A stretch of 64,000 nucleotides of DNA from Sphingopyxis sp. H053. GTDB lineage: Bacteria; Pseudomonadota; Alphaproteobacteria; Sphingomonadales; Sphingomonadaceae. The first letter of the stretch is position 1; each line of letters starts with the position of its first letter. Where the stretch lies: positions 372,001-436,000 of the forward strand of contig NZ_LNRU01000003.1 in the NCBI RefSeq assembly GCF_001468225.1. The letters are read 5' to 3'. The notes below the pieces were generated by a model that had not been told where the DNA came from, did not search any database, and saw nothing but the letters and a program-made list of their open reading frames with translations. Shown piece by piece: positions 1 to 64,000 of this stretch. The position numbers were made by a program, and so were the translations under genes.

Positions 1-792
1 GATCCGGTCGTTGCGATAGAGATAGGGAATGCGCACCTCGGCCTCGAGCCGGTCGCTGATGCCGTAGCGCAGCGAGGCCGTGCCGACGAGCGTGTCGCGG
101 TCGGCGTCGGTCGCCTCGATCAGCCCGATCTGGATCCCCGGGATCAGCTCGATCCCGCGAAAGACGAGACGATTGGTCGACGAACGCGTATATTCGAACG
201 AGGGTTCGAAAATGAGGTTGCCGGCGCGCGTCAGCACGCCCTGTCCTTCGGGAACCGCGGCGACGCGTTCCGCGGTCGACTCGCTCGGCGGCGGCGCCTC
301 GCCGACCGGCGCATCGGGCAGCGCGACCGCGTCGCTGCCAGGGCCCGGAAGCGCGGGGCCGGCAATGCCCTGCCCCATGCCGGTCCCGCGGAACATGTCG
401 AGCGGCGCCTCGGCGAGCGCGAAGGACGAGAGCCGGTCGATCTGCGCCTGCTGGGTGATAAGCTGTCCCTGCATCTTCACGATATGCTGCCGCTGCTCGG
501 CGAGCATCACATTCTGCTGGTCGATCAGCGCGCGCTGCTCGGCGATGATCCGGCGCTGCGCGTCGATCTCGTTCTCGACGCTCGCGGCGGGCGGGTTTTC
601 GGGGGCGCCGTCCGGGGCTGCAGCCGCCGCGTTCCACGTCGGCGCGGTATCGAGAAAGGGAAGCGCATCGCACAGACATTCGAGCGGCGGCGCTTCATAC
701 GCCTTCGCTTGCGAGGGCGCAAAAACGGCCGACAGGCCAACGGCTGCCACACCCATATGGCGCAGCACGGGCGGCGCTGACAGATTGGTCAT
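1..792 (-). CDS. Coiled-coil plus beta-barrel outer-membrane protein, 3' end outside window
   Basis: Reading leftwards from the ATG at 790-792, the frame stays open for 264 codons and runs off the window edge, so only the N-terminal part is visible. Residues 1-32 look like a signal peptide with an AKA-Y junction. A Gln/Glu-rich stretch around residues 73-125 (repeated EQR, QQ and Q..I) should form a coiled coil. A Pro/Gly/Ala linker follows, then alternating beta-type sequence from about residue 185 (FEPSFEYTRSS, LRYGISDRLEAEVRIPYLY). This layout resembles proteins annotated as putative transporters of the phenol-degradation MetA-like barrel group. I infer an outer-membrane barrel with a periplasmic coiled-coil neck. 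Its start overlaps the stop of the Crp-type gene by four bases (ATGA), so the two are probably translated together. The function is unknown. Confidence 0.7.
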   Translation of the reverse strand, partial: MTNLSAPPVLRHMGVAAVGLSAVFAPSQAKAYEAPPLECLCDALPFLDTAPTWNAAAAAPDGAPENPPAASVENEIDAQRRIIAEQRALIDQQNVMLAEQRQHIVKMQGQLITQQAQIDRLSSFALAEAPLDMFRGTGMGQGIAGPALPGPGSDAVALPDAPVGEAPPPSESTAERVAAVPEGQGVLTRAGNLIFEPSFEYTRSSTNRLVFRGIELIPGIQIGLIEATDADRDTLVGTASLRYGISDRLEAEVRIPYLYRNDRI

Positions 793-1469
793 GCGCCTGC
801 CCCCTGCCCGGTGAAGGTTCGCCGCGGCTGCATCGCGCGCATATTGTCGATCGCGACGCCCATTTCTTCGCCGGCAATGGCGCGCAGCCCGTCGAGGTCG
901 ACCAGCCGGCACAATTGCGGCCCTTCAAGTTCGATCAGGCCCTGGCGAACAAAGCCCGAGATCGTCCGGCTGACCGTATGGATCGTCAGGCCCAGATGGT
1001 CGGCAATATCGCCGCGCGTCATCGGCAAGGGAATGCTGCCGAGCGCCGACAGCCGCTTCGCCGCGATCAACAGGAACGCCGCGACGCGTTCATTGGCGTT
1101 GCGGCGGCCGAGCAGGAATATACATTGGTTCGCGCTGTCCAGCGCGCGTTCGAGCGCGCGGTTCTGCCCGAGCGAATCGGGATCGCCATTGAGCGCCGGG
1201 CGGCGGGTCAGGATCGTGTTGGTGACCGCTTCGGCCGCCGCGTCGCGCGCGCCATATCCGACGCCGAACACATCGCCCTGATAGAAAAACCCCGTCAGCT
1301 GACGGTGCCCGTCGACATGGAAATGACAGGTCCTGACGGTGCCCGAGATGACTTCGAACCAGCAATCGCCGGGATCACCCTGCGAGAAAATAATCTCGCC
1401 TTTCCGGAATTTTAGGATGGTGTCCTGCGGAATCGCCCCGCGTTGAAATTCTGCCGACAGACCTTGCAC
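789..1469 (-). CDS. Crp/Fnr-family transcriptional regulator
   Basis: This 226-residue protein has the two-part Crp/Fnr layout. A cyclic-nucleotide-binding-type beta-roll occupies about residues 18-110 (KGEIIFSQGDPGDCWFEV, QGDVFG). A winged helix-turn-helix lies at about 140-205, with PMTRGDIADHLGLTIHTVSRTI as recognition region. The HTVSR helix is typical of FixK/Fnr-like proteins. There is no N-terminal cysteine cluster of the Fnr iron-sulfur type, so oxygen sensing through a cluster is unlikely. The gene is first of a two-gene unit with the barrel protein. Upstream lies an AT-rich region with an inverted repeat that could be its own operator. The effector and regulon cannot be read from the sequence. 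Confidence 0.88.
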   Translation of the reverse strand: MQGLSAEFQRGAIPQDTILKFRKGEIIFSQGDPGDCWFEVISGTVRTCHFHVDGHRQLTGFFYQGDVFGVGYGARDAAAEAVTNTILTRRPALNGDPDSLGQNRALERALDSANQCIFLLGRRNANERVAAFLLIAAKRLSALGSIPLPMTRGDIADHLGLTIHTVSRTISGFVRQGLIELEGPQLCRLVDLDGLRAIAGEEMGVAIDNMRAMQPRRTFTGQGAGA

Positions 1470-1586
1470 GCCACGTCTCCAATCTGGAATTGGTATTTGC
1501 GGCGACCCCGTTTGCGAGTCTCATCTGCCTTTGCGGGTGCTGAATCCATCCGCATAAAAACCAAGGAATTCGTGTGTATGAACAGC

Positions 1587-1617
1587 CTAGGAAAATCACT
1601 TACGTAAATTTCCTTAG
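1587..1617. promoter_or_regulatory. Inverted repeat in AT-rich intergenic region
   Basis: The 1470-1827 gap holds no gene and is markedly AT-rich from about 1550 to 1740. Within it CTAGGAAA (1587-1594) is mirrored by TTTCCTTAG (1609-1617), with the palindrome TTACGTAA (1600-1607) between them. It lies about 120 bases upstream of the leftward Crp-type gene and about 210 upstream of the rightward LuxR-type gene. It is a candidate operator for either; no -35/-10 pair was assigned with confidence. Confidence 0.35.
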
Positions 1618-1827
1618 CATTTCAGGATATATTAAGGCTGAATTTCAGTATCATAGCTATATTGACATGCGCCGTGCCGTTATATGCTTAATTAGCTTCG
1701 GTTAATTGATAAACAGCGCACAAACATATATCATCGAAGGCAGAGCAGGTGGGTTGCGGCAATTGCCGCGCAAAAGATGCTCGTCGGTCGCACTGTGTCT
1801 ACGCCTTGGGTGTCAGGGGATTGCGCC

Positions 1828-2094
1828 GTGCATCAAAACGCTTTGAACGTCGAACCGCATTTGACCTTTCGCGAGCATCAGATACTCGAACTGGTCGCCG
1901 TCGGCTGCTCGGCCAAGCAGATCGCGATCGAGATCAACATCGCTCCACGAACCGTCGAACGGCACATCGAAAATGTGCGGCTGAAACTCAATGCGCGCAA
2001 CCGCGCGCATCTGATAACCCAGGCCATGCACCTGGGCCTGCTGGTCATCGAAACACCGTCGCCCGACGAACCGACGCTCTTCGAACTCAAATGA
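1828..2094 (+). CDS. LuxR/FixJ-type DNA-binding domain protein
   Basis: This is a stand-alone LuxR-type helix-turn-helix of about 88 residues without a receiver or autoinducer domain. The core LTFREHQILELVAVG, KQIAIEINIAPRTVERHI and VRLKLNARNR matches the four-helix GerE fold. The Thr-Val-Glu-Arg-His recognition helix is like that of FixJ/NarL output domains. I chose the GTG at 1828, which has an AGGGG about nine bases upstream. An in-frame ATG at 1777 would add 17 residues that do not look like part of the fold. It is transcribed away from the Crp-type regulator. It may be an orphan regulator whose activity depends on another protein, or a reduced response regulator. Confidence 0.7.
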   Translation: MHQNALNVEPHLTFREHQILELVAVGCSAKQIAIEINIAPRTVERHIENVRLKLNARNRAHLITQAMHLGLLVIETPSPDEPTLFELK

Positions 2095-2177
2095 TGGTGC
2101 ATCCAGCGTGAACGCTTCTGGGCACCGATAGCGAAAGCAGATGCTGACCATCGATCAGACCGGTGAATGCTGATGAA

Positions 2178-2210
2178 GGCCGGGAACAAGCGCCTCGCCC
2201 GGTCCCGGCC
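2178..2210. terminator. Possible bidirectional terminator hairpin
   Basis: GGCCGGGA (2178-2185) pairs with TCCCGGCC (2203-2210), between the convergent LuxR-type and PRC-barrel genes. A short pyrimidine-rich run (CTCATTTCT) follows on the plus strand. There is no long T tract, so it is only a moderate candidate. Confidence 0.4.
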
Positions 2211-2227
2211 CTCATTTCTATCAGCTG

Positions 2228-2599
2228 TCAAATAAACGGATAGGTCACGCCATAATAGCCATAGACGCCGCGGCCGTAGTCGTCGGTATATTCGGGCACA
2301 TTGTCGGTGCCATAGCGCGGCGCATCGACGAGCTGTTCCTTGGCGACGTCGACCACATAGCCGCCCTGGTCGATATCATAGGTCAGCATGTCCCATGGCA
2401 GCGGATAATGGTCGCTGCCGAGCCCGAACAGGCCGCCGAACTCCAGCACCGCATATTCGCTTTTGCCCGATCTTTTGTCGATCATGACATTTGCCACCGT
2501 TCCCAGCTTCTCGCCTTCCGGGTTATAGACTTTCGTCCCTTCGACCTTGTCCGAAGCGATGAGACGATGCGTTTCGTTTGTTTCGAGGGTGTCGGCCAT
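2228..2599 (-). CDS. PRC-barrel domain protein
   Basis: This 123-residue protein has a PRC-barrel fold at about residues 9-80: LIASDKVEGTKVYNPEGEKL, then GTVANVMIDKRSGKSEYAVL, FGLGSDHYPLPWDMLTYD. PRC barrels are small beta folds also found in the ribosome maturation factor RimM. Stand-alone versions in alphaproteobacteria are common stress-associated proteins of unclear role. The tail is rich in Tyr, Gly and Asp (TDDYGRGVYGYYGVTYPF). I took the ATG at 2597-2599 because AGGAGAG lies just upstream, although the frame is open to 2701. No membrane segment is visible, so it is probably cytoplasmic. Confidence 0.82.
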   Translation of the reverse strand: MADTLETNETHRLIASDKVEGTKVYNPEGEKLGTVANVMIDKRSGKSEYAVLEFGGLFGLGSDHYPLPWDMLTYDIDQGGYVVDVAKEQLVDAPRYGTDNVPEYTDDYGRGVYGYYGVTYPFI

Positions 2600-2865
2600 G
2601 ACAATCTCTCCTTGATCCATTGAGGCTGCGCACACGGCCGATCGGGATCGGCCGTGCCCTCCCACTTCCCGATCAACGGAGCGCGATACCGCATGTTCCA
2701 CCGTTCATCGCAATTCGCGCCGGCTCGCTCGTTTCGATGCCGCCGTGCCCGAACGACGATTCGAGCGCGCCCATATCGTGGGGCGTGTCTGCATGCCCGC
2801 GATATGGGCGGCGATGACCGTACCCGTCGGGCAAGCCGCGCCCGCGCTGACGCGACAGAAAATTG

Positions 2866-3464
2866 TCAGGGCGAAGCGACGGGGTGTTCGCCCGCCGCTT
2901 GAAAAGGCGGCATCCGGCCCGCCGCTCGATGGCGCACGATCTGGTGCTTGAACGCGGCCGCGACATGCAGGACGAGGAGTGCGAGCGTGACGAACACCAA
3001 GAGTTCGTGAACGCCGCCAAGCCGTTCGCCGGCTTCTTCGGAAATTCCGGGGATCAGCGGGAGCGGTATGCCGCCAAGCATCGGCGTCACCGATTTGCCC
3101 TCCGCGCTCGCACCGCCCGACACGGCCATCAGGCCGGTAAGCGGCAGGGCGATTAGAAGCACGTAAAATGCCCGATGCGTCCAGACGCTCGCCAGACGTT
3201 CCCAGCGCGGCAGTTCGACCGGAAAGGGCGGCGGCGGATGCGCCAGGCAAGGCGGACAAGCGCAAGCAAGAGGATTGTTGCCCCGAGCGTCTTGTGCACG
3301 GTGAAGAGGTCGCCGCGCGCCGGGCCGCGGTCCATGCCGGAAAAGGTGAAGCCGACGACCACCTGCGCCACAATGATCAGCGCCATCAGCCAATGCAGGA
3401 GAACCGCGCCATTATTATAGCGCAACAGCCGTTCCTGCGGCGTGGCTTCGGGGACGCTCGCCAT
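2866..3464 (-). pseudogene. Cytochrome b561, disrupted by a one-base frameshift
   Basis: Two overlapping leftward frames together spell one cytochrome b561. The first starts at 3464 (MASVPEATPQERLLRYNNG, then the first membrane helix LHWLMALIIVAQVVVGF and a second helix ending ALVRLAWR). The second frame carries the rest to 2866 (PPPPFPVELPRWERLA, two more helices, and the haem-ligand histidines in VWTHRAF and GVHELL). The switch falls at about 3238-3243. Adding one C there restores a continuous AWRHPPPPF reading. The family is a diheme four-helix quinol oxidoreductase of the inner membrane. Either the gene has recently lost function or the base is a sequencing error; only raw reads can tell. 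No programmed-frameshift signal is evident. Confidence 0.82.
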
Positions 3465-3550
3465 TTCGGTTCAACGCATCGTAAATACAAACGATCCATC
3501 GAGCGGGGAGTCCATCTTCCGGACAGACTGGCGCCCGCGGCGCTATTCGA

Positions 3551-3826
3551 TCAAAATTCCGAGATCGTTTCATCCTCGATCGCCGCACGGATCATCCGGT
3601 CCCAGACATCGGCGTCGCCGACCGCGAGCATCCGCCCGCTCGGCTCACGCGGTGTACGGAGCGCGGCGAGTGCGGCATCGGTATAGTCGGGCCATAATGC
3701 ATCGACCGCCGGACCCGCCGACGTTAGTTCGCCTTCAGCATTTTTGCTCAGTGCATGACCGGCGAGCGCGCGCGCGACACGCTCGACGGGAGCGGTCGCT
3801 GCATGGTCGAGGTTGCCGTGCGACAT
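3551..3826 (-). CDS. Small conserved-looking protein, function unknown
   Basis: This 91-residue protein is acidic towards the C-terminus and has no signal peptide or membrane segment. The start is supported by AAGGAG about seven bases upstream of the ATG. Visible features are an Ala-rich N-terminal half (VERVARALAGHALS), a central Trp-Pro-Asp-Tyr, and the C-terminal DADVWDRMIRAAIEDETISEF. I do not recognise a family. It stands alone between the broken cytochrome gene and the divergent small gene at 4045. Confidence 0.6.
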   Translation of the reverse strand: MSHGNLDHAATAPVERVARALAGHALSKNAEGELTSAGPAVDALWPDYTDAALAALRTPREPSGRMLAVGDADVWDRMIRAAIEDETISEF

Positions 3827-4044
3827 CGTGGATCTCCTTTTCGTGACATGAACTCAACGTCCGCATTGCCGCCGGGTTGCAGGTCGGCGCCGTTCGTAAT
3901 CGAAACTGCTTTGTTCCGCCGCCTGCAACCGCCGACGGACACAATTCTCGATGAAAATTGCCGGCCCCACCTGCCGTCACGGAAACCTCGCGGCGCGCCG
4001 TTCGTTGCTCATTGCGTGAACGATGGGACGCGAAAGGAGTCGAC

Positions 4045-4314
4045 GTGATTACCTATGCGCTTCGTTACGAGGACGACGGGATCGGCATCGAAAAACGGGT
4101 CGAATTCGAGGCCGATACGCCGGCGCAGGCGTTGTTGATCGCGCAAGGCGAGGCAGAGGGACGCTGGGCGGAACTCAGCGCGGACGGTCGGCCGATCTGC
4201 CTGCTCGGGCGCGAAAACCTGGGCGCTGGCAACTATTGGGTCATCCGGCATCAGCAGCATAGCGAGATTGTCACCCGCGCCAGCGCGCCACAGACCCCGG
4301 AGCGCGCGGTGTAG
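4045..4314 (+). CDS. Small protein of unknown function upstream of GH130 gene
   Basis: This 89-residue protein begins at a GTG (4045) with AAAGGAG six bases before it; the frame is also open upstream, but without a ribosome site. The sequence MITYALRYEDDGIGIEKRV, EADTPAQALLIAQGEAEGRWAEL and a later REN.GAGNYWVI look like a compact alpha/beta domain. The alternation of charged strands followed by an Ala-rich helix is reminiscent of small regulatory or hemolysin-activation-like folds, but I recognise no family. The next gene starts 20 bases downstream, so the two are probably cotranscribed. Confidence 0.6.
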   Translation: MITYALRYEDDGIGIEKRVEFEADTPAQALLIAQGEAEGRWAELSADGRPICLLGRENLGAGNYWVIRHQQHSEIVTRASAPQTPERAV

Positions 4315-4333
4315 CAGACCGGAGCGCCGCCAT

Positions 4334-5452
4334 ATGGACTTTGCGATAGATCACCTCATCTTCGGCCCCGACGACGTCGATCTCGGACGCTCGCCGCTCG
4401 CCGGCGCGTTCGATGCCGAAACCTATGCGCTCGGCGCCTTCAACCCCGGCCTTACCCGGCTCGAAAACGGCAATCTGCTGATGATGGTGCGCGTCGCCGA
4501 AGCATTGCGCGATCCGATCGCCGATGGCCATGTGCGCGCCATCCGCTGGACCGAGGGCGGCTATCGGCTCGACGCCTGGCCGCTCGATCTTTGCGATACC
4601 GCCGATCCGCGCAAATTCATGGTGCACGGCGGCGCGTGGCGGGTGATGGCGCTGACCTCGCTCTCCTGGCTCCTCCCCGTCGAACTTTCGCCCGACGGGC
4701 TCGAGCGCGTCGCGATCCACTATGACAAGGCGGTGGCGCCGCAAGGCAGCTACCAATGCTATGGCGTCGAGGATGCCCGCATTTCGCGGGTGGATGGCCG
4801 CTGGCTGATGACGACCTGCTCGGTAAGCCCCGAACGGCATTCGACAACACTCTACAGCTCAACGAACGGGATCGACTGGCGCTTCGAGGACATCGTCCTC
4901 GATCACCAGAACAAGGACATGCTCATTTTCGAAGGCCGCATCGACGGGCGCTACTGGGCACAGACGCGCCCGCTGGGTGACCTCTATTTCGCCTATCCGC
5001 CGGGCTCGGAGTGGCGCGCGGGGCCGTCGATCAACCTGGCGACCTCGCCCGACGCCCTTCACTGGAAACCGCATCTCGCGCCGGGCATCCGTCCGCATGC
5101 CGATACGCTCGCAACCGCGCGGATCGGCGGCGGCACCCCGCCGATCCTCACCGATGATGGCTGGCTGACGCTCTGGCACGGGGTCGAACCCAAGGAAATT
5201 GTCGGTATCTACCGCACCTATTGGTCGCTGCTCGACCGGCGCCATCCGTCCAAAATCCTGCGAACCGGCGACCGGCCGTTGATCGAAGCCAATGCCGAGC
5301 TCACGCGCCCGCTGGAAGACCGGCTCTACGTCCGCGACGTTGTGTTCACGACGGGGATCGCCGACGGAGGCGACCATTATGTCGTCGCCTCGGGTGAAGC
5401 CGACCTCGCCTGCCGCATTACCCATATTCCGAAGGCGATTTTCGCCGCCTGA
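4334..5452 (+). CDS. Glycoside hydrolase/phosphorylase family 130-like protein
   Basis: This 372-residue protein shows the five-bladed propeller landmarks of the GH130 beta-mannoside phosphorylase family. They include FNPGLTRLENGNLLMMVRVAE near the N-terminus and YGVEDARIS (the family GxEDPR catalytic-Asp motif). DHQNKDMLIF and the late block GGGTPPILTDDGWLTLWHGV also match. GH130 enzymes act on beta-1,2- or beta-1,4-mannosides, using phosphate or water. Which applies here cannot be told, because the surrounding phosphate-binding residues are not clear by eye. No signal peptide is present, so it is cytoplasmic. The ATG at 4334 has GGAG ten bases upstream. A second GH130-like gene lies in the opposite orientation at 5870-7177. 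Confidence 0.8.
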   Translation: MDFAIDHLIFGPDDVDLGRSPLAGAFDAETYALGAFNPGLTRLENGNLLMMVRVAEALRDPIADGHVRAIRWTEGGYRLDAWPLDLCDTADPRKFMVHGGAWRVMALTSLSWLLPVELSPDGLERVAIHYDKAVAPQGSYQCYGVEDARISRVDGRWLMTTCSVSPERHSTTLYSSTNGIDWRFEDIVLDHQNKDMLIFEGRIDGRYWAQTRPLGDLYFAYPPGSEWRAGPSINLATSPDALHWKPHLAPGIRPHADTLATARIGGGTPPILTDDGWLTLWHGVEPKEIVGIYRTYWSLLDRRHPSKILRTGDRPLIEANAELTRPLEDRLYVRDVVFTTGIADGGDHYVVASGEADLACRITHIPKAIFAA

Positions 5453-5551
5453 GGTGCGACGGTCGGGCTGGCATCGAAAAAGTCCGGACACCATCACCGG
5501 CCTGCAACTATCGCCGCGTCGCGCCGTTGCATTCTTCGAGAGGAAAAACAT

Positions 5552-5890
5552 ATGCCAAAGGTGGCGGAATCGCATCCGGGCGCACCCCGGCTTCGGGGCT
5601 TCGCCCGAATGCTCGGCGGCATCGCGCTCGCGTGGTTCGCAGCACGCGCGATACGCCAGCGGGCCCGGCCGGCGAAGGCCGACCGCCATTCGGCCGCTTT
5701 TCGCGACCGCGAGACCGATGCTGAAAACTTCGATCAGACACGATCGGCCGGCCCCGACGCGATGCGCGACGGGATCCGCCGGCCATGGGAGGCGATCGAT
5801 CAGGCAATCGATGAGTCCTTTCCGGCGAGCGACCCGCCGGCAACTTACGGATCCGGGAACGCCCGCCCCTCAGGCGAGGTGGCGAAGTAG
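5552..5890 (+). CDS. Small protein with one hydrophobic segment and a DESFPASDPPA motif
   Basis: This 112-residue protein has a possible membrane helix at about residues 16-32 (FARMLGGIALAWFAARAI), a highly charged middle, and near the C-terminus the motif IDESFPASDPPATYG. That ESFPASDPP motif recurs in many small uncharacterised alphaproteobacterial proteins, but no function is known to me. A purine-rich GAGAGGAAAAA precedes the ATG. Its last codons overlap the 3' end of the convergent GH130 gene by 21 bases. It probably belongs to the rightward GH130 unit. Confidence 0.6.
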   Translation: MPKVAESHPGAPRLRGFARMLGGIALAWFAARAIRQRARPAKADRHSAAFRDRETDAENFDQTRSAGPDAMRDGIRRPWEAIDQAIDESFPASDPPATYGSGNARPSGEVAK

Positions 5891-7177
5891 GTCGTCGATC
5901 GAGGCAGTCGCGAAGCCGATCGCGCTGTCCGATATGCCGAACGGAATGAAAAGCTCGTCGCCGACGCGCATCGCGCCGCAGGTATAGACGACATTGGGCA
6001 CATAGCCTTCGCGATCGCTCTCGGCGGCGGCGAGGATCGGGCAGGACGTGCGCGCGAGGACGCGCGATGGGTCGTCGCGATCGAGGAGCGCCGCCCCCAG
6101 GCTGTATTTGCGCATCGCCCCGACGCCATGGGTGAGGAGGAGCCAACCCGCATCGCACTCGATCGGGCTGCCGCAATTTCCCATCTGGATGAATTCCCAG
6201 GGAAATTCTGGGCGCATCAGGATCGACCCTTCCTCGTCCCAGCGCGTTAGCGTATCGGACGCGAGCAGGGTGATATTCTTGCCGTCCTGCCGCCCGATCA
6301 TCAGATAGCGTCCGTCGATCTTGCGCGGGAACAGCGCCATGCCCTTGTGCCGCGCGGCCCGTCCGGTGAGCGGGGCGAGGCTGAAGCTTGTGAAGTCGCG
6401 GGTGCGCAGCAGTTCGGAGCGGATCGCCTGCCCCGAATAGGCGGTGTAGGTTCCGATATATTCGGTGCTGCCATCGTCGTGAACGAAGCGCACGAGGCGG
6501 AGATCCTCGAGCCCGTTACGCTGCGCCTCGGTCACGGGAAAGAGGACGCTGTTCGAGATCGCGCTGTCGGGCTGGCGGTGCACGGTCACGGCATCGTCGG
6601 GACCGATATGATGGCGGTCGTCGGCAACCGCCGCCATCGCCGGCCCCGATTGCGGCCAGAGATGGAAATCGCCGCCGGGGCCGATGATGCCCTCTCGAAA
6701 GGCGACCGAGCTGATATGCCCCTCGCCCACCGCGCGCATCGACATCAGAAAGCGCTGCTGGTGCGCGGCGAGCCCCGTCTGGTCGGGATGCGGCACGACG
6801 CTCGGGTTCATCAGCGCCGCCGCGGCGTAACTATATTCGTGGCAGAAATAGGCACCAATCAGGCGCCGCTTGACCGGCGAGACGCTGCTGACGGCAAGCG
6901 CCAGATCCTCGGCGATCTCGGCGAAGCGTTCGTCGAAAATGCGGCCGATCTGCCAGTGCCGCTCGGAAAAATCCTTCCAGATCAGCCCAAGCTCGAGCTC
7001 CGCCTGGTCCTCGTCGAGCGCGACGACGTCGGCGACGAGTTGCGCGGCGCGCGGCGGTTCGGATACATTCGACGCCCATGCGAGGTGGAAGGGTCGCAAG
7101 ACGACCCGCGCGGGATCGGCGCTGAGCTTTTCATTGAGTATGTGCAGCGGCGACTGGTCGGGTCTGCAGATCAGCAT
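5870..7177 (-). CDS. GH130-like glycosidase, second copy
   Basis: This 435-residue protein has a longer N-terminal region than the 4334 copy and the same propeller landmarks in order. They are LRPFHLAWASN (about residues 25-40), NGLEDLRLVRF (the EDxR catalytic segment), and KGMALFPRKIDGRYLMIGRQ. The late signature GSPIECDAGWLLLTHGVG completes the set. It is probably cytoplasmic and acts on mannosides by family precedent. The ATG at 7177 was chosen because the upstream continuation of the frame lies inside the remnant glycosyltransferase gene. Its start overlaps the 3' end of that remnant by 47 bases, which suggests an ancestral glycosyltransferase-GH130 operon. With the remnant lacking its 5' part, the promoter now driving this gene is unclear. 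Confidence 0.8.
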   Translation of the reverse strand: MLICRPDQSPLHILNEKLSADPARVVLRPFHLAWASNVSEPPRAAQLVADVVALDEDQAELELGLIWKDFSERHWQIGRIFDERFAEIAEDLALAVSSVSPVKRRLIGAYFCHEYSYAAAALMNPSVVPHPDQTGLAAHQQRFLMSMRAVGEGHISSVAFREGIIGPGGDFHLWPQSGPAMAAVADDRHHIGPDDAVTVHRQPDSAISNSVLFPVTEAQRNGLEDLRLVRFVHDDGSTEYIGTYTAYSGQAIRSELLRTRDFTSFSLAPLTGRAARHKGMALFPRKIDGRYLMIGRQDGKNITLLASDTLTRWDEEGSILMRPEFPWEFIQMGNCGSPIECDAGWLLLTHGVGAMRKYSLGAALLDRDDPSRVLARTSCPILAAAESDREGYVPNVVYTCGAMRVGDELFIPFGISDSAIGFATASIDDLLRHLA

Positions 7178-7610
7178 CGATAAGGCCCGCCTTTTCTGTG
7201 ATCCCTGCCTGCCAGAATAGGTCGTCCATCGCGTGATAGGCAAGGTGAAATGCCAGCACCGACTCGGCGCCGACATTCGTATTGACGCCCCGCGGGGTCA
7301 GTCCGTCGCAGCAGCGCCCGGTCGCGGCGTTCGCGAGCGCGAGCGACCGGTCGTTGTCACCGTGGAACCAGCGCCAGGCCAAATCGGCGCGCGCACTCCA
7401 GCGCGGCAGCCCGGTCGAGACGAAAGCCTCGCCGCAAGCGGCAATCGTCGCCCACGCCTCGAGCGGCTGCTGGTCGAAGGGCAAGGTTTCGCCGGCGAGA
7501 CCGAAACCCTCGGACCCCGCCGGGCGGAACCATCCGCCCGCGCCCGTCTGGCGGTCGCAAAGCCAGTCGAGCGCCGCAAGCCCCGCCGCCGTTCGGCGGC
7601 CAAACGCAAC
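7131..7610 (-). pseudogene. Remnant of family-4 glycosyltransferase, C-terminal domain only
   Basis: After a TAG at 7611-7613, a leftward frame of about 159 codons encodes the typical C-terminal helical domain of mannosyltransferase-like GT4 proteins. Visible blocks are AALDWLCDRQTGAGGWF, PAGSEGFG, LPFDQQPLEAWATIAAC, WRWFHGDNDRSLAL, CCDGLTPRGVNTNVGAESVL. The whole Rossmann-type glycosyltransferase part that should precede it is absent. The upstream DNA is instead the promoter of the divergent GGDEF gene. There is no ATG; the earliest usable start would be the TTG at 7484. I therefore call it a 5'-truncated relic. It overlaps the start of the GH130 gene, as expected for a former GT4-GH130 pair. 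Confidence 0.78.
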
Positions 7611-7665
7611 CTATGAGGAAGTCTCGAATTACGAGACGTTAACGATATTGGGACATGATCTCGAC

Positions 7666-8877
7666 ATGAAACGATCGGACACCCCCATACCGATCGAGTC
7701 GCCGTGGCGCTTGCGGATTTTCCCAAGCCCGGCGACTCTTCCGCTATCGGTCTATCGCGACTTCGTCGACATGCTGTTCAGCATGCGGCTTCCCATATTC
7801 GGCCTCGGCGCGGTGTTCGTCGGTGTGTGCATCCTTGTCGGCCGCGAGCTAGGCAGCAACTTTCTTCTCGTCCTCGGAGCGCTGGGGATGCTGACGACGT
7901 TTCTGCGGCTCGCCACGCTTCGCGCTTATTCCCGGGCTCGTCCGGTCCGCGATTTCGACGAGCTGAGGCGCTGGGAGCGCCGCTATGCGATCGGCAATTA
8001 TGCGTCGGCCGTGCTGCTTGCGCTCCTCAATCTGGTAGCCATCGCCGCTCATTATCCCTTGCTCCACCTCATCACCGTCAGCCTCGTCTTCGGCTTTGGT
8101 GCGGGCATCGTTTCGCGGACCTCGATCCGGCCGAAAATCTGCGTAACCAGCCTGCTGATCGCGACCGTGCCGACCGTCGCCGCGCTGGCCTGGCACCCGA
8201 TGCAGCCGCATGCGATGCCCCTCCATGCCGAGCTGTTTCTGATCGAGGCCTTCATCGTCGCCATGATAACCGGGCTCAGCCTCCAGACCGTTGCCCACCT
8301 CTATCGCTCTGCGGTCGAGCACCACACGGCGCGGCACGACATGGCGAAGCTCGCCCGGACCGATGCCCTCACCGGCCTGTCGAACCGCCTGCTGCTGCGC
8401 GAACTTTTCCAGGATCGCGCCGCGACGGCGATGCGCGCGAAGAATCTCGTCGCGCTGCATTTTCTCGATCTCGACGGCTTTAAGGCGATCAACGATCGCT
8501 ACGGCCACCCGGCGGGCGATGCGCTGCTCGAACAGGTCGCGCGGCGGCTCGAAGGGATGGTGCGCAGCGACGATGTCGTCGCCCGGCTCGGCGGCGACGA
8601 ATTCGTTGTGCTGCAGGTCGACCTGAGCGACGAAAGCGAAGCCGAACTCCTGGCCCGCCGGATCATCCGCGAGATCAGCAAACCCTATCTCGTGGACGAT
8701 ATATCGATGTCGGTATCGGTCAGTGTCGGGATCGCCACCGCCCCGAAACTCGGCGTCGAACTGGAACGGCTCCTCTCGTGCGCCGATGCCGCGCTCTATC
8801 GCGCGAAGGCCGGAGGGAAAGCGCGAGCCCTGTTCTGCGTCGAGGAAGACGCCGCGATCGCCAATATCGCGGCGTAA
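7666..8877 (+). CDS. Membrane-bound GGDEF diguanylate cyclase
   Basis: This 403-residue protein has about five hydrophobic segments between residues 38 and 225 (LPIFGLGAVFVGVCILV, NFLLVLGALGMLTTFL, YASAVLLALLNLVAIAA, LITVSLVFGFGAG, LFLIEAFIVAMITGL). A GGDEF domain follows from about residue 235. The active-site loop RLGGDEFVV is intact, and RSDD five residues before it is a canonical RxxD inhibitory site, so c-di-GMP synthesis with product inhibition is expected. No EAL domain is present. The membrane part resembles no named sensor that I recognise. The ATG at 7666 is chosen because upstream in-frame sequence overlaps the relic gene and lacks a ribosome site. The gene is convergent with dgoA. 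Confidence 0.88.
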   Translation: MKRSDTPIPIESPWRLRIFPSPATLPLSVYRDFVDMLFSMRLPIFGLGAVFVGVCILVGRELGSNFLLVLGALGMLTTFLRLATLRAYSRARPVRDFDELRRWERRYAIGNYASAVLLALLNLVAIAAHYPLLHLITVSLVFGFGAGIVSRTSIRPKICVTSLLIATVPTVAALAWHPMQPHAMPLHAELFLIEAFIVAMITGLSLQTVAHLYRSAVEHHTARHDMAKLARTDALTGLSNRLLLRELFQDRAATAMRAKNLVALHFLDLDGFKAINDRYGHPAGDALLEQVARRLEGMVRSDDVVARLGGDEFVVLQVDLSDESEAELLARRIIREISKPYLVDDISMSVSVSVGIATAPKLGVELERLLSCADAALYRAKAGGKARALFCVEEDAAIANIAA

Positions 8878-8962
8878 CGCGGAGAGTGAAATGGGCTTGC
8901 CGCGATCATTGGTATCGATGTTTCGGCGCGGCCCATTGACAGGGTGTCGTCGAAGTCTGTGC

Positions 8963-9580
8963 TTACCGGCTCGCCAAGACGAAATCGCCGGCATGCCGTT
9001 TCAGCTCGCCGAGCGCGATGCCGGGGCGATAGAGCGCGCCGCCCAGCCCGAACCCGGACGCGCCCGACGCTCTCCACAGCGCCAGTTTATCGGGGGTGAT
9101 GCCCCCCGTGACGATCACGGGGACACCGGAAGGCAAGACCGTTTTCAACGCTTTCAAGATAGGCGGAGACGAGGCTTCGGCGGGGAAATATTTCAGCGCC
9201 GTCGCCCCGGCCGCATGCGCCGCGAACGCCTCCGACGGGGTCAGGAAGCCCGGGACCGACGCGAGGCCCGCTTCCACTGTCGCGGCGATCACGGCGGGGT
9301 CGGTGTTGGGTGACACGACGAGCCGCCCGCCCGCCGCGGCGACATCGGCCACCTGGCTGCACGACAACACCGTCCCCGCGCCGACGACCGCACGATCGCC
9401 GACCGCGTCGGCCAGAATCGCGATGCTGCGCAGCGGGTCGGGCGAATTCAGCGGGACTTCGATGAGGGTAAACCCCGCATCGACGAGCACCTCGCCCGCC
9501 GCCGCCGCCTCTTCCGGCCGGATGCCCCTGAGAATGGCGATAAGCGGGCATTGCGCCAGCGCCGCAGCGAAATCCATCAT
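8963..9580 (-). CDS. dgoA: 2-dehydro-3-deoxy-6-phosphogalactonate aldolase
   Basis: This 205-residue protein is a class I aldolase of the KDPG/KDPGal family, cleaving 2-keto-3-deoxy-6-phosphogalactonate to pyruvate and glyceraldehyde 3-phosphate. It has the N-terminal PLIAILRGIRPEEA, the catalytic Glu in FTLIEVPLNS, VGAGTVL, and the Schiff-base Lys in ALKYFPAE, then GGITPDKL. The PLNSPDP variant after the Glu is characteristic of the galactonate enzyme rather than Entner-Doudoroff Eda. It overlaps dgoK by four bases (ATGA) and is the last gene of the symporter-dgoK-dgoA unit. It acts in the cytoplasm at the end of the De Ley-Doudoroff pathway. Confidence 0.92.
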   Translation of the reverse strand: MMDFAAALAQCPLIAILRGIRPEEAAAAGEVLVDAGFTLIEVPLNSPDPLRSIAILADAVGDRAVVGAGTVLSCSQVADVAAAGGRLVVSPNTDPAVIAATVEAGLASVPGFLTPSEAFAAHAAGATALKYFPAEASSPPILKALKTVLPSGVPVIVTGGITPDKLALWRASGASGFGLGGALYRPGIALGELKRHAGDFVLASR

Positions 9581-10449
9581 AGCTCCTTCCAGATTCGGGT
9601 GATGCCGGCGACAAAGGCGGCATGGCTGTCGACAAGGATCGCCGAGCCGCCGAGTTCCTCGATCGCGCAGCGGTAAAGCCCGCCAAGATGGGCGTCGGCA
9701 AGCACATGTACCGGCTCCGACGGGTCGGTGAGGCGCGCGCGGACGTCGCTGCCAATAAGCAACCCGCTGGTGAAGGACGCGCTTTGTTCGAGCGGCAGCG
9801 AACCAAGCAGGCGGGCCGCGCGGACGGAGAAGAGCAGCGACAGCAGATCCTGCCCCTGCGCCTGGCGGACGCCCGCCAGAAACCCTTCGTTCGGTCCAAC
9901 ATCGCCGTCGAGCAGATCGGCGAGCAGGCTGTGCTGCTTGAGTAGCGCGAATAATTCACCGGTCATCGTCGTGGTGAAATCGACAAGCCGGCCGTCCGCG
10001 ACCCGCGCCCATTTGCAATGAGTGCCGGGCTGACAGAGCATCGCCCCATCGGGCACCAGCCCCGCCTCGAGCGCGCCGAGAAACTGCACTTCCTCGCCGC
10101 GCATCACGTCGGCGCGGCTGTCGTCGAGGCGGCACACGCCGGGGACGATCGCGGTGCGCCGCGCCTCGATCCACTGCGTGCCGCGCGCGATGGCGGCAAA
10201 ATCGGCGGGCGCCGGCACATAGGGAATTTCGTGCCAGCCGCGCTTCGACCCGACCATGCCGGCGCACAGCATCGGGGCATCGCCAAAGCGCGCACGAATG
10301 CCCGCCGCCTCGGCATCGAAACTGCCCGGCGCAATCGCCAGCACGCCGCGGTCGTCACGTTCGGTTTCGATCACCGCACCGCCCGCGTCGATGCTGTACA
10401 CGCGGCGGTTGGTGGTGCCCCAGTCTACGGCGAGAAAATGTCCGTCCAT
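9577..10449 (-). CDS. dgoK: 2-dehydro-3-deoxygalactonokinase
   Basis: This 290-residue kinase phosphorylates 2-keto-3-deoxygalactonate at O6 using ATP. The N-terminal FLAVDWGTTNRRVYSI is the phosphate-1 loop of the ASKHA-fold DgoK family. Further markers are CAGMVGSKRGWHE, LGALEAGL, CQPGTHCKWARV and TTTMTGELFALL, the last two being strong family signatures. It starts 12 bases after the symporter stop and is coupled to dgoA by an ATGA overlap. With dgoA it commits the pathway to galactonate-type intermediates rather than gluconate ones. Confidence 0.93.
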   Translation of the reverse strand: MDGHFLAVDWGTTNRRVYSIDAGGAVIETERDDRGVLAIAPGSFDAEAAGIRARFGDAPMLCAGMVGSKRGWHEIPYVPAPADFAAIARGTQWIEARRTAIVPGVCRLDDSRADVMRGEEVQFLGALEAGLVPDGAMLCQPGTHCKWARVADGRLVDFTTTMTGELFALLKQHSLLADLLDGDVGPNEGFLAGVRQAQGQDLLSLLFSVRAARLLGSLPLEQSASFTSGLLIGSDVRARLTDPSEPVHVLADAHLGGLYRCAIEELGGSAILVDSHAAFVAGITRIWKEL

Positions 10450-10461
10450 GCGCCGTCCGAC

Positions 10462-12045
10462 CTACCACCAGGTCGCATAGAGCGCGATCAGTATCGCGAT
10501 CACCGCGCCGCTTGCCACGTTGAAACCGGTCGTGGTGCGAAAGCTGACGCCTTCGGCGGTGATGCGGTCCTTGTCGGCGGTCGCGGGCATCAGCAGCGAC
10601 AGGCCGATCGCCAGCGCGAGCGCGATCAGGAACACAATCCCCATGCGGTCCATGAACGGGATCGAAGGCGCGAGCACCTTGAACAGATAGGAGAAACCGA
10701 CCGACGCTACCGCCGCGGCGATCGCGCCCGCCTCGCTCGCGCGCTTCCAGAACAGGCCGAGCAGGAAGATCACCGTGATACCCGGCGTGAAGAAGCCCGA
10801 AAATTCCTGGATGAACTGGAAAGCCTGGTCGGAACCGCCGAGCAAGGGACGCGCCGTGACCAGCGCGAGCAAAGTCGCGACCACCGCGACGATGCGCCCG
10901 ACGAGCACCAGCTTCTTCTCGCCCGCCTCGCTCCGTTCGCCGGCATGCGCGGGCGAGAATTTGGCATAGAGGTCGAGCGTGAAGATCGTCGCGATCGAAT
11001 TGATCTTCGACGCGGTCGACGCCACCACCGCGGCCATCAACGCGGCAAAGACAAGGCCCAATATCCCCGCGGGCAGCAGCCGCATCATCGTCGGATAGGC
11101 TTCGTCGGGTTTCGCGAGGTCGGGCGCAAGCATCACCGCGGCGATGCCCGGCAGCACGACAATCACCGGCATCAGCAGCTTGAGAAAGGCGGCGAACACG
11201 ATGCCCTTCTGCGCTTCGGCCAGGCTTTTCGCCGCGAGCGCGCGCTGGATGATATATTGGTTGAACCCCCAATAGGACAGGTTCGCGATCCACATGCCGC
11301 CGATCAGCACCGAGATGCCGGGCAGATCCTTGTAGAAGGGGTTGTCGGCAGTCAGGATCATGTCGAAATGCCCCGGCAGTTCGCTGGCCAGGCGGCTGAA
11401 GCCCCCGATGATGCCCGCGTCACCGCCGATTTCGCTGAGCGTGATGCCCGAGATGAGCAGACCGCCCAGAACGAGCAACGTGACCTGGACGATGTCGGTG
11501 AGCGCGACCGCCTTCAACCCGCCGTAAAGCTGGTAGAGCAGCGCAAAGCCGCCGAGCGCGAACAGCGCGACATCCTGATCGACCCCCGCGACCTTGTTGA
11601 CCGCGATCGAACCGAGCCACACGATCGAGGTGAGGTTTACGAAGATATAGAGCGCGAGCCAGAAGATCGCCATCAGCGTGCGGATGTTGGTGCCGTAGCG
11701 CTGTTCGAGGAACTGCGGCATCGTGAAGATCTCGTTGCGGATGAAGATCGGCAGGAAAAATTTGCCGACGATCAGCAGCGTGAGCGCCGCCATCCATTCG
11801 TAGGAGGCGATCGCCAGACCGATCGCATAGCCCGATCCCGACATGCCGACGATCTGCTCGGCCGAAATATTGGCGGCGATCAGCGACGCGCCGATCGCCC
11901 ACCAGGGCAGATTCTTCGACGCGAGGAAATAGTCGGCGCTGTCCTTGGCCTTGCCGCCCTTTTCGCGGCTGACCCACTGCGCGAGCCCGAAAATCCCGAT
12001 CGCATAAGCGACGATCACCGCCACATCGAGAGTCGTCAGCGTCAT
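10462..12045 (-). CDS. Sodium:solute symporter (SSS/SGLT family), probably for galactose
   Basis: This 527-residue inner-membrane protein has about 13-14 hydrophobic helices. SGLT-family landmarks are YFLASKNLPWWAIGASLIAANISAEQ in the second helix region and GSGYAIG. WGFNQYIIQRALAA and MAAVVASTASKINSIATIFTLD (sodium-site Ser region of the LeuT-like fold) also match. I placed the start at ATG 12043-12045 because GGAAAGGGG lies nine bases upstream; the ATG three codons earlier sits too close to it. Being first in the unit with dgoK and dgoA, and with a sugar epimerase elsewhere in the locus, it most likely imports galactose or a related monosaccharide. Substrate is inferred from context only. 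Confidence 0.88.
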   Translation of the reverse strand: MTLTTLDVAVIVAYAIGIFGLAQWVSREKGGKAKDSADYFLASKNLPWWAIGASLIAANISAEQIVGMSGSGYAIGLAIASYEWMAALTLLIVGKFFLPIFIRNEIFTMPQFLEQRYGTNIRTLMAIFWLALYIFVNLTSIVWLGSIAVNKVAGVDQDVALFALGGFALLYQLYGGLKAVALTDIVQVTLLVLGGLLISGITLSEIGGDAGIIGGFSRLASELPGHFDMILTADNPFYKDLPGISVLIGGMWIANLSYWGFNQYIIQRALAAKSLAEAQKGIVFAAFLKLLMPVIVVLPGIAAVMLAPDLAKPDEAYPTMMRLLPAGILGLVFAALMAAVVASTASKINSIATIFTLDLYAKFSPAHAGERSEAGEKKLVLVGRIVAVVATLLALVTARPLLGGSDQAFQFIQEFSGFFTPGITVIFLLGLFWKRASEAGAIAAAVASVGFSYLFKVLAPSIPFMDRMGIVFLIALALAIGLSLLMPATADKDRITAEGVSFRTTTGFNVASGAVIAILIALYATWW

Positions 12046-12104
12046 ATTCGGCATCCCCTTTCCCGCGGTGTCCCGCAAACGCCGCGCCGAAAAACGCGCG
12101 ATCG

Positions 12105-12145
12105 TCTATTTATACGATTTATAGGCTTTATATTTATATGATCTA
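12105..12145. promoter_or_regulatory. AT-rich divergent promoter region with TTATAYGAT repeat
   Basis: Between the symporter and the GntR-type gene lies a strongly AT-rich island containing two direct copies of TTATAYGAT: TTATACGAT at 12110-12118 and TTATATGAT at 12134-12142, spaced 24 bases start to start. That spacing would place both on nearly the same helix face. They are candidate operator half-sites for the adjacent regulator, or -10-like elements. Confidence 0.4.
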
Positions 12146-12255
12146 TGCCACTTGTCTAGAGCCTAGCTGCGAGCGATACGAAGCGCGAGGGAGCCGCGCG
12201 CGGCAGGATGCTGTAAAATGCCCGATTTGGCATAGCGGACAAGAGAGGGAAGAGC

Positions 12256-12975
12256 GTGCAACCAGGTGATCCGGCGGAACTGCGAACCCGATTGGGGCGC
12301 AACCTGACCTATGGCCTCCTTGATTCGCTGGGCCGCGCGATCGTCATCGGCGCTTATGAAGACCAGCCCTTTCCGACCGAGGCCGAGCTGGCGAAGCAGC
12401 ATGGCGTCAGCCGGCAGGTGACGCGCGAGGCGGTGAAGATGCTGACCGCCAAGGGGCTGCTCAGCGCGCGCCCGCGCCAAGGGACTATCGTCCAGCCCGC
12501 GACGACGTGGAACCTGTTCGACACCGACGTGCTGCGCTGGCTTCTCGAACGCAAATTCTCGGTCGACCTGCTGCGCCAGTTCAACCAGCTGCGCGTCGCG
12601 ATCGAGCCCGAGGCGGCCGCGCTCGCCGCCGTCAATGCGAGCGACGCCGATCTCGAACCGATCTTCGCCGGCCTGAAGCGCATGGAAGCGGCCGAACGCG
12701 GGTTCGACGACCCGCTCGACGCCGACATCGCCTTTCACGTCGCGATCCTGCGCGCGTCGGGCAACCCGTTCTTCGTCCAGTTTCGCGACGTGGTGACGAC
12801 CGCGCTGCGCAGTTCGATCCGCTTCACGAACCGCATCAAGGGACGGTCGGCGAGCGTTCCCGATCATGCCGCGGTCAGCGAGGCGATCGCGCGCCGCAAC
12901 CCCGACCGCGCGCGTAAGGCGATGAAGAAGATCATCGGCGACGTCCTCGACCTCATCGAAACGAGCGAAACCTAG
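12256..12975 (+). CDS. GntR-family (FadR subfamily) transcriptional regulator
   Basis: This 239-residue protein has an N-terminal winged helix (about residues 12-82; AFPTEAELAKQ-like PFPTEAELAKQHGVSRQVTR and EAVKMLTAKGLLSARPRQGT). A C-terminal all-helical FCD ligand domain follows (about 95-230). The FCD shows RVAIEPEAAALAA, D.DIAFHVAILRASGN and a later DHAAVSEAI, the Asp/His set that usually binds a metal beside the sugar acid. DgoR of Escherichia coli, which senses galactonate, belongs to this subfamily, so galactonate or a derivative is a reasonable effector. The GTG start at 12256 follows a purine-rich AGAGAGGGAAGAG. It is divergent from the symporter operon and its stop overlaps the convergent GH43 gene by four bases. 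Confidence 0.88.
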   Translation: MQPGDPAELRTRLGRNLTYGLLDSLGRAIVIGAYEDQPFPTEAELAKQHGVSRQVTREAVKMLTAKGLLSARPRQGTIVQPATTWNLFDTDVLRWLLERKFSVDLLRQFNQLRVAIEPEAAALAAVNASDADLEPIFAGLKRMEAAERGFDDPLDADIAFHVAILRASGNPFFVQFRDVVTTALRSSIRFTNRIKGRSASVPDHAAVSEAIARRNPDRARKAMKKIIGDVLDLIETSET

Positions 12976-13913
12976 TCGGTCATGGCGATCGGCAGGATCG
13001 CACCGTCGGGCGCGTAGCCGACGCGCTCGACCGCTATGCGGCGTTTGCCCTGCAACGGCGCGCTTTTGTCGCGTGTCGGCCAGCGGTGATAGACGATCAG
13101 CCAGTCGCCGCTTGCGGGGTCGCGCACGAAGCTGTGATGTCCCGGACCCTGATGGTCCGCATCGGACTGCAGCAGCACCCCGCGATAGCGCCAGGGGCCG
13201 ACGGACGACGGGCCGGTCGCATAATGAACCGAATAACCGGCGCTGTTCCATCCGCCGTGACTGTAGGAAAGATAATAGACCCCGCCGCGTTCGTGCATGA
13301 AGGCGCCCTCGGTAAAATGGGGCGGCTGTTCGGTGGCGACCTCGTCGGCGATCGACAGCAGATCATCCGTCAGCCGATAGATGCGAAGGCGCGATCCGGC
13401 GCTGCCACCGGCGTAGAGGTAAAAACGGCCGCTCGCGGGATCGCGAAATGCCATCGGGTCGATTGCCTCGAAACCCTCACCGCCAGTGAGCAGCGGGCGG
13501 CCGGAGTCCGCGAACGGGCCCTGCGGCCGATCGGCGACCGCGACGCCGATCCGGCTGGGCGTGGGATTTTGCGGACCGACCGAATAAAAGAGATAGTAGC
13601 GACCGTTCGCCGCGATCAGCGCCGGTGCCCACAGATAGTGGCGAGGAGCGCCGTCATCGTCGATCCAGCCGATCGCGTCACGACGCAGGATGACGCCGCG
13701 AAACCGCCAGTGCCGCAAATCGCGCGTCGTCCACGCCGACAGCCGATCTCCGCCGCCGGTCGGATAGACCCATAGTTCGTCGCCGATCGCCATCGCATGC
13801 GGGTCGGCCCCGACAATCGATTCCGTCCCGGAAACCGCGGCGGGCGTGATCGGGCCGGGCAGCATCATCGCTGCCGCGGCCGCCCACGCCCACCGAGGGC
13901 GGGAGGATATCAT
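12972..13913 (-). CDS. Secreted GH43-family glycosidase
   Basis: This 313-residue protein has an N-terminal Ala-rich signal sequence (about residues 1-26). A five-bladed propeller follows with the three expected acids: Asp in VGADPHAM (base), Asp in EAIDPMAF (pKa modulator region) and Glu in HFTEGAFMHER (acid). HYLWAPALIAANGRYYLFYS and GPGHHSFVRD also fit GH43. Family members are alpha-L-arabinofuranosidases, beta-xylosidases or exo-beta-1,3-galactanases. In this galactose locus a galactan or arabinogalactan side chain is a plausible target, but that is inference. Its start overlaps the TonB receptor stop by one base (TGATG), so the two are coupled. Confidence 0.82.
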   Translation of the reverse strand: MISSRPRWAWAAAAAMMLPGPITPAAVSGTESIVGADPHAMAIGDELWVYPTGGGDRLSAWTTRDLRHWRFRGVILRRDAIGWIDDDGAPRHYLWAPALIAANGRYYLFYSVGPQNPTPSRIGVAVADRPQGPFADSGRPLLTGGEGFEAIDPMAFRDPASGRFYLYAGGSAGSRLRIYRLTDDLLSIADEVATEQPPHFTEGAFMHERGGVYYLSYSHGGWNSAGYSVHYATGPSSVGPWRYRGVLLQSDADHQGPGHHSFVRDPASGDWLIVYHRWPTRDKSAPLQGKRRIAVERVGYAPDGAILPIAMTD

Positions 13914-16627
13914 CAGAAGCGCGCGCGCAGGCTCGCTCCATAGAAGCTGTCGTCGACGCGAATGTCGTGCGGGAAGGCGGGCGTGTGGAAATAGCTGTAA
14001 TATTTGCTCTTGAGGACGTTCACGCCGTCGACGCTGAGCGCCAGATTCTCGTTGATGTCATAGCTGACCGAGAAATCGAGCCGGCCGTTCGCCTTGACGC
14101 GATTGAACTTCGCGCCGTCACCCGGCACCAGCAGGCCGCCGCCGAACAGACCCTCGTTAAACTTGCCGCGCCAGGTATAAACGACGCGCGCGGTGAAGCC
14201 GTATTTCTCGTACAGCCCGCCGATATTATAGCTGTATTTCGACACGCCGAGCAGCGGTTCGCCGACGAGCGGATCGGTCGGGGTCTTGATCTTGCTGTCG
14301 GCGAAGGTGAAGTTTCCAAACATGCCGAGGCCGTCGAGCCCTTCGGGCAGGAAATCGAAGAACATCTGGCCGCTGACCTCGACGCCCTTCAGCTGCGCGC
14401 CGCCCAGGTTGCGCGGACGCGAGATATTATAGGTGATGCCGTCGATAACCTCGGGCTCGACGCCGATCGCCACGCGATCCTTGATCTCGCGATAATAGAC
14501 CGCGGCCGACACATAGCTCGACGGGCCGAAATAATATTCCGCCGTCGCATCCCATGCTTCCGATTTCTGCGACCGCAAATCCGGATTGCCGCCATTGCCA
14601 TTGGGGCGGATATTCGCGTTGTTCGGCACTTGATAGAAAAGGCCGGGATTAAGGTCGCCGAACGCCGGGCGCGACAGCGTCTTGGCATAGCTGGCACGCA
14701 GCTGGAGTTCGGGCGTCAGCTTCAGCCGGACGCTGGCGTTCGGCAGGAAGTCGGTTTCGGTGCTCGACCGCCGCACGGGCGTCAGCACGCCGCTCACCCG
14801 GCCCGTCCCTTGCAGGTCACGGTCGTTCGTTACCCAGCGCACGCCGACAAGGCCGTCGACCAGCATGTCGCCGCCAAGATCGGCGGCATATTTGACCTGC
14901 ACATAGCCCGACATCGTCTTTTCGTTCGCACGGTAGCTGCGCGACGGATCGGGCGCCGGGTCGCCCGTCGGCGCGCCATAGAGCTGGCGCAGGAGGTCGG
15001 TGTTTTCGCGCAGGAAGTCAGGATCGGGGGTGTACCAGTTCGCCCCGTTGTTGATGAACGGGATCGACGCCGGCGACAGGATCAGGAAATCCGACGGCAG
15101 CCCGACCGAATTGACCTGCGTGACGCGGTTGCCGCCGGGCGCGGCGGGGCCGCCGGCGAAGCCTTCGAACGACGCCTTGCGGTCCGCATAGCGAAAGCCG
15201 AGCTGGATCTGGTCGATGAAGCTTTCGACGTCGTAGCTGAAGTCGGTCCGCCACGCCTTCAGCGAGCTTTTCGATGTGTTGATGTCCTGAAACAGACTGT
15301 TCGCAAAGCGGAAATCATTCGGATCGCTGAGCGGATCGCCCGTCATCACGGTCGTCCCATGGCCGTTGTCGTTGATGATGACATTCACCGCGGGGATCGT
15401 CTTGCCGATATCGACGATGATGTTGCGCGCCTTGAACGTCGTGTCAAAATAGGAAAGATCGGTTTCGAAATGGATGCGGTCGTTATCGTACCGCATGCCG
15501 CCCGCGATCAGCCATTGGTCGGTCTTGTCGCGCTTCGCCTGCGTACTGGTGAGGCCGGGGACATTGTTGAAGGTCGCGCTTTCGCCGAGGCACAGATTCT
15601 GCGTGGTCCCGCCGTTTCTGGTCGGGAAGCCGCCGCCGTCGACCTGCGCCGTGAAACATTCGTCGCCCGCCACGGCATTGGTGATGCTTTGCGCCGCGAA
15701 AATGTCGGAGAAGATGAAATTGGTGGCGAAACGCGAGCGATAGCCGCTGTAGAGACCGTCGACATACAGCTCGAGTTCGGGGGTCGGTTTCCACTGGAGC
15801 GCGAGATTGGCCTGCGGACGGCTGTAGCTGCCGGTGTCGGTCAACCCGCCGACGCACGTCGGCAGCACGATCCCCGCGGCGCCCGGAGGCCCGTTGGAGC
15901 CCGAGCGCGGATCGCAGTTGAACGAGATCGGCCGGTTGAAATTCTGATCCGAGTAGGAAATGTTGAGGAGCGCGCCGAATTCGCCGTCGCCGACGTTCCA
16001 GCGGCCGCTGATCAACCCGCCGAGCGTATAGCTGAACTTGTCGACTTCCTTGCCATAAGTGCCGCGCGCGTTGAGCGCGACGCTGACGCCTTCCTTGAAA
16101 TTGAACGGCTTTTGCAGCTTGAGGTTGATGACCCCGGCCACTCCGCCTTCGAGCAGGTTGGCCGAGTTGGACTTGTAGACTTCCGCACCCGCCAGCGCCT
16201 CGGCGGGCAGGTCCTGAAAGGCGAAGCCGCGGCCGACGCCGGTGAAAATCTCGCGTCCGTCGAGCGTCGTCAGGATATCGCCGATGCCGCGCACCAGCGG
16301 GCTGACGACCTCGTTGTTGAAGCCGTTGACGGTCTGGATGCCGGGCACGCGCTGCAGCGCCGCGGCGACCGTCGAATCGGGGAATTTGCCGATGTCGTCG
16401 GCGACGATGACCTCGACCACCTGGTCCGAATTGCGTTTGATGTTGCGGGCGGCCTGCAGGCTGGCACGCTGGCCGGTCACGACGATTTCGCGATCGGTCG
16501 GCGCGGTGCCTTCGCTGGCCACGCTGCCGGTTTCGACTTGCTCGTCCGCCGTCTGCGCCGCGGCGGACGCCGATGCGAGCAAGGCCGCCATCGACGCACT
16601 CGTAAACATGAACAATCTGGTCTTCAT
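13913..16627 (-). CDS. TonB-dependent outer-membrane receptor
   Basis: This 904-residue receptor carries a signal peptide (MKTRLFMFTSASMAALLASASAAAQ), a TonB-box-like DREIVVTGQRASLQAA, and a plug at about residues 50-200 (DIGKFPDSTVAAALQRVPG, LVRGIGDILTTLDGREIF, NLLEGGVAGVINLKL). A 22-strand barrel follows, ending in YGASLRARF with the C-terminal Phe of outer-membrane barrels. The plug wording is typical of the Xanthomonas/Caulobacter carbohydrate receptor group. It likely imports an oligosaccharide released by the neighbouring glycosidases. The ATG at 16627 has GGGAGACG upstream. A palindrome TTTGTAATACAAA sits 65 bases before the start. Confidence 0.92.
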   Translation of the reverse strand: MKTRLFMFTSASMAALLASASAAAQTADEQVETGSVASEGTAPTDREIVVTGQRASLQAARNIKRNSDQVVEVIVADDIGKFPDSTVAAALQRVPGIQTVNGFNNEVVSPLVRGIGDILTTLDGREIFTGVGRGFAFQDLPAEALAGAEVYKSNSANLLEGGVAGVINLKLQKPFNFKEGVSVALNARGTYGKEVDKFSYTLGGLISGRWNVGDGEFGALLNISYSDQNFNRPISFNCDPRSGSNGPPGAAGIVLPTCVGGLTDTGSYSRPQANLALQWKPTPELELYVDGLYSGYRSRFATNFIFSDIFAAQSITNAVAGDECFTAQVDGGGFPTRNGGTTQNLCLGESATFNNVPGLTSTQAKRDKTDQWLIAGGMRYDNDRIHFETDLSYFDTTFKARNIIVDIGKTIPAVNVIINDNGHGTTVMTGDPLSDPNDFRFANSLFQDINTSKSSLKAWRTDFSYDVESFIDQIQLGFRYADRKASFEGFAGGPAAPGGNRVTQVNSVGLPSDFLILSPASIPFINNGANWYTPDPDFLRENTDLLRQLYGAPTGDPAPDPSRSYRANEKTMSGYVQVKYAADLGGDMLVDGLVGVRWVTNDRDLQGTGRVSGVLTPVRRSSTETDFLPNASVRLKLTPELQLRASYAKTLSRPAFGDLNPGLFYQVPNNANIRPNGNGGNPDLRSQKSEAWDATAEYYFGPSSYVSAAVYYREIKDRVAIGVEPEVIDGITYNISRPRNLGGAQLKGVEVSGQMFFDFLPEGLDGLGMFGNFTFADSKIKTPTDPLVGEPLLGVSKYSYNIGGLYEKYGFTARVVYTWRGKFNEGLFGGGLLVPGDGAKFNRVKANGRLDFSVSYDINENLALSVDGVNVLKSKYYSYFHTPAFPHDIRVDDSFYGASLRARF

Positions 16628-16691
16628 CGGTCGTCTCCCCATAGAGCTGCCAGGTGGTGTTCACCCGATCTTGTTGATTTTAAATATCTTA

Positions 16692-16704
16692 TTTGTAATA
16701 CAAA
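16692..16704. promoter_or_regulatory. DgoR-like palindromic operator
   Basis: The site TTTGTAATACAAA is a perfect dyad around a central A, in the AT-rich gap between the GH5 gene and the TonB receptor gene. From memory, the E. coli galactonate regulator DgoR recognises TTGTA(G/C)TACA(A/T). The match is nearly exact apart from the central base. It lies 65 bases upstream of the receptor start, a plausible repressor position for the FadR-type regulator encoded at 12256. Confidence 0.5.
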
Positions 16705-16741
16705 TTATTCAGGCACAAAAATTTGAAGGATTGGAAGGGCG

Positions 16742-17872
16742 TTATTTCGTCGGCACGACACCCTTCGGCGCGGCGGTCAGGCGCTTGATCAGGTCGACTT
16801 CCGCCTGGCGATACGGCGTGCCGTCGCTGCGCAGAACCTCGTGAAACCAGATCGTCGGCTCATCGCCGGTGTAGGGCTTTTTCCAGCTATCCCACGGCAG
16901 CCGCGTCTGCGATTTGCCGTCGACGAAGCCCCAGTTGATCATCGCGACGCCATATTTCTTGCCCAGCGGCAGCGAGCCGTCGAAGGTCGATCCATTGCCG
17001 CGCGCCATATATTCGGTGCACAGCAGCGGCCGGCCATAGACTTGCAGCTGCTTGACGCGGCCTTCGAAAGTTTCCGGCCAATTATAATCGTGGAAGGAAA
17101 TGACGTCCGACTGCGCGACCTGGATCTTCTCGACCGCATCGAGCTTTTTCATGTCCGACCAGTCGTCGCCGATCCACAGCCCGCTGGTCAGCGGCTGTTT
17201 CGGCTTTGCACTGCGCGCCCAATCGAAGACCTGACCGAGCAGTCCGGCGACCATCGCCTTCTTGTTCGGCGTCGGTTTGTAATTGCCGCCGCCGTCGTTG
17301 TTCGGCTCGTTCCAGACGTCCCAGGCGAGGACGCGATCATCGTTCGCGAAACGGCCGACGACGTCCTTCACATAGGCTTCAAGCTTGCCATGCTGCGATT
17401 TGTCGGCAAGCCGCGCGGCGCCCGGCGCCTGCATCCAGCCGCTGTTGTGGACGCCGGGGATCGGCGGATGCTGCGGGCCCGCAACGGGGTCCGGATCCCA
17501 GCAGCTGTCGAAGAGCACGAACATCGGCTTGATCTTGTGCTTCGCCGCGATGGCGAGGAACTGGTCCATCCGCTGCTTCAGCCCCTCGGGATCATTTTCC
17601 CAGAGCAGATTGTGCAGATAGACGCGCATCGTGTTCATGCCCATCGCCGACGCCCAGCCGAGTTCCTTGTCGATCGTTGCGGGATCGAAGGTTTCCGCCT
17701 GCCACATCTCGAACTGGTTGATCGCGGTCGCGGGGTTGTAATTGGCCCCGACGAGCCACGGCTGCGCCTCGTACCAGCTGTGCGCCTGCGCCTTGGTCCA
17801 GCGTTCGGCGGCATGCGCGGGCGATATCAGGAACAGCGCGGCGCAGACGAGCGCCATCAATGTGCGAAGCAT
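16742..17872 (-). CDS. Secreted GH5-type glycoside hydrolase
   Basis: This 376-residue enzyme has a cleavable signal peptide (residues 1-21, ending AHA) and a (beta/alpha)8 barrel. The acid/base is Glu189 in AWDVWNEPNND and the nucleophile is Glu287 in RPLLCTEYMAR. HDYNWPETF supplies the catalytic-site His. The family hydrolyses beta-linked glycans (cellulose, mannan, galactan and others). The subfamily cannot be fixed by eye. It is separated from the upstream galM-type gene by a single base, so the two share a transcript. It probably acts in the periplasm or outside the cell on the polysaccharide whose galactose feeds the downstream pathway. Confidence 0.87.
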   Translation of the reverse strand: MLRTLMALVCAALFLISPAHAAERWTKAQAHSWYEAQPWLVGANYNPATAINQFEMWQAETFDPATIDKELGWASAMGMNTMRVYLHNLLWENDPEGLKQRMDQFLAIAAKHKIKPMFVLFDSCWDPDPVAGPQHPPIPGVHNSGWMQAPGAARLADKSQHGKLEAYVKDVVGRFANDDRVLAWDVWNEPNNDGGGNYKPTPNKKAMVAGLLGQVFDWARSAKPKQPLTSGLWIGDDWSDMKKLDAVEKIQVAQSDVISFHDYNWPETFEGRVKQLQVYGRPLLCTEYMARGNGSTFDGSLPLGKKYGVAMINWGFVDGKSQTRLPWDSWKKPYTGDEPTIWFHEVLRSDGTPYRQAEVDLIKRLTAAPKGVVPTK

Positions 17873-17873
17873 C

Positions 17874-19019
17874 TCACTCTCCGAAAAAGAGACGGTAAAC
17901 CATCTTGTTTATATAGGTTTCGCCCGGGGCCAGCCGGGCCGAACCGAGCGCGGGCTGGTTCGGCGTGTCGGGGAAAATCTGGGGCTCGAGGACGATCGCA
18001 TCGCCCTGACGATAGAGCCTGCCCGCCTTGCCGACGACGGTGCCGTCGAGGAAGTTGCCCGAATAAAATTGCACCCCGGGCTGGTTCGACCAGAGCTCGA
18101 AGCCGCGGCCCGAAACCGGTTCCTCGACCCGCGCGAGCTGGCGCAGCGCCTTCGACACGGTCTTCGCGACGACGAAATTATGGTCATAGCCCTTGCCGAT
18201 CACGATCTGCGGATCGCTCGCGTCGCGCACCCGCTCGCCAACCGCGTGCGGCGTGTTGAAATCGAACACCGTGCCCGCGACGGGCTGGAACACACCGGTC
18301 GGAATCAGCGTTTCGTCGACCGGGGTATAAGCCGCTGCGGGAATGGTCAGCACATGCCCCATCGCCCCCTGCCCCGACCCCTCGCCGGCAAGATTCCAAT
18401 AGCCGTGGTTGGTGATGTTGACGATCGTCGGCTTGTCGGTCGTCGCGCGATATTCGATGCCGAGCTCATTCTGCTCGTTGAGCGAATAGGTCGCCAGCAC
18501 GGTGAGCTTGCCCGGATAGCCTTGGTCGCCGTCGGGGCTGACATAGCGCAGCGTGACCGACGCCGTGTCGCCCTTCTTGACCTCGACAACCTCCCACAAC
18601 ACCTTGTCGAAACCCGCGGTGCCGCCATGGAGCGAATTGCCGATGTTGTTGACCGGCGTCTGATATTGCTTGCCGTCGAGGCTGAACTTGCCCTTCGCGA
18701 TGCGGTTGGCGAAGCGGCCGACGGTCGCACCGAAATATTCGGACTTGGCGAGATAGCCGTCGATCGAGGGATAACCGAGCTGGACGTCGGCGACCTTGCC
18801 CTGCTTGTCGGGCATCATCAGCGACTGGATCGCGGCGCCCCAGTTGATGATCGTCGCCGAAACGCCTTTGGCGTTGGTCAGCGCCACCGCCTCGACCTGC
18901 CGCCCGTCGGGGAGGGCGCCAAAAGGCTTGCGCTGGATTTCCGCCGCGCCCGCGGGGGCAAGGGCCAGCGCCCAGCCGGCCGCCCCGATTGCGAGCGATG
19001 CCGCAAGCTTCGCCTTCAT
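17874..19019 (-). CDS. galM: Aldose 1-epimerase (mutarotase), exported
   Basis: This 381-residue protein interconverts alpha and beta anomers of galactose-like sugars. The signal peptide MKAKLAASLAIGAAGWALAL-APAGAAE makes it periplasmic, unlike the cytoplasmic E. coli GalM. Active-site landmarks are FGATVGRFANRIA, NSLHGGTAGFDKV (His), NHGYWNLAG (catalytic His), YDHNFV and VLEPQIFPDTPNQP (catalytic Glu). The ATG at 19019 follows AAAGGGAGAG; the open frame above it has no ribosome site. A supply of the correct anomer suits the neighbouring galactose dehydrogenase and the symporter. Confidence 0.9.
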   Translation of the reverse strand: MKAKLAASLAIGAAGWALALAPAGAAEIQRKPFGALPDGRQVEAVALTNAKGVSATIINWGAAIQSLMMPDKQGKVADVQLGYPSIDGYLAKSEYFGATVGRFANRIAKGKFSLDGKQYQTPVNNIGNSLHGGTAGFDKVLWEVVEVKKGDTASVTLRYVSPDGDQGYPGKLTVLATYSLNEQNELGIEYRATTDKPTIVNITNHGYWNLAGEGSGQGAMGHVLTIPAAAYTPVDETLIPTGVFQPVAGTVFDFNTPHAVGERVRDASDPQIVIGKGYDHNFVVAKTVSKALRQLARVEEPVSGRGFELWSNQPGVQFYSGNFLDGTVVGKAGRLYRQGDAIVLEPQIFPDTPNQPALGSARLAPGETYINKMVYRLFFGE

Positions 19020-19073
19020 GATGATCTCTCCCTTTTCATGGTCTATCACGCACCCTTTTGCGAGTAAAGCCGT

Positions 19074-19089
19074 TTAATATGATAATTAA
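19074..19089. promoter_or_regulatory. AT-rich dyad upstream of galM-type gene
   Basis: TTAAT (19074-19078) and ATTAA (19085-19089) flank ATGATA, forming an AT-rich dyad in the 66-base gap between the lactonase stop and the epimerase start; its last bases overlap the lactonase stop codon. It shares the core TATGAT with the other AT islands of the locus. It could be an internal promoter or operator for galM-GH5. Confidence 0.35.
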
Positions 19090-19946
19090 CTTGCGAATTG
19101 GCGTGGAGCGAATCCCCGGACGCCGGCATCGACCTCGAACAAGGCACCGGCGTGCAGCGACGCGGTGTCGTCTTCGGCGGCAGAGGTGACAAACAGGCGG
19201 TCCAGATCGGGGCCCGCGAAGGCGCAGCTGGTGAGTTGTGCCGCGGGCAGCGCAATGCTGCGGTCGAGGCTGGCGTCGGGGGCATAGCGTTCGATGCGCC
19301 CCGCACCCCAGAGCGCGATCCACAGCCCGCCCTCGGCATCGAAGGTCATGCCGTCGGGAGTGCCGTCGCCATCCGAAAAATCGAGAAAAATGCTGCGATC
19401 GTACAGACGGCCGTCGTCGGCGATGCGATAGCGATAGACTTGCCCCAGCTTGCTGTCTGTGTGGAACAGATGCTCGCCGCCGGGCATCAGCGCGGGGCCG
19501 TTCGCGATCGTATAGCCGGTATCGACGCGGGTGACGCGGCGGTCGGGGTCGAGCCGATAGAGGCTTCCGCTCGCACCCTCGCAATCGAACGGCATCGTCC
19601 CCGCCCAGATGCGCCCCGCGTCGTCGGCCTTGGCGTCGTTCATCCGGTTGACGGGCAGGTCGGGCTCGGGGTCGTGGAACGGCGTCACGGTGAAGGGATC
19701 GAGCCGCAGTTCGGCGAAACCGCTTTGCAAACCGGCGATGAAACCATCACCCGACGCGCGTTCGATCACCCAGCCGATCGGCTCGGCGAGCGTCCAGCGG
19801 GTCACTTCCTCGCCCGCGAGGTCGAGGCGATTGAGCGCGCAGCCGAGGATGTCGACCCAGTACAGCGCATTGTCGCGCGGCGACCACAAAGGCCCCTCGC
19901 CCAGCCGGTCGCGCGTGCCGCGCTCGACGATCTCGAATGCGCTCAA
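19086..19946 (-). CDS. SMP-30/gluconolactonase-family sugar lactonase
   Basis: This 286-residue six-bladed propeller enzyme has the metal ligands of the SMP-30 family: Glu17 in [10 protein letters not shown], Asn in [19 protein letters not shown], Asn in [12 protein letters not shown] and Asp in [17 protein letters not shown]. Family members hydrolyse aldonolactones such as galactono- or arabinonolactone. The gene overlaps the IlvD/Edd dehydratase by four bases (ATGA), the order expected for a lactone-to-acid-to-ketoacid sequence. It has no signal peptide, so it acts in the cytoplasm. Galactonolactone is the likely substrate from context, with arabinonolactone as the alternative. Confidence 0.88.
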
Positions 19947-21757
19947 TGGCTATCCCTCGGCAGGCCGGCATTTTGGGCGAGGCGCTGAAATCTGGTCGCG
20001 TCCTCCAGCGCGGCGCCGCTATCGAACTGACCGACCAATTGGCGCTGGATTTCCTGCCAAGGGGTCTGCGAAGCTGGATAGGCATAACCGCCCGCTTGCT
20101 CAAGCCGGGCGCGGCGTACCGCAAGCTCGGCGTCGTCGACCAGCATGTCGGCGGTCCGGCGGACCAGATCGACGCGAATGATGTCGCCCGTCGCCAGCAG
20201 CGCCAGCCCGCCGCCGGCGGCGGCCTCGGGCGATGCGTTCAGAATCGAAGGACTGCCCGACGTCCCCGACTGCCGCCCGTCGCCGATGCAGGGCAATGTA
20301 TGGATTCCCCGCTTGATGAGTGCGACGGGAGGCTGCATGTTCACGACTTCGGCGCCGCCCGGATAGCCGATCGGTCCGGCGCCGCGGATGACAAGAATGC
20401 AATCCTCGTCGATGCCGAGCGCCGGATCGTCGATGCGCGCGTGATAATCTTCGGGGCCGTCAAAGACGATTGCACGGCCTTCAAAGACATTCGGCCGATC
20501 GGGGTCCGACAGATAGCGCGCGCGAAAGGCGTCGGAGATCACGCTCGCCTTCATCACCGCCGAATCGAACAGATTGCCGCTGAGCACCATCAACCCCGCA
20601 TCCTCGCGAAGCGGCGACGCAAAGGGCCGGATCACCGCCGCGTCCTGCGTCACGGCTTCGCCGCAATTTTCGGCGAGCGTGCGGCCGTTGGCGGTCAGCA
20701 CAGTCCCGTCAAGCAGCCCCTGGCGCAGCAGTTCGCCGATCACCGCCGGGACGCCGCCGGCGCGATAGAAATCCTCGCCCAGATATTCGCCCGCGGGCTG
20801 CAGATTGACGAGCAGCGGAACATCCTCGCCCTCGCGCTGCCAGTCGTCCATCGTCAGTTCGACGCCGATATGACGCGCGATCGCATTGAGATGGATCGGC
20901 GCATTCGTCGACCCGCCGAGCGCGGCATTGACCTTGATCGCATTCAGGAACGCGGCGCGGGTCAGGATGTCGGAGGGCTTGCGATCGGCATGGACCATCT
21001 CGACGATCGTGCGGCCGGTCTGCCACGCGCATTCCTGGCGGTCGCGATAGGGCGCAGGGATCGCCGCCGATCCCGGCAACGCCATGCCCAGCGCCTCGGC
21101 CAGGCTGTTCATCGTCGTCGCGGTGCCCATCGTGTTGCAATAGCCGGTCGACGGCGCCGAGGAGGCGACGAGCTCGACAAAGCCCTTATAGTCGATTTCG
21201 CCCGCCGCGAGCATCTCGCGCGCTTTCCACACGATCGTCCCCGACCCGGTGCGCTGCCCCTTGTACCAGCCGTTGATCATCGGCCCCACCGACAGCGCGG
21301 CCGCGGGGATGTTCACCGTCGCCGCGGCCATCAGGCACGCGGGGGTCGTCTTGTCGCAGCCGATGGTGAGCACGACGCCGTCGAGCGGATAACCATAGAG
21401 CGTCTCGACGAGCCCGAGATAGGCGAGGTTGCGGTCGAGCCCCGCCGTCGGCCGCTTGCCCGTTTCCTGAATGGGGTGCACCGGAAATTCGATCGGGATG
21501 CCGCCCGCATCGCGAATCCCCTGCTTCACCCGATCGGCGAGAATGATGTGGTGGCGATTGCACGGCACCAGATCGCTGCCCGTCTGCGCGATCCCGATGA
21601 TCGGACGGTTCGACTGCAACTCCTCGAGCGACAGGCCATAGTTCAGATAGCGCTCGACATAGAGCGCGGTCATGTCGGGATTGTCGGGATTGTCGAACCA
21701 CGATCGCGACCTCAGGGCCGGCCGCTTCGATCCGCCGTCGTGCTTGTCGTCCGTCAC
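19943..21757 (-). CDS. IlvD/Edd-family aldonate dehydratase (galactonate or arabinonate type)
   Basis: This 604-residue dehydratase carries the three iron-sulfur cysteines of the family at about residues 66 (DLVPCNRHH), 134 ([11 protein letters not shown]) and 207 ([11 protein letters not shown]). The C-terminal [16 protein letters not shown] is typical of the sugar-acid subgroup rather than dihydroxyacid dehydratase. The reaction is aldonate to 2-keto-3-deoxyaldonate. The sequence pattern is close to L-arabinonate/D-galactonate dehydratases, which often accept both stereochemically related acids. It is placed between a GH43-like gene (24 bases upstream) and the lactonase. It fills the dehydratase step that DgoD performs in E. 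coli. Confidence 0.9.
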
Positions 21758-21781
21758 TTCATTTCCTGACTTGGTTCAATG

Positions 21782-22807
21782 TCATTTGAAGGCCGCGACC
21801 AGCCGGTCATACTGCGCCTTGCTGATCTCGATCATCGATCCGTGCCGCGCGCCGGCGGGCACTGCGTAGCGGTTCCATTCGGTCACCCCGCTGTTCCCCG
21901 ACATCTGGAACCACGGCCCCTGCAGCCGCGGCGCCTTCGACAGACCATAGCTGGTGCCGGCATATTGCTCATAATAGAGCAGCCAGTCGGCGCCGTTCGG
22001 CGCGCGGATGATCGTCGGCGCCTCGCGGAAATTGGGGCTGAGCGCCGGGCCGGGCGTTGGATAGGGACCGGTCAGGTCCTTCGCGCAGGTGATGCGGACG
22101 GTCTTGCCCGTCGTCCAGGCATAGGAGGGGTAACGCTCGTCCTTGAGGATCGCGCAATAGCCGCCCTCGGGGTTCGGCTGGATGACCGTGTCGATCGTCG
22201 CCATCTCCCATTCGAACAGCCGCCGCGGCGGCGCGGCAAAGCTTTTGAGGTCGGGCGACAGGACATAAAGCGTGCGCTGGCTTTCCCAATAGCGCTCGGG
22301 GTCGCTCGCCGATCCCGGCACGGTCGGTGTATGCCAGCTCAGCAGGAAGCGCTTCGACGGCTTGTCGAAATAAAGCTTGGGCGCGCCGATGCGCTGCAGC
22401 GGATTGGCGAGACCGACCGCCGACTGCAGGTCGGGCTGATAGGTGCCATAGGGCGCCCAGTTGACCAGATCGTCCGACACCCAGAAACGGATCAGCGGAT
22501 CCTCGTCGCTCTTGTTGCCGACCAGATAATAGCGCCCGTCGGGACCCTGTGCGATCGAAGCGTGGCCGTGATAATCCTTCGACACAGGCTTTCCGCCATT
22601 GAGCTCAGTCCAGTAGAGGCCGTCGCGGCTGACCGAATAATAGAGGATGCCGTAATGCCCCGTCTTCATATGCGCGAACAGATAGGCTTTGTCGGGATGG
22701 ACATAGGTGTCGGGCGCCGAGGAAGGCTGCGTGTTATCCTGCGCCAGTGCGGGCGCGATCAGCGCGGCGAATGCAAGGCAAGCCATCGACAATCTGCGAA
22801 GCGGCAT
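21782..22807 (-). CDS. Secreted GH43-like five-bladed propeller glycosidase
   Basis: This 341-residue protein starts at an ATG (22805-22807) preceded by GAGGGGAGAG, and has a signal peptide to about residue 22 (APALAQ). Repeated blade motifs are visible: GILYYSVSRDGLYWTEL, GPDGRYYLVGNKS, LIRFWVSDDLVNWAPYGTY, DWLLYYEQYA. The W..SDDLVNW signature is common to GH43/GH32-clan propellers. The catalytic acids are not certain by eye; candidates are Asp in DTVIQPNPEG and Glu in FREAPTIIRAPNG. I call it GH43-like with unknown specificity. It is the first gene of the leftward unit that includes the dehydratase and lactonase. Confidence 0.65.
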   Translation of the reverse strand: MPLRRLSMACLAFAALIAPALAQDNTQPSSAPDTYVHPDKAYLFAHMKTGHYGILYYSVSRDGLYWTELNGGKPVSKDYHGHASIAQGPDGRYYLVGNKSDEDPLIRFWVSDDLVNWAPYGTYQPDLQSAVGLANPLQRIGAPKLYFDKPSKRFLLSWHTPTVPGSASDPERYWESQRTLYVLSPDLKSFAAPPRRLFEWEMATIDTVIQPNPEGGYCAILKDERYPSYAWTTGKTVRITCAKDLTGPYPTPGPALSPNFREAPTIIRAPNGADWLLYYEQYAGTSYGLSKAPRLQGPWFQMSGNSGVTEWNRYAVPAGARHGSMIEISKAQYDRLVAAFK

Positions 22808-22857
22808 AAACTCTCCCCTCTGCGGACCTTGCGCGGCCCCTTGCATATGCTTCGATC

Positions 22858-22886
22858 TCGTATAAGCAGATATATATGATAAATAA
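22858..22886. promoter_or_regulatory. Divergent promoter/operator region, AT-rich
   Basis: TCGTATAA (22858-22865, the reverse complement of TTATACGA seen at 12110) and TATATGAT (22873-22880) lie in the 89-base gap between the leftward GH43-like gene and the rightward galactose dehydrogenase gene. The repeat of the same elements as at 12110-12142 suggests one regulator for both divergent promoters. Confidence 0.4.
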
Positions 22887-22896
22887 AGAGGACGCG

Positions 22897-23859
22897 ATGG
22901 GCGAGAAGAAAGATTTTTCGGGAGCGAGCGAAGGCGCGGAAATCCGCCTTGCGCTGGTCGGCATCGGCAAGATCGCGCGTGACCAGCACCTGCCGGCGAT
23001 CGCGGCCGATCGGCGCTACCGGCTGGCCGCAACGGCAAGCCGCAACGATTCGGTCGACGGCGTGCCGGGCTATCGCAACATCGACGAGTTGCTTGCTTCC
23101 GGCCTGCCGCTCGACGCCGTGTCGCTGTGTACGCCGCCCGAAGGGCGCGCCGATATCGCGCGCCGCGCGATCGATGCCGGTCTGCACGTCATGCTCGAAA
23201 AGCCGCCGGGAGTAACCGCCGAGGAGGTCCGCGCGCTCGCGCGTTATGCCGCGGCAAAGAGCGTCACGCTGTTCGCCTCCTGGCACTCGCGCGAAGCCGC
23301 CGCGGTCGACACCGCGCGCGACTGGCTGTCGGGTCGCGACGTCACCGGCGGGCGGGTCATATGGAAGGAGGATATCCGCCAGTGGCATCCCGGGCAGGAG
23401 TGGATCCTCGAGCGCGCGGGCATGGGCGTCTTCGATCCCGCGATCAACGCGCTCTCGATCCTGACCCGCATCCTCCCGGCACGCTTCGACGTCGAAGCCG
23501 CCACCCTCGACATTCCAAGCAACCGGTCGGCCGCGATCGCCGCCGCCTGCACTCTGCGCAGCGCCGAAGGCTATCAGATCGAAGCCGATCTCGATTTCCT
23601 GTTCGCCGGCGCGCCAAGCTGGGACATCGAAGTTGCGACCGATGCCGGGCGATTGATCCTGCGCGACGGCGGCGCGACGATCGAGCTGCCCGGCGCCGCG
23701 CCGCATAGCGGCGAAAATTGCGAATATCCCCGCCTCTATGATCGCTTCCACGCGCTGGTCGAAGCCGCCGAAATCGACGCCGACACCGCTCCGCTCGAAC
23801 TCGTCGAACAAGCCTATGACCTCGGCACGCGCCGCAGCGCGCCGCCGTTTGAATTTTGA
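22897..23859 (+). CDS. Gfo/Idh/MocA-family D-galactose 1-dehydrogenase
   Basis: This 320-residue oxidoreductase has an N-terminal Rossmann fold (RLALVGIGKIARDQHLPAIAA) and the catalytic-region motif VMLEKPPGVTAEEV, which supplies the Lys of the EKP signature. LFASWHSREAAAVDTARDWL and WKEDIRQWHPGQEW follow. The GKIARDQHLPAI and WHSR blocks match the NAD(P)-dependent galactose/arabinose 1-dehydrogenases of Pseudomonas and Azospirillum. It oxidises galactose to galactonolactone, the first step of the De Ley-Doudoroff pathway. I chose the ATG at 22897 with AGAGG five bases upstream; the ATG at 22876 lies inside the AT-rich regulatory stretch and has no ribosome site. The esterase gene follows after 25 bases. 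Confidence 0.82.
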   Translation: MGEKKDFSGASEGAEIRLALVGIGKIARDQHLPAIAADRRYRLAATASRNDSVDGVPGYRNIDELLASGLPLDAVSLCTPPEGRADIARRAIDAGLHVMLEKPPGVTAEEVRALARYAAAKSVTLFASWHSREAAAVDTARDWLSGRDVTGGRVIWKEDIRQWHPGQEWILERAGMGVFDPAINALSILTRILPARFDVEAATLDIPSNRSAAIAAACTLRSAEGYQIEADLDFLFAGAPSWDIEVATDAGRLILRDGGATIELPGAAPHSGENCEYPRLYDRFHALVEAAEIDADTAPLELVEQAYDLGTRRSAPPFEF

Positions 23860-23884
23860 GAGGAAACCGGCAGGAGAGCTCGTG

Positions 23885-24892
23885 ATGCGGAACGATAGCG
23901 AAGCCCTCGACCGCCGAACCCTCCTCCGGCTGGCCAGCGGAACGGCGCTGGCGATGGGAGCGTCCCCCGCGCTCGCTGCGAGTCCCGCGCCGACCGATGT
24001 CGCGCAAATCTGGCCGGGCCGCGAACTTGTCCGGCTCTGGCCCGGCGCGGCACCGGGCACGCCCGCGCGCCTGCCGCCGTTCAAGATCGAGGACCGCGGC
24101 ACCCCGACCTTCCTCAACCGCGTCGTGAGCGGGATCGCGGATCCCGCGATGATCGTCTGCCGTCCCGCCAGACCGAATGGCACGGCGATATTGCTGATGC
24201 CCGGCGGCGGTTATGGGGTCGAATATGTCGACAACGACGGCCTGCGCGAGGCCGACTATTGGACGGCCCGGGGCATTACCGCTTTCATCCTGGTCTATCG
24301 CCTGCCCGGCGAAGGCTGGGTCCGGCATTCGGACGTTCCGTTGCAGGATGCGCAGCGGGCGCTGCGGCTGATCCGCGCGTGCGCCGACGATTATCGCATT
24401 GCGTCCGACCGTATCATGCTCCTCGGCTCGTCCGCGGGCGGCCACCTCGCGGGATCGCTCGCAACGCGTTTCGGCGAAGACGTCTATTCCCCTGTCGATG
24501 CCGCCGACCGACAATCGGCGCGGCCCGATCTGGCAGCGTTGCTCTATCCCGTCATCTCGATGCAGGCGGAGATCACGCATTCCGGCTCACGCGCGGCGCT
24601 GATCGGCGCGGACGCGCGTCCGTCGCTTGTCGACCGATATTCGGTCGACCGCTGCATTGCCGACGATACCCCACCGATGTTCCTCGTCGCGGCGGGCGAT
24701 GACGACATCGTGCCGGTCGAAAACAGCATCCTCGCCTATCGGGCGATGCTCGCGCGAGGGCGCAGCGTATCGATGCACCTGTTCGAAACCGGCGGGCATG
24801 GCTTCGGCCCGAACTTGCCCGCCGCGAGCCCCGCGTCGCGCTGGCCCGATCTGCTTCTGGCCTTTGCCGCCGCCCGCGGGCTTCTGGAATGA
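23885..24892 (+). CDS. Exported alpha/beta-hydrolase, probable carbohydrate esterase
   Basis: This 335-residue protein opens with a twin-arginine-like leader (DRRTLLRLASGTALAMGA). An alpha/beta-hydrolase core of the xylan-esterase/BD-FAE type follows. The oxyanion segment is LLMPGGGYG, the nucleophile Ser sits in LLGSSAGGHLAG, the acid Asp in AAGDDDIVPVENS, and the His in ETGGHGFG. Such enzymes remove acetyl or feruloyl groups from hemicellulose. Its position behind the galactose dehydrogenase gene implies deacylation of the locus substrate before or during depolymerisation. The ATG at 23885 has AGGAG nine bases upstream; a GTG one codon earlier is possible. Confidence 0.8.
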   Translation: MRNDSEALDRRTLLRLASGTALAMGASPALAASPAPTDVAQIWPGRELVRLWPGAAPGTPARLPPFKIEDRGTPTFLNRVVSGIADPAMIVCRPARPNGTAILLMPGGGYGVEYVDNDGLREADYWTARGITAFILVYRLPGEGWVRHSDVPLQDAQRALRLIRACADDYRIASDRIMLLGSSAGGHLAGSLATRFGEDVYSPVDAADRQSARPDLAALLYPVISMQAEITHSGSRAALIGADARPSLVDRYSVDRCIADDTPPMFLVAAGDDDIVPVENSILAYRAMLARGRSVSMHLFETGGHGFGPNLPAASPASRWPDLLLAFAAARGLLE

Positions 24893-24910
24893 AGCCAGTG
24901 CCGGACGCGC

Positions 24911-25978
24911 CTAGCGCTCGCGGCCACCCGACGGCACCGGAAGCCTTTTTCCGATAGCGACGGGCGCGCCGAAATCCGGCCAGCCCGCGCCAGTCCATCC
25001 AAAACGCTGGATATGCGGCGCCCGTTTCGCCGTGCAGCCCATGCCCGCGGCCGGATTGGCATGATAGATGATCCAGTTCTCCCGGCCGTCGGGCGACCGG
25101 AAAAAGCCGTTGTGCCCGGTCGCATAAACGCCGTTGGCGCTTTTGAAGACGGGCTGCGGCGACTTGTTCCACGCGGCGGCGTCGAGCGGATCGGCGCCCG
25201 GCGGCGCGCGGAGCAGCCCCAGCGAATAATCGTCGGACCAGCAGGCACTGGCCGAATAGGTCAGGAAAAGATCACCCTTCGGGCCGGGCAGAAATTCGGG
25301 CCCCTCGACAATCTGCCGCCCGCCCTGCCGTTCCCAGACATGGTCGGGCCGCGCGATCACCGCCTCGCGTCCTTTCAGGGTCCAGGGACTCTCCATCTCG
25401 GCAATCGCGATCGCGCTGTCGGGCCCGATATAGGGCGAATAGACAAAATAGCGTTTGCCGCCGTGATCGAAGACGGTGCCGTCGATCCCGGCGTGCGCCG
25501 TATTGACGCGGCCGCGGTCGATCCATTTTCCGCGCAACGGATCGGCGCCCGCATTTTCCAGGACAAAGACCGCGCGATGATCGTCGTCGGTGAACCCGCT
25601 GGCGGTCGCGGAATAATAGAGGAACCATTTGCCATCGATCCGGTGCAGTTCGGGTGCCCATATCGAATGCGCGTTCGCCCCCTCCTTCGGTGGCGTCCAC
25701 ACGGTCACCGGCGCGACCTCGCCCAGCCTCGCGACATTGTCGGTCCGCCACAGCGCGATCCGGTCGCCGAGCGTATGGGTGTAATAATAATATCCGCCGA
25801 CCTGCAGGATCCACGGATCGGGACCCGAGGGAAGCAGCGGGTTGGCGAAGGTGGCGACACCCGCCTCCTCAGCCGCCGCAGGCAATGCGAGACCGCCGAT
25901 TGCCGCGACAGCAACACCCCACGCGACCCGCCGGACGAAACGGCGCGCAAGACGGTTGGCCGAACCCGAAAAAAGCAT
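24911..25978 (-). CDS. Secreted GH43-family glycosidase
   Basis: This 355-residue enzyme has a basic leader (LARRFVRRVAWGVAVAAIGG) ending AAAEE, possibly Tat-dependent. A GH43 propeller follows: the catalytic base Asp in LLPSGPDPWILQVGG, HSIWAPELHRIDGKWFLYYSA, Asp in AGIDGTVFDHGGKRYFVYS, and the acid Glu in IVEGPEFLPGPKG. This is the best-conserved GH43 of the three in the locus and resembles arabinofuranosidase-like members. The ATG at 25978 is preceded by GAGGAGAGG. It is transcribed away from the TonB receptor at 26303 and converges on the esterase gene. Confidence 0.85.
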   Translation of the reverse strand: MLFSGSANRLARRFVRRVAWGVAVAAIGGLALPAAAEEAGVATFANPLLPSGPDPWILQVGGYYYYTHTLGDRIALWRTDNVARLGEVAPVTVWTPPKEGANAHSIWAPELHRIDGKWFLYYSATASGFTDDDHRAVFVLENAGADPLRGKWIDRGRVNTAHAGIDGTVFDHGGKRYFVYSPYIGPDSAIAIAEMESPWTLKGREAVIARPDHVWERQGGRQIVEGPEFLPGPKGDLFLTYSASACWSDDYSLGLLRAPPGADPLDAAAWNKSPQPVFKSANGVYATGHNGFFRSPDGRENWIIYHANPAAGMGCTAKRAPHIQRFGWTGAGWPDFGAPVAIGKRLPVPSGGRER

Positions 25979-25997
25979 GCACCTCTCCTCATCGCTC

Positions 25998-26027
25998 TGA
26001 TCATTATTTATAATATAAGTATGATCA
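25998..26027. promoter_or_regulatory. Perfect TGATCAT/ATGATCA inverted repeat in divergent promoter
   Basis: TGATCAT (25998-26004) and ATGATCA (26021-26027) are perfect mirror arms around an AT-only core of 16 bases. The element lies 20 bases upstream of the leftward GH43 start and about 275 bases before the TonB receptor. The right arm contains the TATGAT core shared with other promoters of the locus. It is a candidate operator for the GntR-type regulator or another factor. Confidence 0.42.
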
Positions 26028-26094
26028 AATTGGCAACCGACGACTTGAGCGCGTATGCATGGAGGCGTTCTGGCCGGTAGCGGCCTGTCAGCTT

Positions 26095-26214
26095 TCACTT
26101 CGGAAATTGTGAGCGCGGCGGCCCAATCACGTAAGGATTTCGCGCTCCATCCGGACTGTGGCCGTAGGGCCACAGCGCCGCATGATTCGTATCCGGCGGG
26201 AGCTTCGCGTTCAT
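26095..26214 (-). CDS. Possible 39-residue small protein in divergent promoter region
   Basis: The 25979-26302 gap has no large gene. A leftward frame from the ATG at 26212-26214 encodes 39 residues (NHAALWPYGHSPDGARNPYVI in the middle, ending SQFPK) and is preceded by AAAAGGG. Composition is protein-like rather than GC-shadow-like, with Pro, Tyr, His and Trp. The DNA also forms a perfect hairpin at 26156-26175. It may be a leader peptide of the leftward GH43 gene, a relic of a larger gene, or chance. Confidence 0.3.
   Translation of the reverse strand: MNAKLPPDTNHAALWPYGHSPDGARNPYVIGPPRSQFPK
26156..26175. other. Perfect 8-bp hairpin with 4-base loop
   Basis: CTGTGGCC (26156-26163) pairs with GGCCACAG (26168-26175) around GTAG. 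On the minus strand it lies in a possible three-way junction with CGCCG/CGGCG and GCTCC/GGAGC stems. There is no T tract, so it is not a terminator. It may be RNA structure in the GH43 leader. Confidence 0.4.
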
Positions 26215-26302
26215 CCTAACCCTTTTCCCGAGCGTTGCTGACGCGGCTGCCGGATTTCGGCGACCGCACACATATGCCTGAAAACAACAGGAGGAGAGGA
26301 TA

Positions 26303-29188
26303 ATGACCCAATTCCAGCAATTTGCTCGGTCGGGAACAGCCGTCATCGCCGTCGCGGCAGCTCTGGCAAGCGCCGCCCCCGGCAACGCACAGCAATCGGA
26401 ACCGCTTCGGCAGGACAGCACGGCCGAAACATCGGGGGAAACCATTGTCGTCACCGGTTCGCGCATCCGCCGCGACCCGCTGGATCAGGAAGCCCCGATC
26501 GCGTTCATCGGTCAGGAGGATATCGCGAAGACCGGTCTCAATTCGGTCAACGACGTGCTTCAGCGGCTGCCCAGTTCGGGCGGCGGTCTCAACAGCAAGT
26601 TCAACAACAGCGGCAACCTCGGCAACCCGCCCGACGGCGGCGGCGTCGGCGCGGGCGCGGCCGAAATCGACCTGCGCTACCTCGGCTCACGCCGCGTCCT
26701 CGTGCTCGTCGATGGCATCCGCTATGTGAACGGGGCTTCGGCAAGCGGCGTCCCCGGATCGACCGACCTCAACTCGATCCCCGAAAGCGCGATCGAGCGC
26801 ATCGAGGTGCTGCAGGACGGTGCCTCGGCGATTTACGGTTCGGACGCGATCGCGGGCGTCGTCAACATCATCACCAAGAAAAGCCAGGAGGGGCTGCGTG
26901 CCAGCGCGCAGGTCGGCGGTTATGGCCAGGGCGACGGCTTTACCAAGAGCGCGCAGGTGAGCTGGGGCAACGGCCGCGGCCCGACGCAGATCGTCGTCGG
27001 CGCCAACTATGTCCAGCAGGACGGCGTCCTCGCGGGCAGCCGCGCAATCTCGCGTTTCCCGGCGCCCTATTCGAACACCTGCCTCGATGGCGGCTGTTCG
27101 GGCTTCGTGCCGCTCGGACGCTTTATCGTGTTCGGGACGCCCGATGCGCAAGGCCAGATAGTAAGAAATGATTTGACCCTGCGCGGCCCGGTAATCGGCC
27201 GCAACCCCGTGTACAACGCGGGCAATCCAACCGATCCGGCAAGCGATTTCAAGGCCTTTGGCAACGCCGACCGCTTCAATTTCGGCCCGTTCAACTATCT
27301 CCAGATCCCGGTCGAGCGCTATGGCGCCTTCGTCAACGCCCGCCAGGAAATCTCCGACAGCATCAATTTCTCGGTTCGCGGGATCTGGAACCAGCGCAAA
27401 TCGAAGAACCAGGCCGCGCCGCTGCCCTTTGGTTTCGGCCCGGCCGCGGGGCTGACGCCGGTGCTCGACGCGATCACCGTCGATGCGACCAACCCCTTCA
27501 ATCCGTTCGGGGTAACGCTCGACGCGAGCAACACCGATCTGGTCTATCGCCGCTTCGTCGAGGGCGGCCCGCGCCGCTTCAACCAGACCGTGACCACCCT
27601 CTATGGCGTCGCGACGCTCGACGGCAGCTTCGACATCGGCGGCGGGCGCAAATGGTATTGGGACGTCAACGCCGCCTATGGCCGCAACAAGGCCAAGCAG
27701 ACGATGTTCGGCAACATCAATTCGGATCGCCTGCGCCGCGCGCTCGGCCCGGTCGCCGCCTGCACCGGCGAATGCGTGCCGTTCAACATCTTCGGCGGGG
27801 TCGGTTCGATCACCCAGCCGATGATGGACTATGTCATGTTCACCCAGCGCGACCGCAGCCGCCAGTCGACCTTCAGCGCCTCGGCCAACATCACAGGCAG
27901 CCTTTTCGACCTGCCGGGCGGGCCGCTCGGTATCGCCATCGGGGCCGAATATCGAAAGCTCAAGGGCAGCTTCGATCCTGACCCGATTGTCGCCGCGGGC
28001 TTCAGTTCGGACATCCCGGCGCTGCCGACGCGCGGCAGCTATGACGTCAAGGAAGCCTATGTCGAACTCAGCGCTCCGGTGCTGTCCGACACCCCCTTCT
28101 TCGACCTGCTCGAATTCACCGGCGCGGTGCGCTGGTCGGACTATTCGACCTCGGGCTCGACGACGACGCTGAAGGGCGGGGTCAACTGGAAACCGATCCA
28201 GGACCTGCGCCTCCGCGCCTCCTATGCCGAAGGCTTCCGAGCGCCGTCGATCGGCGAATTGTTCGGCACCCAGTCGCGCTTCGACCAGCAGATCAACGAT
28301 CCCTGCTCGACCTCGACGACCACGGGCCAGAACTGGAACAATAACACAACCGTTCGGACCAATTGCATTGCCCAGGGGGTTCCGGCCGCCGGCTATGCGC
28401 AGGCCAATCCACAGATTTCGGTGCTCGTCGGCGGCAATCAGGATCTGGCCGCCGAAAGTTCGAAGAGCTGGATTTTCGGCGGCGTTTACAGTCCCGGTTT
28501 CATCCCCGGCCTGTCGATCGAGGCCAATTATTACGACATCAAGATCAAGGGCGCGATCCAGGCGGTGAATGCCGAGATCACGCTGGCGCAGTGTGCCGGA
28601 CAGAATGATGCCGACGCCTGCGCGCTTGTCACCCGCGCGGGCGGCGGACAGCTGACCTTCGTCGAAGGGCTGCTCCAGAATATCGCCGGCATCCGTACCA
28701 AGGGGATCGACGCCAACCTGACCTACCGGACACAGAAAACGTCCGCCGGGCGGTTCGGCTTCACCTGGAACAACACCTTCCTCACCCAATATGACGTGAT
28801 CGTGCCGACCGCCGACGGCTCGCTGGTCGTCAGCCGCGAGGGGACCGAACAGGGCAGTCCCAGCCAGGCCTTCCCCAAATGGAAGTCGGTCGGGATCCTC
28901 GACTGGGACGGCGCATCGATCGGCGCGACGCTGACCGGCCGTTATGTTTCGGCGATCCGCGAACCGCTGGCCAACGACAACAAGTTGAAGGCGCGCTTCT
29001 ACACCGACTTCCAGCTGCGCTGGTTCCCGGCGGAGGACCCCGAGGCCTTCGGCTTCGCGCTCGGCGTGAACAATCTGTTCAACGTCAAGGCGCCGGGGTG
29101 CATCAGCTGCGACATCAACAATTTCGATCCGACCGCCTATGACTTGCCCGGACGCTATTATTACGTCCGCGCCAGCTTCAAGATGTAG
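26303..29188 (+). CDS. TonB-dependent outer-membrane receptor, second of the locus
   Basis: This 961-residue receptor begins at an ATG with an excellent AGGAGGAGAGG site. It has a signal peptide (ending GNAQQ), a TonB box-like [15 protein letters not shown], and a plug at about residues 50-190 ([54 protein letters not shown]). The long barrel ends [11 protein letters not shown], with the aromatic at the third-last position. The [21 protein letters not shown] block is classic. Cysteine pairs in the loops ([13 protein letters not shown]) may form disulfides. The plug type differs from the 13913 receptor, so the two probably take different oligosaccharides or act on different branches of one polysaccharide. 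Confidence 0.92.
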
Positions 29189-29203
29189 GCATTCGCGCTT
29201 GGA

Positions 29204-29235
29204 GGGTGATCGATCTCGCGCGAGACCGATCACCC
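29204..29235 (+). terminator. Strong hairpin after TonB receptor gene
   Basis: GGGTGATCG (29204-29212) pairs with CGATCACCC (29227-29235), and an inner TCTCG/CGAGA stem extends the structure. It begins 16 bases after the receptor stop. The following CTTCGC is not T-rich, so it is a hairpin terminator or 3'-end stabiliser. The rest of the 29236-29463 gap shows nothing recognisable. Confidence 0.55.
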
Positions 29236-29463
29236 CTTCGCATTGGGATCCAACATCCTCTACCTGACGGGCGGAACGAAAGAGGCGGAAGCGCCGATGC
29301 GCGGCGCGATCGACCTGACCGCCTCGCTCGATGGCGAAATGCGGGCCTTGCCGGCCGCGTGGGGCACATTCGGAGAGGTGCTGGCAGGCCGGTGCAGGCC
29401 AGCAACGCGTTTCGAAGCGTCGGTAGCGCTGCTGACGGGGATCGAATTCGGGCAGGCCGAAAG

Positions 29464-29540
29464 TGGTGCACCCGACTGGATTCGAACCAGTGGCCCCCAG
29501 ATTAGGAATCTGATGCTCTATCCTGCTGAGCTACGGGTGC
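29464..29540 (-). tRNA. tRNA-Arg (CCT anticodon)
   Basis: Read on the minus strand this is a 77-base cloverleaf with encoded CCA. The acceptor stem GCACCCG (29540-29534) pairs with CGGGTGC, then A and CCA. The D arm is AGCTCAGC...GAGC, the anticodon stem TCAGA/TCTGG holds loop TTCCTAA with anticodon CCT, and the T arm contains GGTTCGAATCC. It decodes AGG. No integrase gene or attachment-site duplication is seen nearby. Confidence 0.95.
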
Positions 29541-29589
29541 GCCGCCGCTCGTGTAGCGGTGCAGCGCGCAAAGCGTCAATCGGGATGGA

Positions 29590-30057
29590 TCAATTGGCCG
29601 CCTCGGGCGGAACGATCGGTACGAGCAGGGGCATCGCGGCGATCCCGTCGTCGTGCAGCGATCGCGCCTCTTCGGGCGAGGCCTGGCCGTGGATCAGGTC
29701 TTCGGCCGCGCGTCCTTCGTGCATCGCGCGCGCCGCATCGGCGAACTCGCGCCCCACCCAGCGCGACTGCGGCAGCATTTCGGCCTGCTTTGCGGCAATG
29801 TCGGCGAGCAATTTGCGCACCAGGTCGGGCGACGCCTCGTCCGAGCCGGACGGCTTGGCGGGCGGCGGAGCGACCGCCTGACGGTTGGACTTGGCCCCCA
29901 CTCGCGGCGCCATCACCGCCTTTTTCACATCGTCATCGCCGCACACGGGGCAATTGATCAACCCGCGCGCCTGTTGCTCGCCAAAGCTCTCGCTGCTCGC
30001 GAACCAGGCCTCGAAACGGTGATCGCCCGCGGCGCAGCAAAGGTCGAAAACGATCAA
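29590..30057 (-). CDS. DUF1178-family protein
   Basis: This 155-residue protein matches the DUF1178 pattern. It has an N-terminal MIVFDLCCAAGDHRFEAWF, a zinc-ribbon-like pair completed by LINCPVCGDDDVKKAVMAPRV, and a C-terminal half with WVGREFADAARAMHEG, EDLIHGQAS and a terminal PLLVPI. The His/Cys arrangement suggests one bound zinc. The family has no assigned function. It follows the glutaredoxin gene after two bases, so the three genes comF-like, grxC and this one probably form a unit, which hints at a redox or metal connection. Confidence 0.85.
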   Translation of the reverse strand: MIVFDLCCAAGDHRFEAWFASSESFGEQQARGLINCPVCGDDDVKKAVMAPRVGAKSNRQAVAPPPAKPSGSDEASPDLVRKLLADIAAKQAEMLPQSRWVGREFADAARAMHEGRAAEDLIHGQASPEEARSLHDDGIAAMPLLVPIVPPEAAN

Positions 30058-30059
30058 GG

Positions 30060-30320
30060 TCAGCCCAGCCCCAACAGCGGATCGAGCCCGCCGCGCGCAT
30101 CGAGCGCCGCCATATCGTCGCTGCCGCCGATATGTTTTCCGTCGATGAATATCTGCGGGACGGTGCGCGCGCCACCCGCGCGTTCAACCATCGCATCGAA
30201 CCCGGCGCGGTCCATCGTCAGGTCGATTTCCTGATATTCGACGCCCTTGCGTTCGAGCAGCGCCTTGGCGCGCGAGCAATAGGGGCAGAAGAACTTCGTA
30301 AAAACTTCGATCTTGGCCAT
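30060..30320 (-). CDS. grxC: Glutaredoxin 3
   Basis: This 86-residue monodomain dithiol glutaredoxin has the CPYC active site in KFFCPYCSRAKALLE. The glutathione-binding TVPQIFIDGKHIGGSDD supplies the cis-Pro and GG-S-D-D motifs. It reduces protein disulfides or glutathione mixed disulfides in the cytoplasm. It is located between the ComF-like gene (12-base gap) and the DUF1178 gene (2-base gap). Confidence 0.94.
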   Translation of the reverse strand: MAKIEVFTKFFCPYCSRAKALLERKGVEYQEIDLTMDRAGFDAMVERAGGARTVPQIFIDGKHIGGSDDMAALDARGGLDPLLGLG

Positions 30321-30332
30321 GCGGCTATCCTG

Positions 30333-31187
30333 TCATCCTTCACTCGCCATATCGGAATCCAACGAAGCAAAGTCAAATATGTTGCTTGTCATGAGGGCCT
30401 CGGGAACGACGCGCGCCCATGTTAGAGCGGACACTTGTGCGGCGCCGCTGCGCCCGAGCACCCGCGCCGCCGCGCGCAGCGTCGCGCCGCTGGCATGGAC
30501 ATCGTCGACCAGCACCAGATGCCGTCCCGCCGCGCGCGCCTTGCCATCGCCCGCCAGCGCAAAGGCACCGGCGACGATCCGGTCACGCTCGCGCCGCCCC
30601 TTGCCGCGCAGCGATGCCGTCGCCTTCGTACGCAAAAGCAGGTGATGATCGCGCGGTACGCCGGTCAACCGTGCCAACTCGTCGGCGATCAACGCCGCCT
30701 GATTGAACCCGCGCGACCACAGGCGCCAGCGGTGCAACGGCACCGGAACCAGCAGCATCGCGTCGATATCCCCCAGCGTGGCGAGATGCCGTGCCATCAG
30801 CCGCGCCATCAGCCGCGCATGCCCGGTCCGCCGCCCATATTTGAGGCGCAGCGCCACCGTGCGCGCGACGGGGCCATAGGCGACCGCTGCGGGTGCGCCC
30901 TCGAACGGCGGCGCGCTCGCCAGACACGCACCGCATTGGGTCGGCCCGCCGGGCAAGGCGGCGGGCAGCGGAATCGAGCAGCGCGAACAACAAGGCCCAT
31001 CGAGAAAATGGAGCGACGACCAGCAGGTCAGGCAGAATTGGCGGTCTTCGCCGACGATGATCCCGCATCCGGGACAGCGCGGCGGCAGCGCATAATCGAC
31101 AACCGCGCGCGCCGCGGCGCGCAAAGTGCCGCGCCAGGCCCCGGCCGGCGCGCCGTCTTTTTCGACATCCCCCGTCGTCGTCGCCAT
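30333..31187 (-). CDS. ComF-family phosphoribosyltransferase-like protein
   Basis: The protein is about 284 residues long. The N-terminal third holds four Cys pairs (CPGC, CLTC, CCSRC, CGAC) expected to bind zinc. The C-terminal part is a type I phosphoribosyltransferase fold with the PRPP loop HLVLVDDVHASGATLRAA and VPLHRWRLWSRGFNQAALIA. ComF is needed for DNA uptake in some competent bacteria; in non-competent ones its role is obscure. I took the ATG at 31187; an in-frame ATG at 31205 is equally possible since neither has a clear ribosome site. It is divergent from the methyltransferase gene. Confidence 0.85.
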   Translation of the reverse strand: MATTTGDVEKDGAPAGAWRGTLRAAARAVVDYALPPRCPGCGIIVGEDRQFCLTCWSSLHFLDGPCCSRCSIPLPAALPGGPTQCGACLASAPPFEGAPAAVAYGPVARTVALRLKYGRRTGHARLMARLMARHLATLGDIDAMLLVPVPLHRWRLWSRGFNQAALIADELARLTGVPRDHHLLLRTKATASLRGKGRRERDRIVAGAFALAGDGKARAAGRHLVLVDDVHASGATLRAAARVLGRSGAAQVSALTWARVVPEALMTSNIFDFASLDSDMASEG

Positions 31188-31229
31188 CACCGGCTTGTGA
31201 AGCATCGCCGGGGGCGGCACAAGCGGCGC

Positions 31230-32081
31230 ATGTCGCAGCCTCTCCGCCCGCTTTTCTCCCCCGCCCGCCACCGCGCCCAGCGCGACCGCATGGCGCGCCT
31301 GCCCGCATCGGCCAATTTCCTCGCGCCGCTCATCGCCGAAACCCTGCTCGACCGGCTCGCGATGGTGACGCGCGAATTTCCGCGCACGTTGCTCATCGGC
31401 GCGCATGATGCCGCGCTCGCCGATCATCTGCGCGCAACGGGCACCGCCCTCACCATCGCCGAGGCGGGGCCGCGCCTTGCCGCCGGAACCGGCGCGATCG
31501 CGGTCGAGGCCGACGCCATCGACCTGCCCTTCGCCAGTTTCGACCTCATCATCTGGCCCGGAGGGCTCGATAGCGTCAACGACGTGCCCGGCGCGCTCCT
31601 TCGCCTCCGCGCCCTGCTCGCCCCCGACGGCCTGTTGCTCGGCGCCTTCGTCGGCGACGGCAGCCTGCCCCGCCTGCGCCGCGCGGTAATGACCGACGGC
31701 GTGCGGTCGATCGCGCGGCTGCACCCGCAGATCGACCTCGCCGCGATGGGCAATCTGCTCCAGCGCGTCGGCTTCACCCTGCCCGTCGTCGATGTCGACG
31801 CGCTGACGGTGCGTTACGGCGACTGGTTCGCGCTGGTACGCGACCTGCGCGCCGCCAGCCTGTCGAGCCGGCTCGCGCCCGCCCCGCCGCCCCTGACGCG
31901 CGAAGAAACCGCACGGATTGCCGCCGCTTTCGCGGGCCAGGCCGATCCCGACGGCCGGATCGCCGAAAGCTTCCGCATCGTCCATTTCAGCGGCTGGGCG
32001 CCACATCCCGACCAGCCGCAGCCCGCACGGCGCGGCAGCGGCACCGCCTCGCTCGCCGAAGCGCTCAAACCAAAGGACTAG
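31230..32081 (+). CDS. BioC/NDUFAF5-like methyltransferase-domain protein
   Basis: This 283-residue protein has a seven-stranded methyltransferase-like fold in a divergent form. TLLIGAHDAALADHLRA takes the place of the glycine loop, then AIAVEADAIDLPFASFDLIIWPGGLDSVNDVPGALLRLRALLAPDGLLLGAF. The post-core DLAAMGNLLQRVGFTLPVVDVD is typical of the BioC/NDUFAF5 branch, whose mitochondrial member hydroxylates a complex I subunit. The first glycine motif is weakened (IGAHDAAL), so cofactor binding should be tested. Start at ATG 31230 lies 42 bases from the divergent ComF-like gene. The stop overlaps the mutT stop by four bases. Confidence 0.8.
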   Translation: MSQPLRPLFSPARHRAQRDRMARLPASANFLAPLIAETLLDRLAMVTREFPRTLLIGAHDAALADHLRATGTALTIAEAGPRLAAGTGAIAVEADAIDLPFASFDLIIWPGGLDSVNDVPGALLRLRALLAPDGLLLGAFVGDGSLPRLRRAVMTDGVRSIARLHPQIDLAAMGNLLQRVGFTLPVVDVDALTVRYGDWFALVRDLRAASLSSRLAPAPPPLTREETARIAAAFAGQADPDGRIAESFRIVHFSGWAPHPDQPQPARRGSGTASLAEALKPKD

Positions 32082-32506
32082 ATCAAAGCCTCCAGAAGCC
32101 CGATCAGCGGCTTGTCGGCGGGCGGCATGTCGAGCCCGTGCAGTTCGACGGGGCGTACCCAGCGCAGCGCGCTGGCGTGCTGTGCCACCGGCGTCCCGCG
32201 CCATTTGCGGCAGACGAACAGTAACAGCAGCAGATGCCGGTTGCCGAGCATGTCGCTCGCGAAACAGGCGGGCGCAAGGCAGGCGTGATCGACATCGATC
32301 GCAAGTTCCTCGCCCAGTTCGCGGATCAACGCCTGCTCGGGCGTTTCGCCGGGTTCCAGCTTGCCGCCGGGGAATTCCCACAGCCCCGCCATCGACAGAC
32401 CTTCGGGACGCTGCTGGACAAGCAGCCTTCCGTCGCGGTCGATGAGCGCGGCCGCCACGACAACGAGCGAGGTTTCCTGCGGTTTTCCGGGGTCTGGCAC
32501 GGACAA
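32078..32506 (-). CDS. mutT: MutT-type 8-oxo-dGTP diphosphatase (Nudix)
   Basis: This 142-residue Nudix hydrolase has the full Nudix box from about residue 47: GGKLEPGETPEQALIREL followed by GEEL (GX5EX7REUXEE pattern). LWEFPGGK before it and the C-terminal RWVRPVELHGLDMPPADKPLI are typical of MutT, which clears 8-oxo-dGTP from the nucleotide pool. No signal peptide. It is convergent with the methyltransferase gene, sharing four bases at the stops. Confidence 0.9.
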   Translation of the reverse strand: MSVPDPGKPQETSLVVVAAALIDRDGRLLVQQRPEGLSMAGLWEFPGGKLEPGETPEQALIRELGEELAIDVDHACLAPACFASDMLGNRHLLLLLFVCRKWRGTPVAQHASALRWVRPVELHGLDMPPADKPLIGLLEALI

Positions 32507-32572
32507 ATTGTTAACCTTCCTGTGTGAATATGGGCACCCTCGGGAACTATAATTTCAGTCAGGGGTGGAACA

Positions 32573-32743
32573 ATGCGAAACTTTTACAGGCTGATGCGGT
32601 CGACCAGGGCCGCCACAGCCGTCGAATACGGGCTGATCCTGGCCCTTGTCTTTTTGGCGGCCGTCGTTGCGGTAGGCAATGTCGCCAACTCCACCAACAG
32701 CATGTGGGGAAGCGTCTCGAACGCTGCCCAAAAAAATATGTAG
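32573..32743 (+). CDS. Flp/Fap-type pilin, short
   Basis: This 56-residue protein is too short for usual length cut-offs but clear: a basic leader MRNFYRLMRSTRAATAVEYG, then a hydrophobic helix LILALVFLAAVVAVGNV and a polar tail ending AQKNM. The ATAVEYGLI block is the type IVb Flp pilin signature around the prepilin-like region. AGGGG lies seven bases before the ATG. It is the first of two tandem Flp pilin genes with different tails. No tad/cpa assembly genes are in the window, so assembly proteins must come from elsewhere. Confidence 0.85.
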   Translation: MRNFYRLMRSTRAATAVEYGLILALVFLAAVVAVGNVANSTNSMWGSVSNAAQKNM

Positions 32744-32890
32744 CACCGCGACGGTCGTCCCTTTTCGGGGCTGCCGCGCACCGGTTTCGGGCGGGTGCCA
32801 TTAAGATTTTCAAAACCTATTCACCCTAAACCCCCAGATGTTGACCCAGACCAGACCGTCAACAGGGTAAGTGAAATCAGGAGACCAGTC

Positions 32891-33070
32891 ATGAAGTTCA
32901 TCAAGAAGTTCGTTCGCGATACCAAAGCCGCCACCGCCATCGAATATGGCCTGATCGCGGCCCTCATCGCCGTCGCCGGCATCGCCGCGATGGGCGCAGT
33001 CGGCAACAGCGTCGGCAACACCTTCAACAAGGTTTCGACCGAGCTCAACAATAAGACGACCACCCCGTAA
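32891..33070 (+). CDS. Flp-family type IVb pilin
   Basis: This 59-residue pilin has leader MKFIKKFVRDTKAATAIEYG, hydrophobic core LIAALIAVAGIAAMGAVG, and polar tail NSVGNTFNKVSTELNNK. ATAIEYGLIAALIAV is the canonical Flp/Fap signature cleaved by TadV-type prepilin peptidases. AGGAGA precedes the ATG at 32891. It sits 147 bases after the other pilin gene and 38 bases before a very strong terminator. The 32744-32890 spacer is AT-richer and may hold its own promoter, allowing it to be expressed more than the upstream copy. Confidence 0.92.
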   Translation: MKFIKKFVRDTKAATAIEYGLIAALIAVAGIAAMGAVGNSVGNTFNKVSTELNNKTTTP

Positions 33071-33108
33071 TCGGGTTGGTTTGCGCCGCTATTGCGGTGG
33101 AAATCCGG

Positions 33109-33140
33109 AAAGGGCGGTGGAGCAATCCACCGCCCTTTTT
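33109..33140 (+). terminator. Strong rho-independent terminator
   Basis: AAAGGGCGGTGGA (33109-33121) pairs perfectly with TCCACCGCCCTTT (33126-33138) around GCAA, and the T run continues to 33140 (TTTTT in all). It ends the pilin transcript and may also serve the convergent M48 gene. Confidence 0.93.
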
Positions 33141-33160
33141 CTTGCGCGCGCTGAAAGCAA

Positions 33161-34672
33161 TTATCTGCTGGCGTACACGACGATCTTCACGCGCTGTCCC
33201 GGGGTCAGGCGGCTCGATGCTGTCAGGCGGTTGAGCACCTGGAACCGTTCGGTCTGATAATTGCTATAGGCCATTCGCCGCGCCAGGCTGGCAACCGTAT
33301 CGCCGCGCCCCACGGTCACGACGTCGATCCGCCGCGGCCTGATCGCCGCCGCTTCCGCCGTGCTCAGCCGCCGGACGCTGCTGAACATCGAATTGAACGC
33401 GCTGCCGCCACCCGCCTGCGTCAGCGCGACGAAATGAAACGCGCTGCTGCGCGAAAATTCATAAGCGAAGACGGTGACATCGACTTGCCCCGACTGGGTA
33501 TTCACCCGCGCGGTCGAATAGGATGCCGGGATGCCGTTCACCGTCGTGCGCTGGATCGCGCCGGGGCTGATCGACGCGTTACCCGCCACCGCCCTGAATG
33601 CCGCGGTGATATAGGCATTCATGTCGCCGCTGTACGGCCCCGTCGTAAATTGCGCCTGCCCGCCATTGCCGCTGACCGATACCGCATCGGCACCGTTCTG
33701 CATGCCATAGCCGTTCGGCACCGTGAAACGCAGCCGGAGGTCGGGGTGCAGGAAATCGCGCCCCTCAACCACGCCCTGCGCCGGATCGTCGCCATAAAGC
33801 ACATTGTCGATCGAAGCGAGAAAGGCATCGGCATTGCGGTTGCCGCCACCACCGCCCGCCCGGCTCGCCAGCGTCTGCGCGTTGCGGACGCGCGACGCGG
33901 GGTCGGGGTGGGTGCTCGCCCATTCGGGCAGCGAGCGCGCGTCGCCGCCCGACAGACGGGCGTCGAGCGTCGTCTGGTTCGCAAGGCTCGTCAGCATCGT
34001 CGACAGCGCCATCGTGTCATAGCCCGCGCTGCGCAGATATTGGACGCCGAGCTGGTCGGCCTGCAGCTCCTGGCTGCGCGAAAAGCCCAGCGTCGCAAGC
34101 TGTGCCACGCGCATCGAATTATTCTGAAGGAGCCCGCCCAGCCCGCCGAGCAGCCCGCCATTGTCGCCGATCGCCCCGCCCAGCACCGCGCCGAGCACGC
34201 CGAGGATCTGGTTGCGCGTCGCCGCCGACTGGCGTTTCTTACTGTGCTGCGCCGCGACATGCCCGACCTCGTGCCCGAGCACGCCGGCGAGTTCGGCTTC
34301 GTCGTTCATCAGCGCCATCAGCTGGCGCGTGACATAGACATAGCCCCCCGGGATCGCGAAGGCGTTGTTCACCGGCGAATTGAGGAGGGTGACGGTAAAA
34401 TCGCTTGGGCTACGCGACAGGCCCGACTGAACGGCGATATTCTGTCCGACGCGGTTTACATAGGCGGCCTGCGGGCCGTTATAGGCGCCGCCGAATTCGG
34501 CCATCAGCTGCGGATGCGCGTCGGTGCCTTGCTTGCGTTCGGCGGGCGAAATGCTCGTCGCGGTCTTGATCGCCTTCAGCTGTGCGTCGGCCGCGCCGGT
34601 CAAGGCCAGGCTACCGAGCGCTGCCGATGCCGCCAGCTTGATCGCCAGCCCGTTTTTCGTCTTCCGCACCAT
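33161..34672 (-). CDS. M48-family metalloprotease with C-terminal LysM-like domain
   Basis: This 503-residue exported protein has a signal peptide (about residues 1-30, ending ADAQ). The zinc-protease motif HEVGH is at 134-138 in LAGVLGHEVGHVAAQH, with the third ligand Glu in RSQELQADQLGVQYL. The domain resembles BepA/YfgC-type periplasmic proteases that control outer-membrane assembly. A Gly-rich hydrophobic loop (LGAVLGGAIGDNGGLLGG) sits inside the protease domain. Residues about 450-500 (VGRGDTVASLARRM, NRLTASSRLTPGQRVKI) are LysM-like, suggesting peptidoglycan attachment. It is monocistronic, convergent with the pilins. Confidence 0.9.
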   Translation of the reverse strand: MVRKTKNGLAIKLAASAALGSLALTGAADAQLKAIKTATSISPAERKQGTDAHPQLMAEFGGAYNGPQAAYVNRVGQNIAVQSGLSRSPSDFTVTLLNSPVNNAFAIPGGYVYVTRQLMALMNDEAELAGVLGHEVGHVAAQHSKKRQSAATRNQILGVLGAVLGGAIGDNGGLLGGLGGLLQNNSMRVAQLATLGFSRSQELQADQLGVQYLRSAGYDTMALSTMLTSLANQTTLDARLSGGDARSLPEWASTHPDPASRVRNAQTLASRAGGGGGNRNADAFLASIDNVLYGDDPAQGVVEGRDFLHPDLRLRFTVPNGYGMQNGADAVSVSGNGGQAQFTTGPYSGDMNAYITAAFRAVAGNASISPGAIQRTTVNGIPASYSTARVNTQSGQVDVTVFAYEFSRSSAFHFVALTQAGGGSAFNSMFSSVRRLSTAEAAAIRPRRIDVVTVGRGDTVASLARRMAYSNYQTERFQVLNRLTASSRLTPGQRVKIVVYASR

Positions 34673-34821
34673 CGAAGCGCCTCCCTATCCGTTTCTTCTT
34701 TCAGGAATATCCCCGATTCACCACAAGGCAAGCCGCATCCGCGGTGCCCTTGGCGAAAGAAACGCGAAGCCCGGCGATCGGGTTCCGGTTCAGGCGCGGC
34801 GCGCCTGAATTTATGGGCCGC

Positions 34822-35769
34822 TCAAGCGCGGCCCATGGCGAGGAATTTTTCCTCGCGCGCCGCGAGCAAGGTTTCACGCGGCAATCCTGCCAGCGCGCCC
34901 AGTTCCTGCTCGATCGCATCGCCGAGCGCGGCAATCGCGACTTCGGGCGCGCGATGCGCGCCGCCAACGGGTTCGGTGACGATGCGGTCGATGATTTTCA
35001 GCCCCAGCAGGTCCTGCGCCGACATCTTCATCGCCGCGGCGGCGTCGGCCGCCTTGTCCGACGTGCGCCACAGGATCGACGCGCAGCCTTCGGGTGAAAT
35101 CACCGAATAGACGGCATGTTCGAACATCAGCACGCGGTTCGCGGCGGCGAGCGCGATCGCGCCGCCCGAACCGCCCTCGCCGACCACCGCGGCGACCATC
35201 GGCACGCCCAAGGCGAGGCATTGTTCGGTCGAGCGCGCGATCGCTTCGGCCTGGCCGCGCTCTTCGGCCTGGATTCCGGGAAAGGCACCCGAGGTGTCGA
35301 CCAAAGTCACCACCGGCAACCCGAAACGGTCAGCGAGCTGCATCAGGCGGATCGCCTTGCGATACCCCTCGGGCTTCGCCATCCCGAAATTATGCTTCAT
35401 ACGCGACGGGATATCGTCGCCCTTTTCGTGGCCGATGACCATCACGCGGCGGCCGCGGAATCGCGCCATTCCGCCCAAAATCGCCTGGTCGTCGCCGAAA
35501 TTGCGGTCGCCGGCCAGCGGCATCCAGTCGTCGAACAGGCCGGCGACATAATGTTTGAAATGCGGGCGGTCGGGGTGCCGCGCGACCTGCGTCTTTTGCC
35601 AAGGCGTCAGTTTCGAATAGATTTCGCGGAGCAATTTCGAGGATTTGCCCTCAAGCTGCGCGATATCATTGTCGATGTTGAGCGTGGGGTCGTCCCCCAT
35701 CTCGCGTAGCTCGGCAATCTGCCGATCGAGCGCGGCGACCTGTTTTTCGAAATCCAGAAAGGCTGTCAT
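34822..35769 (-). CDS. accA: Acetyl-CoA carboxylase carboxyltransferase subunit alpha
   Basis: This 315-residue protein is the alpha half of the carboxyltransferase that makes malonyl-CoA for fatty-acid synthesis. The N-terminal FLDFEKQVAALDRQIAELRE helix, HPDRPHFKHYVAGLF, GHEKGDDIPSRMKHNFGM, PVVTLVDTSGAFPGIQAEERGQ and GEGGSGGAIALA are diagnostic. Length matches the family. It begins nine bases after the xerD stop, so the two are cotranscribed. AccD is not in the window. Confidence 0.96.
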   Translation of the reverse strand: MTAFLDFEKQVAALDRQIAELREMGDDPTLNIDNDIAQLEGKSSKLLREIYSKLTPWQKTQVARHPDRPHFKHYVAGLFDDWMPLAGDRNFGDDQAILGGMARFRGRRVMVIGHEKGDDIPSRMKHNFGMAKPEGYRKAIRLMQLADRFGLPVVTLVDTSGAFPGIQAEERGQAEAIARSTEQCLALGVPMVAAVVGEGGSGGAIALAAANRVLMFEHAVYSVISPEGCASILWRTSDKAADAAAAMKMSAQDLLGLKIIDRIVTEPVGGAHRAPEVAIAALGDAIEQELGALAGLPRETLLAAREEKFLAMGRA

Positions 35770-35778
35770 AGGCGAGCG

Positions 35779-36702
35779 CTAGGACGAAGGCGGCTCAACG
35801 TCAACGTCCGGGTCGAGGCGGGCCATCCGCGCCAGCGGATGCCGTTTGTTGACCAGTTCGACGAGGCGGCGGCTGTCGACATGCGTGTAGATTTCGGTCG
35901 TCGCGATATCGGCGTGGCCGAGCATCAATTGCAGCGCGCGCAGATCGGCCCCGCCCTCGAGCAGATGTGTGGCGAATGCGTGGCGCAGCACGTGCGGGCT
36001 GATCGCGGTTGGGTCGACCCCCGCCCGCGCGGCAAGGTCGCGCAGCATCTGGAACAGCCGCACGCGCGAGATATGCGCCTTGCCCGACGGGAACAGCCAG
36101 GGCGATCCATCGGCGAGGAGCGGCAGCCAGCGATCGAGCACCGTGCGCGCCCGTTCGGACAGCGGGACCAGCCGCTCCTTGTCGCCCTTGCCGCGGATGA
36201 TCAGATATTCGCGCCCGCCGGCGATCGCGCGGCGGGCCAGCGACACCAGTTCGCTGGCGCGAAGGCCCGACCCATAGAGAAGTTCGAGCAGCAACAGCAT
36301 CCGCACCGCCGCGGCGGGCGGCGCTTCTCCCGCCGCTTCCTCCTCGGCCTGCTCGAACAATCGCTCGACATGGTCGTGGGTCAGGATGCGCGGGAGCGGC
36401 CGACGCGTCGCGGGCCGCGCAATATCGAGCGCCGGATTATCCGTCCGCTCGCTTTCATCAAGCAGGAAGGCGAAAAACTGGCGCAGCGCCGACAGCTTGC
36501 GCGCCGCACTGCTTGCCGCAAGCGACTGATAATCCGCCATCAATTTGCGCAGGTCGCCCGCATCGGCGTCGACCAGCCGGCCTTTCACCCACTCCGCCGC
36601 CTGTTCCAGATCGCGGCGATAGGCAGCCAGCGTATTGCGCGACGCACCGCGCTCGGCCGCCATCATTTCGAGGAAGCGGTCGATCAGCGCCGCGTCAGAC
36701 AT
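35779..36702 (-). CDS. xerD: Site-specific tyrosine recombinase XerD
   Basis: This 307-residue recombinase has an N-terminal SAM-like core-binding domain (LIDRFLEMMAAERGASRNTLAAYRRDL) and a catalytic domain with Arg in GSGLRASELVSLA. The His-x-x-Arg is in PHVLRHAFATHLLEGGADLRALQ, the second His in LMLGHADIATTEIYTHV, and the nucleophilic Tyr in the last motif. It resolves chromosome dimers at dif together with XerC. Length and the LGH..I.TT.IYTHV block favour XerD over phage integrases. The ATG at 36702 lies 26 bases after the upstream stop; open frame beyond it is not protein-like. Confidence 0.92.
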   Translation of the reverse strand: MSDAALIDRFLEMMAAERGASRNTLAAYRRDLEQAAEWVKGRLVDADAGDLRKLMADYQSLAASSAARKLSALRQFFAFLLDESERTDNPALDIARPATRRPLPRILTHDHVERLFEQAEEEAAGEAPPAAAVRMLLLLELLYGSGLRASELVSLARRAIAGGREYLIIRGKGDKERLVPLSERARTVLDRWLPLLADGSPWLFPSGKAHISRVRLFQMLRDLAARAGVDPTAISPHVLRHAFATHLLEGGADLRALQLMLGHADIATTEIYTHVDSRRLVELVNKRHPLARMARLDPDVDVEPPSS

Positions 36703-36728
36703 CGCCGATGTCCGGCAGCCTGATAACC

Positions 36729-38546
36729 TCAGACACGCACCAGCGCTTCGGCCGCGATCATCCGCGCTTCGGCCGCGAGCCCCACGTCGCGCAGCGCCCG
36801 AACGATATAATAAAGATGATAGGGCGGGACCTCCGACCACTCGCCCTGCATCCCCGCCGCCGCGAGAAGCGCCACCATGCCGGGCTCGCGGCGTTCGGCC
36901 GCCGCCATGATCGCGCGCGACCATCGCGTCTGTTTGCCCAGATCGACCTCGAGATCGCTCGCCGCCGAAGCTGCTGCGCTCGCGTCGAGCCGCCCGAGGC
37001 CCGCGAGCCCCGCGAGCAGGAATTTCGATCGCAAGGCGTCGGCGCTGTCATCGTCGCCCGCAAACTGGCCGACGGCGCCCGCGCTCATGCCCGTAAGCGG
37101 CCGCGGCGATCCCACCGCGAGCACCGCCCATGCGCGGCTGCCCACCGAAACGGTCGGAACCCACGCGATCGCATTTTCGTCATATCCGCCCGCGAGCATC
37201 GATCCCAGCAGCTGCCAGGGATCGCCGCCCACGTCGGTATTGACCGGCAAGGCCGCGGCGGCGCGCGCGGTTGCGACCATCGCGGCATAGCTTTGCGTCG
37301 GCGTGCCGCCCGTGCCCCACAGTTGCTGCATCGCGGCATAGCGGTCGGCGCCGGCCGCGAGGCGAAACGCACCGCGCAGCCGATCGGTCTGGGTCACGAG
37401 CGCCTCGGCGGGCTCTTCTTCGCTCGCCGCGGCGCTCAAGAGCGAGACATAGGCTTCGCTCGACAGCACGCCGCGCGCGGCGGCTTCGGGCGCGGCGGCG
37501 ATGCGGCTGGCCATGTCGGTCATCGGCGCGAGCACCGTCCAGCTTTTGATATTGGACGGCGCCGCGGTGCGCAGCGCCTCGGGCACCGGGATTGCGGTGG
37601 CGGTCGCCATGCCGAAGCGCCAGCTCGTCAGCCGGTCGATATTGTCCCACTCGATCGTCGTCGAGCGGCGCCCGGCGCCCGTCGCGCCGAGCACGCGTTC
37701 GGTGAGCAGGATGTCGAAGTTCGAGATTTTACCGCTCGACCGCACGCGGCCGATCGCCCAGCCCGCCGGCCCGGCTTCGCCCGACAGCCCCGAACAGATC
37801 GCCGACGCCAGGCGCCACGCCTGCTCGTCGCCATGCGCGAGGCCTGCGGGGACATAGGGACACATGCCCGCCGGGTCGGCGTTGGCAAGATAGGTTTGCT
37901 GCGCCGCGGCGACGAGGCGCGGGCTCGCGCGGTCATAGTCGACCGACTGGACGATCCGGCGCGCTATGATCGATTCGCCCATGCGCAGCAGCAGCGCCGT
38001 GCGAGCGGCGGCAAGGTCGGCGCCGTTGATCGTGTCGGGGGTGTCGATCGCCGACGCGAGCGAGCGACGAAGCAGGATCTGCCCCCAGCGCGATGCGAAC
38101 TGGCCATTCGTCTTGCCCATGATCGCGGCGGCATATTGGCCGCGCACGCCGAACGCATCGGGTGCAAGCCCGCCCGTTTCGGGCGTCAGCGGCCCGATCC
38201 GCGTCAGCAGGCGGCGCGCGCCCGGCGGCAGGTCGTATTTCAGACCGCCCGATTCGACCTCTTCGTCCTCCTCGCCCTCTTCGCCGGTTTCGGCCGGCGC
38301 GCTCGCGCTAGCGGTCCCGGACGTCGGCACGACAGGCGGCGGGGCGCTGCCATTAGCGGGCGCCGAACCCGGGGTTGGCGTCGCAGTCGGCGACGGCGTG
38401 GGGGTCGGTCGCGGCGCGGGCGTCTCGGCGGGGTTGCCAAAGCCTTCGGGCAGCAGCGATTCCTGCGCGAGTGCGGGCAGGACCAGCGCCGCGGCGAGCG
38501 CGGTGCCCGACAGGCCCAGCGTCAGCGAAAGCGTTTTCATCTTCAT
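36729..38546 (-). CDS. Exported protein of unknown function with Pro/Thr linker and helical C-terminal region
   Basis: This 605-residue protein has a signal peptide (residues 1-27, ending ALAQE). A low-complexity Pro/Thr/Ser/Ala linker follows at about 40-85 (APRPTPTPSPTATPTPG), then an acidic run (EEGEEDEEVE). About 500 residues of Ala-rich, mostly helical sequence complete it. Two Cys (MCPYVP and AICSG) may form a disulfide. The repeated helix pairs suggest TPR-like or alpha-solenoid structure, but I see no clear repeat unit and recognise no family. It is translationally coupled (ATGA) to a small upstream membrane protein and followed 26 bases later by xerD. Location is periplasmic or envelope-associated by inference. 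Confidence 0.75.
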   Translation of the reverse strand: MKMKTLSLTLGLSGTALAAALVLPALAQESLLPEGFGNPAETPAPRPTPTPSPTATPTPGSAPANGSAPPPVVPTSGTASASAPAETGEEGEEDEEVESGGLKYDLPPGARRLLTRIGPLTPETGGLAPDAFGVRGQYAAAIMGKTNGQFASRWGQILLRRSLASAIDTPDTINGADLAAARTALLLRMGESIIARRIVQSVDYDRASPRLVAAAQQTYLANADPAGMCPYVPAGLAHGDEQAWRLASAICSGLSGEAGPAGWAIGRVRSSGKISNFDILLTERVLGATGAGRRSTTIEWDNIDRLTSWRFGMATATAIPVPEALRTAAPSNIKSWTVLAPMTDMASRIAAAPEAAARGVLSSEAYVSLLSAAASEEEPAEALVTQTDRLRGAFRLAAGADRYAAMQQLWGTGGTPTQSYAAMVATARAAAALPVNTDVGGDPWQLLGSMLAGGYDENAIAWVPTVSVGSRAWAVLAVGSPRPLTGMSAGAVGQFAGDDDSADALRSKFLLAGLAGLGRLDASAAASAASDLEVDLGKQTRWSRAIMAAAERREPGMVALLAAAGMQGEWSEVPPYHLYYIVRALRDVGLAAEARMIAAEALVRV

Positions 38547-38713
38547 CGTGGAGCGCTTTCGGCAATCTTGTCTGTCACGTCCACCTCAATCATTCGCGGC
38601 TCGATCGGCCGGCCCAGGAACAGCAGGAACAGGAAGAACGCCACCAGCACCAGCGCCAGCACGATCAATCGTGCAATCCAGCGGCTCTTTCCCGATCTGC
38701 CCCGCGCGCGCAA
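38543..38713 (-). CDS. Small single-pass membrane protein
   Basis: A leftward frame too short for length filters ends with a TGA overlapping the ATG of the 605-residue gene (ATGA at 38543-38546). From a TTG at 38711-38713 it encodes about 56 residues. A basic N-terminus (ARGRSGKSRWIARL) is followed by a strong hydrophobic helix (IVLALVLVAFFLFLLFLG), then a polar tail MIEVDVTDKIAESAPR. No ATG is available upstream in frame. The overlap and the convincing membrane helix support a real gene; the start is uncertain. It may anchor or partner the exported protein encoded after it. Confidence 0.55.
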   Translation of the reverse strand: MRARGRSGKSRWIARLIVLALVLVAFFLFLLFLGRPIEPRMIEVDVTDKIAESAPR

Positions 38714-38796
38714 TATCCAATGCCTGCCGTTCGTCTCATTTGAACCGCAGCAAAACCATTGTTCCGCGCGGCCCCTTCGGTATAGCCGCGCGCACC

Positions 38797-39366
38797 ATGT
38801 CGCGAAACCCGAAAAGCCCGGCTGCTGCCATCCCCGCGTCGATCCGCGACCGGTCGATCGTGCTCGTCGGGCTGATGGGGTCGGGCAAATCGACGATCGG
38901 CCGCCGCCTCGCGCAACGCCTCGGCATGCGCTTCGCCGACGCCGACGACGAAATCGAACGTGCGGCAGGCATGACGATCTCCGACATTTTCGCGCGTTTC
39001 GGCGAGGCGCATTTTCGCGACGGCGAACGCCGCGTGATTTCGCGGTTGCTCGGCGAAAAGCCGATGGTGCTCGCGACGGGAGGCGGCGCCTTCGTCAATG
39101 AAGAGACGCGCGCGCTGATCCTGCAGGGCAGCCTTTGCATCTGGCTCGACGCCGATATCGCAACGCTCGTCGAACGCGTCGGCCGCCGCAGCCATCGCCC
39201 GCTGCTCAAGAATCGCGACCCCGGCGAGGTGCTCCGCGAACTGGCGGCGGTCCGCAACCCCATCTATGCCGAGGCGCATATTCGCGTCAGTTCGGCAAGC
39301 ACGCCGCACGACCATACGGTGCGCGCGATCCTCGAGGCTCTGTCAAAGTGGGAAGATCCGAAATGA
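38797..39366 (+). CDS. aroK: Shikimate kinase
   Basis: This 189-residue kinase phosphorylates shikimate at O3 in aromatic amino-acid synthesis. The P-loop LVGLMGSGKSTIGRRLA begins near residue 23. The shikimate-binding DADDEIERAAG, FRDGERRVI and TGGGAFV follow, and the lid LLKNRDPGEVLREL is present. The ATG at 38797 gives the family length with a short basic extension; the much longer open frame upstream is antisense to the exported protein gene. It overlaps aroB by four bases (ATGA). Confidence 0.95.
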   Translation: MSRNPKSPAAAIPASIRDRSIVLVGLMGSGKSTIGRRLAQRLGMRFADADDEIERAAGMTISDIFARFGEAHFRDGERRVISRLLGEKPMVLATGGGAFVNEETRALILQGSLCIWLDADIATLVERVGRRSHRPLLKNRDPGEVLRELAAVRNPIYAEAHIRVSSASTPHDHTVRAILEALSKWEDPK

Positions 39367-40475
39367 AAAGCCTGACCGTCGAATTGGGCAGCCGCAGCTA
39401 TCCGATATTGATCGGCGACGGGCTGATCCAGGGCATCGGCGATCATGTAGCGCCGCTGCTGAAACGCCCGCGCACGATGATCGTCACCGACACCCACGTC
39501 GCCGAACAATATCTGATTCCGCTCGGCACCTCGCTCGCGATGGCCGACATCTCCTTTTCCTCCTTCGTGCTCGATCCGGGTGAAGGCACGAAGAGCTGGG
39601 CGGGGCTCGCGCGGCTGACCGAATGGCTGATCGGCGAAGGCGTCGAGCGGGGCGACCATGTCATTGCGCTTGGCGGCGGCGTGATCGGCGACCTCGTCGG
39701 TTTCGCGTGCAGCATCGTCAAACGCGGCTGCAACTTCATCCAGATCCCGACCACGCTGCTCGCGCAAGTCGACAGCAGCGTCGGCGGCAAGACCGCGATC
39801 AACGTCCCCGCGGGCAAGAACCTCATCGGCGCTTTCCATCAGCCCGCCTTGGTCGTGATCGACCCGACGACGCTCGAAACGCTGCCGCGCCGCGAACTCG
39901 GCGCCGGCTATGCCGAAGTCGTCAAATATGGCCTGATCGACGACGCCGGTTTCTTCGCCTGGTGCGAAGAGCATGGCGCGGCGCTGCTCGCGGGCGACAG
40001 CGCGGCCCGCCACAAAGCGATTGCGCATAGTGTCACGGCCAAGGCGCGCATCGTCGCCGCCGATGAGCGCGAGACGCAGGACATTCGCGCACTGCTCAAC
40101 CTCGGCCACAGCTTCGGCCACGCGCTCGAAGCCGAAACGGGCTATTCGGACCGGCTGCTCCACGGCGAAGCGGTCGCGGCGGGCATGGTCCTCGCACACC
40201 AGTTTTCGGCCGCGAATGGCCTCTGCTCCGCGGCCGACGCCGAGCGGGTGCGCGCGCATCTGGCGAGCGTCGACCTGCCGCACAGCCTCGCCAGCGCGGG
40301 CGTCAACACCGATGGCGCGACCCTCGCGGGGCATATGGCGCACGACAAGAAGGTGCGCGGCGGCAAGCTGCCGCTGATCCTGACCCGCGGTATCGGACAG
40401 AGTTTCGTCACCGAAGACTATGGGCTCGACGCCGTCGCGGCGTTCCTCGACGGCCGGGCGTCAGCTGATCGCTGA
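39363..40475 (+). CDS. aroB: 3-dehydroquinate synthase
   Basis: This 370-residue enzyme converts DAHP to 3-dehydroquinate using NAD and zinc. It shows PGEGTKSWAG, HVIALGGGVIGDLVGFACSI, PTTLLAQVDSSVGGKTAINV, GKNLIGAFHQP, and the zinc ligands Glu in GAGYAEVVKYG, His in LNLGHSFGHALE and His in LLHGEAVAAGM. It is coupled to aroK. Its 3' end overlaps the convergent antiporter gene by 15 bases. Confidence 0.96.
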   Translation: MKSLTVELGSRSYPILIGDGLIQGIGDHVAPLLKRPRTMIVTDTHVAEQYLIPLGTSLAMADISFSSFVLDPGEGTKSWAGLARLTEWLIGEGVERGDHVIALGGGVIGDLVGFACSIVKRGCNFIQIPTTLLAQVDSSVGGKTAINVPAGKNLIGAFHQPALVVIDPTTLETLPRRELGAGYAEVVKYGLIDDAGFFAWCEEHGAALLAGDSAARHKAIAHSVTAKARIVAADERETQDIRALLNLGHSFGHALEAETGYSDRLLHGEAVAAGMVLAHQFSAANGLCSAADAERVRAHLASVDLPHSLASAGVNTDGATLAGHMAHDKKVRGGKLPLILTRGIGQSFVTEDYGLDAVAAFLDGRASADR

Positions 40476-42368
40476 CGCCTGCTCGTTTTCTTCGTCTTTC
40501 GGATCGTCTTTCTGGGCCTTCGCCGCCAGACGCCGCAAACGGAATTTCTCCAGCACGCTTTCGGCCTCGCGTCCGCCGCCTGGCTTGAAGCGATGGTCCA
40601 TGCCCGCCGAAATATCGCCCTCGTCGATCTGCGCCTGCAGCCGCGTCTCGTCGAGATGGCGCAAGGTCGCCTCGACATCTTCCATCTCGCGCGGATCGAC
40701 GTCGAGGTAGCGCAGCGCGGTGAGGCCCATCGCGACCGAGCTTTCAAAGACCTCGCGAATAACCCCATCGACCCCGGCCCCCTCGACCGCGAGCAGCTGG
40801 CGGCGGTCAAAGACGCGCATCAGCACCTTCGCATTCGGAAAGGCGTCGACGATCGGCTTCAACGCCGCGGCATCGACCGAGGCATCGTCGATGCAGAAGA
40901 TGATCAGCCGCGCCTCGTCGGCGCCCGCACGGCGGAGCAGGTCGACGCGCAGCCCGTCGCCGAAATAGACCTTGGTATCGAAGCGGCTCGACAGCTCGAT
41001 CTGGCTCGGTTTCTTGTCGATCAGCGTCACCGAACAGGCGACGCCGTGCAGCATCTGCGACACGATCTGCCCGAACCGTCCATAGCCGACGACGATCGCC
41101 GACCCGCGCGGCGCGCCCGCCGGATCATCGAGGTCGGCGGGCTCAGCGGCAGGCGAAAATTCGAGGTTGCGCGCGAACAGCATCAGGAACGGCGTCGTCA
41201 CCATCGACAGCGTCACCACCGCGCTGAACAGGCTCGCCGCTGCGGGATCGATCAGCAGCGCGTCGGCCGCCTGCGCGAACAGCAGGAAGCCGAACTCGCC
41301 GCCCTGGCTGAGGAGCAGGCCGAGCCCCAGCGCCACCGGCCACGGCTTGCCGAACAACTTCACGATTAGCGTGAGGACGATGACCTTCACCGCCACGAGG
41401 CCGAGCGCGAGCGAGAGGACAAGCAACGGCCGCTCGATCACCGCCCCGACGTCGAGCACCATGCCGACCGCAAGGAAGAAGAGGCCAAGCAGGATCAGGC
41501 GGAACGGTTCGACATCCGATTCGATCTCGTGCCGATAGGGCGAGTCGGCGAGCATCACCCCGGCGATAAAAGCGCCGAGCGCAGTCGACAGGTGCAGGCT
41601 GTGCATCAACGCCGCGCTCGCAAGGATAGTGAGCAGCCCGACGACGACGAACAATTCGCGCTCGCCATACCGCCCGATGATGCGGAGCAGCGGATTGACG
41701 ACGAAGCGGCCGGCGAGCACGAGCACGACGATCGCCCACAAGGTGAAGAAGGCCATCTGCCACCCCGGCGGCGCCGACGGATCGGCGGGTGCGCGCGACA
41801 GCACCGCGACGATCGTGATCATCGGCACGAGCGCCAGATCCTGGAACAGCAGGATCGAGAAGGCTTTCTCGCCAAAGGGCGAGTTGATCCGCCCCGAGCT
41901 TTTGAGTCCCGGAAGCACCTGCGCGGTCGACGACAGCGCGAGCGGCAGGCCGAGCGCGAGCGAGGCCGCGGGGCTGAACCCCAAGGTCAGATGGATGAGC
42001 CCGGTGAGCACGAGCCCCGTCACGACGACCTGTGCCAGGCCGAGGCCGAAGATCGCGCGGCGCATGTCCCAAAGCCGGCGCGGCGACAGTTCGAGCCCCA
42101 CGAGGAAGAGCAGGAAGGCGATGCCAAGCTCGGCAAAGGCGAGCTTCGATTCGCCGCCGCCGACAAGTCCCAGGCCGTGCGGCCCGACGATCGCCCCCGC
42201 GATCAGATAGCCGAGCACCGCGCCGAGGCCGAGCCGGCGAAAGATCAGCACGAACAAGGTCGCGACGCCGAGGAGGATCGCGCCTTCGACCAGTGCAGTA
42301 TCGGTCGCGGTTTCGGCCACCTTTCCGGCCGCTTCCGAGGCGGCCGCGGTGAGCGCGAGCAACGTCAT
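40461..42368 (-). CDS. CPA2-family cation:proton antiporter with TrkA-N domain
   Basis: This 635-residue inner-membrane protein has about 12-13 transmembrane helices to residue 390 (GYLIAGAIVGPHGLGLV, LFLVGLELSPRRLWDMR, STAQVLPGLKSSGRI, FLAVGMVLDVGAVI). A cytosolic Rossmann-type TrkA-N domain follows at about 415-535 (AIVVGYGRFGQIVSQML, VYFGDGLRVDLLRRAGADEA). This is the layout of the glutathione-gated KefB/KefC potassium efflux systems and relatives. The C-terminal acidic/Lys tail (KAQKDDPKDEENE) has no known domain. It is the last gene of radA-cvpA-NifU-like-antiporter, coupled by ATGA. Confidence 0.9.
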   Translation of the reverse strand: MTLLALTAAASEAAGKVAETATDTALVEGAILLGVATLFVLIFRRLGLGAVLGYLIAGAIVGPHGLGLVGGGESKLAFAELGIAFLLFLVGLELSPRRLWDMRRAIFGLGLAQVVVTGLVLTGLIHLTLGFSPAASLALGLPLALSSTAQVLPGLKSSGRINSPFGEKAFSILLFQDLALVPMITIVAVLSRAPADPSAPPGWQMAFFTLWAIVVLVLAGRFVVNPLLRIIGRYGERELFVVVGLLTILASAALMHSLHLSTALGAFIAGVMLADSPYRHEIESDVEPFRLILLGLFFLAVGMVLDVGAVIERPLLVLSLALGLVAVKVIVLTLIVKLFGKPWPVALGLGLLLSQGGEFGFLLFAQAADALLIDPAAASLFSAVVTLSMVTTPFLMLFARNLEFSPAAEPADLDDPAGAPRGSAIVVGYGRFGQIVSQMLHGVACSVTLIDKKPSQIELSSRFDTKVYFGDGLRVDLLRRAGADEARLIIFCIDDASVDAAALKPIVDAFPNAKVLMRVFDRRQLLAVEGAGVDGVIREVFESSVAMGLTALRYLDVDPREMEDVEATLRHLDETRLQAQIDEGDISAGMDHRFKPGGGREAESVLEKFRLRRLAAKAQKDDPKDEENEQASAIS

Positions 42369-42793
42369 GCCGCCGCCGCCCGCTCCTCAAGCGCCGCAAT
42401 CGCAGCGTCGAACGGCAGCAAGATCGCGCCGTGGCGCGCCGGATAGCCCTGTGCCGGTGCGAGCAGGTCGAACCCCGGCCAGTCGGGCTGGGCGTCCGCG
42501 CCCGCGAACCAGCTGGCGATCCCGTCGCGCGCGGCGCGCAGTTCGACGAGGCCGAGTCCCGGCGCGTGGCGCGCGAGCAATGCCGCCGATGCCTGACCCA
42601 GCGCGCACGCCTCGACATGCATGCCGACGCGCGTCACCCGGCCCGCATCGTCGGTATCGAGATCGAGGATGATCGCGCTGCCGCACAGCGGGGCACGCTT
42701 GCTCACCCGGTGCCGCGCATCCGCGATCGGCAGATATTCCGCGGTCGCAACCGCGAGCGCCAATATGTCGCGATTATAGAGCGGCGCGCTCAT
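42365..42793 (-). CDS. NifU/IscU-like iron-sulfur scaffold-family protein
   Basis: This 142-residue protein follows the IscU-type outline: LYNRDILALAVATAEYLPI, KRAPLCGSAIILDLDTDDAGRVTRVGMHVEACALGQASAALLARHA, and a C-terminal GYPARHGAILLPFDAAIAALE. Two cluster-binding cysteines are evident (APLCGS and EACALGQ). The third Cys normally near the C-terminus is replaced by the GYPARHGAILL block. This divergent form is common next to CvpA in sphingomonads. It may have lost scaffold activity. It overlaps both neighbours by four bases. Confidence 0.8.
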   Translation of the reverse strand: MSAPLYNRDILALAVATAEYLPIADARHRVSKRAPLCGSAIILDLDTDDAGRVTRVGMHVEACALGQASAALLARHAPGLGLVELRAARDGIASWFAGADAQPDWPGFDLLAPAQGYPARHGAILLPFDAAIAALEERAAAA

Positions 42794-43329
42794 GGCTTGT
42801 CGGCCCCGGCTGCTTCGGCTTCGCGCGCCTCGGCGCGGCGCTCGGCGATCACCTTGCTCATTGCAGTGCTCGTTGCATTGAGCGCCGGATAGGAGCGGCT
42901 GTCGGTCATCCACGCGGGGCGCTGCATGACGCCATAACCGATATCATAGAGCAAAGTGAGGAGCATGAAGCCGATCGAGGCGATCAACAGGCCCTTCACC
43001 GCACCGAAACCCGCGCCCAATCCGCGGTCGAACCCGCCGACCAGCGACGCGCGGCTGCGCTGTCCCATCGCGCGCGATCCCCATTTGGCGAGCGCGAACA
43101 CCCCGCCGAAGAGGAGCACGAAGGCGAGCGCCGCGGCGCCGCCCTCGGTCCCGACCCAGCCCGCGAGCAGGTCGGTCACCAGCAGGTGAAAAAAGCGCAC
43201 CGCCGCGATCGCGAGGATCCACGCGAGCAGCGTCGTCACCTCCTGCACGAGGCCGCGCGAAAAACCGAGCACCGCGCCGCCGCCAACCAGCACCAGCACG
43301 ACGATATCCAGAGCCGTCAGACTTCCCAT
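42790..43329 (-). CDS. cvpA: CvpA-family membrane protein
   Basis: This 179-residue inner-membrane protein has four hydrophobic helices (IVVLVLVGGGAVLGFSRGLV, LAWILAIAAVRFFHLLV, AALAFVLLFGGVFALAKW, GAVKGLLIASIGFMLLTLLY). The family signature DRGLGAGFGAVKGLLI is clear. A charged tail follows (AERRAEAREAEAAG). CvpA is linked to colicin V export and to envelope and stress phenotypes; the molecular role is unsettled. It starts ten bases after radA and overlaps the NifU-like gene by four bases. Confidence 0.92.
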   Translation of the reverse strand: MGSLTALDIVVLVLVGGGAVLGFSRGLVQEVTTLLAWILAIAAVRFFHLLVTDLLAGWVGTEGGAAALAFVLLFGGVFALAKWGSRAMGQRSRASLVGGFDRGLGAGFGAVKGLLIASIGFMLLTLLYDIGYGVMQRPAWMTDSRSYPALNATSTAMSKVIAERRAEAREAEAAGADKP

Positions 43330-43339
43330 AGGCCGGTCG

Positions 43340-44701
43340 CTAGTCGCGCCCGAGCATCAGGTCAACGAGTTCGCCGAGGCGTTCGAAACCGGTGACCGAA
43401 ATCCCGCCGACCGCCTTCATGCCCTTGGGACCCCAGCCGCGCGAAAAACCGAGCTTCGCCGCTTCGCGCAGCCTGAGGCCGTCGTGCGAAACCTGCCGCA
43501 CGTCGCCCGACAGCGACAGCTCGCCGAATACGATTGCGTCGGCGGGCACCGGCCGCTCGCTGAATGCCGAGATCAGCGCCGCCGCGACCGCCAGATCGGC
43601 GGCGGGATCGGTGAGCCGATAGCCGCCCGCGATGTTGAGATAGACTTCGGCGGCGCCCATTTGCAGCCCGCAGCGCGCCTCCAGCACCGCGAGCACCATC
43701 GCGAGCCGCCCGCTATCCCAGCCGACAACCGCGCGGCGCGGCGTCGCGCCGCTCGCGAGCCGCACGGTCAGCGCCTGCACCTCGACGAGCACCGGGCGGG
43801 TGCCCTCGAGCGCCGGAAACACCACCGATCCCGGCACATCGCGGCTGCGGTCGGTCAGGAACAGGCTCGACGGGTTGCTGACTTCGCCCAGCCCTTCCTC
43901 GCCCATCGCGAACACCCCGATCTCGTCGGTGCCGCCAAAGCGGTTTTTCACCGCGCGCAGGATGCGATATTGATGGCTGCGCTCGCCCTCGAACGCCAGC
44001 ACCGTGTCGACCATATGCTCGAGCACGCGCGGCCCCGCGATCGTCCCGTCCTTGGTGACATGGCCGACGAGCACGATCGCGGCATCGCTGTCCTTGGCGT
44101 AGCGGATCAGTTCCTGCGCGCTCGCACGCACCTGGCTCACCGTTCCCGGCGCGCTGTCGATCAGGTCGCTGTGCATCGTCTGGATCGAATCGATCACGAC
44201 GAAATCTGCGGTCTGCTTGTCGAGCGTCGCAAGGATGTCGCGCACCGATGTCGCGCTGGCGAGCGCCACCGGCGCATCGCCGAGTCCGAGCCGCTGCGCG
44301 CGCAGCCGCACCTGCGCCGCGGCTTCCTCGCCGCTGATATAGACGACCGACTTGCCCGCCTTCGCGAGCCGCCCCGCCGCCTGCAGCAGCAGCGTCGACT
44401 TGCCGATCCCCGGATCGCCGCCGATCAGCGTCGCCGACCCCGCGACGAAACCGCCGCCGAGCGCGCGGTCGAATTCGGCAATCCCGCACAGCATGCGCTC
44501 GGGCATCTTGCTCTCGGCATCGAGCGTTTCGAGCGCGAGCGTCCGCCCGCCGCGGCTGAGGTCGTGCTTGGCCGAAAACACCGTTTCGCCAGCCTCCTCG
44601 ATCAGCGTGTTCCACTCGCCGCAATCGGCGCATTGCCCCTGCCAGCGATAGGTTGCGGAGCCGCAATTCTGGCAGACATATTGACGTTTCGCTTTGGCCA
44701 T
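43340..44701 (-). CDS. radA: DNA repair protein RadA
   Basis: This 453-residue protein has an N-terminal zinc finger ([10 protein letters not shown] and GQCADCGEW; Cys 10, 13, 24, 27). A RecA-like ATPase follows with Walker [13 protein letters not shown] and Walker [11 protein letters not shown], then the RadA-specific motif [15 protein letters not shown]. The C-terminal Lon-protease-like domain ([39 protein letters not shown]) is complete. It drives branch migration during recombination. The ATG at 44701 starts exactly at the zinc-finger extension MAKAKRQ. Confidence 0.95.
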
Positions 44702-44835
44702 GCGGCTCGCATAATCGGAACAAAGATGGAACGCCAGCCCTTTCCCAAACTCGTAGCGACGGTTCATTTTGTGCGCGCGTTGCTCTAGGGGAGCAGCAAC
44801 ACCCGAATCACCTTCCCACAGGAAAGCACCGCGCC

Positions 44836-45486
44836 ATGAAATTCTTCGCCGACACCGCCGAAATCGCCGATATCCAGGAGCTCGCCGCAACCGGCCTGCT
44901 CGACGGCGTCACCACCAACCCCTCGCTGATCGCCAAGTCGGGCCGCGACTTCAAGGAAGTCACGAAGGAAATCTGCGCGCTGACCACCGGCCCCGTGTCG
45001 GCCGAAGTCGTCGCGCTCGACCATGCAACGATGATGAAAGAGGCCGAGATTCTTCGCAAGATCGCGCCGAACGTCTGCATCAAGGTGCCGCTGACGATCG
45101 ACGGCCTCAAGACGTGCAAGGCGCTGACCGGCGATGGCACGATGGTCAATGTCACGCTCTGCTTCTCGGCGGCGCAGGCGCTGCTCGCCGCCAAGGCCGG
45201 CGCGACCTTCGTCTCGCCCTTTGTCGGCCGTCACGATGACAATGGCTTCGACGGGATGCAGCTCATCTCCGACATCCGGCTGATCTACGACAATTACGGC
45301 TATGAAACCGAGATCCTCGTCGCGAGCGTGCGCCACGGCATCCATGTGCTCGAAGCCGCCAAGATCGGCGCCGACGTGATGACCGCGCCGCCGTCGGTGA
45401 TCAAGGGGCTGTTCAAGCATATCCTGACCGAAAAGGGCATCGAAGGCTTCCTCGCCGACTGGGCGAAGACCGGGCAGTCGATCTGA
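44836..45486 (+). CDS. tal: Transaldolase, small FSA/TalC type
   Basis: This 216-residue Schiff-base aldolase has N-terminal [33 protein letters not shown], the active Lys in [14 protein letters not shown], and [11 protein letters not shown]. It matches the short transaldolase/fructose-6-phosphate aldolase group. In alphaproteobacteria lacking the long TalB this enzyme usually fills the pentose-phosphate role. CAGGAAAG lies about ten bases upstream of the ATG. It is monocistronic, divergent from radA. Confidence 0.92.
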
Positions 45487-45509
45487 GACACGCCTCACTC
45501 TCTTAGCAG

Positions 45510-45525
45510 TTGACGTAAACGTTAA
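45510..45525 (+). promoter_or_regulatory. TTGACG-N4-CGTTAA operator-like site
   Basis: TTGACG-TAAA-CGTTAA is a near-perfect dyad 37 bases before the crotonase start. A perfect version occurs at 61805-61820 before the SDR gene. It resembles operators of MerR/TetR-type regulators of acyl-CoA catabolism in proteobacteria. It could also contain the -35 of the crotonase promoter. Confidence 0.55.
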
Positions 45526-45562
45526 GTCATCGCGATACTCCCCCGAAAGGGAGAGATTCGCG

Positions 45563-46357
45563 ATGACCGACACCACCATCCTCACCGAACGCCGCGGCCA
45601 CATATTGATCGTCACGATCAACCGGCCCGAGGCGCGCAACGCGGTCAACGCCGCGGTCCATATCGGCATCGGCACCGCGCTTGAAACCGCCGAAGCCGAT
45701 CCCGAAATCCGCGCCGTCGTCATCACCGGCGCGGGCGACAAGAGCTTCTGCGCGGGCGCCGACCTGGTCGCACTCTCGCGCGGCGAAAGCCTCTATCCCG
45801 ACGATCCGGCGCAGCAGGCGTGGGGCTTTGCCGGCATGGTGTCGCACCCGATCTCGAAACCGATCATCGCCGCGGTCAATGGCTTCGCGTTCGGCGGCGG
45901 CTGCGAGATCGCGCTGATGAGCGACATCATTATCGCCGCCGACCATGCGCAATTCGGCCTGCCCGAGGTCAAGGTCGGGCTGTTCGCCGCCGCCGGTGGG
46001 GCCTTCCGGCTTGCGCAGCAGCTGCCGCGCAAGCTCGCGATGGAATATATGCTGACCGGCGATCCGATCCCCGCCGCACGCGCCACCGAGTTGGGCCTCG
46101 TCAACCATGTCGTCCCGCTCGTCGACTTGCTCCCCACCGCGATCGCGCTCGCCGAAAAGATCGCCGCCAACGCGCCGCTGTCGGTGCAGGCGTCAAAGCG
46201 CGTCGCGCTCGGCATCGACGAGGGCCGCATCGCCGCCGACGCGCCGTTCTGGGAGCATAACACGCGCGAGCGCGGCGTGCTGATGCGCAGCGAAGACGCG
46301 CGCGAGGGGCCGCTGGCCTTTGCGCAGAAGCGCAAGCCCGAGTGGAAGGCGCGCTGA
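45563..46357 (+). CDS. Crotonase/enoyl-CoA hydratase-family protein
   Basis: This 264-residue crotonase-fold enzyme has ITINRPEARNAVN-like VTINRPEARNAVNA and the oxyanion-hole segments KSFCAGADLVAL and AVNGFAFGGGCEIALMSD. The catalytic-region Glu is in FGLPEVKVGLFAAAGG, followed by KLAMEYMLTGDPIPAARATELGLV. The C-terminal RSEDAREGPLAFAQKRKPEWK is standard. It hydrates or isomerises an acyl-CoA; the substrate is unknown. GGGAGAG precedes the ATG. The thiolase-like gene follows within two bases, so the two form a fatty- or branched-acid degradation pair under the TTGACG site. Confidence 0.9.
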   Translation: MTDTTILTERRGHILIVTINRPEARNAVNAAVHIGIGTALETAEADPEIRAVVITGAGDKSFCAGADLVALSRGESLYPDDPAQQAWGFAGMVSHPISKPIIAAVNGFAFGGGCEIALMSDIIIAADHAQFGLPEVKVGLFAAAGGAFRLAQQLPRKLAMEYMLTGDPIPAARATELGLVNHVVPLVDLLPTAIALAEKIAANAPLSVQASKRVALGIDEGRIAADAPFWEHNTRERGVLMRSEDAREGPLAFAQKRKPEWKAR

Positions 46358-46359
46358 TC

Positions 46360-47862
46360 GTGACGATGACCGATCCCGAGCGCATTCCCGTCATCATCGG
46401 CGTGGGGCAGGTCAATGACCGGCCCGCGGACCCCGACGAGGGGCTCGACTCGCTCGGGCTGATGGTCGCGGCGCTAAGGCAAGCCGATGCCGATGCCGGC
46501 GGCGGCTTGCTGACCGACTTGGACAGCCTTGCGATCGTCGACCAGATCAGCTTCCACAGCCTCGGCAAGCTTCCCGAACCGCTCGCCGCCGCGATCGGCG
46601 CAACGCCCGCGATCAACTATCAGTCGGCGGCTCCGCACGGCGACACGCCCGTTCGCCTGCTCAACGAGGCCGCGAACCGCATCGGCGCAGGCGAAGTGAA
46701 ACTCGCGGCGATCGTCGGCGCCGAAGCGCTCCGCACCGCCGCAGGCCGCGCCGCGAAGGCCGCGAGCGGCGAGGACAAAAGCTATAATGCGATCCGCAAG
46801 GTCGCGACACGCCGCGAGCCGAACTACGCCCAGCTTCACGGGCTGGCGGCGCCGGTAGACGTCTATCCCCTCTACGAGAATGCGACACGCGCGGCGTGGG
46901 GCCAAAGCCTCGCCGAAGCCCAATTCGAAAGCGCCGAAATCTGGTCGCGCTTTTCCGAGGTCGCGGCCGGAAACGACGGCGCGTGGATTCGCAAACCCGC
47001 CAGCCCCGAAGACATCCTCAAGGTCGACGAGCGCAACCGCCCGATCGCCTTCCCCTATTCGAAGCTGATGGTCGCCAATTCATCGGTAAACCAGGGCGCG
47101 GGCTTCATCGTAGCGAGCCTCGCCGAAGCATGGCGCCGCGGCATCCCCGAAGACCGCCTGATCCATATCGGCATGGGCGCCGCGGCGAAGGAGCCCGCAA
47201 GCATCCTTCACCGCGACCGCTATGACGGCAGCGTCAGTATGGAGACCTCGATCAACCGCACGCTCGAACTGAACGCGATGACCGCCGCGGACTTCGATTT
47301 CGTCGAGCTTTACAGCTGCTTCCCGTGCGTCCCCAAGATGGCGCGGCGTATCCTCGGCTGGCCGTGGGACCGGCCCGCGACGGTGTTCGGCGGCCTCACC
47401 TTCGGCGGCGGGCCGATCGCGAATTATATGAGCCACGCGATCGTTTCGATGGTCGAGAAACTGCGCGAGGAAGGCCGCTATGGCTTCCTCTTCGCCAATG
47501 GCGGCTTCGCAACCGACAATCATTGCATCGTGCTGGGGAACCGGCCGATTGCGGCGGCGAGTTTTCCGCAGGACTTCGACTATCAGGCCGAGGCCGAGGC
47601 GAAGCGCGGGCCGGTGCCCGAGCTGGTGGAAGATTATGCCGGGCCGGCGACGATCGAGAGCTATACGGTGTTTTACGGCCGCGATGGCGCGCCGAAAGCG
47701 GGTGTTGTGGTGGCGCGGACGCCCGACGGAAAGCGCACGCTGGCGCATGTCGATGTGAGCGATACGACGATGCTGGCGTTCCTCACCGACGGCACGCAGG
47801 AGCCGGTCGGGACGGCGGGGCAGGTCTTCGCGCTCGAAGAAGGCTTCGGCTGGCGGGCCTAA
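46360..47862 (+). CDS. Thiolase-superfamily acetyl-CoA acetyltransferase-like protein
   Basis: This roughly 500-residue protein is of the thiolase-like group usually annotated acetyl-CoA acetyltransferase, close to SCP2-type thiolases. Features are IPVIIGVGQVNDRPADPDEG, AALRQADADAGGGLL, AVGAEA-like AIVGAEALRTAAGR, NPTTHHR-equivalent region SMETSINRTLELN, and FDFVELYSCFPCVPKMARRILG. A C-terminal OB-like extension (IESYTVFYGRDGAPKAG) resembles DUF35/MaoC-linked tails. The usual N-terminal nucleophile Cys is not obvious, so activity may be non-thiolytic. The start could be the GTG at 46360 (GGAAGG ten bases upstream) or the ATG at 46366. Confidence 0.82.
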   Translation: MTMTDPERIPVIIGVGQVNDRPADPDEGLDSLGLMVAALRQADADAGGGLLTDLDSLAIVDQISFHSLGKLPEPLAAAIGATPAINYQSAAPHGDTPVRLLNEAANRIGAGEVKLAAIVGAEALRTAAGRAAKAASGEDKSYNAIRKVATRREPNYAQLHGLAAPVDVYPLYENATRAAWGQSLAEAQFESAEIWSRFSEVAAGNDGAWIRKPASPEDILKVDERNRPIAFPYSKLMVANSSVNQGAGFIVASLAEAWRRGIPEDRLIHIGMGAAAKEPASILHRDRYDGSVSMETSINRTLELNAMTAADFDFVELYSCFPCVPKMARRILGWPWDRPATVFGGLTFGGGPIANYMSHAIVSMVEKLREEGRYGFLFANGGFATDNHCIVLGNRPIAAASFPQDFDYQAEAEAKRGPVPELVEDYAGPATIESYTVFYGRDGAPKAGVVVARTPDGKRTLAHVDVSDTTMLAFLTDGTQEPVGTAGQVFALEEGFGWRA

Positions 47863-47871
47863 GCCTCTCCC

Positions 47872-47970
47872 TTCCCATTTATGGGAGGGGTCGGGGGAGG
47901 GCCTGTTCCGGGACCGAAATGCAGGAGCGCGACATGCCCTCCCCTAGCCCCTCCCGCAAGCGGGAGGGGA
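47872..47970. repeat. GC-rich composite inverted repeat
   Basis: A cluster of hairpins lies between the convergent thiolase-like and ALDH genes. There is CCCAT-TT-ATGGG near 47876-47887. A long pairing joins GGGAGGGG/GGGGAGGGC (47883-47902) with GCCCTCCCC/CCCCTCCC (about 47936-47955). CCCCTCCCGC-AA-GCGGGAGGGG is perfect at 47948-47969. It looks like a REP-type intergenic element and probably acts as a bidirectional terminator. Confidence 0.7.
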
Positions 47971-47971
47971 A

Positions 47972-49471
47972 CTAGATTTCGAATGAAACCCCCTGGGCCA
48001 GTGGCAGCGTGTCCGAATAATTCAGCGTATTCGTCGCCCGCCGCATATAGGCCTTCCAGCTGTCGGAGCCGCTTTCACGCCCGCCGCCGGTTTCCTTCTC
48101 GCCGCCGAACGCGCCGCCGATCTCGGCGCCCGAGGTGCCGAGATTGACGTTGGTGATACCGCAGTCGCTCGCGACCAGGAACCGCTCGGCCTCGCGCATG
48201 TCGGTCGTGAAGATCGCCGACGACAGCCCCGCCGCGACATCGTTGTGCAGCTCGATCACCCCGTCCAGATCATAATAGCGCATGACATAAAGGATCGGCG
48301 CGAAGGTCTCTTCGAGCACGGGTCCGACCTGCCCCGGCATCTCGACGAGCGCCGGCTTCACGTAAAAGCTCGCACCTTCGCCGATCCGCTCGCCGCCATG
48401 GACGCCCCCGCCCGCGGCGCGCGCCGCGTCCAGCGCGTCCTGCATCATCTCATAGGCCGCGCGGTCGATCAGCGGCCCGACGAGCACCTCGCTTGTCAAC
48501 GGATTGCCCACGCCGACACTGTTGTAGGCGGCCTTCAGCTTGGTGACGAAGCCATCGTAAATGCTGTCGTGCAGGAACAATCGCCGCGTCGTCGTGCAGC
48601 GCTGTCCCGCGGTCCCCATCGCCCCGAACGCAACGCCGCGCAGCGCGAGGTCGAGGTCGGCCGACGGCGTGACGATCACGCCATTGTTGCCGCCAAGTTC
48701 GAGGATCGCGCGCGCGAACCGCTGCGCCAGCCGCGGCGCGACCGCGCGGCCCATCCGCGTCGAACCCGTCGCCGATACCAGCGCCACGCGCGTGTCGTCG
48801 ACCAGCGCCTCACCCACCTCGCGCCCGCCGATCAAGAGCTGCGCCAGTCCCTCGGGCGCATCGCCGAAGCGCGCCAGCGCGCGCTCGAAAATCGCTTGCG
48901 TCGCCAGCGCGGTCAGCGGCGTCTTTTCGGAAGGCTTCCACACGACGCTGTTGCCGCACACCAGCGCGATCGCGGCGTTCCATGCCCACACCGCGACCGG
49001 GAAATTGAACGCCGAGATCACCCCGACGACACCCAGCGGATGCCAGACCTCCATCATCCGGTGCCCCGGCCGTTCGGTTGCAATGGTCAACCCGTAAAGC
49101 TGGCGCGACAGCCCGACCGCGAAGTCGCAGATGTCGATCATTTCCTGTACCTCGCCCGCGCCCTCGGACGGAATCTTTCCCGCCTCGATCGTCACCAGCT
49201 TCGCCAGATCGTCTTTTGCCGCGCGCAATTCCTCGCCCCACAATCGAACGAGTTCGCCGCGGCGCGGGGCGGGAACATTGCGCCATGCGCGAAAGGCTGC
49301 CCTCGCTTTGTCGAGTGTCTCATCAATTGCCGCTGCATCGGCGACCCGCACCATTCCCAGCTCTTCGCCCGTCAGCGGCGTGACCGACGGCATCGAGCCT
49401 TCGGTCCACAATGCGCGGTCGACCCCCAGCCTGCCGAGGAGCCCATCAATATCCTGGCCCAATTGAACCAT
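47972..49471 (-). CDS. ALDH7-type aldehyde dehydrogenase
   Basis: This roughly 499-residue NAD-dependent dehydrogenase resembles L-aminoadipate-semialdehyde/piperidine-6-carboxylate dehydrogenases. Visible are [46 protein letters not shown], the Glu in [12 protein letters not shown], the catalytic Cys in [12 protein letters not shown], and the family-specific [28 protein letters not shown]. The likely function is lysine degradation or osmolyte-linked aldehyde oxidation. I used the ATG at 49471 because AAGGGACAG lies just upstream; the frame also has ATGs at 49474 and 49486. It is divergent from acs. Confidence 0.9.
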
Positions 49472-49568
49472 CATCTGTCCCTTCATTGGGCCGACACGCC
49501 CTTGCAGTTTGTGGCTCGCGGGTTATCGCAGCGGGCGAACAATGCAAACCCGAATGGGAGAGTCGTCC

Positions 49569-51533
<1,965 letters not shown>

Positions 51534-51546
51534 CCTCAATCGGGAT

Positions 51547-51607
51547 CCCGGACTTGATCCGGGATCCATTGCGACGGCGCGTCCTTGGACCCCGGATCAA
51601 GTCCGGG
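51547..51607. repeat. Sphingomonad-type palindromic repeat, copy 1
   Basis: CCCGGACTTGATCCGGG (51547-51563) is mirrored exactly by CCCGGATCAAGTCCGGG (51591-51607), so the transcript would fold into a 17-bp stem. It separates acs from the convergent serine hydrolase gene. The same arms recur at 62730-62790. The element is probably a dispersed REP-like sequence and a 3' end/terminator. Confidence 0.88.
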
Positions 51608-51624
51608 GTGACGAGAAAGTCGGA

Positions 51625-52812
51625 CTATTTCGCCAGCGCCTCGCACAGGCGATCGGTCGCGAGCGCGATGCGCGATTCCGCCGTTTTGCGATTGGCCGCA
51701 CTATTCTCGACCCCGCGCGTTTCGGTGTTGAACGCCAGCAGGCTGCCGACGCGCTGGTCGGGACAGAGGCTCAGATAGGCGCGAAAGCCGTTCTGGTCGC
51801 CATTATGTCCGACGAACCGCACCCCCGCACCGCGGTCGATAAAGAAGGACAGCCCGCTCTGCGTCGTCTTCGTCATACGCCCCTGCGTGAAATCCTCGCC
51901 CGCCGCGATTTGCGGCGCCCACATTTCCTCGAGCGAAGACCGTTTCAGCACCAGATCATAGTCGACTTGGCGCGCCGGATCGCCGAGCAGGAACGCCGCA
52001 TATTTCGCCATGTCGGGCATCGGCGCATTGAGCCCGCCATTCGACACCGTCACCCCGGTATCGACATCGAACGGCGCGGCGACGCGCCGGCCGTCGCGAA
52101 TATAGTAACTGTGCGACCGGTGCGGCAGCAGATGCGGCGGGGTGCGATCGAAATAACTGGCATGCATGCCCAGCGGCTTCAGGATATATTTGTCGACATA
52201 GACTTCATAATCCTCGCCCGACAGCCGCTCGATGACCTGACCCAGATAGACGATGCCCGGATTGGAGTAGCCGAAGCGCGTGCCGGGTTTGAACTCGACC
52301 TGCGTATACGGCAGCATCGCCACGAGCTGCGCCCAGCCCTTCGGCTCGAACGGCTGCCAGTCATGATCGCGCCACGGCCAGGTGCCGCTGCGAAAGCCCG
52401 CGCTGTGGCTCATCAGCTGGCGCAGCGTGATCGCGCCCGTGTCGCCATAGGGATTGTGGACGGCCGCCAGTTCGGGCACATAGCGGGTGATCGGATCGTC
52501 GAGCGACAGCAGCCCACGATCGCGCAATTGCATGATCGCGATCCCGGTCATCGTCTTGGTGATCGATGCCCAATGATAGATGGTGTCGGCATCGACGGGG
52601 ACATGCGCGTCGGCATCCTGCTCGCCCAGATGGTCGGCAACGACGGTCCGGCCGTCACGTACAACGTAGAAACTGCTTCCCGCGATCTTCGCCCGGCCGG
52701 CTTCGCTGCGGTGCAGCTCGCTAAAATCGCCAAGCGCCGCGTCGAAGCGCGACTCTTCGGCCGCCGCCGGATTGGCTATCAGAACAAGTGCGGCAGCAAT
52801 CCAGCGCGACAT
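51625..52812 (-). CDS. Serine hydrolase, class C beta-lactamase/penicillin-binding fold
   Basis: This 395-residue exported protein has a signal peptide (ending PAAAEE) and the SxxK motif SITK (Ser83, Lys86) in YHWASITKTMTGIA. The YxN motif is in RFGYSNPGIVYLG and the third motif is GHNGD, replacing the KTG of true beta-lactamases. DDPITRYVPEL and LRQLMSHSAGF are typical of the S12 esterase/peptidase family. It is more likely an esterase or D-amino-acid peptidase than a resistance enzyme. It lies 48 bases downstream of the Anbu gene in the same direction and may ride on its transcript. Confidence 0.87.
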   Translation of the reverse strand: MSRWIAAALVLIANPAAAEESRFDAALGDFSELHRSEAGRAKIAGSSFYVVRDGRTVVADHLGEQDADAHVPVDADTIYHWASITKTMTGIAIMQLRDRGLLSLDDPITRYVPELAAVHNPYGDTGAITLRQLMSHSAGFRSGTWPWRDHDWQPFEPKGWAQLVAMLPYTQVEFKPGTRFGYSNPGIVYLGQVIERLSGEDYEVYVDKYILKPLGMHASYFDRTPPHLLPHRSHSYYIRDGRRVAAPFDVDTGVTVSNGGLNAPMPDMAKYAAFLLGDPARQVDYDLVLKRSSLEEMWAPQIAAGEDFTQGRMTKTTQSGLSFFIDRGAGVRFVGHNGDQNGFRAYLSLCPDQRVGSLLAFNTETRGVENSAANRKTAESRIALATDRLCEALAK

Positions 52813-52860
52813 GGCGATCCCTCCTGTTCAACCACGAAAGGGGACGGTGGCCGAAGGCGG

Positions 52861-53592
52861 TCAGAAATGGAAGTCGGGAAGCTCCGCGAGCGCGATGCCC
52901 AATGCCTCGGCCCAGCCGTCGGCGACGCTTTCGAAATAGGGGTCGTTGCGCTCGAACCGCCGTTCGCGCACCGTGGCAAAATCGTCGCGCTCATGGACGC
53001 GAAGGTCAATCGGCAGGTCGACGCCGGCATTGGCGCGGATCGTCGAATCGAACGAGACGCAAAGCAGCTTCACCGAATCCTCGAACGACATCGCCGGGTC
53101 GTACGAGCGCACGATGATCGGCCGCCCATATTTGGTCTCGCCGATCTGGAAGAACGGATTATCCTCGCCCGCCTCGATGAAATTGCCTTCGGGATAGATG
53201 AGGAAAAGCCGCGGTTCGGACCCCTTGATCTGCCCGCCGACGATCAGCGAGGCGCGGAAGAGCGATTCCGCCGCGGGCCCTTCGTCGCTGTGGCGCATCA
53301 CGATGTTGCGCAGCGTCTCGCCGACGATCGTCGCGACCGCGAACATCGACGGCGCGGCGAGGATCGAAGGTTGGCGTTCCTCGGGCGCCTTGGTGCGCTC
53401 GTCGAGCAGGCTCACCACGGCCTGCGTCGTCGCGAGGTTGCCCGCCGACATCAATGTGATCACGCGCTCGCCGGGCACGTGCCAGCTGCGCATCTTGCGG
53501 ACCTGCGAAATGTCGTCGACACCCGCGTTGGTGCGGGTGTCCGACATGAACACCAGTCCCTTGTTCAAACGCATGCCAACGCAATAAGTCAT
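52861..53592 (-). CDS. anbu: Anbu proteasome-like peptidase
   Basis: This 243-residue protein belongs to the Anbu (ancestral beta subunit) group of N-terminal-nucleophile hydrolases. MTYCVGMRLNKGLVFMSDTR gives Thr2 as N-terminal nucleophile after Met removal and the Asp in SDTRTNAG. A Lys follows in ISQVRKMRSWHV, the proteasome-type triad. ITLMSAGNLATTQAVVSLL and FLIYPEGNFIEAGEDNPFFQIGE are Anbu-specific. Anbu proteins form open helical ring assemblies in structural work; substrates remain unknown. The ATG at 53592 lies 46 bases after the transglutaminase gene. It is the last member of the conserved four-gene cluster. Confidence 0.92.
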   Translation of the reverse strand: MTYCVGMRLNKGLVFMSDTRTNAGVDDISQVRKMRSWHVPGERVITLMSAGNLATTQAVVSLLDERTKAPEERQPSILAAPSMFAVATIVGETLRNIVMRHSDEGPAAESLFRASLIVGGQIKGSEPRLFLIYPEGNFIEAGEDNPFFQIGETKYGRPIIVRSYDPAMSFEDSVKLLCVSFDSTIRANAGVDLPIDLRVHERDDFATVRERRFERNDPYFESVADGWAEALGIALAELPDFHF

Positions 53593-53638
53593 CGAATCCC
53601 GTTTTCCCCGCCCGGAAAGTCCTGATCGTCCGGCCCGC

Positions 53639-54442
53639 TTATTGCTGGACCTGCAATTGAACAACCAGATTTTCCTGCGCCGCACCATAGCGCATGCCGC
53701 GAACCGGGGCAGCGTCGCGGTAATCGAGCCCCGTCGCGACGCGAATATAGCGCTGGTCGGGCGAATGGCCGTTGCTGACGTCGAAGCCGATCCATCCGAT
53801 ATGCTCGAAATGCGCCTCGGCCCATGCGTGCGTCGCATCCTGATGCGTGCGGTCGTTCATCATCAGATAGCCCGACACGTAACGCGCCGGATGGCCAAGG
53901 TGGCGCATCGCGGCGATGAAGATATGCGCATGGTCCTGGCACACCCCGCCCTCGCTGCCGAGCGCCTGTTCGGCGGTCGTCTCGGCATCGGTAAAGCCGA
54001 TCCGGTACGCCAGCCGGTCGATGATCAGCGCCGACAGCGCATGCGCGCGCTCGATATCATTGCTGTAGTCGCGGCCGAGCTGTGCGGTCAGCGCGCGGAC
54101 GTGCCGCCCCGCGCGCGTCAGCGGCGTGGGTCGCAGAAAGGTCCACAGCGGCATCGCGCCGCGATGCTGCCCGATCACGCCGTCCCAGGTTTCCAGCTCG
54201 ACCTCGCCATGACAGCGGATGACCATCTCGCTCGCCCCGCCCTGCACCGCAATCAGGTTGACGCCGTTGCCGTGGTGGTCGGTGTAGTGCAGTTGCTGCG
54301 CGCCGCCCTCGACCTCGATCGTCCAGCCATGGACACGCTGCTGCCCCGGCCGGTCCTTCGGCGTGAGTTTCAGCTGCTGCAGTGCATAGCTGACCGGCGC
54401 ATCATATTGATAACGGGTGGTATGTTCGACGCGCAGTTTCAT
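53639..54442 (-). CDS. Transglutaminase-like cysteine peptidase of the Anbu cluster
   Basis: This 267-residue protein has the bacterial transglutaminase N-terminal beta domain (MKLRVEHTTRYQYDAPVSYALQ-type start, KLTPKDRPGQ). A papain-like core follows with catalytic Cys in GSEGGVCQDHAHIFIAAMRHLG, His in DATHAWAEAHF and Asp in WIGFDVSNGHSPD. No signal peptide, so it is cytoplasmic. In this conserved context it is thought to act on a peptide or amide bond made by the ATP-grasp partner. It overlaps the alpha-E gene by four bases. Confidence 0.92.
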   Translation of the reverse strand: MKLRVEHTTRYQYDAPVSYALQQLKLTPKDRPGQQRVHGWTIEVEGGAQQLHYTDHHGNGVNLIAVQGGASEMVIRCHGEVELETWDGVIGQHRGAMPLWTFLRPTPLTRAGRHVRALTAQLGRDYSNDIERAHALSALIIDRLAYRIGFTDAETTAEQALGSEGGVCQDHAHIFIAAMRHLGHPARYVSGYLMMNDRTHQDATHAWAEAHFEHIGWIGFDVSNGHSPDQRYIRVATGLDYRDAAPVRGMRYGAAQENLVVQLQVQQ

Positions 54443-55380
54443 TCCACAAACCTGTAATCGCGCTCGACCTGCCGGGCGAGGGCGGCGGTGTCGCGAAGAA
54501 AGCTGGTCACATATTGGTGCAGGCCGCCGTCGAAGATCGACTGGATCGGCCCGGCGAGCTTCTCATGGCTCAGCGCATGCGCCAGCCGCCAGGCCTCGGT
54601 CTCCTCGCCATAATGCCGCTGCAGCTGCGCCAGATGATCCTCCATCCGCTCGCAGCAGAAAGCGAGGCTGCGCGGCATCTGGCGATAGAGGATCAGGAAT
54701 TCGGCGATCTTGAGCGCGCTGATCTCGGCCCCGTAAAGCCAGCGATAGGCGCGGTGCGCCGACACCGACCGCAAAATCGTTTCCCACTGCACATTGTCGA
54801 TCGACGTGCCGATATGCGCGACCGAGGGCAGCAGCAGATAATATTTGACGTCGAGGATGCGCGCGGTGTTGTCGGCGCGCTCCAGAAACGTACCGAGCAG
54901 CGCAAAATGATAGCCGTCGTTGCGCAGCATCGTGCCGTTCAATGCCCCGCGGACATGCGCGCTCTGCTGGCGGATCGTCGTCAGCACGTCGGGCAGATCG
55001 TCCTCGCGCACCGGCCGCTTCAGCAACGCGACGAGTGTCATCCAGCTCGTATTGACCGCCTCCCACGTCTCGCGGGTCAGCGCGGTGCGCGCGGTGCGGG
55101 CATTGTCGCGCGCGAGCTTGATCACCGAAAGGATGCTCGACGGATTGGCGGGATCGCGAAGCAGGAAGTCGATCACGCGCGCCGAGCTGTAATCGCCGTG
55201 CGCCGCCTTGAATGCCTGATTGACCCCCGCGGTCACCAGCACCGACTTCCATTCGGCCGCCGCCGTGCTCGACCGCGTCAGCGCGATGCGAAACCCCGCG
55301 TCGATCAGGCGCGCATTATTCTCGCTACGCTCGAGGTAACGCGCCATCCAGAAGAGCGAGCCTGCGGTCTTGCCCAGCAT
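54439..55380 (-). CDS. Alpha-E domain protein (COG2307 type)
   Basis: This 313-residue all-helical protein has the alpha-E family start LGKTAGSLFWMARYLERSENNARLID. RETWEAVNTSW, LGTFLERADNTARILDVKYYLLLPS and FCCERMEDHLAQLQR also match. The two RxENxAR/RxDNxAR repeats are the family hallmark and suggest an internal duplication. Biochemical function is unknown; it always travels with a circularly permuted ATP-grasp protein and may be its partner subunit. The start overlaps the ATP-grasp stop by one base (TGATG). Confidence 0.92.
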   Translation of the reverse strand: MLGKTAGSLFWMARYLERSENNARLIDAGFRIALTRSSTAAAEWKSVLVTAGVNQAFKAAHGDYSSARVIDFLLRDPANPSSILSVIKLARDNARTARTALTRETWEAVNTSWMTLVALLKRPVREDDLPDVLTTIRQQSAHVRGALNGTMLRNDGYHFALLGTFLERADNTARILDVKYYLLLPSVAHIGTSIDNVQWETILRSVSAHRAYRWLYGAEISALKIAEFLILYRQMPRSLAFCCERMEDHLAQLQRHYGEETEAWRLAHALSHEKLAGPIQSIFDGGLHQYVTSFLRDTAALARQVERDYRFVE

Positions 55381-56819
55381 CAGTCTTCCAATACCCAGGT
55401 GTCTTTGGTGCCGCCGCCCTGGCTCGAATTCACCACCAGCGATCCCTTGGTCATCGCGACGCGCGTCAACCCACCCGGCGTGATCGTGACCCCCTGCGGC
55501 GACATCAGCACAAAGGGGCGCAGGTCGACGTGGCGCGGCGCGAGGCCCTTCTTCGTAAAGATCGGCACGGTCGATAGCGACAGCGTCGGCTGCGCGATAT
55601 AATTGCCGGGGTTCGCCTCCAGCTTGGCACGGAAGGCCGCGAGCTCCTTCTTGCTCGCGGCGGGGCCGACGAGCATCCCGTAACCACCCGACCCGTGGAC
55701 TTCCTTGACGACGAGTTCGGGCAGCCGGTCGAGCACTTCGCGCAAATGCTCGGGGTCCGAACAGCGCCACGTCGGCACATTGGGAAGCAGCGCCTTTTCG
55801 CCCGTATAGAATTCGATGATGTCGGGCATATAGCTGTAGAGCGCCTTGTCGTCGGCGATGCCGGTGCCGGGCGCGTTGGCGATGGTGATGCCGCCCGCGC
55901 GATACACGTCCCATATCCCCGGCACGCCGAGCATCGAATCGGGGCGGAAATTCAGCGGATCGAGGAAATCATCGTCGACGCGGCGATAGACGACATCGAT
56001 CGCCTTATAGCCCTGCGTCGTGCGCATCGCGACGCGCCCGTCGATAACGCGCAGGTCATGCCCCTCCACCAGTTCGGCGCCCATATGGTCGGCGAGGAAG
56101 CTGTGCTCATAATAAGCGCTGTTGTGGATACCGGGGGTCAGCACCGCGACGGTCGGGGTGCCGCCGCACGCGGGCGGCGCGCAGGCGGCGAGCGATTTCA
56201 GCAGGTTGATCGGATAGTCGCTGACCTCGCGCACCGGCACTTTCGCGAACAGCTCGGGAAACATCTGGAGCATCGTTTCGCGGTTTTCGAGCATGTAGGA
56301 CACGCCCGACGGGGTGCGCGCATTATCCTCGAGCACATAGAATTCATCGGCGCCGGTGCGCACGATGTCGGTGCCGCTGATGTGCGTATAGATGCCGCCC
56401 GGCGGGTCGAGCCCCATCATCATCGGCAGGAACGCCTCGTTCCCCGCGATCAGGTCGGTCGGCACGCGCCCGGCGCGCAAAATCTCCTGCCGGTGATAAA
56501 TGTCGTGGAGAAAGGCGTTGAGTGCGCGCACGCGCTGTTCGATGCCGCGCGACAGGCGGCGCCATTCGCTCGCCGAGATGATGCGCGGCACGACGTCGAA
56601 GGGGATCAGCCGCTCGTCGCCGTCGGCGGCGCCATAGACGTTGAAGGTGATCCCGGTGGTACGGAACAGCGCCTCGGCCTGCTGCGCCTTGCGCTGGATG
56701 CGCGTCGCATCCTCGGCCTCGAACCACCCGCAATATTCGCGATAGGGCGACCGGGTTCCGCCCTCCTGGCTCGTCATTTCGTCGAAAAATGAAATGCGCC
56801 TGCCCTTTCCACGCAACAT
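55380..56819 (-). CDS. Circularly permuted type 2 ATP-grasp protein
   Basis: This roughly 479-residue protein is of the COG2308 type: ISFFDEMTSQEGGTRSPYREYCGWFE, NAFLHDIYHRQEILRAGRVP, TDIVRTGADEFYVLEDNARTPSGVSYMLENR, and TPGIHNSAYYEHSFLA. Near the C-terminus are VVKEVHGSGGYGMLVGP (nucleotide-binding loop) and APRHVDLRPFVL. ATP-grasp enzymes ligate a carboxylate to an amine through acyl phosphate, so peptide or amide bond formation is inferred. I used the ATG at 56819 because the FFDEM block just after it is conserved in the family; ATG 56777 would cut it. It is the first gene of the four-gene cluster. Confidence 0.9.
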   Translation of the reverse strand: MLRGKGRRISFFDEMTSQEGGTRSPYREYCGWFEAEDATRIQRKAQQAEALFRTTGITFNVYGAADGDERLIPFDVVPRIISASEWRRLSRGIEQRVRALNAFLHDIYHRQEILRAGRVPTDLIAGNEAFLPMMMGLDPPGGIYTHISGTDIVRTGADEFYVLEDNARTPSGVSYMLENRETMLQMFPELFAKVPVREVSDYPINLLKSLAACAPPACGGTPTVAVLTPGIHNSAYYEHSFLADHMGAELVEGHDLRVIDGRVAMRTTQGYKAIDVVYRRVDDDFLDPLNFRPDSMLGVPGIWDVYRAGGITIANAPGTGIADDKALYSYMPDIIEFYTGEKALLPNVPTWRCSDPEHLREVLDRLPELVVKEVHGSGGYGMLVGPAASKKELAAFRAKLEANPGNYIAQPTLSLSTVPIFTKKGLAPRHVDLRPFVLMSPQGVTITPGGLTRVAMTKGSLVVNSSQGGGTKDTWVLED

Positions 56820-57013
56820 GCCAGCATCCGCCGCGCGAGAGCGAGCGGCGCACTCATGTTCCTGCTGCTGCGCTACCTGACGGCTACGTGGCCACCAGGC
56901 TTGTGAGGCCAATGCTAATCGCGCCCGCGGGCCTTGGCAAGCGGGCGCGTAAGCCGTGGTGTTACCGTAACATCAAACACTTGCCGCGCGCCCGAAGGCG
57001 TGCGGCGAGCGCG

Positions 57014-59749
57014 TCAAATCGCGCCGTGGCAGTGCTTATACTTGCGGCCCGAACCGCACGGGCACGGCGCGTTGCGGCTGATGTCGAGCGTCGCATAGGG
57101 ATTGTCTCCCTCGGGCATGTCCGGACGCGGGATCTGCATCGGCGGCAGCGTGTTTGCGATCACGCCCAACTGTCCACCGTCGAGATCGGCGCTGTTGTCC
57201 TCGCCCGTGAAGGGGTCGATGTGTGTGGTCAGGAAATCGGGCAGGTCGGGCAGCGGCATCGGCTCGGGCTCTTCGAAGCGCAGGTCGATCCGCGCAACGG
57301 TGCGCGTCACATCCTCGCGGATATTCTGCAGCATGCGTTCGAACAGCGCGAAGGCTTCCTGCTTATATTCGTTGATCGGCTGCTTCTGCGCATAGGCGCG
57401 CAGGAACACGACCTGACGCAGCGCGTCGAGCGTCGACAAATGCTCTTTCCAATGATGGTCGAGCGTCTGGAGCAGCACCGATTTCTCGATCCCCTTCCAC
57501 GTTTCCTGATCGACGAGCGCAGCCTTTTCGGCGGCGACCGCGTCGGCGGCGGCCTGGATGCGCTCTTCGAACATTTCGGCGTCGACCGCGTCTTCCTGCA
57601 TCCACGCATCGATCGGCGGCGAAAGGTCGAGGATATTCTCTACCCGCTCCTTCATCTGTTCGACGTTCCACTGTTCGGGATAGCTGCCGGGGGGGCACGC
57701 ATCGGCAACGATCGAATTGACCGTTTCGGCGCGCATCGCGGTCATCACCTCGTCGACGGTCTCGCTGTCGATGATCTCGCCGCGCTGTTCATAGATGACC
57801 TTGCGCTGGTCGTTCATGACGTTGTCATATTCGACGACCTGCTTGCGGATGTCGTAGTTGCGCGCCTCGACCTTCTTCTGCGCGGTCTCGATCGCCTTCG
57901 ACAGCCATTTCGACCCGATCGCCTCGCCGTCCTCCAGATTTTTGTTCATCATCTTGGAAAAGAGCGTGTCGGGGCCGAAGATGCGCAGCAGGTCATCGTC
58001 GAGGCAGAGGTAGAATTTCGACAGGCCGGGGTCGCCCTGGCGCCCCGAACGGCCGCGCAGCTGGTTGTCGATGCGGCGGCTTTCGTGACGCTCGGTCGCG
58101 AGCACGAACAGCCCGCCCGCGGCGAGCACCGCCTCACGCTCGGCGGCGACCTCTTCGTGGATGCGCGCGATCGCGGCGTCGCGCTCGGCGCCTTCGGGCA
58201 GGTCCTTCAATTCGTCGCCGATGCGGAATTCTTCGTTGCCGCCGAGTTTGATGTCGGTGCCGCGGCCCGCCATGTTCGTCGCGATCGTGACCGCACCGGT
58301 GCGGCCCGCCTGCGCGACGATATGCGCTTCGCTTTCGTGGAAACGCGCGTTGAGCACGCTATGCGGCACGCCGTCCTTTTCAAGGAAGGACGACAGCAGC
58401 TCGGACTTTTCGATCGACACGGTGCCGACGAGCACCGGCTGGCCGCGCTCGTTCGCCTCGCGGATCGTCTTGGCGATCGCGCCGAACTTGTCGGTGATAT
58501 TCTTGTAGAATTCATCCTCGTCGTCGACGCGCGCGATCGGACGGTTGGTCGGGATGTTGACGACATTCATCTTGTAAATGTCGAAGAATTCGGCCGCTTC
58601 GGTCGCCGCGGTGCCGGTCATGCCCGAAAGCTTGGGGTACATACGGAAATAATTCTGGAAGGTGATCGACGCGAGCGTCTGGTTCTCGGGCTCGATCTGC
58701 ACGCCTTCTTTCGCCTCGACCGCCTGATGCAGGCCGTCGGACCAGCGCCGCCCGTCCATCATGCGGCCGGTGAATTCGTCGATGATCACGACCTTGCCGT
58801 CCTTGACGATATAGTCGGTGTCGATCCGGAACATCTGGATCGCCTTCAACGCCTGATTGACGTGATGCACGACCTGCGTGTTTTCGATGTCGTAGAGATT
58901 GTTGCCCTGGAGCAGGCCGGCGGCTTCGAGCAGGCGCTCGACATGCTCGGTGCCGTCCTCGGTCAGGTTGATCGACTTGGACTTTTCGTCCTTTTCATAA
59001 TCATCATCGGTCAGGTTGAGGACGACTTCGTTGACGCGGATATAAAGCTCGGACTTGTCGTCGGTCGGACCCGAGATGATCAGCGGGGTGCGCGCTTCGT
59101 CGATCAGGATCGAATCGACCTCGTCGACGATGCCGAAGTTGAAGGTGCGGTGGACCATCTGCTGGCGGTCGAACTTCATATTGTCGCGGAGGTAATCGAA
59201 CCCCAGCTCGTTGTTCGTCGCATAGGTGATGTCGCTGTTATAGGCGTCGCGGCGCTGCGTCTCGTTGAGGTTCGGGACGATGATCCCGGTCGTCAGGCCC
59301 AGGAAGCCATAGACGGTGCCCATCCATTCGGCGTCGCGCGTCGCGAGATAGTCGTTGACGGTGACGACATGGACGCCCTTGCCTTCGAGCGCGTTGAGGT
59401 AGCAGGGCAAAGTCGCCATCAGCGTCTTACCTTCGCCCGTCGCCATTTCGGCGATCTCGCCGCGGTGGAGGACGACGCCGCCGACCATCTGCACGTCGAA
59501 ATGGCGCATGCCGAGCGTGCGGACCGCGGCCTCGCGCACCGTCGCAAAGGCTTCGGGCAGGATGTCGTCGAGCGTCTCGCCGGCTGCGAGCCGATCGCGG
59601 AACGCCTGCGTCTGCGCCTGCAGCCCGGCATCGTCGAGCGCCTGCATCGCGGGCTCGAACGCGTTGATCTTGTCGACGATCTTGCGGATCGAGGCGACAT
59701 AACGGTCGTTGGACGAGCCGAACAGGCTCTTGGCAAGGCCAGAAAACAT
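57014..59749 (-). CDS. secA: Preprotein translocase ATPase SecA
   Basis: This 911-residue motor drives Sec-dependent export. Landmarks in order are [22 protein letters not shown] (Walker A), [38 protein letters not shown] (DEAD-type Walker B), the preprotein cross-linking domain, and [24 protein letters not shown] and [23 protein letters not shown] follow, with a C-terminal zinc site [14 protein letters not shown] that contacts SecB. The ATG at 59749 (AAGGG upstream) matches the family N-terminus [15 protein letters not shown]. The 56820-57013 gap on the 3' side shows nothing recognisable. Confidence 0.97.
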
Positions 59750-59804
59750 GGAATTTCCCTTGGGATTAGAATGAATTGGCGGCGCTTCGACCGCGCGAAC
59801 ATAT

Positions 59805-59826
59805 GAAAAAGGCCCCTTTGCGGGGC
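59805..59826 (-). terminator. Rho-independent terminator upstream of secA
   Basis: On the minus strand GCCCC-GCAAA-GGGGC is followed by CTTTTT. It lies between the small exported-protein gene at 59858 and secA, so secA should have its own promoter in the 59750-59805 gap. Confidence 0.85.
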
Positions 59827-59857
59827 GGCGCCTCAAGAAAGGCGCGAAAAAGCCGCT

Positions 59858-60124
59858 CTATTCGAGCGCGCGGTCGCTGCCGGTGAGCAGGCCGGGAAGA
59901 TGCGGCGGTGCCGCCTTGCGCGGCTTGCCGCTCCCGCTGGAGACGCGGCGGGTCGGCGTCGTGGTGGTCGGGCGACGCTCAACGTCGCTCGTTTCGGCCT
60001 TGCCCGCGGTTTCGGCGAACATCACCAGCGACCCCATCGCCGCCGGAACGGCAGGCGCGGCAACGGCCCGGTCGGCGGTCGCCAGGCCGGTCAGTAATGC
60101 CAAAAGGGTCAGCAACAGCCGCAA
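59858..60124 (-). CDS. Small exported protein of unknown function
   Basis: This 88-residue protein has a clear signal peptide (MRLLLTLLALLTGLATA with VAAPAV after it). The remainder is polar, rich in Thr, Pro and basic residues (TTTTPTRRVSSGSGKPRKAAPP). I recognise no domain. A strong terminator follows 30 bases after its stop, supporting a real transcription unit. It may be a lipid- or wall-interacting basic peptide, but nothing in the sequence proves it. Confidence 0.5.
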   Translation of the reverse strand: MRLLLTLLALLTGLATADRAVAAPAVPAAMGSLVMFAETAGKAETSDVERRPTTTTPTRRVSSGSGKPRKAAPPHLPGLLTGSDRALE

Positions 60125-60215
60125 GAATCGCCCCTAACTACATCCGGAGCCCTGATTATTGCGCCCCGTTCCCTGAACATAGGGTGAAAGTCGTGTGCCG
60201 TCTAGGGCTGGCGGC

Positions 60216-61220
60216 TCATTTGGCGACCGCCGGAGCATCCTCGATCGTCAGGTCGCTTCGCAGAATCACCCGTTTCGCAACCTTCGTCCCATTGGCGTCG
60301 ACGAAAGGCGTGAAGCGCGCCTGCGAGCCGAACATGTCGCAGGGCGTCATTCCGTTCGGTGCAGCACCGAATTTGCCGGTGTTCGAAAAGCGGCATTCCT
60401 CGACGCGGCCGTCGGCGCCCAGCAGCACCGTCATCGTCGCGCTGCCCGGCTCTCCCAACGGGAAAGTCGGACCGGACGGAATCGATACGCCGGCGCCACC
60501 GTCCCCGGCGTCGCGTGGCAGCGCCCATTGGAATTTCGCCGCGACGACCCCCTTCGTCGGCTTTCCCTCGCTGTCGAGCGCCGGCAAGAATTTGCCGTCG
60601 CTGCGCATCAACGCGCATGCTGCCGCGTCGAGCGTGGCGGACAGGCTGCTTTCATTGACCTTACAACCCGCGACCTGCCCGGCACTGTCGATATTGAGTT
60701 CCATGTGGACCACGCCCTCCTCGCGCGCAGCGCGCGCTGCCGCGGGATAGTGGGCGGCGGGGTCGATGCGCTTGAACGCATCGTCGGGGATCGCACCGCG
60801 CGGCCAGCTTTCCTGAGCCGGGTCGAGGTCGAAGCCAGCCACCGCTACTGGATAGGTGCCTTTCCCGGGGATCTGCCAGCGTATCCGGTTGCTGTATGTC
60901 CCGCCGACAGCGTCGCCGCGCGCGTTGCGCCCCGGCGTAAAGCGCGCGCGTTGCAGGATCAGCTGGCAGGTCAGCGCATCGAGATCGCCATGGCCGCTCG
61001 GCGCGATGATGTCGCAGCCCGTGGGCAGACCGTCAGCGCCGATCGTCAGTTTGAATCCTGTCGTTCCTTCGCGCTCCTCGCGCATCGCGCTCGCCGGATA
61101 GTCGTCGTTCGTGACCCAGCTTCCCGGATTGGTCGCCGGTGCCATCCCCTTTTCCACGTCTGCGGCGTCTCCTTGCGCCGCAGCCAGCGCCAGCACGATC
61201 GCTATCCCCGATTGCAACAT
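60216..61220 (-). CDS. Periplasmic protein with three TonB C-terminal-like repeats
   Basis: This 334-residue protein has a signal peptide (MLQSGIAIVLALAAAQGDAA) and then three copies of a TonB-C-like unit. Copy one is TGFKLTIGADGLPTGCDI...CQLILQRARFTPGRNARG. Copy two is HYPAAARAAREEGVVHMELN, GQVAGCKV...LPALDSEGKP. Copy three is TMTVLLGADGRVEECRF...CDMFGSQARFTPFVDANG. Each has a G.V..C strand and a later R-F-x-P helix. The membrane anchor and Pro-rich span of true TonB are missing, so it cannot transduce energy by itself. It may bind TonB boxes or peptidoglycan. GGGGGAGGGGG precedes the ATG at 61220. The following gene starts 14 bases upstream in the same unit. Confidence 0.8.
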   Translation of the reverse strand: MLQSGIAIVLALAAAQGDAADVEKGMAPATNPGSWVTNDDYPASAMREEREGTTGFKLTIGADGLPTGCDIIAPSGHGDLDALTCQLILQRARFTPGRNARGDAVGGTYSNRIRWQIPGKGTYPVAVAGFDLDPAQESWPRGAIPDDAFKRIDPAAHYPAAARAAREEGVVHMELNIDSAGQVAGCKVNESSLSATLDAAACALMRSDGKFLPALDSEGKPTKGVVAAKFQWALPRDAGDGGAGVSIPSGPTFPLGEPGSATMTVLLGADGRVEECRFSNTGKFGAAPNGMTPCDMFGSQARFTPFVDANGTKVAKRVILRSDLTIEDAPAVAK

Positions 61221-61234
61221 TGCCCCCTCCCCCT

Positions 61235-61753
61235 TCATCCCAATTGCGGGTTCAAGCCCTTTACTTCGATCAGAAAGCTCTTCGGCTTCTTGAACAATTT
61301 GCTCTTCCGGTCGACCCTCAACCCGACGACTTCGGCCAGCTCCATCACGAAATGAACGCAGTTGCGCTTGTTCAGGCTGTAGCTCGGCTGCTCGCGGTCG
61401 CGCCATTCGGCAACTTTGGCCATCACCAGCGCATAGGTCGCATCGTCGACCGTCACGTCGAACTGGCGATCGCTCTTGGCGATATAATCGGGCTCGGACG
61501 ATTCCACCTTGCCCTTCACCGATCCGAGCAGAATCGCGGGGCTGACTGAAACGGCGGTGAAACCGTAATTGGCGTCGACCACCTCGCCCGTCGCATCGAG
61601 TGTGCCCTTCATCACGATGAAGGCATGCGGGAACCGGTCGCCGAAATCATGGCTGTAGAAACTCACGACCACCTCGGCGCGCGCCGGGGCGGTGAGGCCC
61701 GCGCACAGCATCAGCAACGACAGGAAGAAAAAGCGAAGGCCGCGGGTCATCAT
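61235..61753 (-). CDS. Exported papain-like-fold candidate, unknown function
   Basis: This 172-residue protein has a signal peptide (FFFLSLLMLCAGLTAPARAE). A compact domain follows with SFYSHDFGDRFPHAFIVMKG and later SYSLNKRNCVHFVMELAEVVGL. The His/Phe-rich first segment and the later NCVHFV look like the permuted His...Cys arrangement of NlpC/P60 or LRAT-like cysteine peptidases and acyltransferases. I cannot assign a named family. Two Met codons are possible starts. It precedes the TonB-C repeat gene by 14 bases, so the two are probably cotranscribed and both act in the periplasm. Confidence 0.65.
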   Translation of the reverse strand: MMTRGLRFFFLSLLMLCAGLTAPARAEVVVSFYSHDFGDRFPHAFIVMKGTLDATGEVVDANYGFTAVSVSPAILLGSVKGKVESSEPDYIAKSDRQFDVTVDDATYALVMAKVAEWRDREQPSYSLNKRNCVHFVMELAEVVGLRVDRKSKLFKKPKSFLIEVKGLNPQLG

Positions 61754-61804
61754 CGGCGCCCTCTTAGCGAGCCGTGCTTCGCCTTGCCAAGCCGCGATTG
61801 CCGC

Positions 61805-61820
61805 TTGACGGAAACGTCAA
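61805..61820 (+). promoter_or_regulatory. Perfect TTGACG-N4-CGTCAA palindrome
   Basis: TTGACG-GAAA-CGTCAA is a perfect 6+6 dyad 42 bases upstream of the SDR start, nearly identical to the site before the crotonase gene at 45510. The shared spacing from the start codon (42 and 37 bases) supports a common regulator. Confidence 0.6.
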
Positions 61821-61862
61821 CTTCGCATCTTGTCGCGCTGACATCAATGTAAGGAGGGGCCC

Positions 61863-62666
61863 ATGGCACGAAAGGCGATTTTCATCACCGGCGGTGGATC
61901 GGGGATCGGCCGTGCGGTTGCGCGCCATTTCGCCGGGCAGGGCTGGTTTGTCGGCATCGCCGACGTCAACCGCGCCGGGATCGATGAAACCGCCGCGCTG
62001 CTTCCCGAAGGCGCGTCGTCGCGCCATGTGATGGATGTCCGCGATCGCGACCAGTGGAAGGCCGCACTCGACGAATTTGCGAAAGCCAGCGGCGGCCGCC
62101 TCGACGTCCTCTTCAACAACGCCGGCATCGGCACGGGCGGGCAGTTCGCCGATATGCCCCCGGCCGAGGCCGATCGGTTGATCGCGATCAATTTCGGCGG
62201 CGTCGTCAACGGCATCTATATGGCGCTGCCGCTCCTGCGCGCGACCCCGGGATCGACAATCCTCAACACCGGATCGGCGTCGGGATTCTACGGGGTCGCG
62301 GGCCTCGCCATCTATTCGGCGACCAAGTTCGCGGTACGCGGCCTCACCGAAGCGCTCGAAATCGAATTCGCCAAACATTGCATCAAGGTCCGTTCGCTGA
62401 TGCCGGGCTTCATCGACACGCCCCTGCTCGATCAGGTCAGCGCCGACAGCAACGAACCCGCGCGCACCCGCCTGTCCGACAGCGGCTTCGAAATCGTCCC
62501 CGTCGAGCGTGTCGCCGAGGCGGCGTGGGACGCGGTGCACGGGACGAGCGTCCACACCACGGTCGGCAAGATGGCGAAGCGCCTGTCACGCCTCGCGCGC
62601 TGGTTCCCCGGGCTGATCGTCCGCCAGTCGAAGAAGATCGACGGGCTGGGCGCCGCGGCGCACTGA
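61863..62666 (+). CDS. Short-chain dehydrogenase/reductase
   Basis: This 267-residue SDR has the cofactor motif TGGGSGIGRAVARHFAGQG, NNAGIGTG, and the catalytic Ser in NTGSASGFYGV with the Tyr-x-x-x-Lys in IYSATKFAVRG. The PG motif is in MPGFIDTPL. Asp in IADVNRAG after strand two predicts NAD preference. The C-terminal KMAKRLSRLARWFPGLIV is basic and partly hydrophobic, perhaps membrane-peripheral. AAGGAGG lies six bases before the ATG. The TTGACG palindrome upstream hints at coregulation with the crotonase/thiolase-like pair, so an acyl-chain or alcohol substrate is possible. Confidence 0.92.
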   Translation: MARKAIFITGGGSGIGRAVARHFAGQGWFVGIADVNRAGIDETAALLPEGASSRHVMDVRDRDQWKAALDEFAKASGGRLDVLFNNAGIGTGGQFADMPPAEADRLIAINFGGVVNGIYMALPLLRATPGSTILNTGSASGFYGVAGLAIYSATKFAVRGLTEALEIEFAKHCIKVRSLMPGFIDTPLLDQVSADSNEPARTRLSDSGFEIVPVERVAEAAWDAVHGTSVHTTVGKMAKRLSRLARWFPGLIVRQSKKIDGLGAAAH

Positions 62667-62724
62667 GCTATTCGGCAGTGGCGCCGGCTTCGGGGTGAGC
62701 AGGTGCGGTTCCCCCACCCACTTC

Positions 62725-62795
62725 GTCATCCCGGACTTGATCCGGGATCCACGACGATGGTGCGGCCATGGATCCCGGATCAAGTCCGGGATGAC
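62725..62795. repeat. Sphingomonad-type palindromic repeat, copy 2
   Basis: A perfect 27-bp inverted repeat (62725-62751 against 62769-62795, 17-base loop) begins GTCATCCCGGACTTGATCC. It contains the same 17-base arm as the 51547-51607 copy. It lies between the SDR and the convergent GIN-domain gene and probably ends both transcripts. Confidence 0.9.
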
Positions 62796-62828
62796 GATGA
62801 TAGATAGGTCAGGTCGAAAACTTGCCGG

Positions 62829-63539
62829 CTATTTTGCGTTCCCGCACGTCACCGACCCACTACCCACATTGCGCACCGTACAGACCGGCCTACCCAGCAC
62901 GACGGTCTTGCCGATCCCGCGCGAGGTGATCGCCGCGCTCTTCACCGCGCGCAGGATGTGATCGCCCGCCCCCTCGCTGTCGCTGATCAGCTCGTCGACC
63001 GCCAGCGCGCCCGCGTCGACCGCGCCCGCACCCGACAATGTCATCTGCGCGTTCTTGGCGGCGCCGCCGAGGGTCATCGTACCGTTTCCGATCATCGCGA
63101 CCTGCAACCGATCGGTACTAATCTGGCCGACGGCCAGCCGCCCGGGCCCGCGCAGGCCGACCATCGCGCGCTGTCCTTTCAGTCTGTCGATCTGGAGCGA
63201 CCCCGCGCCCGAAAGCGTCGCCGCGCGCAGGTTCGCGGCATTGATGCGAACCGTCACCGGACCGCGCGGCCCGCGGCGCTTCTCGTCGCCCGCGAACTGG
63301 CGCTCGCTGATCACCAGCTTGCCGTCGCGCGCTTCGACGCTCAGCCGGTCGAGCGCGTCCTGCGGCCCGGTGGCCACGGCGCTGACCGGCGCCCGCGTCA
63401 CGACCTCGACCGTCACATCGGCGCTGACGTCGATCGTCTCGAAACTGGTGAGGCCAAAACGCTTTTCGGCGCCCCATGCGGGGCCGGCAGCAAGCAGGGC
63501 GGCGGCCGCGATCGCGGCGCATCTTGTGGCAAGCGTCAT
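62829..63539 (-). CDS. Exported GIN-domain (DUF2807) protein
   Basis: This 236-residue protein has a signal peptide (MTLATRCAAIAAAALLAAGPAWG) and then a right-handed beta-solenoid-like auto-adhesive domain. Regular short strands with Gly turns are visible: FETIDVSADVTVEVVT, NLRAATLSGAGSLQIDRL, VAMIGNGTMTLGGAAKNAQMTLSGAGAVDAGAL. Cys occur only near the end (PVCTVRN, SVTCG). GIN-domain proteins are envelope proteins of unsettled function. A second member lies 43 bases upstream on the same strand, cut by the window edge. Confidence 0.85.
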   Translation of the reverse strand: MTLATRCAAIAAAALLAAGPAWGAEKRFGLTSFETIDVSADVTVEVVTRAPVSAVATGPQDALDRLSVEARDGKLVISERQFAGDEKRRGPRGPVTVRINAANLRAATLSGAGSLQIDRLKGQRAMVGLRGPGRLAVGQISTDRLQVAMIGNGTMTLGGAAKNAQMTLSGAGAVDAGALAVDELISDSEGAGDHILRAVKSAAITSRGIGKTVVLGRPVCTVRNVGSGSVTCGNAK

Positions 63540-63582
63540 GGTGCCGCCTTACCCCGTCCGGGCAGGCGGCACCAGCGTGGCA

Positions 63583-64000
63583 TCATTTGCAGGTCGCGGT
63601 GCCCGAACCCATTTGCCGCGTCGAACAGCTCGCGCCGCCGCCAAGCGTCACATCGCCCGACCCGAGGATGCGGATATCGGCCTTTCCGGTCGCCTGTGCG
63701 TCGACATTGCCCGATCCGGTGACCGATACCTCGAGCGTCGTTGCGACGAGCCCGTCGGCGTCGATATCGCCCGACCCGGTGACGCTGAGCTCGCCCGACC
63801 CGATCGTGCCGCTGCCGATCTCGATATCGCCCGATCCCGACACGGTGATGTCGGCGCGCTTGCCGGTCAGCTTGGCGACCTTCAGGTCGCCCGACCCGGT
63901 GACCACCGCCTCAACCGCGTCACCGTCGACCGCGTCGGCGTCGATCGTTCCCGATCCGGTCAGGCGCACCTTGTTCAGCCGAGGCAGGGTGATCGCGATA
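63583..64000 (-). CDS. GIN-domain (DUF2807) protein, 5' end outside window
   Basis: The leftward frame is open from the window edge to the stop at 63583. It encodes at least 138 residues of repeated short strands with the near-periodic core VTGSGD (LTGSGTIDADAV, VTGSGDLKVAKL, VSGSGDIEIGSG, VTGSGDIDADGL, VTGSGNVDAQAT, ILGSGDVTLGG). The C-terminus has a Cys pair (ASCSTRQ, TATCK). It continues beyond position 64000, so start and signal peptide are not visible. The GTG at 63969 is only an internal codon. It is paralogous to the gene at 62829. Confidence 0.85.
   Translation of the reverse strand, partial: IAITLPRLNKVRLTGSGTIDADAVDGDAVEAVVTGSGDLKVAKLTGKRADITVSGSGDIEIGSGTIGSGELSVTGSGDIDADGLVATTLEVSVTGSGNVDAQATGKADIRILGSGDVTLGGGASCSTRQMGSGTATCK

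Follow-up and report, generated by a model that had tools for sequence, protein, structure and literature searches.

An intact Anbu-1 cluster occupies positions 52861–56819 of the window (the whole stretch of 64,000 nucleotides of Sphingopyxis sp. H053 DNA that was analyzed), with its four genes on the minus strand. They encode, in order, a circularly permuted ATP-grasp ligase of the COG2308 type (55380–56795), an all-helical alpha-E protein of the COG2307 type (54439–55380), a transglutaminase-like cysteine amidase/protease (53639–54442), and an Anbu protein of the Anbu-1 type, with an N-terminal nucleophile (52861–53592). The ATP-grasp and alpha-E genes overlap by 1 base, the alpha-E and transglutaminase-like genes overlap by 4 bases, and a gap of 46 bases separates the latter from anbu. 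A gene for an S12 serine hydrolase of the beta-lactamase fold (51625–52812, minus strand) lies 48 bases beyond anbu. An earlier note on this DNA, made from the sequence alone, had described four open reading frames with these overlaps and this gap, and they were confirmed. Concerning the ATP-grasp frame, given there as 55380–56819, the frame itself and its identity stood, while the start is most likely ATT 56795 instead of ATG 56819.

The protein identities and the completeness of the cluster, also put forward in that note, were supported by Pfam searches and by matches to proteins of solved structure. The ATP-grasp protein matched PF14403 (E 3e-164; 546.9 bits versus a cut-off of 32) and PF04174 (E 4e-145; 483.4 bits versus 23.1), and its residues 11–479 matched the solved structure 3n6x (E 9e-193); the alpha-E protein matched PF04168 (E 5e-90; 302.7 bits versus 20.8). 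The homology check suggested for these two proteins thus placed both of them over the curated cut-offs, the COG2308-type and COG2307-type assignments being made by the Pfam families PF14403/PF04174 and PF04168, respectively. The transglutaminase-like protein matched PF01841 (E 3e-21) and PF08379 (E 3e-20), Anbu matched PF00227 (E 1e-7) and the S12 hydrolase PF00144 (E 2e-65). Five distinct sequences of solved proteins, labelled Anbu, designed Anbu or peptidase, matched Anbu over the whole chain (E 2e-82 to 1e-57). The AlphaFold2 model of the alpha-E protein (pLDDT 90.7, pTM 0.89) gave no match at E ≤ 0.001 in a Foldseek comparison with the PDB; it is a confidently predicted helical fold with no clear solved relative.

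Conservation of the cluster and of its S12 neighbour

The gene order ATP-grasp, alpha-E, transglutaminase, anbu was found in 160 of 188 wider loci, as counted by tblastn with the window proteins, by which divergent partners may be missed. Among 299 genomes, alpha-E was present in 101 of the 102 with Anbu and occurred without Anbu in 55, and Anbu without alpha-E was recorded in G451 and also in G135, G021 and G057; these figures come from loose first-look searches, and the counts of absence are upper bounds. Among the unannotated gene families of the neighbourhood, none further recurred in over 25 of the 188 loci, the four cluster genes and an antisense cluster of shadow open reading frames (cluster 4, same-strand fraction 0) being set aside. 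These recurrence counts, obtained with a greedy ORF caller, are lower bounds, because the family clustering was so strict that the four genes themselves gathered only 105–126 loci. The conserved unit is the four genes, and the S12 hydrolase lies outside it.

The S12 gene, which the earlier note had considered a possible extra member, is an anbu neighbour in 26 of 72 orthologous Sphingopyxis clusters, with two others cut, and in all 26 it follows anbu closely on the same strand. The neighbourhood survey proposed in that note showed that this arrangement is conserved neither in the genus nor in the wider loci, where 0 of 188 had an S12 orthologue within 6 kb and on the same strand. On gene trees, the presence of the S12 gene changes state 5 to 9 times, and some congeners have copies away from the cluster. 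Judging from these comparisons, the S12 hydrolase is an accessory neighbour and not a conserved member of the cluster. Locus L110 has a 26%-identical S12 gene 5.8 kb upstream. A tie of the S12 gene to one identity class of alpha-E and ATP-grasp was considered and rejected, as the gene is also found beside the other class (L255, L259, L260, L263 and L268), and L239, L241 and L243 of the first one lack this neighbour. Two rare S12 starts, GTG (L038) and ATT (L318), were also discarded, being extrapolated from alignments that begin at residues 3 and 19.

The relatives of the S12 hydrolase include D-peptidases and ClbP, and S12 enzymes can act on peptides. This, together with the constant position of the gene where present and the association of an ATP-grasp ligase with hydrolases, would fit a cluster that makes a small peptide-like natural product, with the S12 enzyme in an optional tailoring or release role. 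Such an interpretation seems unlikely, because the S12 gene comes and goes, no additional family recurs beside the cluster above the mentioned threshold, and the N-terminus of the hydrolase looks by eye like a signal peptide, so the enzyme would act outside the cytoplasm.

Catalytic residues and activity

The earlier note had read the Thr2, Asp and Lys of Anbu and the Cys/His/Asp of the transglutaminase as intact, and this was borne out on alignment. In Anbu, T2 was kept in 240 of 241 loci, D18 in 241 of 241 and K33 in 239 of 241, while in the transglutaminase-like triad C168 and H205 were each kept in 220 of 220 and D221 in 219 of 220. The ER motif of alpha-E (E17 R18 and E167 R168) was kept in at least 99% of the covering loci (227 loci). 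Thr2 of Anbu is Thr1 once Met is removed. The S1 pocket of Anbu (T21, V31, S49, L53, T56) differs in three of five residues from that of Pa-Anbu (T20, F30, T48, L52, S55; PMC5666114); it is still Anbu-1-like and, unlike the Anbu-2 pocket, contains no basic residue. In its catalytic Thr/Asp/Lys and its S1 pocket, as well as in having four genes in identical order, the locus is like the Anbu-1 operon described for Yersinia, Pseudomonas and others (PMC6376114). The four-gene cluster is of an already known kind, and the new part is the front of the operon.

Concerning activity, the claim that the pathway should be active went beyond the evidence, since intact Anbu proteins of three species did not act on any of three standard proteasome substrates (PMC6376114). 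In the same paper, the ATP-grasp protein encoded in a Yersinia Anbu operon liberated phosphate from ATP, and neither glutamine nor glutamate stimulated it. The remark that product and substrate are not defined agrees with the Anbu papers, and no definition was found in the open-licence literature.

The lack of peptidase activity on standard substrates bears on an idea set out in PMC6376114, that of a tag-and-degrade operon in which ATP-grasp/alpha-E and transglutaminase would modify proteins and Anbu would degrade the tagged ones. It is in agreement with this idea that Anbu is a proteasome homologue with a Thr1 that, in P. aeruginosa, reacts with inhibitors of the proteasome (PMC5666114). On the other hand, pull-downs with Anbu and the Yersinia operon proteins gave no specific partner (PMC6376114), and among the unannotated neighbouring families none, unfoldase or other, passes 25 of the 188 loci. 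With the three observations taken together, a tag-and-degrade role appears doubtful.

Start codon of the ATP-grasp gene

The probable start codon of the ATP-grasp gene is ATT (AUU) at 56793–56795 of the minus strand, which is conserved in congeners and preceded, at a distance of 8 bases, by a Shine-Dalgarno-like AAAGG (56804–56808, minus strand) within the conserved block GCGTGGAAAGG. In the 70 readable Sphingopyxis clusters, the codon at this position was ATT in 67 and ATC in 3, and AAAGG or GAAGG was found 7–10 bases before it in all 70 (spacing 8 in 54, 9 in 13, 7 in 2 and 10 in 1). In 40 clusters with spacing 8, the block was invariant except for two columns at 39/40; its third codon positions are also fixed, whereas the FFDE codons of the coding part vary. 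So, the bases upstream of ATT are conserved as nucleotides rather than as codons. As controls within the genus, the start was ATG in 71 of 71 alpha-E genes, 70 of 70 anbu genes and 69 of 71 transglutaminase genes. In infC of the genus, the start was ATA behind GGAG in 30 of 30, the loci being recovered in 29 of 30 with a first pattern and 30 of 30 with another.

The alternative is a start at the upstream ATG 56819 (or TTG 56816), with a short extension of the N-terminus in which ATT simply encodes isoleucine. In the window the frame is also open from ATG 56819, and in 54 of the 70 clusters, including the window, codon −8 or −7 is an in-frame ATG, GTG or TTG (ATG at −8 in 41), so that an upstream start in the window retains some small probability. 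However, 16 of the 70 clusters have no such codon at −8/−7, ATG being there mostly out of frame; three (L257, L263 and L268) have zero in-frame ATG, GTG or TTG before an in-frame stop, and L250 has no canonical in-frame codon within the predicted transcript. Moreover, the GTG that much of the shifted group has at codon −6 falls within the Shine-Dalgarno block, and the preceding bases are kept as nucleotides, not codons. On this balance an upstream start is quite improbable. The set of 16 includes L040 and excludes L255.

It seems reasonable to interpret that the upstream canonical codon is dispensable. Together with the presence of ATT or ATC and a Shine-Dalgarno-like sequence in 70 of 70 clusters, this is the comparative pattern looked for in an AUH start, and it indicates that the gene probably starts at ATT 56795, the very rare codon AUU, and not at ATG 56819. 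Against this, ATT ordinarily encodes Ile, and a change between ATT and ATC would be synonymous. Another locus of the same family (L093) has ATT behind AAAGG in an open frame with no canonical codon, which suggests that the AUU start is not confined to one genus; it is worth considering that the wider test accepted any in-frame ATG and the genus test did not, so the two are not equivalent.

Promoter and regulation

A sigma70-like promoter, TTGCCA (−35), 17 bases and TAGCAT (−10), is predicted at 56912–56940 of the minus strand. The consensus scan, with 2 sites found versus 1.1 expected, is weak alone, and the prediction draws also on conservation: TAGCAT stands upstream of ATT in every one of the 70 readable Sphingopyxis clusters (at 116–134 bases in 67 and 54–56 in 3), and TTGCC plus TAGCAT was shared by 51 of an initial set of 52 orthologous clusters, with L266 as the exception. 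A candidate small ORF in the leader, based on a by-eye upstream alignment, was dropped, with no start or frame kept. A search of the cluster against Rfam gave only two sub-threshold matches to microRNA families, on a palindromic repeat at 51540–51615, which were taken as chance.

In relatives, expression responds to nitrogen. In P. putida, PP_2685 and PP_2688 were up by log2 4.44 and 3.99 on nitrate versus ammonium (PMC8050072). The B. cenocepacia cluster I35_5080-83 has, like the present one, ATP-grasp (DUF404/407), alpha-E (DUF403) and transglutaminase genes, and it differs in a second, large transglutaminase-domain protein and in being NtrC- and sigma54-dependent; no Anbu is named in the description consulted (PMC5491218). 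In Sphingopyxis, a strict pattern for the sigma54 −24/−12 site was found in 0 of 54 upstream regions, and a relaxed one matched the window at chance level, despite a sigma54 gene in 29 of 30 genomes. The link to nitrogen in this genus is therefore one that we infer.

Discussion

Our preferred interpretation, which we hold to be fairly likely, is that the Anbu-1 operon constitutes an intracellular amide-bond module for nitrogen-limited growth, the first gene of which is started at AUU and repressed by IF3, with low output. ATP-grasp and alpha-E would activate a carboxylate with ATP and then join it to an amine, while the transglutaminase-like cysteine enzyme and the Anbu ring would hydrolyse or exchange the amide bonds of the product. 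Judging from expression data in relatives, growth under nitrogen limitation is its most likely role. In Sphingopyxis, transcription of the operon would run from the conserved sigma70-like promoter, and translation of the first gene would begin at AUU or, in three genomes, at AUC. Codons of this kind are repressed by IF3, so the output of the first enzyme would be low and would depend on the state of the ribosome/IF3 pool. The gene overlaps would perhaps extend the low output to the next genes; translational coupling is uncertain because some congeners lack the close spacing, their alpha-E starting at least 100 bases after the ATP-grasp gene. We regard as evenly balanced the broader proposal that the whole Sphingopyxis Anbu operon is repressed by IF3 through its AUU/AUC start in normal growth and is released when IF3 becomes scarce relative to 30S subunits.

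Compared to the Anbu-1 operons already described, the differences are the apparent AUU/AUC start of the first gene and the conserved sigma70-like promoter, both read from the Sphingopyxis clusters. Similar starts are found in other systems: infC starts with ATT in E. coli and with ATC in Streptomyces, and Streptomyces sigR has a GTC start repressed by IF3 (PMC5472188), while cvfC1, first in its operon and conserved in staphylococci, has an AUU start, and infC an AUA (PMC13009471). The likeness to infC is the conserved non-AUG AUH start behind a Shine-Dalgarno sequence; however, infC is a case of self-feedback, and here the AUH codon belongs to an unrelated metabolic operon. The likeness to sigR and cvfC1 is a first gene of a multi-gene unit with a rare start codon; with sigR it extends to a canonical codon, in or close to the ribosome-binding site, by which annotation is misled. 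The sigR and cvfC1 starts were shown by experiment, whereas the evidence here is comparative.

The Anbu literature found deals with structures, a phosphate-releasing ATP-grasp protein and expression on poor nitrogen. The AUU start offers a handle, as its conversion to AUG, or IF3 fidelity mutants, should raise expression and so ease the search for the product. Starts at AUU or AUC are of the sort misplaced by gene calling based on ATG, GTG and TTG. If the interpretation is true, there would be genus-wide AUU/AUC initiation outside infC in Alphaproteobacteria, and a proteasome-like, amide-bond pathway would be wired to the translation machinery itself.

Gene Content and Conservation of the Cluster

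The minus strand between 51.6 and 56.8 kb encodes, in the order of transcription, a permuted ATP-grasp protein (55380–56795, or from the ATG at 56819), an alpha-E protein (54439–55380), a transglutaminase-like protein (53639–54442) and Anbu (52861–53592), followed by an S12 serine hydrolase (51625–52812). The five proteins were assigned to families with Pfam and by comparison with solved structures; among the matches listed (for the S12 hydrolase, best 25 of 47), none of the five attained the cut-off of an NCBIfam model. The window genome contains a single alpha-E match and a single permuted ATP-grasp match, and the closest named relatives of its Anbu are from Sphingopyxis (95% and 90% identity). 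The cluster is flanked upstream, on the same (minus) strand, by a gene which we take to be secA (57014–59836) and downstream, on the opposite strand, by presumably an acetyl-CoA synthetase gene (acs, 49509–51533), both names being based on the appearance of the proteins and not on a family search.

That the four genes form a complete Anbu cluster, as proposed in the earlier note, was borne out by these assignments and by a survey of 188 wider loci, which include two from Sphingopyxis (L112 and L113) as well as the divergent L044 and L045. The order ATP-grasp, alpha-E, transglutaminase, anbu was kept in 160 of them (151 + 8 + 1); in 15, none of the three partners was detected on the strand of anbu up to 6 kb away at the search sensitivity used (one of these loci, L109, is cut short upstream). 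The remaining 13 were incomplete or in a different arrangement, and some of these are truncated. Since the order was so widely kept and no additional gene family stood beside the cluster in more than 25 of the 188 loci, the conserved unit is the four genes. Of 296 genomes of the order, 152 contain Anbu, as do 102 of 299 of the phylum (one, G504, a fragment), where alpha-E was present in 156; both occurred together in 101 phylum genomes, Anbu alone in one (G451), alpha-E alone in 55 and neither in 142. Among 15 genomes checked, mostly for unlinked anbu, alpha-E was found somewhere in 12 and was absent from G135, G021 and G057.

Two of the anbu genes, L098 and L100, stand alone, with none of the three partners close by; the genome of the former, G135, has no alpha-E match anywhere, and that of the latter, G272, holds a second, complete cluster (L101). 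Within the genus, the clusters of G088 and G200 (L044, L045) and G331 (L271) are far more divergent (Anbu identity 47%, 47% and 70%), which would fit either a replacement of the cluster or a broadly drawn genus. Alpha-E falls into two classes of identity to the window protein, 91–99% and 79–88%, followed roughly by ATP-grasp and less sharply by anbu, secA and acs; an exchange of alleles within the cluster is possible.

The S12 Hydrolase Gene

The suggestion that the S12 hydrolase could be an extra member of the cluster did not find support. A same-strand S12 gene lay within 120 bases behind anbu in 26 of the 72 orthologous genus clusters; two others, L305 and L317, end ahead of the site. Of 32 clusters without it, 27 had acs directly next, and in five acs was not found nearby. 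A close S12 copy occurred anywhere in 32 of 80 genus genomes (in G336 only a fragment), some copies being apart from the cluster by coordinates (G316, G342). With trees built from 52 clusters, presence or absence changed 5 times with ATP-grasp, 5 with transglutaminase, 6 with alpha-E and 7 with anbu, and the 45-row trees of the two flanking genes gave 7 changes with secA and 9 with acs; these counts do not separate gain from loss. The S12 gene is a lineage-specific neighbour.

A palindromic repeat lies past the far end of the S12 gene. It is one of two REP-like copies (51546–51608 and 62729–62791), each consisting of CCCCGGACTTGATCCGGG and, some 45 bases away, its inverse, where none would be expected by chance. 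In some congeners, similar repeats precede the ATP-grasp promoter.

Catalytic Residues and Activity

The earlier note had also reasoned that, with the catalytic residues intact, the pathway should be active. The residues stood up to alignment and were nearly invariant: in Anbu, T2 was kept in 240 of 241 loci, D18 in 241 and K33 in 239, and in the transglutaminase C168 and H205 were kept in all 220 loci and D221 in 219. The conclusion on activity did not follow, as intact residues give no proof of it, and peptidase activity of Anbu was not found in the work covered by the accessible text of PMC6376114 and PMC5666114. As far as these texts go, Thr1 of Pseudomonas aeruginosa Anbu reacts with proteasome inhibitors (PMC5666114), and the Yersinia ATP-grasp protein releases phosphate with no stimulation by glutamine, glutamate or Anbu (PMC6376114); an excerpt of PMC8665760 states that the function of Anbu is not known.

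The K33 column holds Val in two loci, probably L108 and L109, whose Anbu proteins (28–30% identical) have a two-residue gap at that place in the alignment. These two share MTYCLGIRV and LADGRLTSGM and, together with L231 (about 28–31% identity for the three), are candidates for Anbu-2.

Structure of Alpha-E

The AlphaFold2 model of alpha-E, built from 67 sequences, was all-helical and confident (pLDDT 90.7, pTM 0.89); conserved residues include W11, E17-R18, R24, R98 and E167-R168. Against solved structures, the sequence gave at most a chance-level match, and a Foldseek search of the PDB with the model gave none at E ≤ 0.001 (best 0.17), with TM-scores below 0.3 among the 50 matches listed. 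Because such searches handle helical folds poorly, a new fold is only suggested.

Link to Nitrogen

Relatives of the cluster respond to nitrogen. According to the available text of PMC8050072, Pseudomonas putida on nitrate versus ammonium raises PP_2685 (labelled bacterial proteasome, beta subunit) by log2 4.44 and PP_2688 (circularly permuted ATP-grasp type 2) by log2 3.99. A Burkholderia cenocepacia cluster of DUF404/407, DUF403 and transglutaminase is described in part of PMC5491218 as NtrC- and sigma54-dependent, and up-regulation of Anbu under nitrogen limitation is cited in passages of PMC5666114 and PMC6376114. No sigma54 site was found in any of 54 regions upstream of the Sphingopyxis operon, the divergent L045 and L271 included, despite a sigma54 gene in 29 of 30 genomes, and so a nitrogen role here would be carried over from the relatives. 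The chances that the cluster is an amide module serving nitrogen limitation seem about even.

Start Codon of the ATP-Grasp Gene

Alignment of the congeners upstream of the operon displayed two conserved blocks, the sigma70-like pair TTGCC...TAGCAT (56912–56940 in the window) and GCGTGGAAAGG directly before the coding sequence. Upstream in the reading frame set by the conserved FFDEM motif, the codon two before the motif (three in L243) was ATT or ATC in all 52 clusters first examined; with 20 fetched later, it was so in all 70 readable ones (ATT in 67, ATC in three; L308 and L318 being unreadable at the site). AAAGG or GAAGG preceded this codon in all 70, at 8 bases in 54, 9 in 13, 7 in two and 10 in one. 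In the window, the ATT is at 56793–56795 and AAAGG at 56804–56808.

The alternative is a coding sequence extended to an upstream canonical codon, where automated calling would start: an in-frame ATG, GTG or TTG occupies codon −8 or −7 from the ATT in 54 of the 70 clusters, including the window (ATG at 56819). The other 16 have none there, mostly by a frame shift that puts ATG or GTG out of frame. L257, L263 and L268 lack such a codon along the whole stretch from the in-frame stop to the ATT, and L250 lacks one within its predicted transcript. Sequencing error is unlikely in L263 and L268, since the arrangement is identical in two different genomes, one a single-contig assembly. In the 40 clusters with a spacing of 8, GCGTGGAAAGG was invariant except for two columns at 39/40, with constant third codon positions, and the most variable upstream base (17/13/7/3) fell on a first position, while the third positions of the FFDE codons varied (31/9, 32/8, 35/5 and 22/17/1). 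Such a pattern looks like a ribosome-binding site plus start codon rather than a coding extension. The same reading gave ATG for alpha-E in 71/71, anbu in 70/70 and transglutaminase in 69/71. From these sequence comparisons, the ATP-grasp gene very probably initiates at AUU or AUC.

Between promoter and start, about 40 bases of leader within 56830–56910 are conserved in 18 aligned congeners. In L250, L252 and L257 TAGCAT lies just 54–56 bases before the ATT, and thus much of the leader must be missing there.

Outside the genus set, a canonical candidate start was seen in 159 of 165 loci (24 skipped) under a laxer test than that of the genus, any in-frame ATG being accepted. Of the other six, L050, L099, L125 and L144 have GTG without a listed Shine-Dalgarno motif, and L113, itself Sphingopyxis, reads ATT. 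In L093, an Anbu cluster from another genus of the family (G262; 60% identity), the ATP-grasp frame is open without ATG, GTG or TTG and has ATT 8 bases behind AAAGG, which makes it a candidate second AUU start. Sister loci L046, L114 and L121 have TTG two codons further in.

Non-Canonical Starts and IF3

IF3 represses starts other than ATG, GTG and TTG; its own gene, infC, starts with ATT in Escherichia coli and ATC in Streptomyces, and sigR, starting with GTC, was mis-annotated to a GTG within its own ribosome-binding site (all in the accessible part of PMC5472188). An excerpt of PMC13009471 gives AUU for staphylococcal cvfC1, first in its operon, and AUA for infC. A pattern search with AT fixed and the third base free found GGAG...ATA at infC in 30 of 30 Sphingopyxis genomes (L272–L301; L296 in the window genome). 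Because most of them have an in-frame ATG four codons past the ATA, not kept in several, we infer only that infC appears to start at ATA. The chances that IF3 would control the ATP-grasp gene are even or slightly better. No report of an AUU start codon in Sphingopyxis or for Anbu was found in the mainly open-licence literature searched.

This is an ordinary example of an Anbu cluster, and the new, testable point is the probable AUU/AUC start of its first gene, conserved across the genus.
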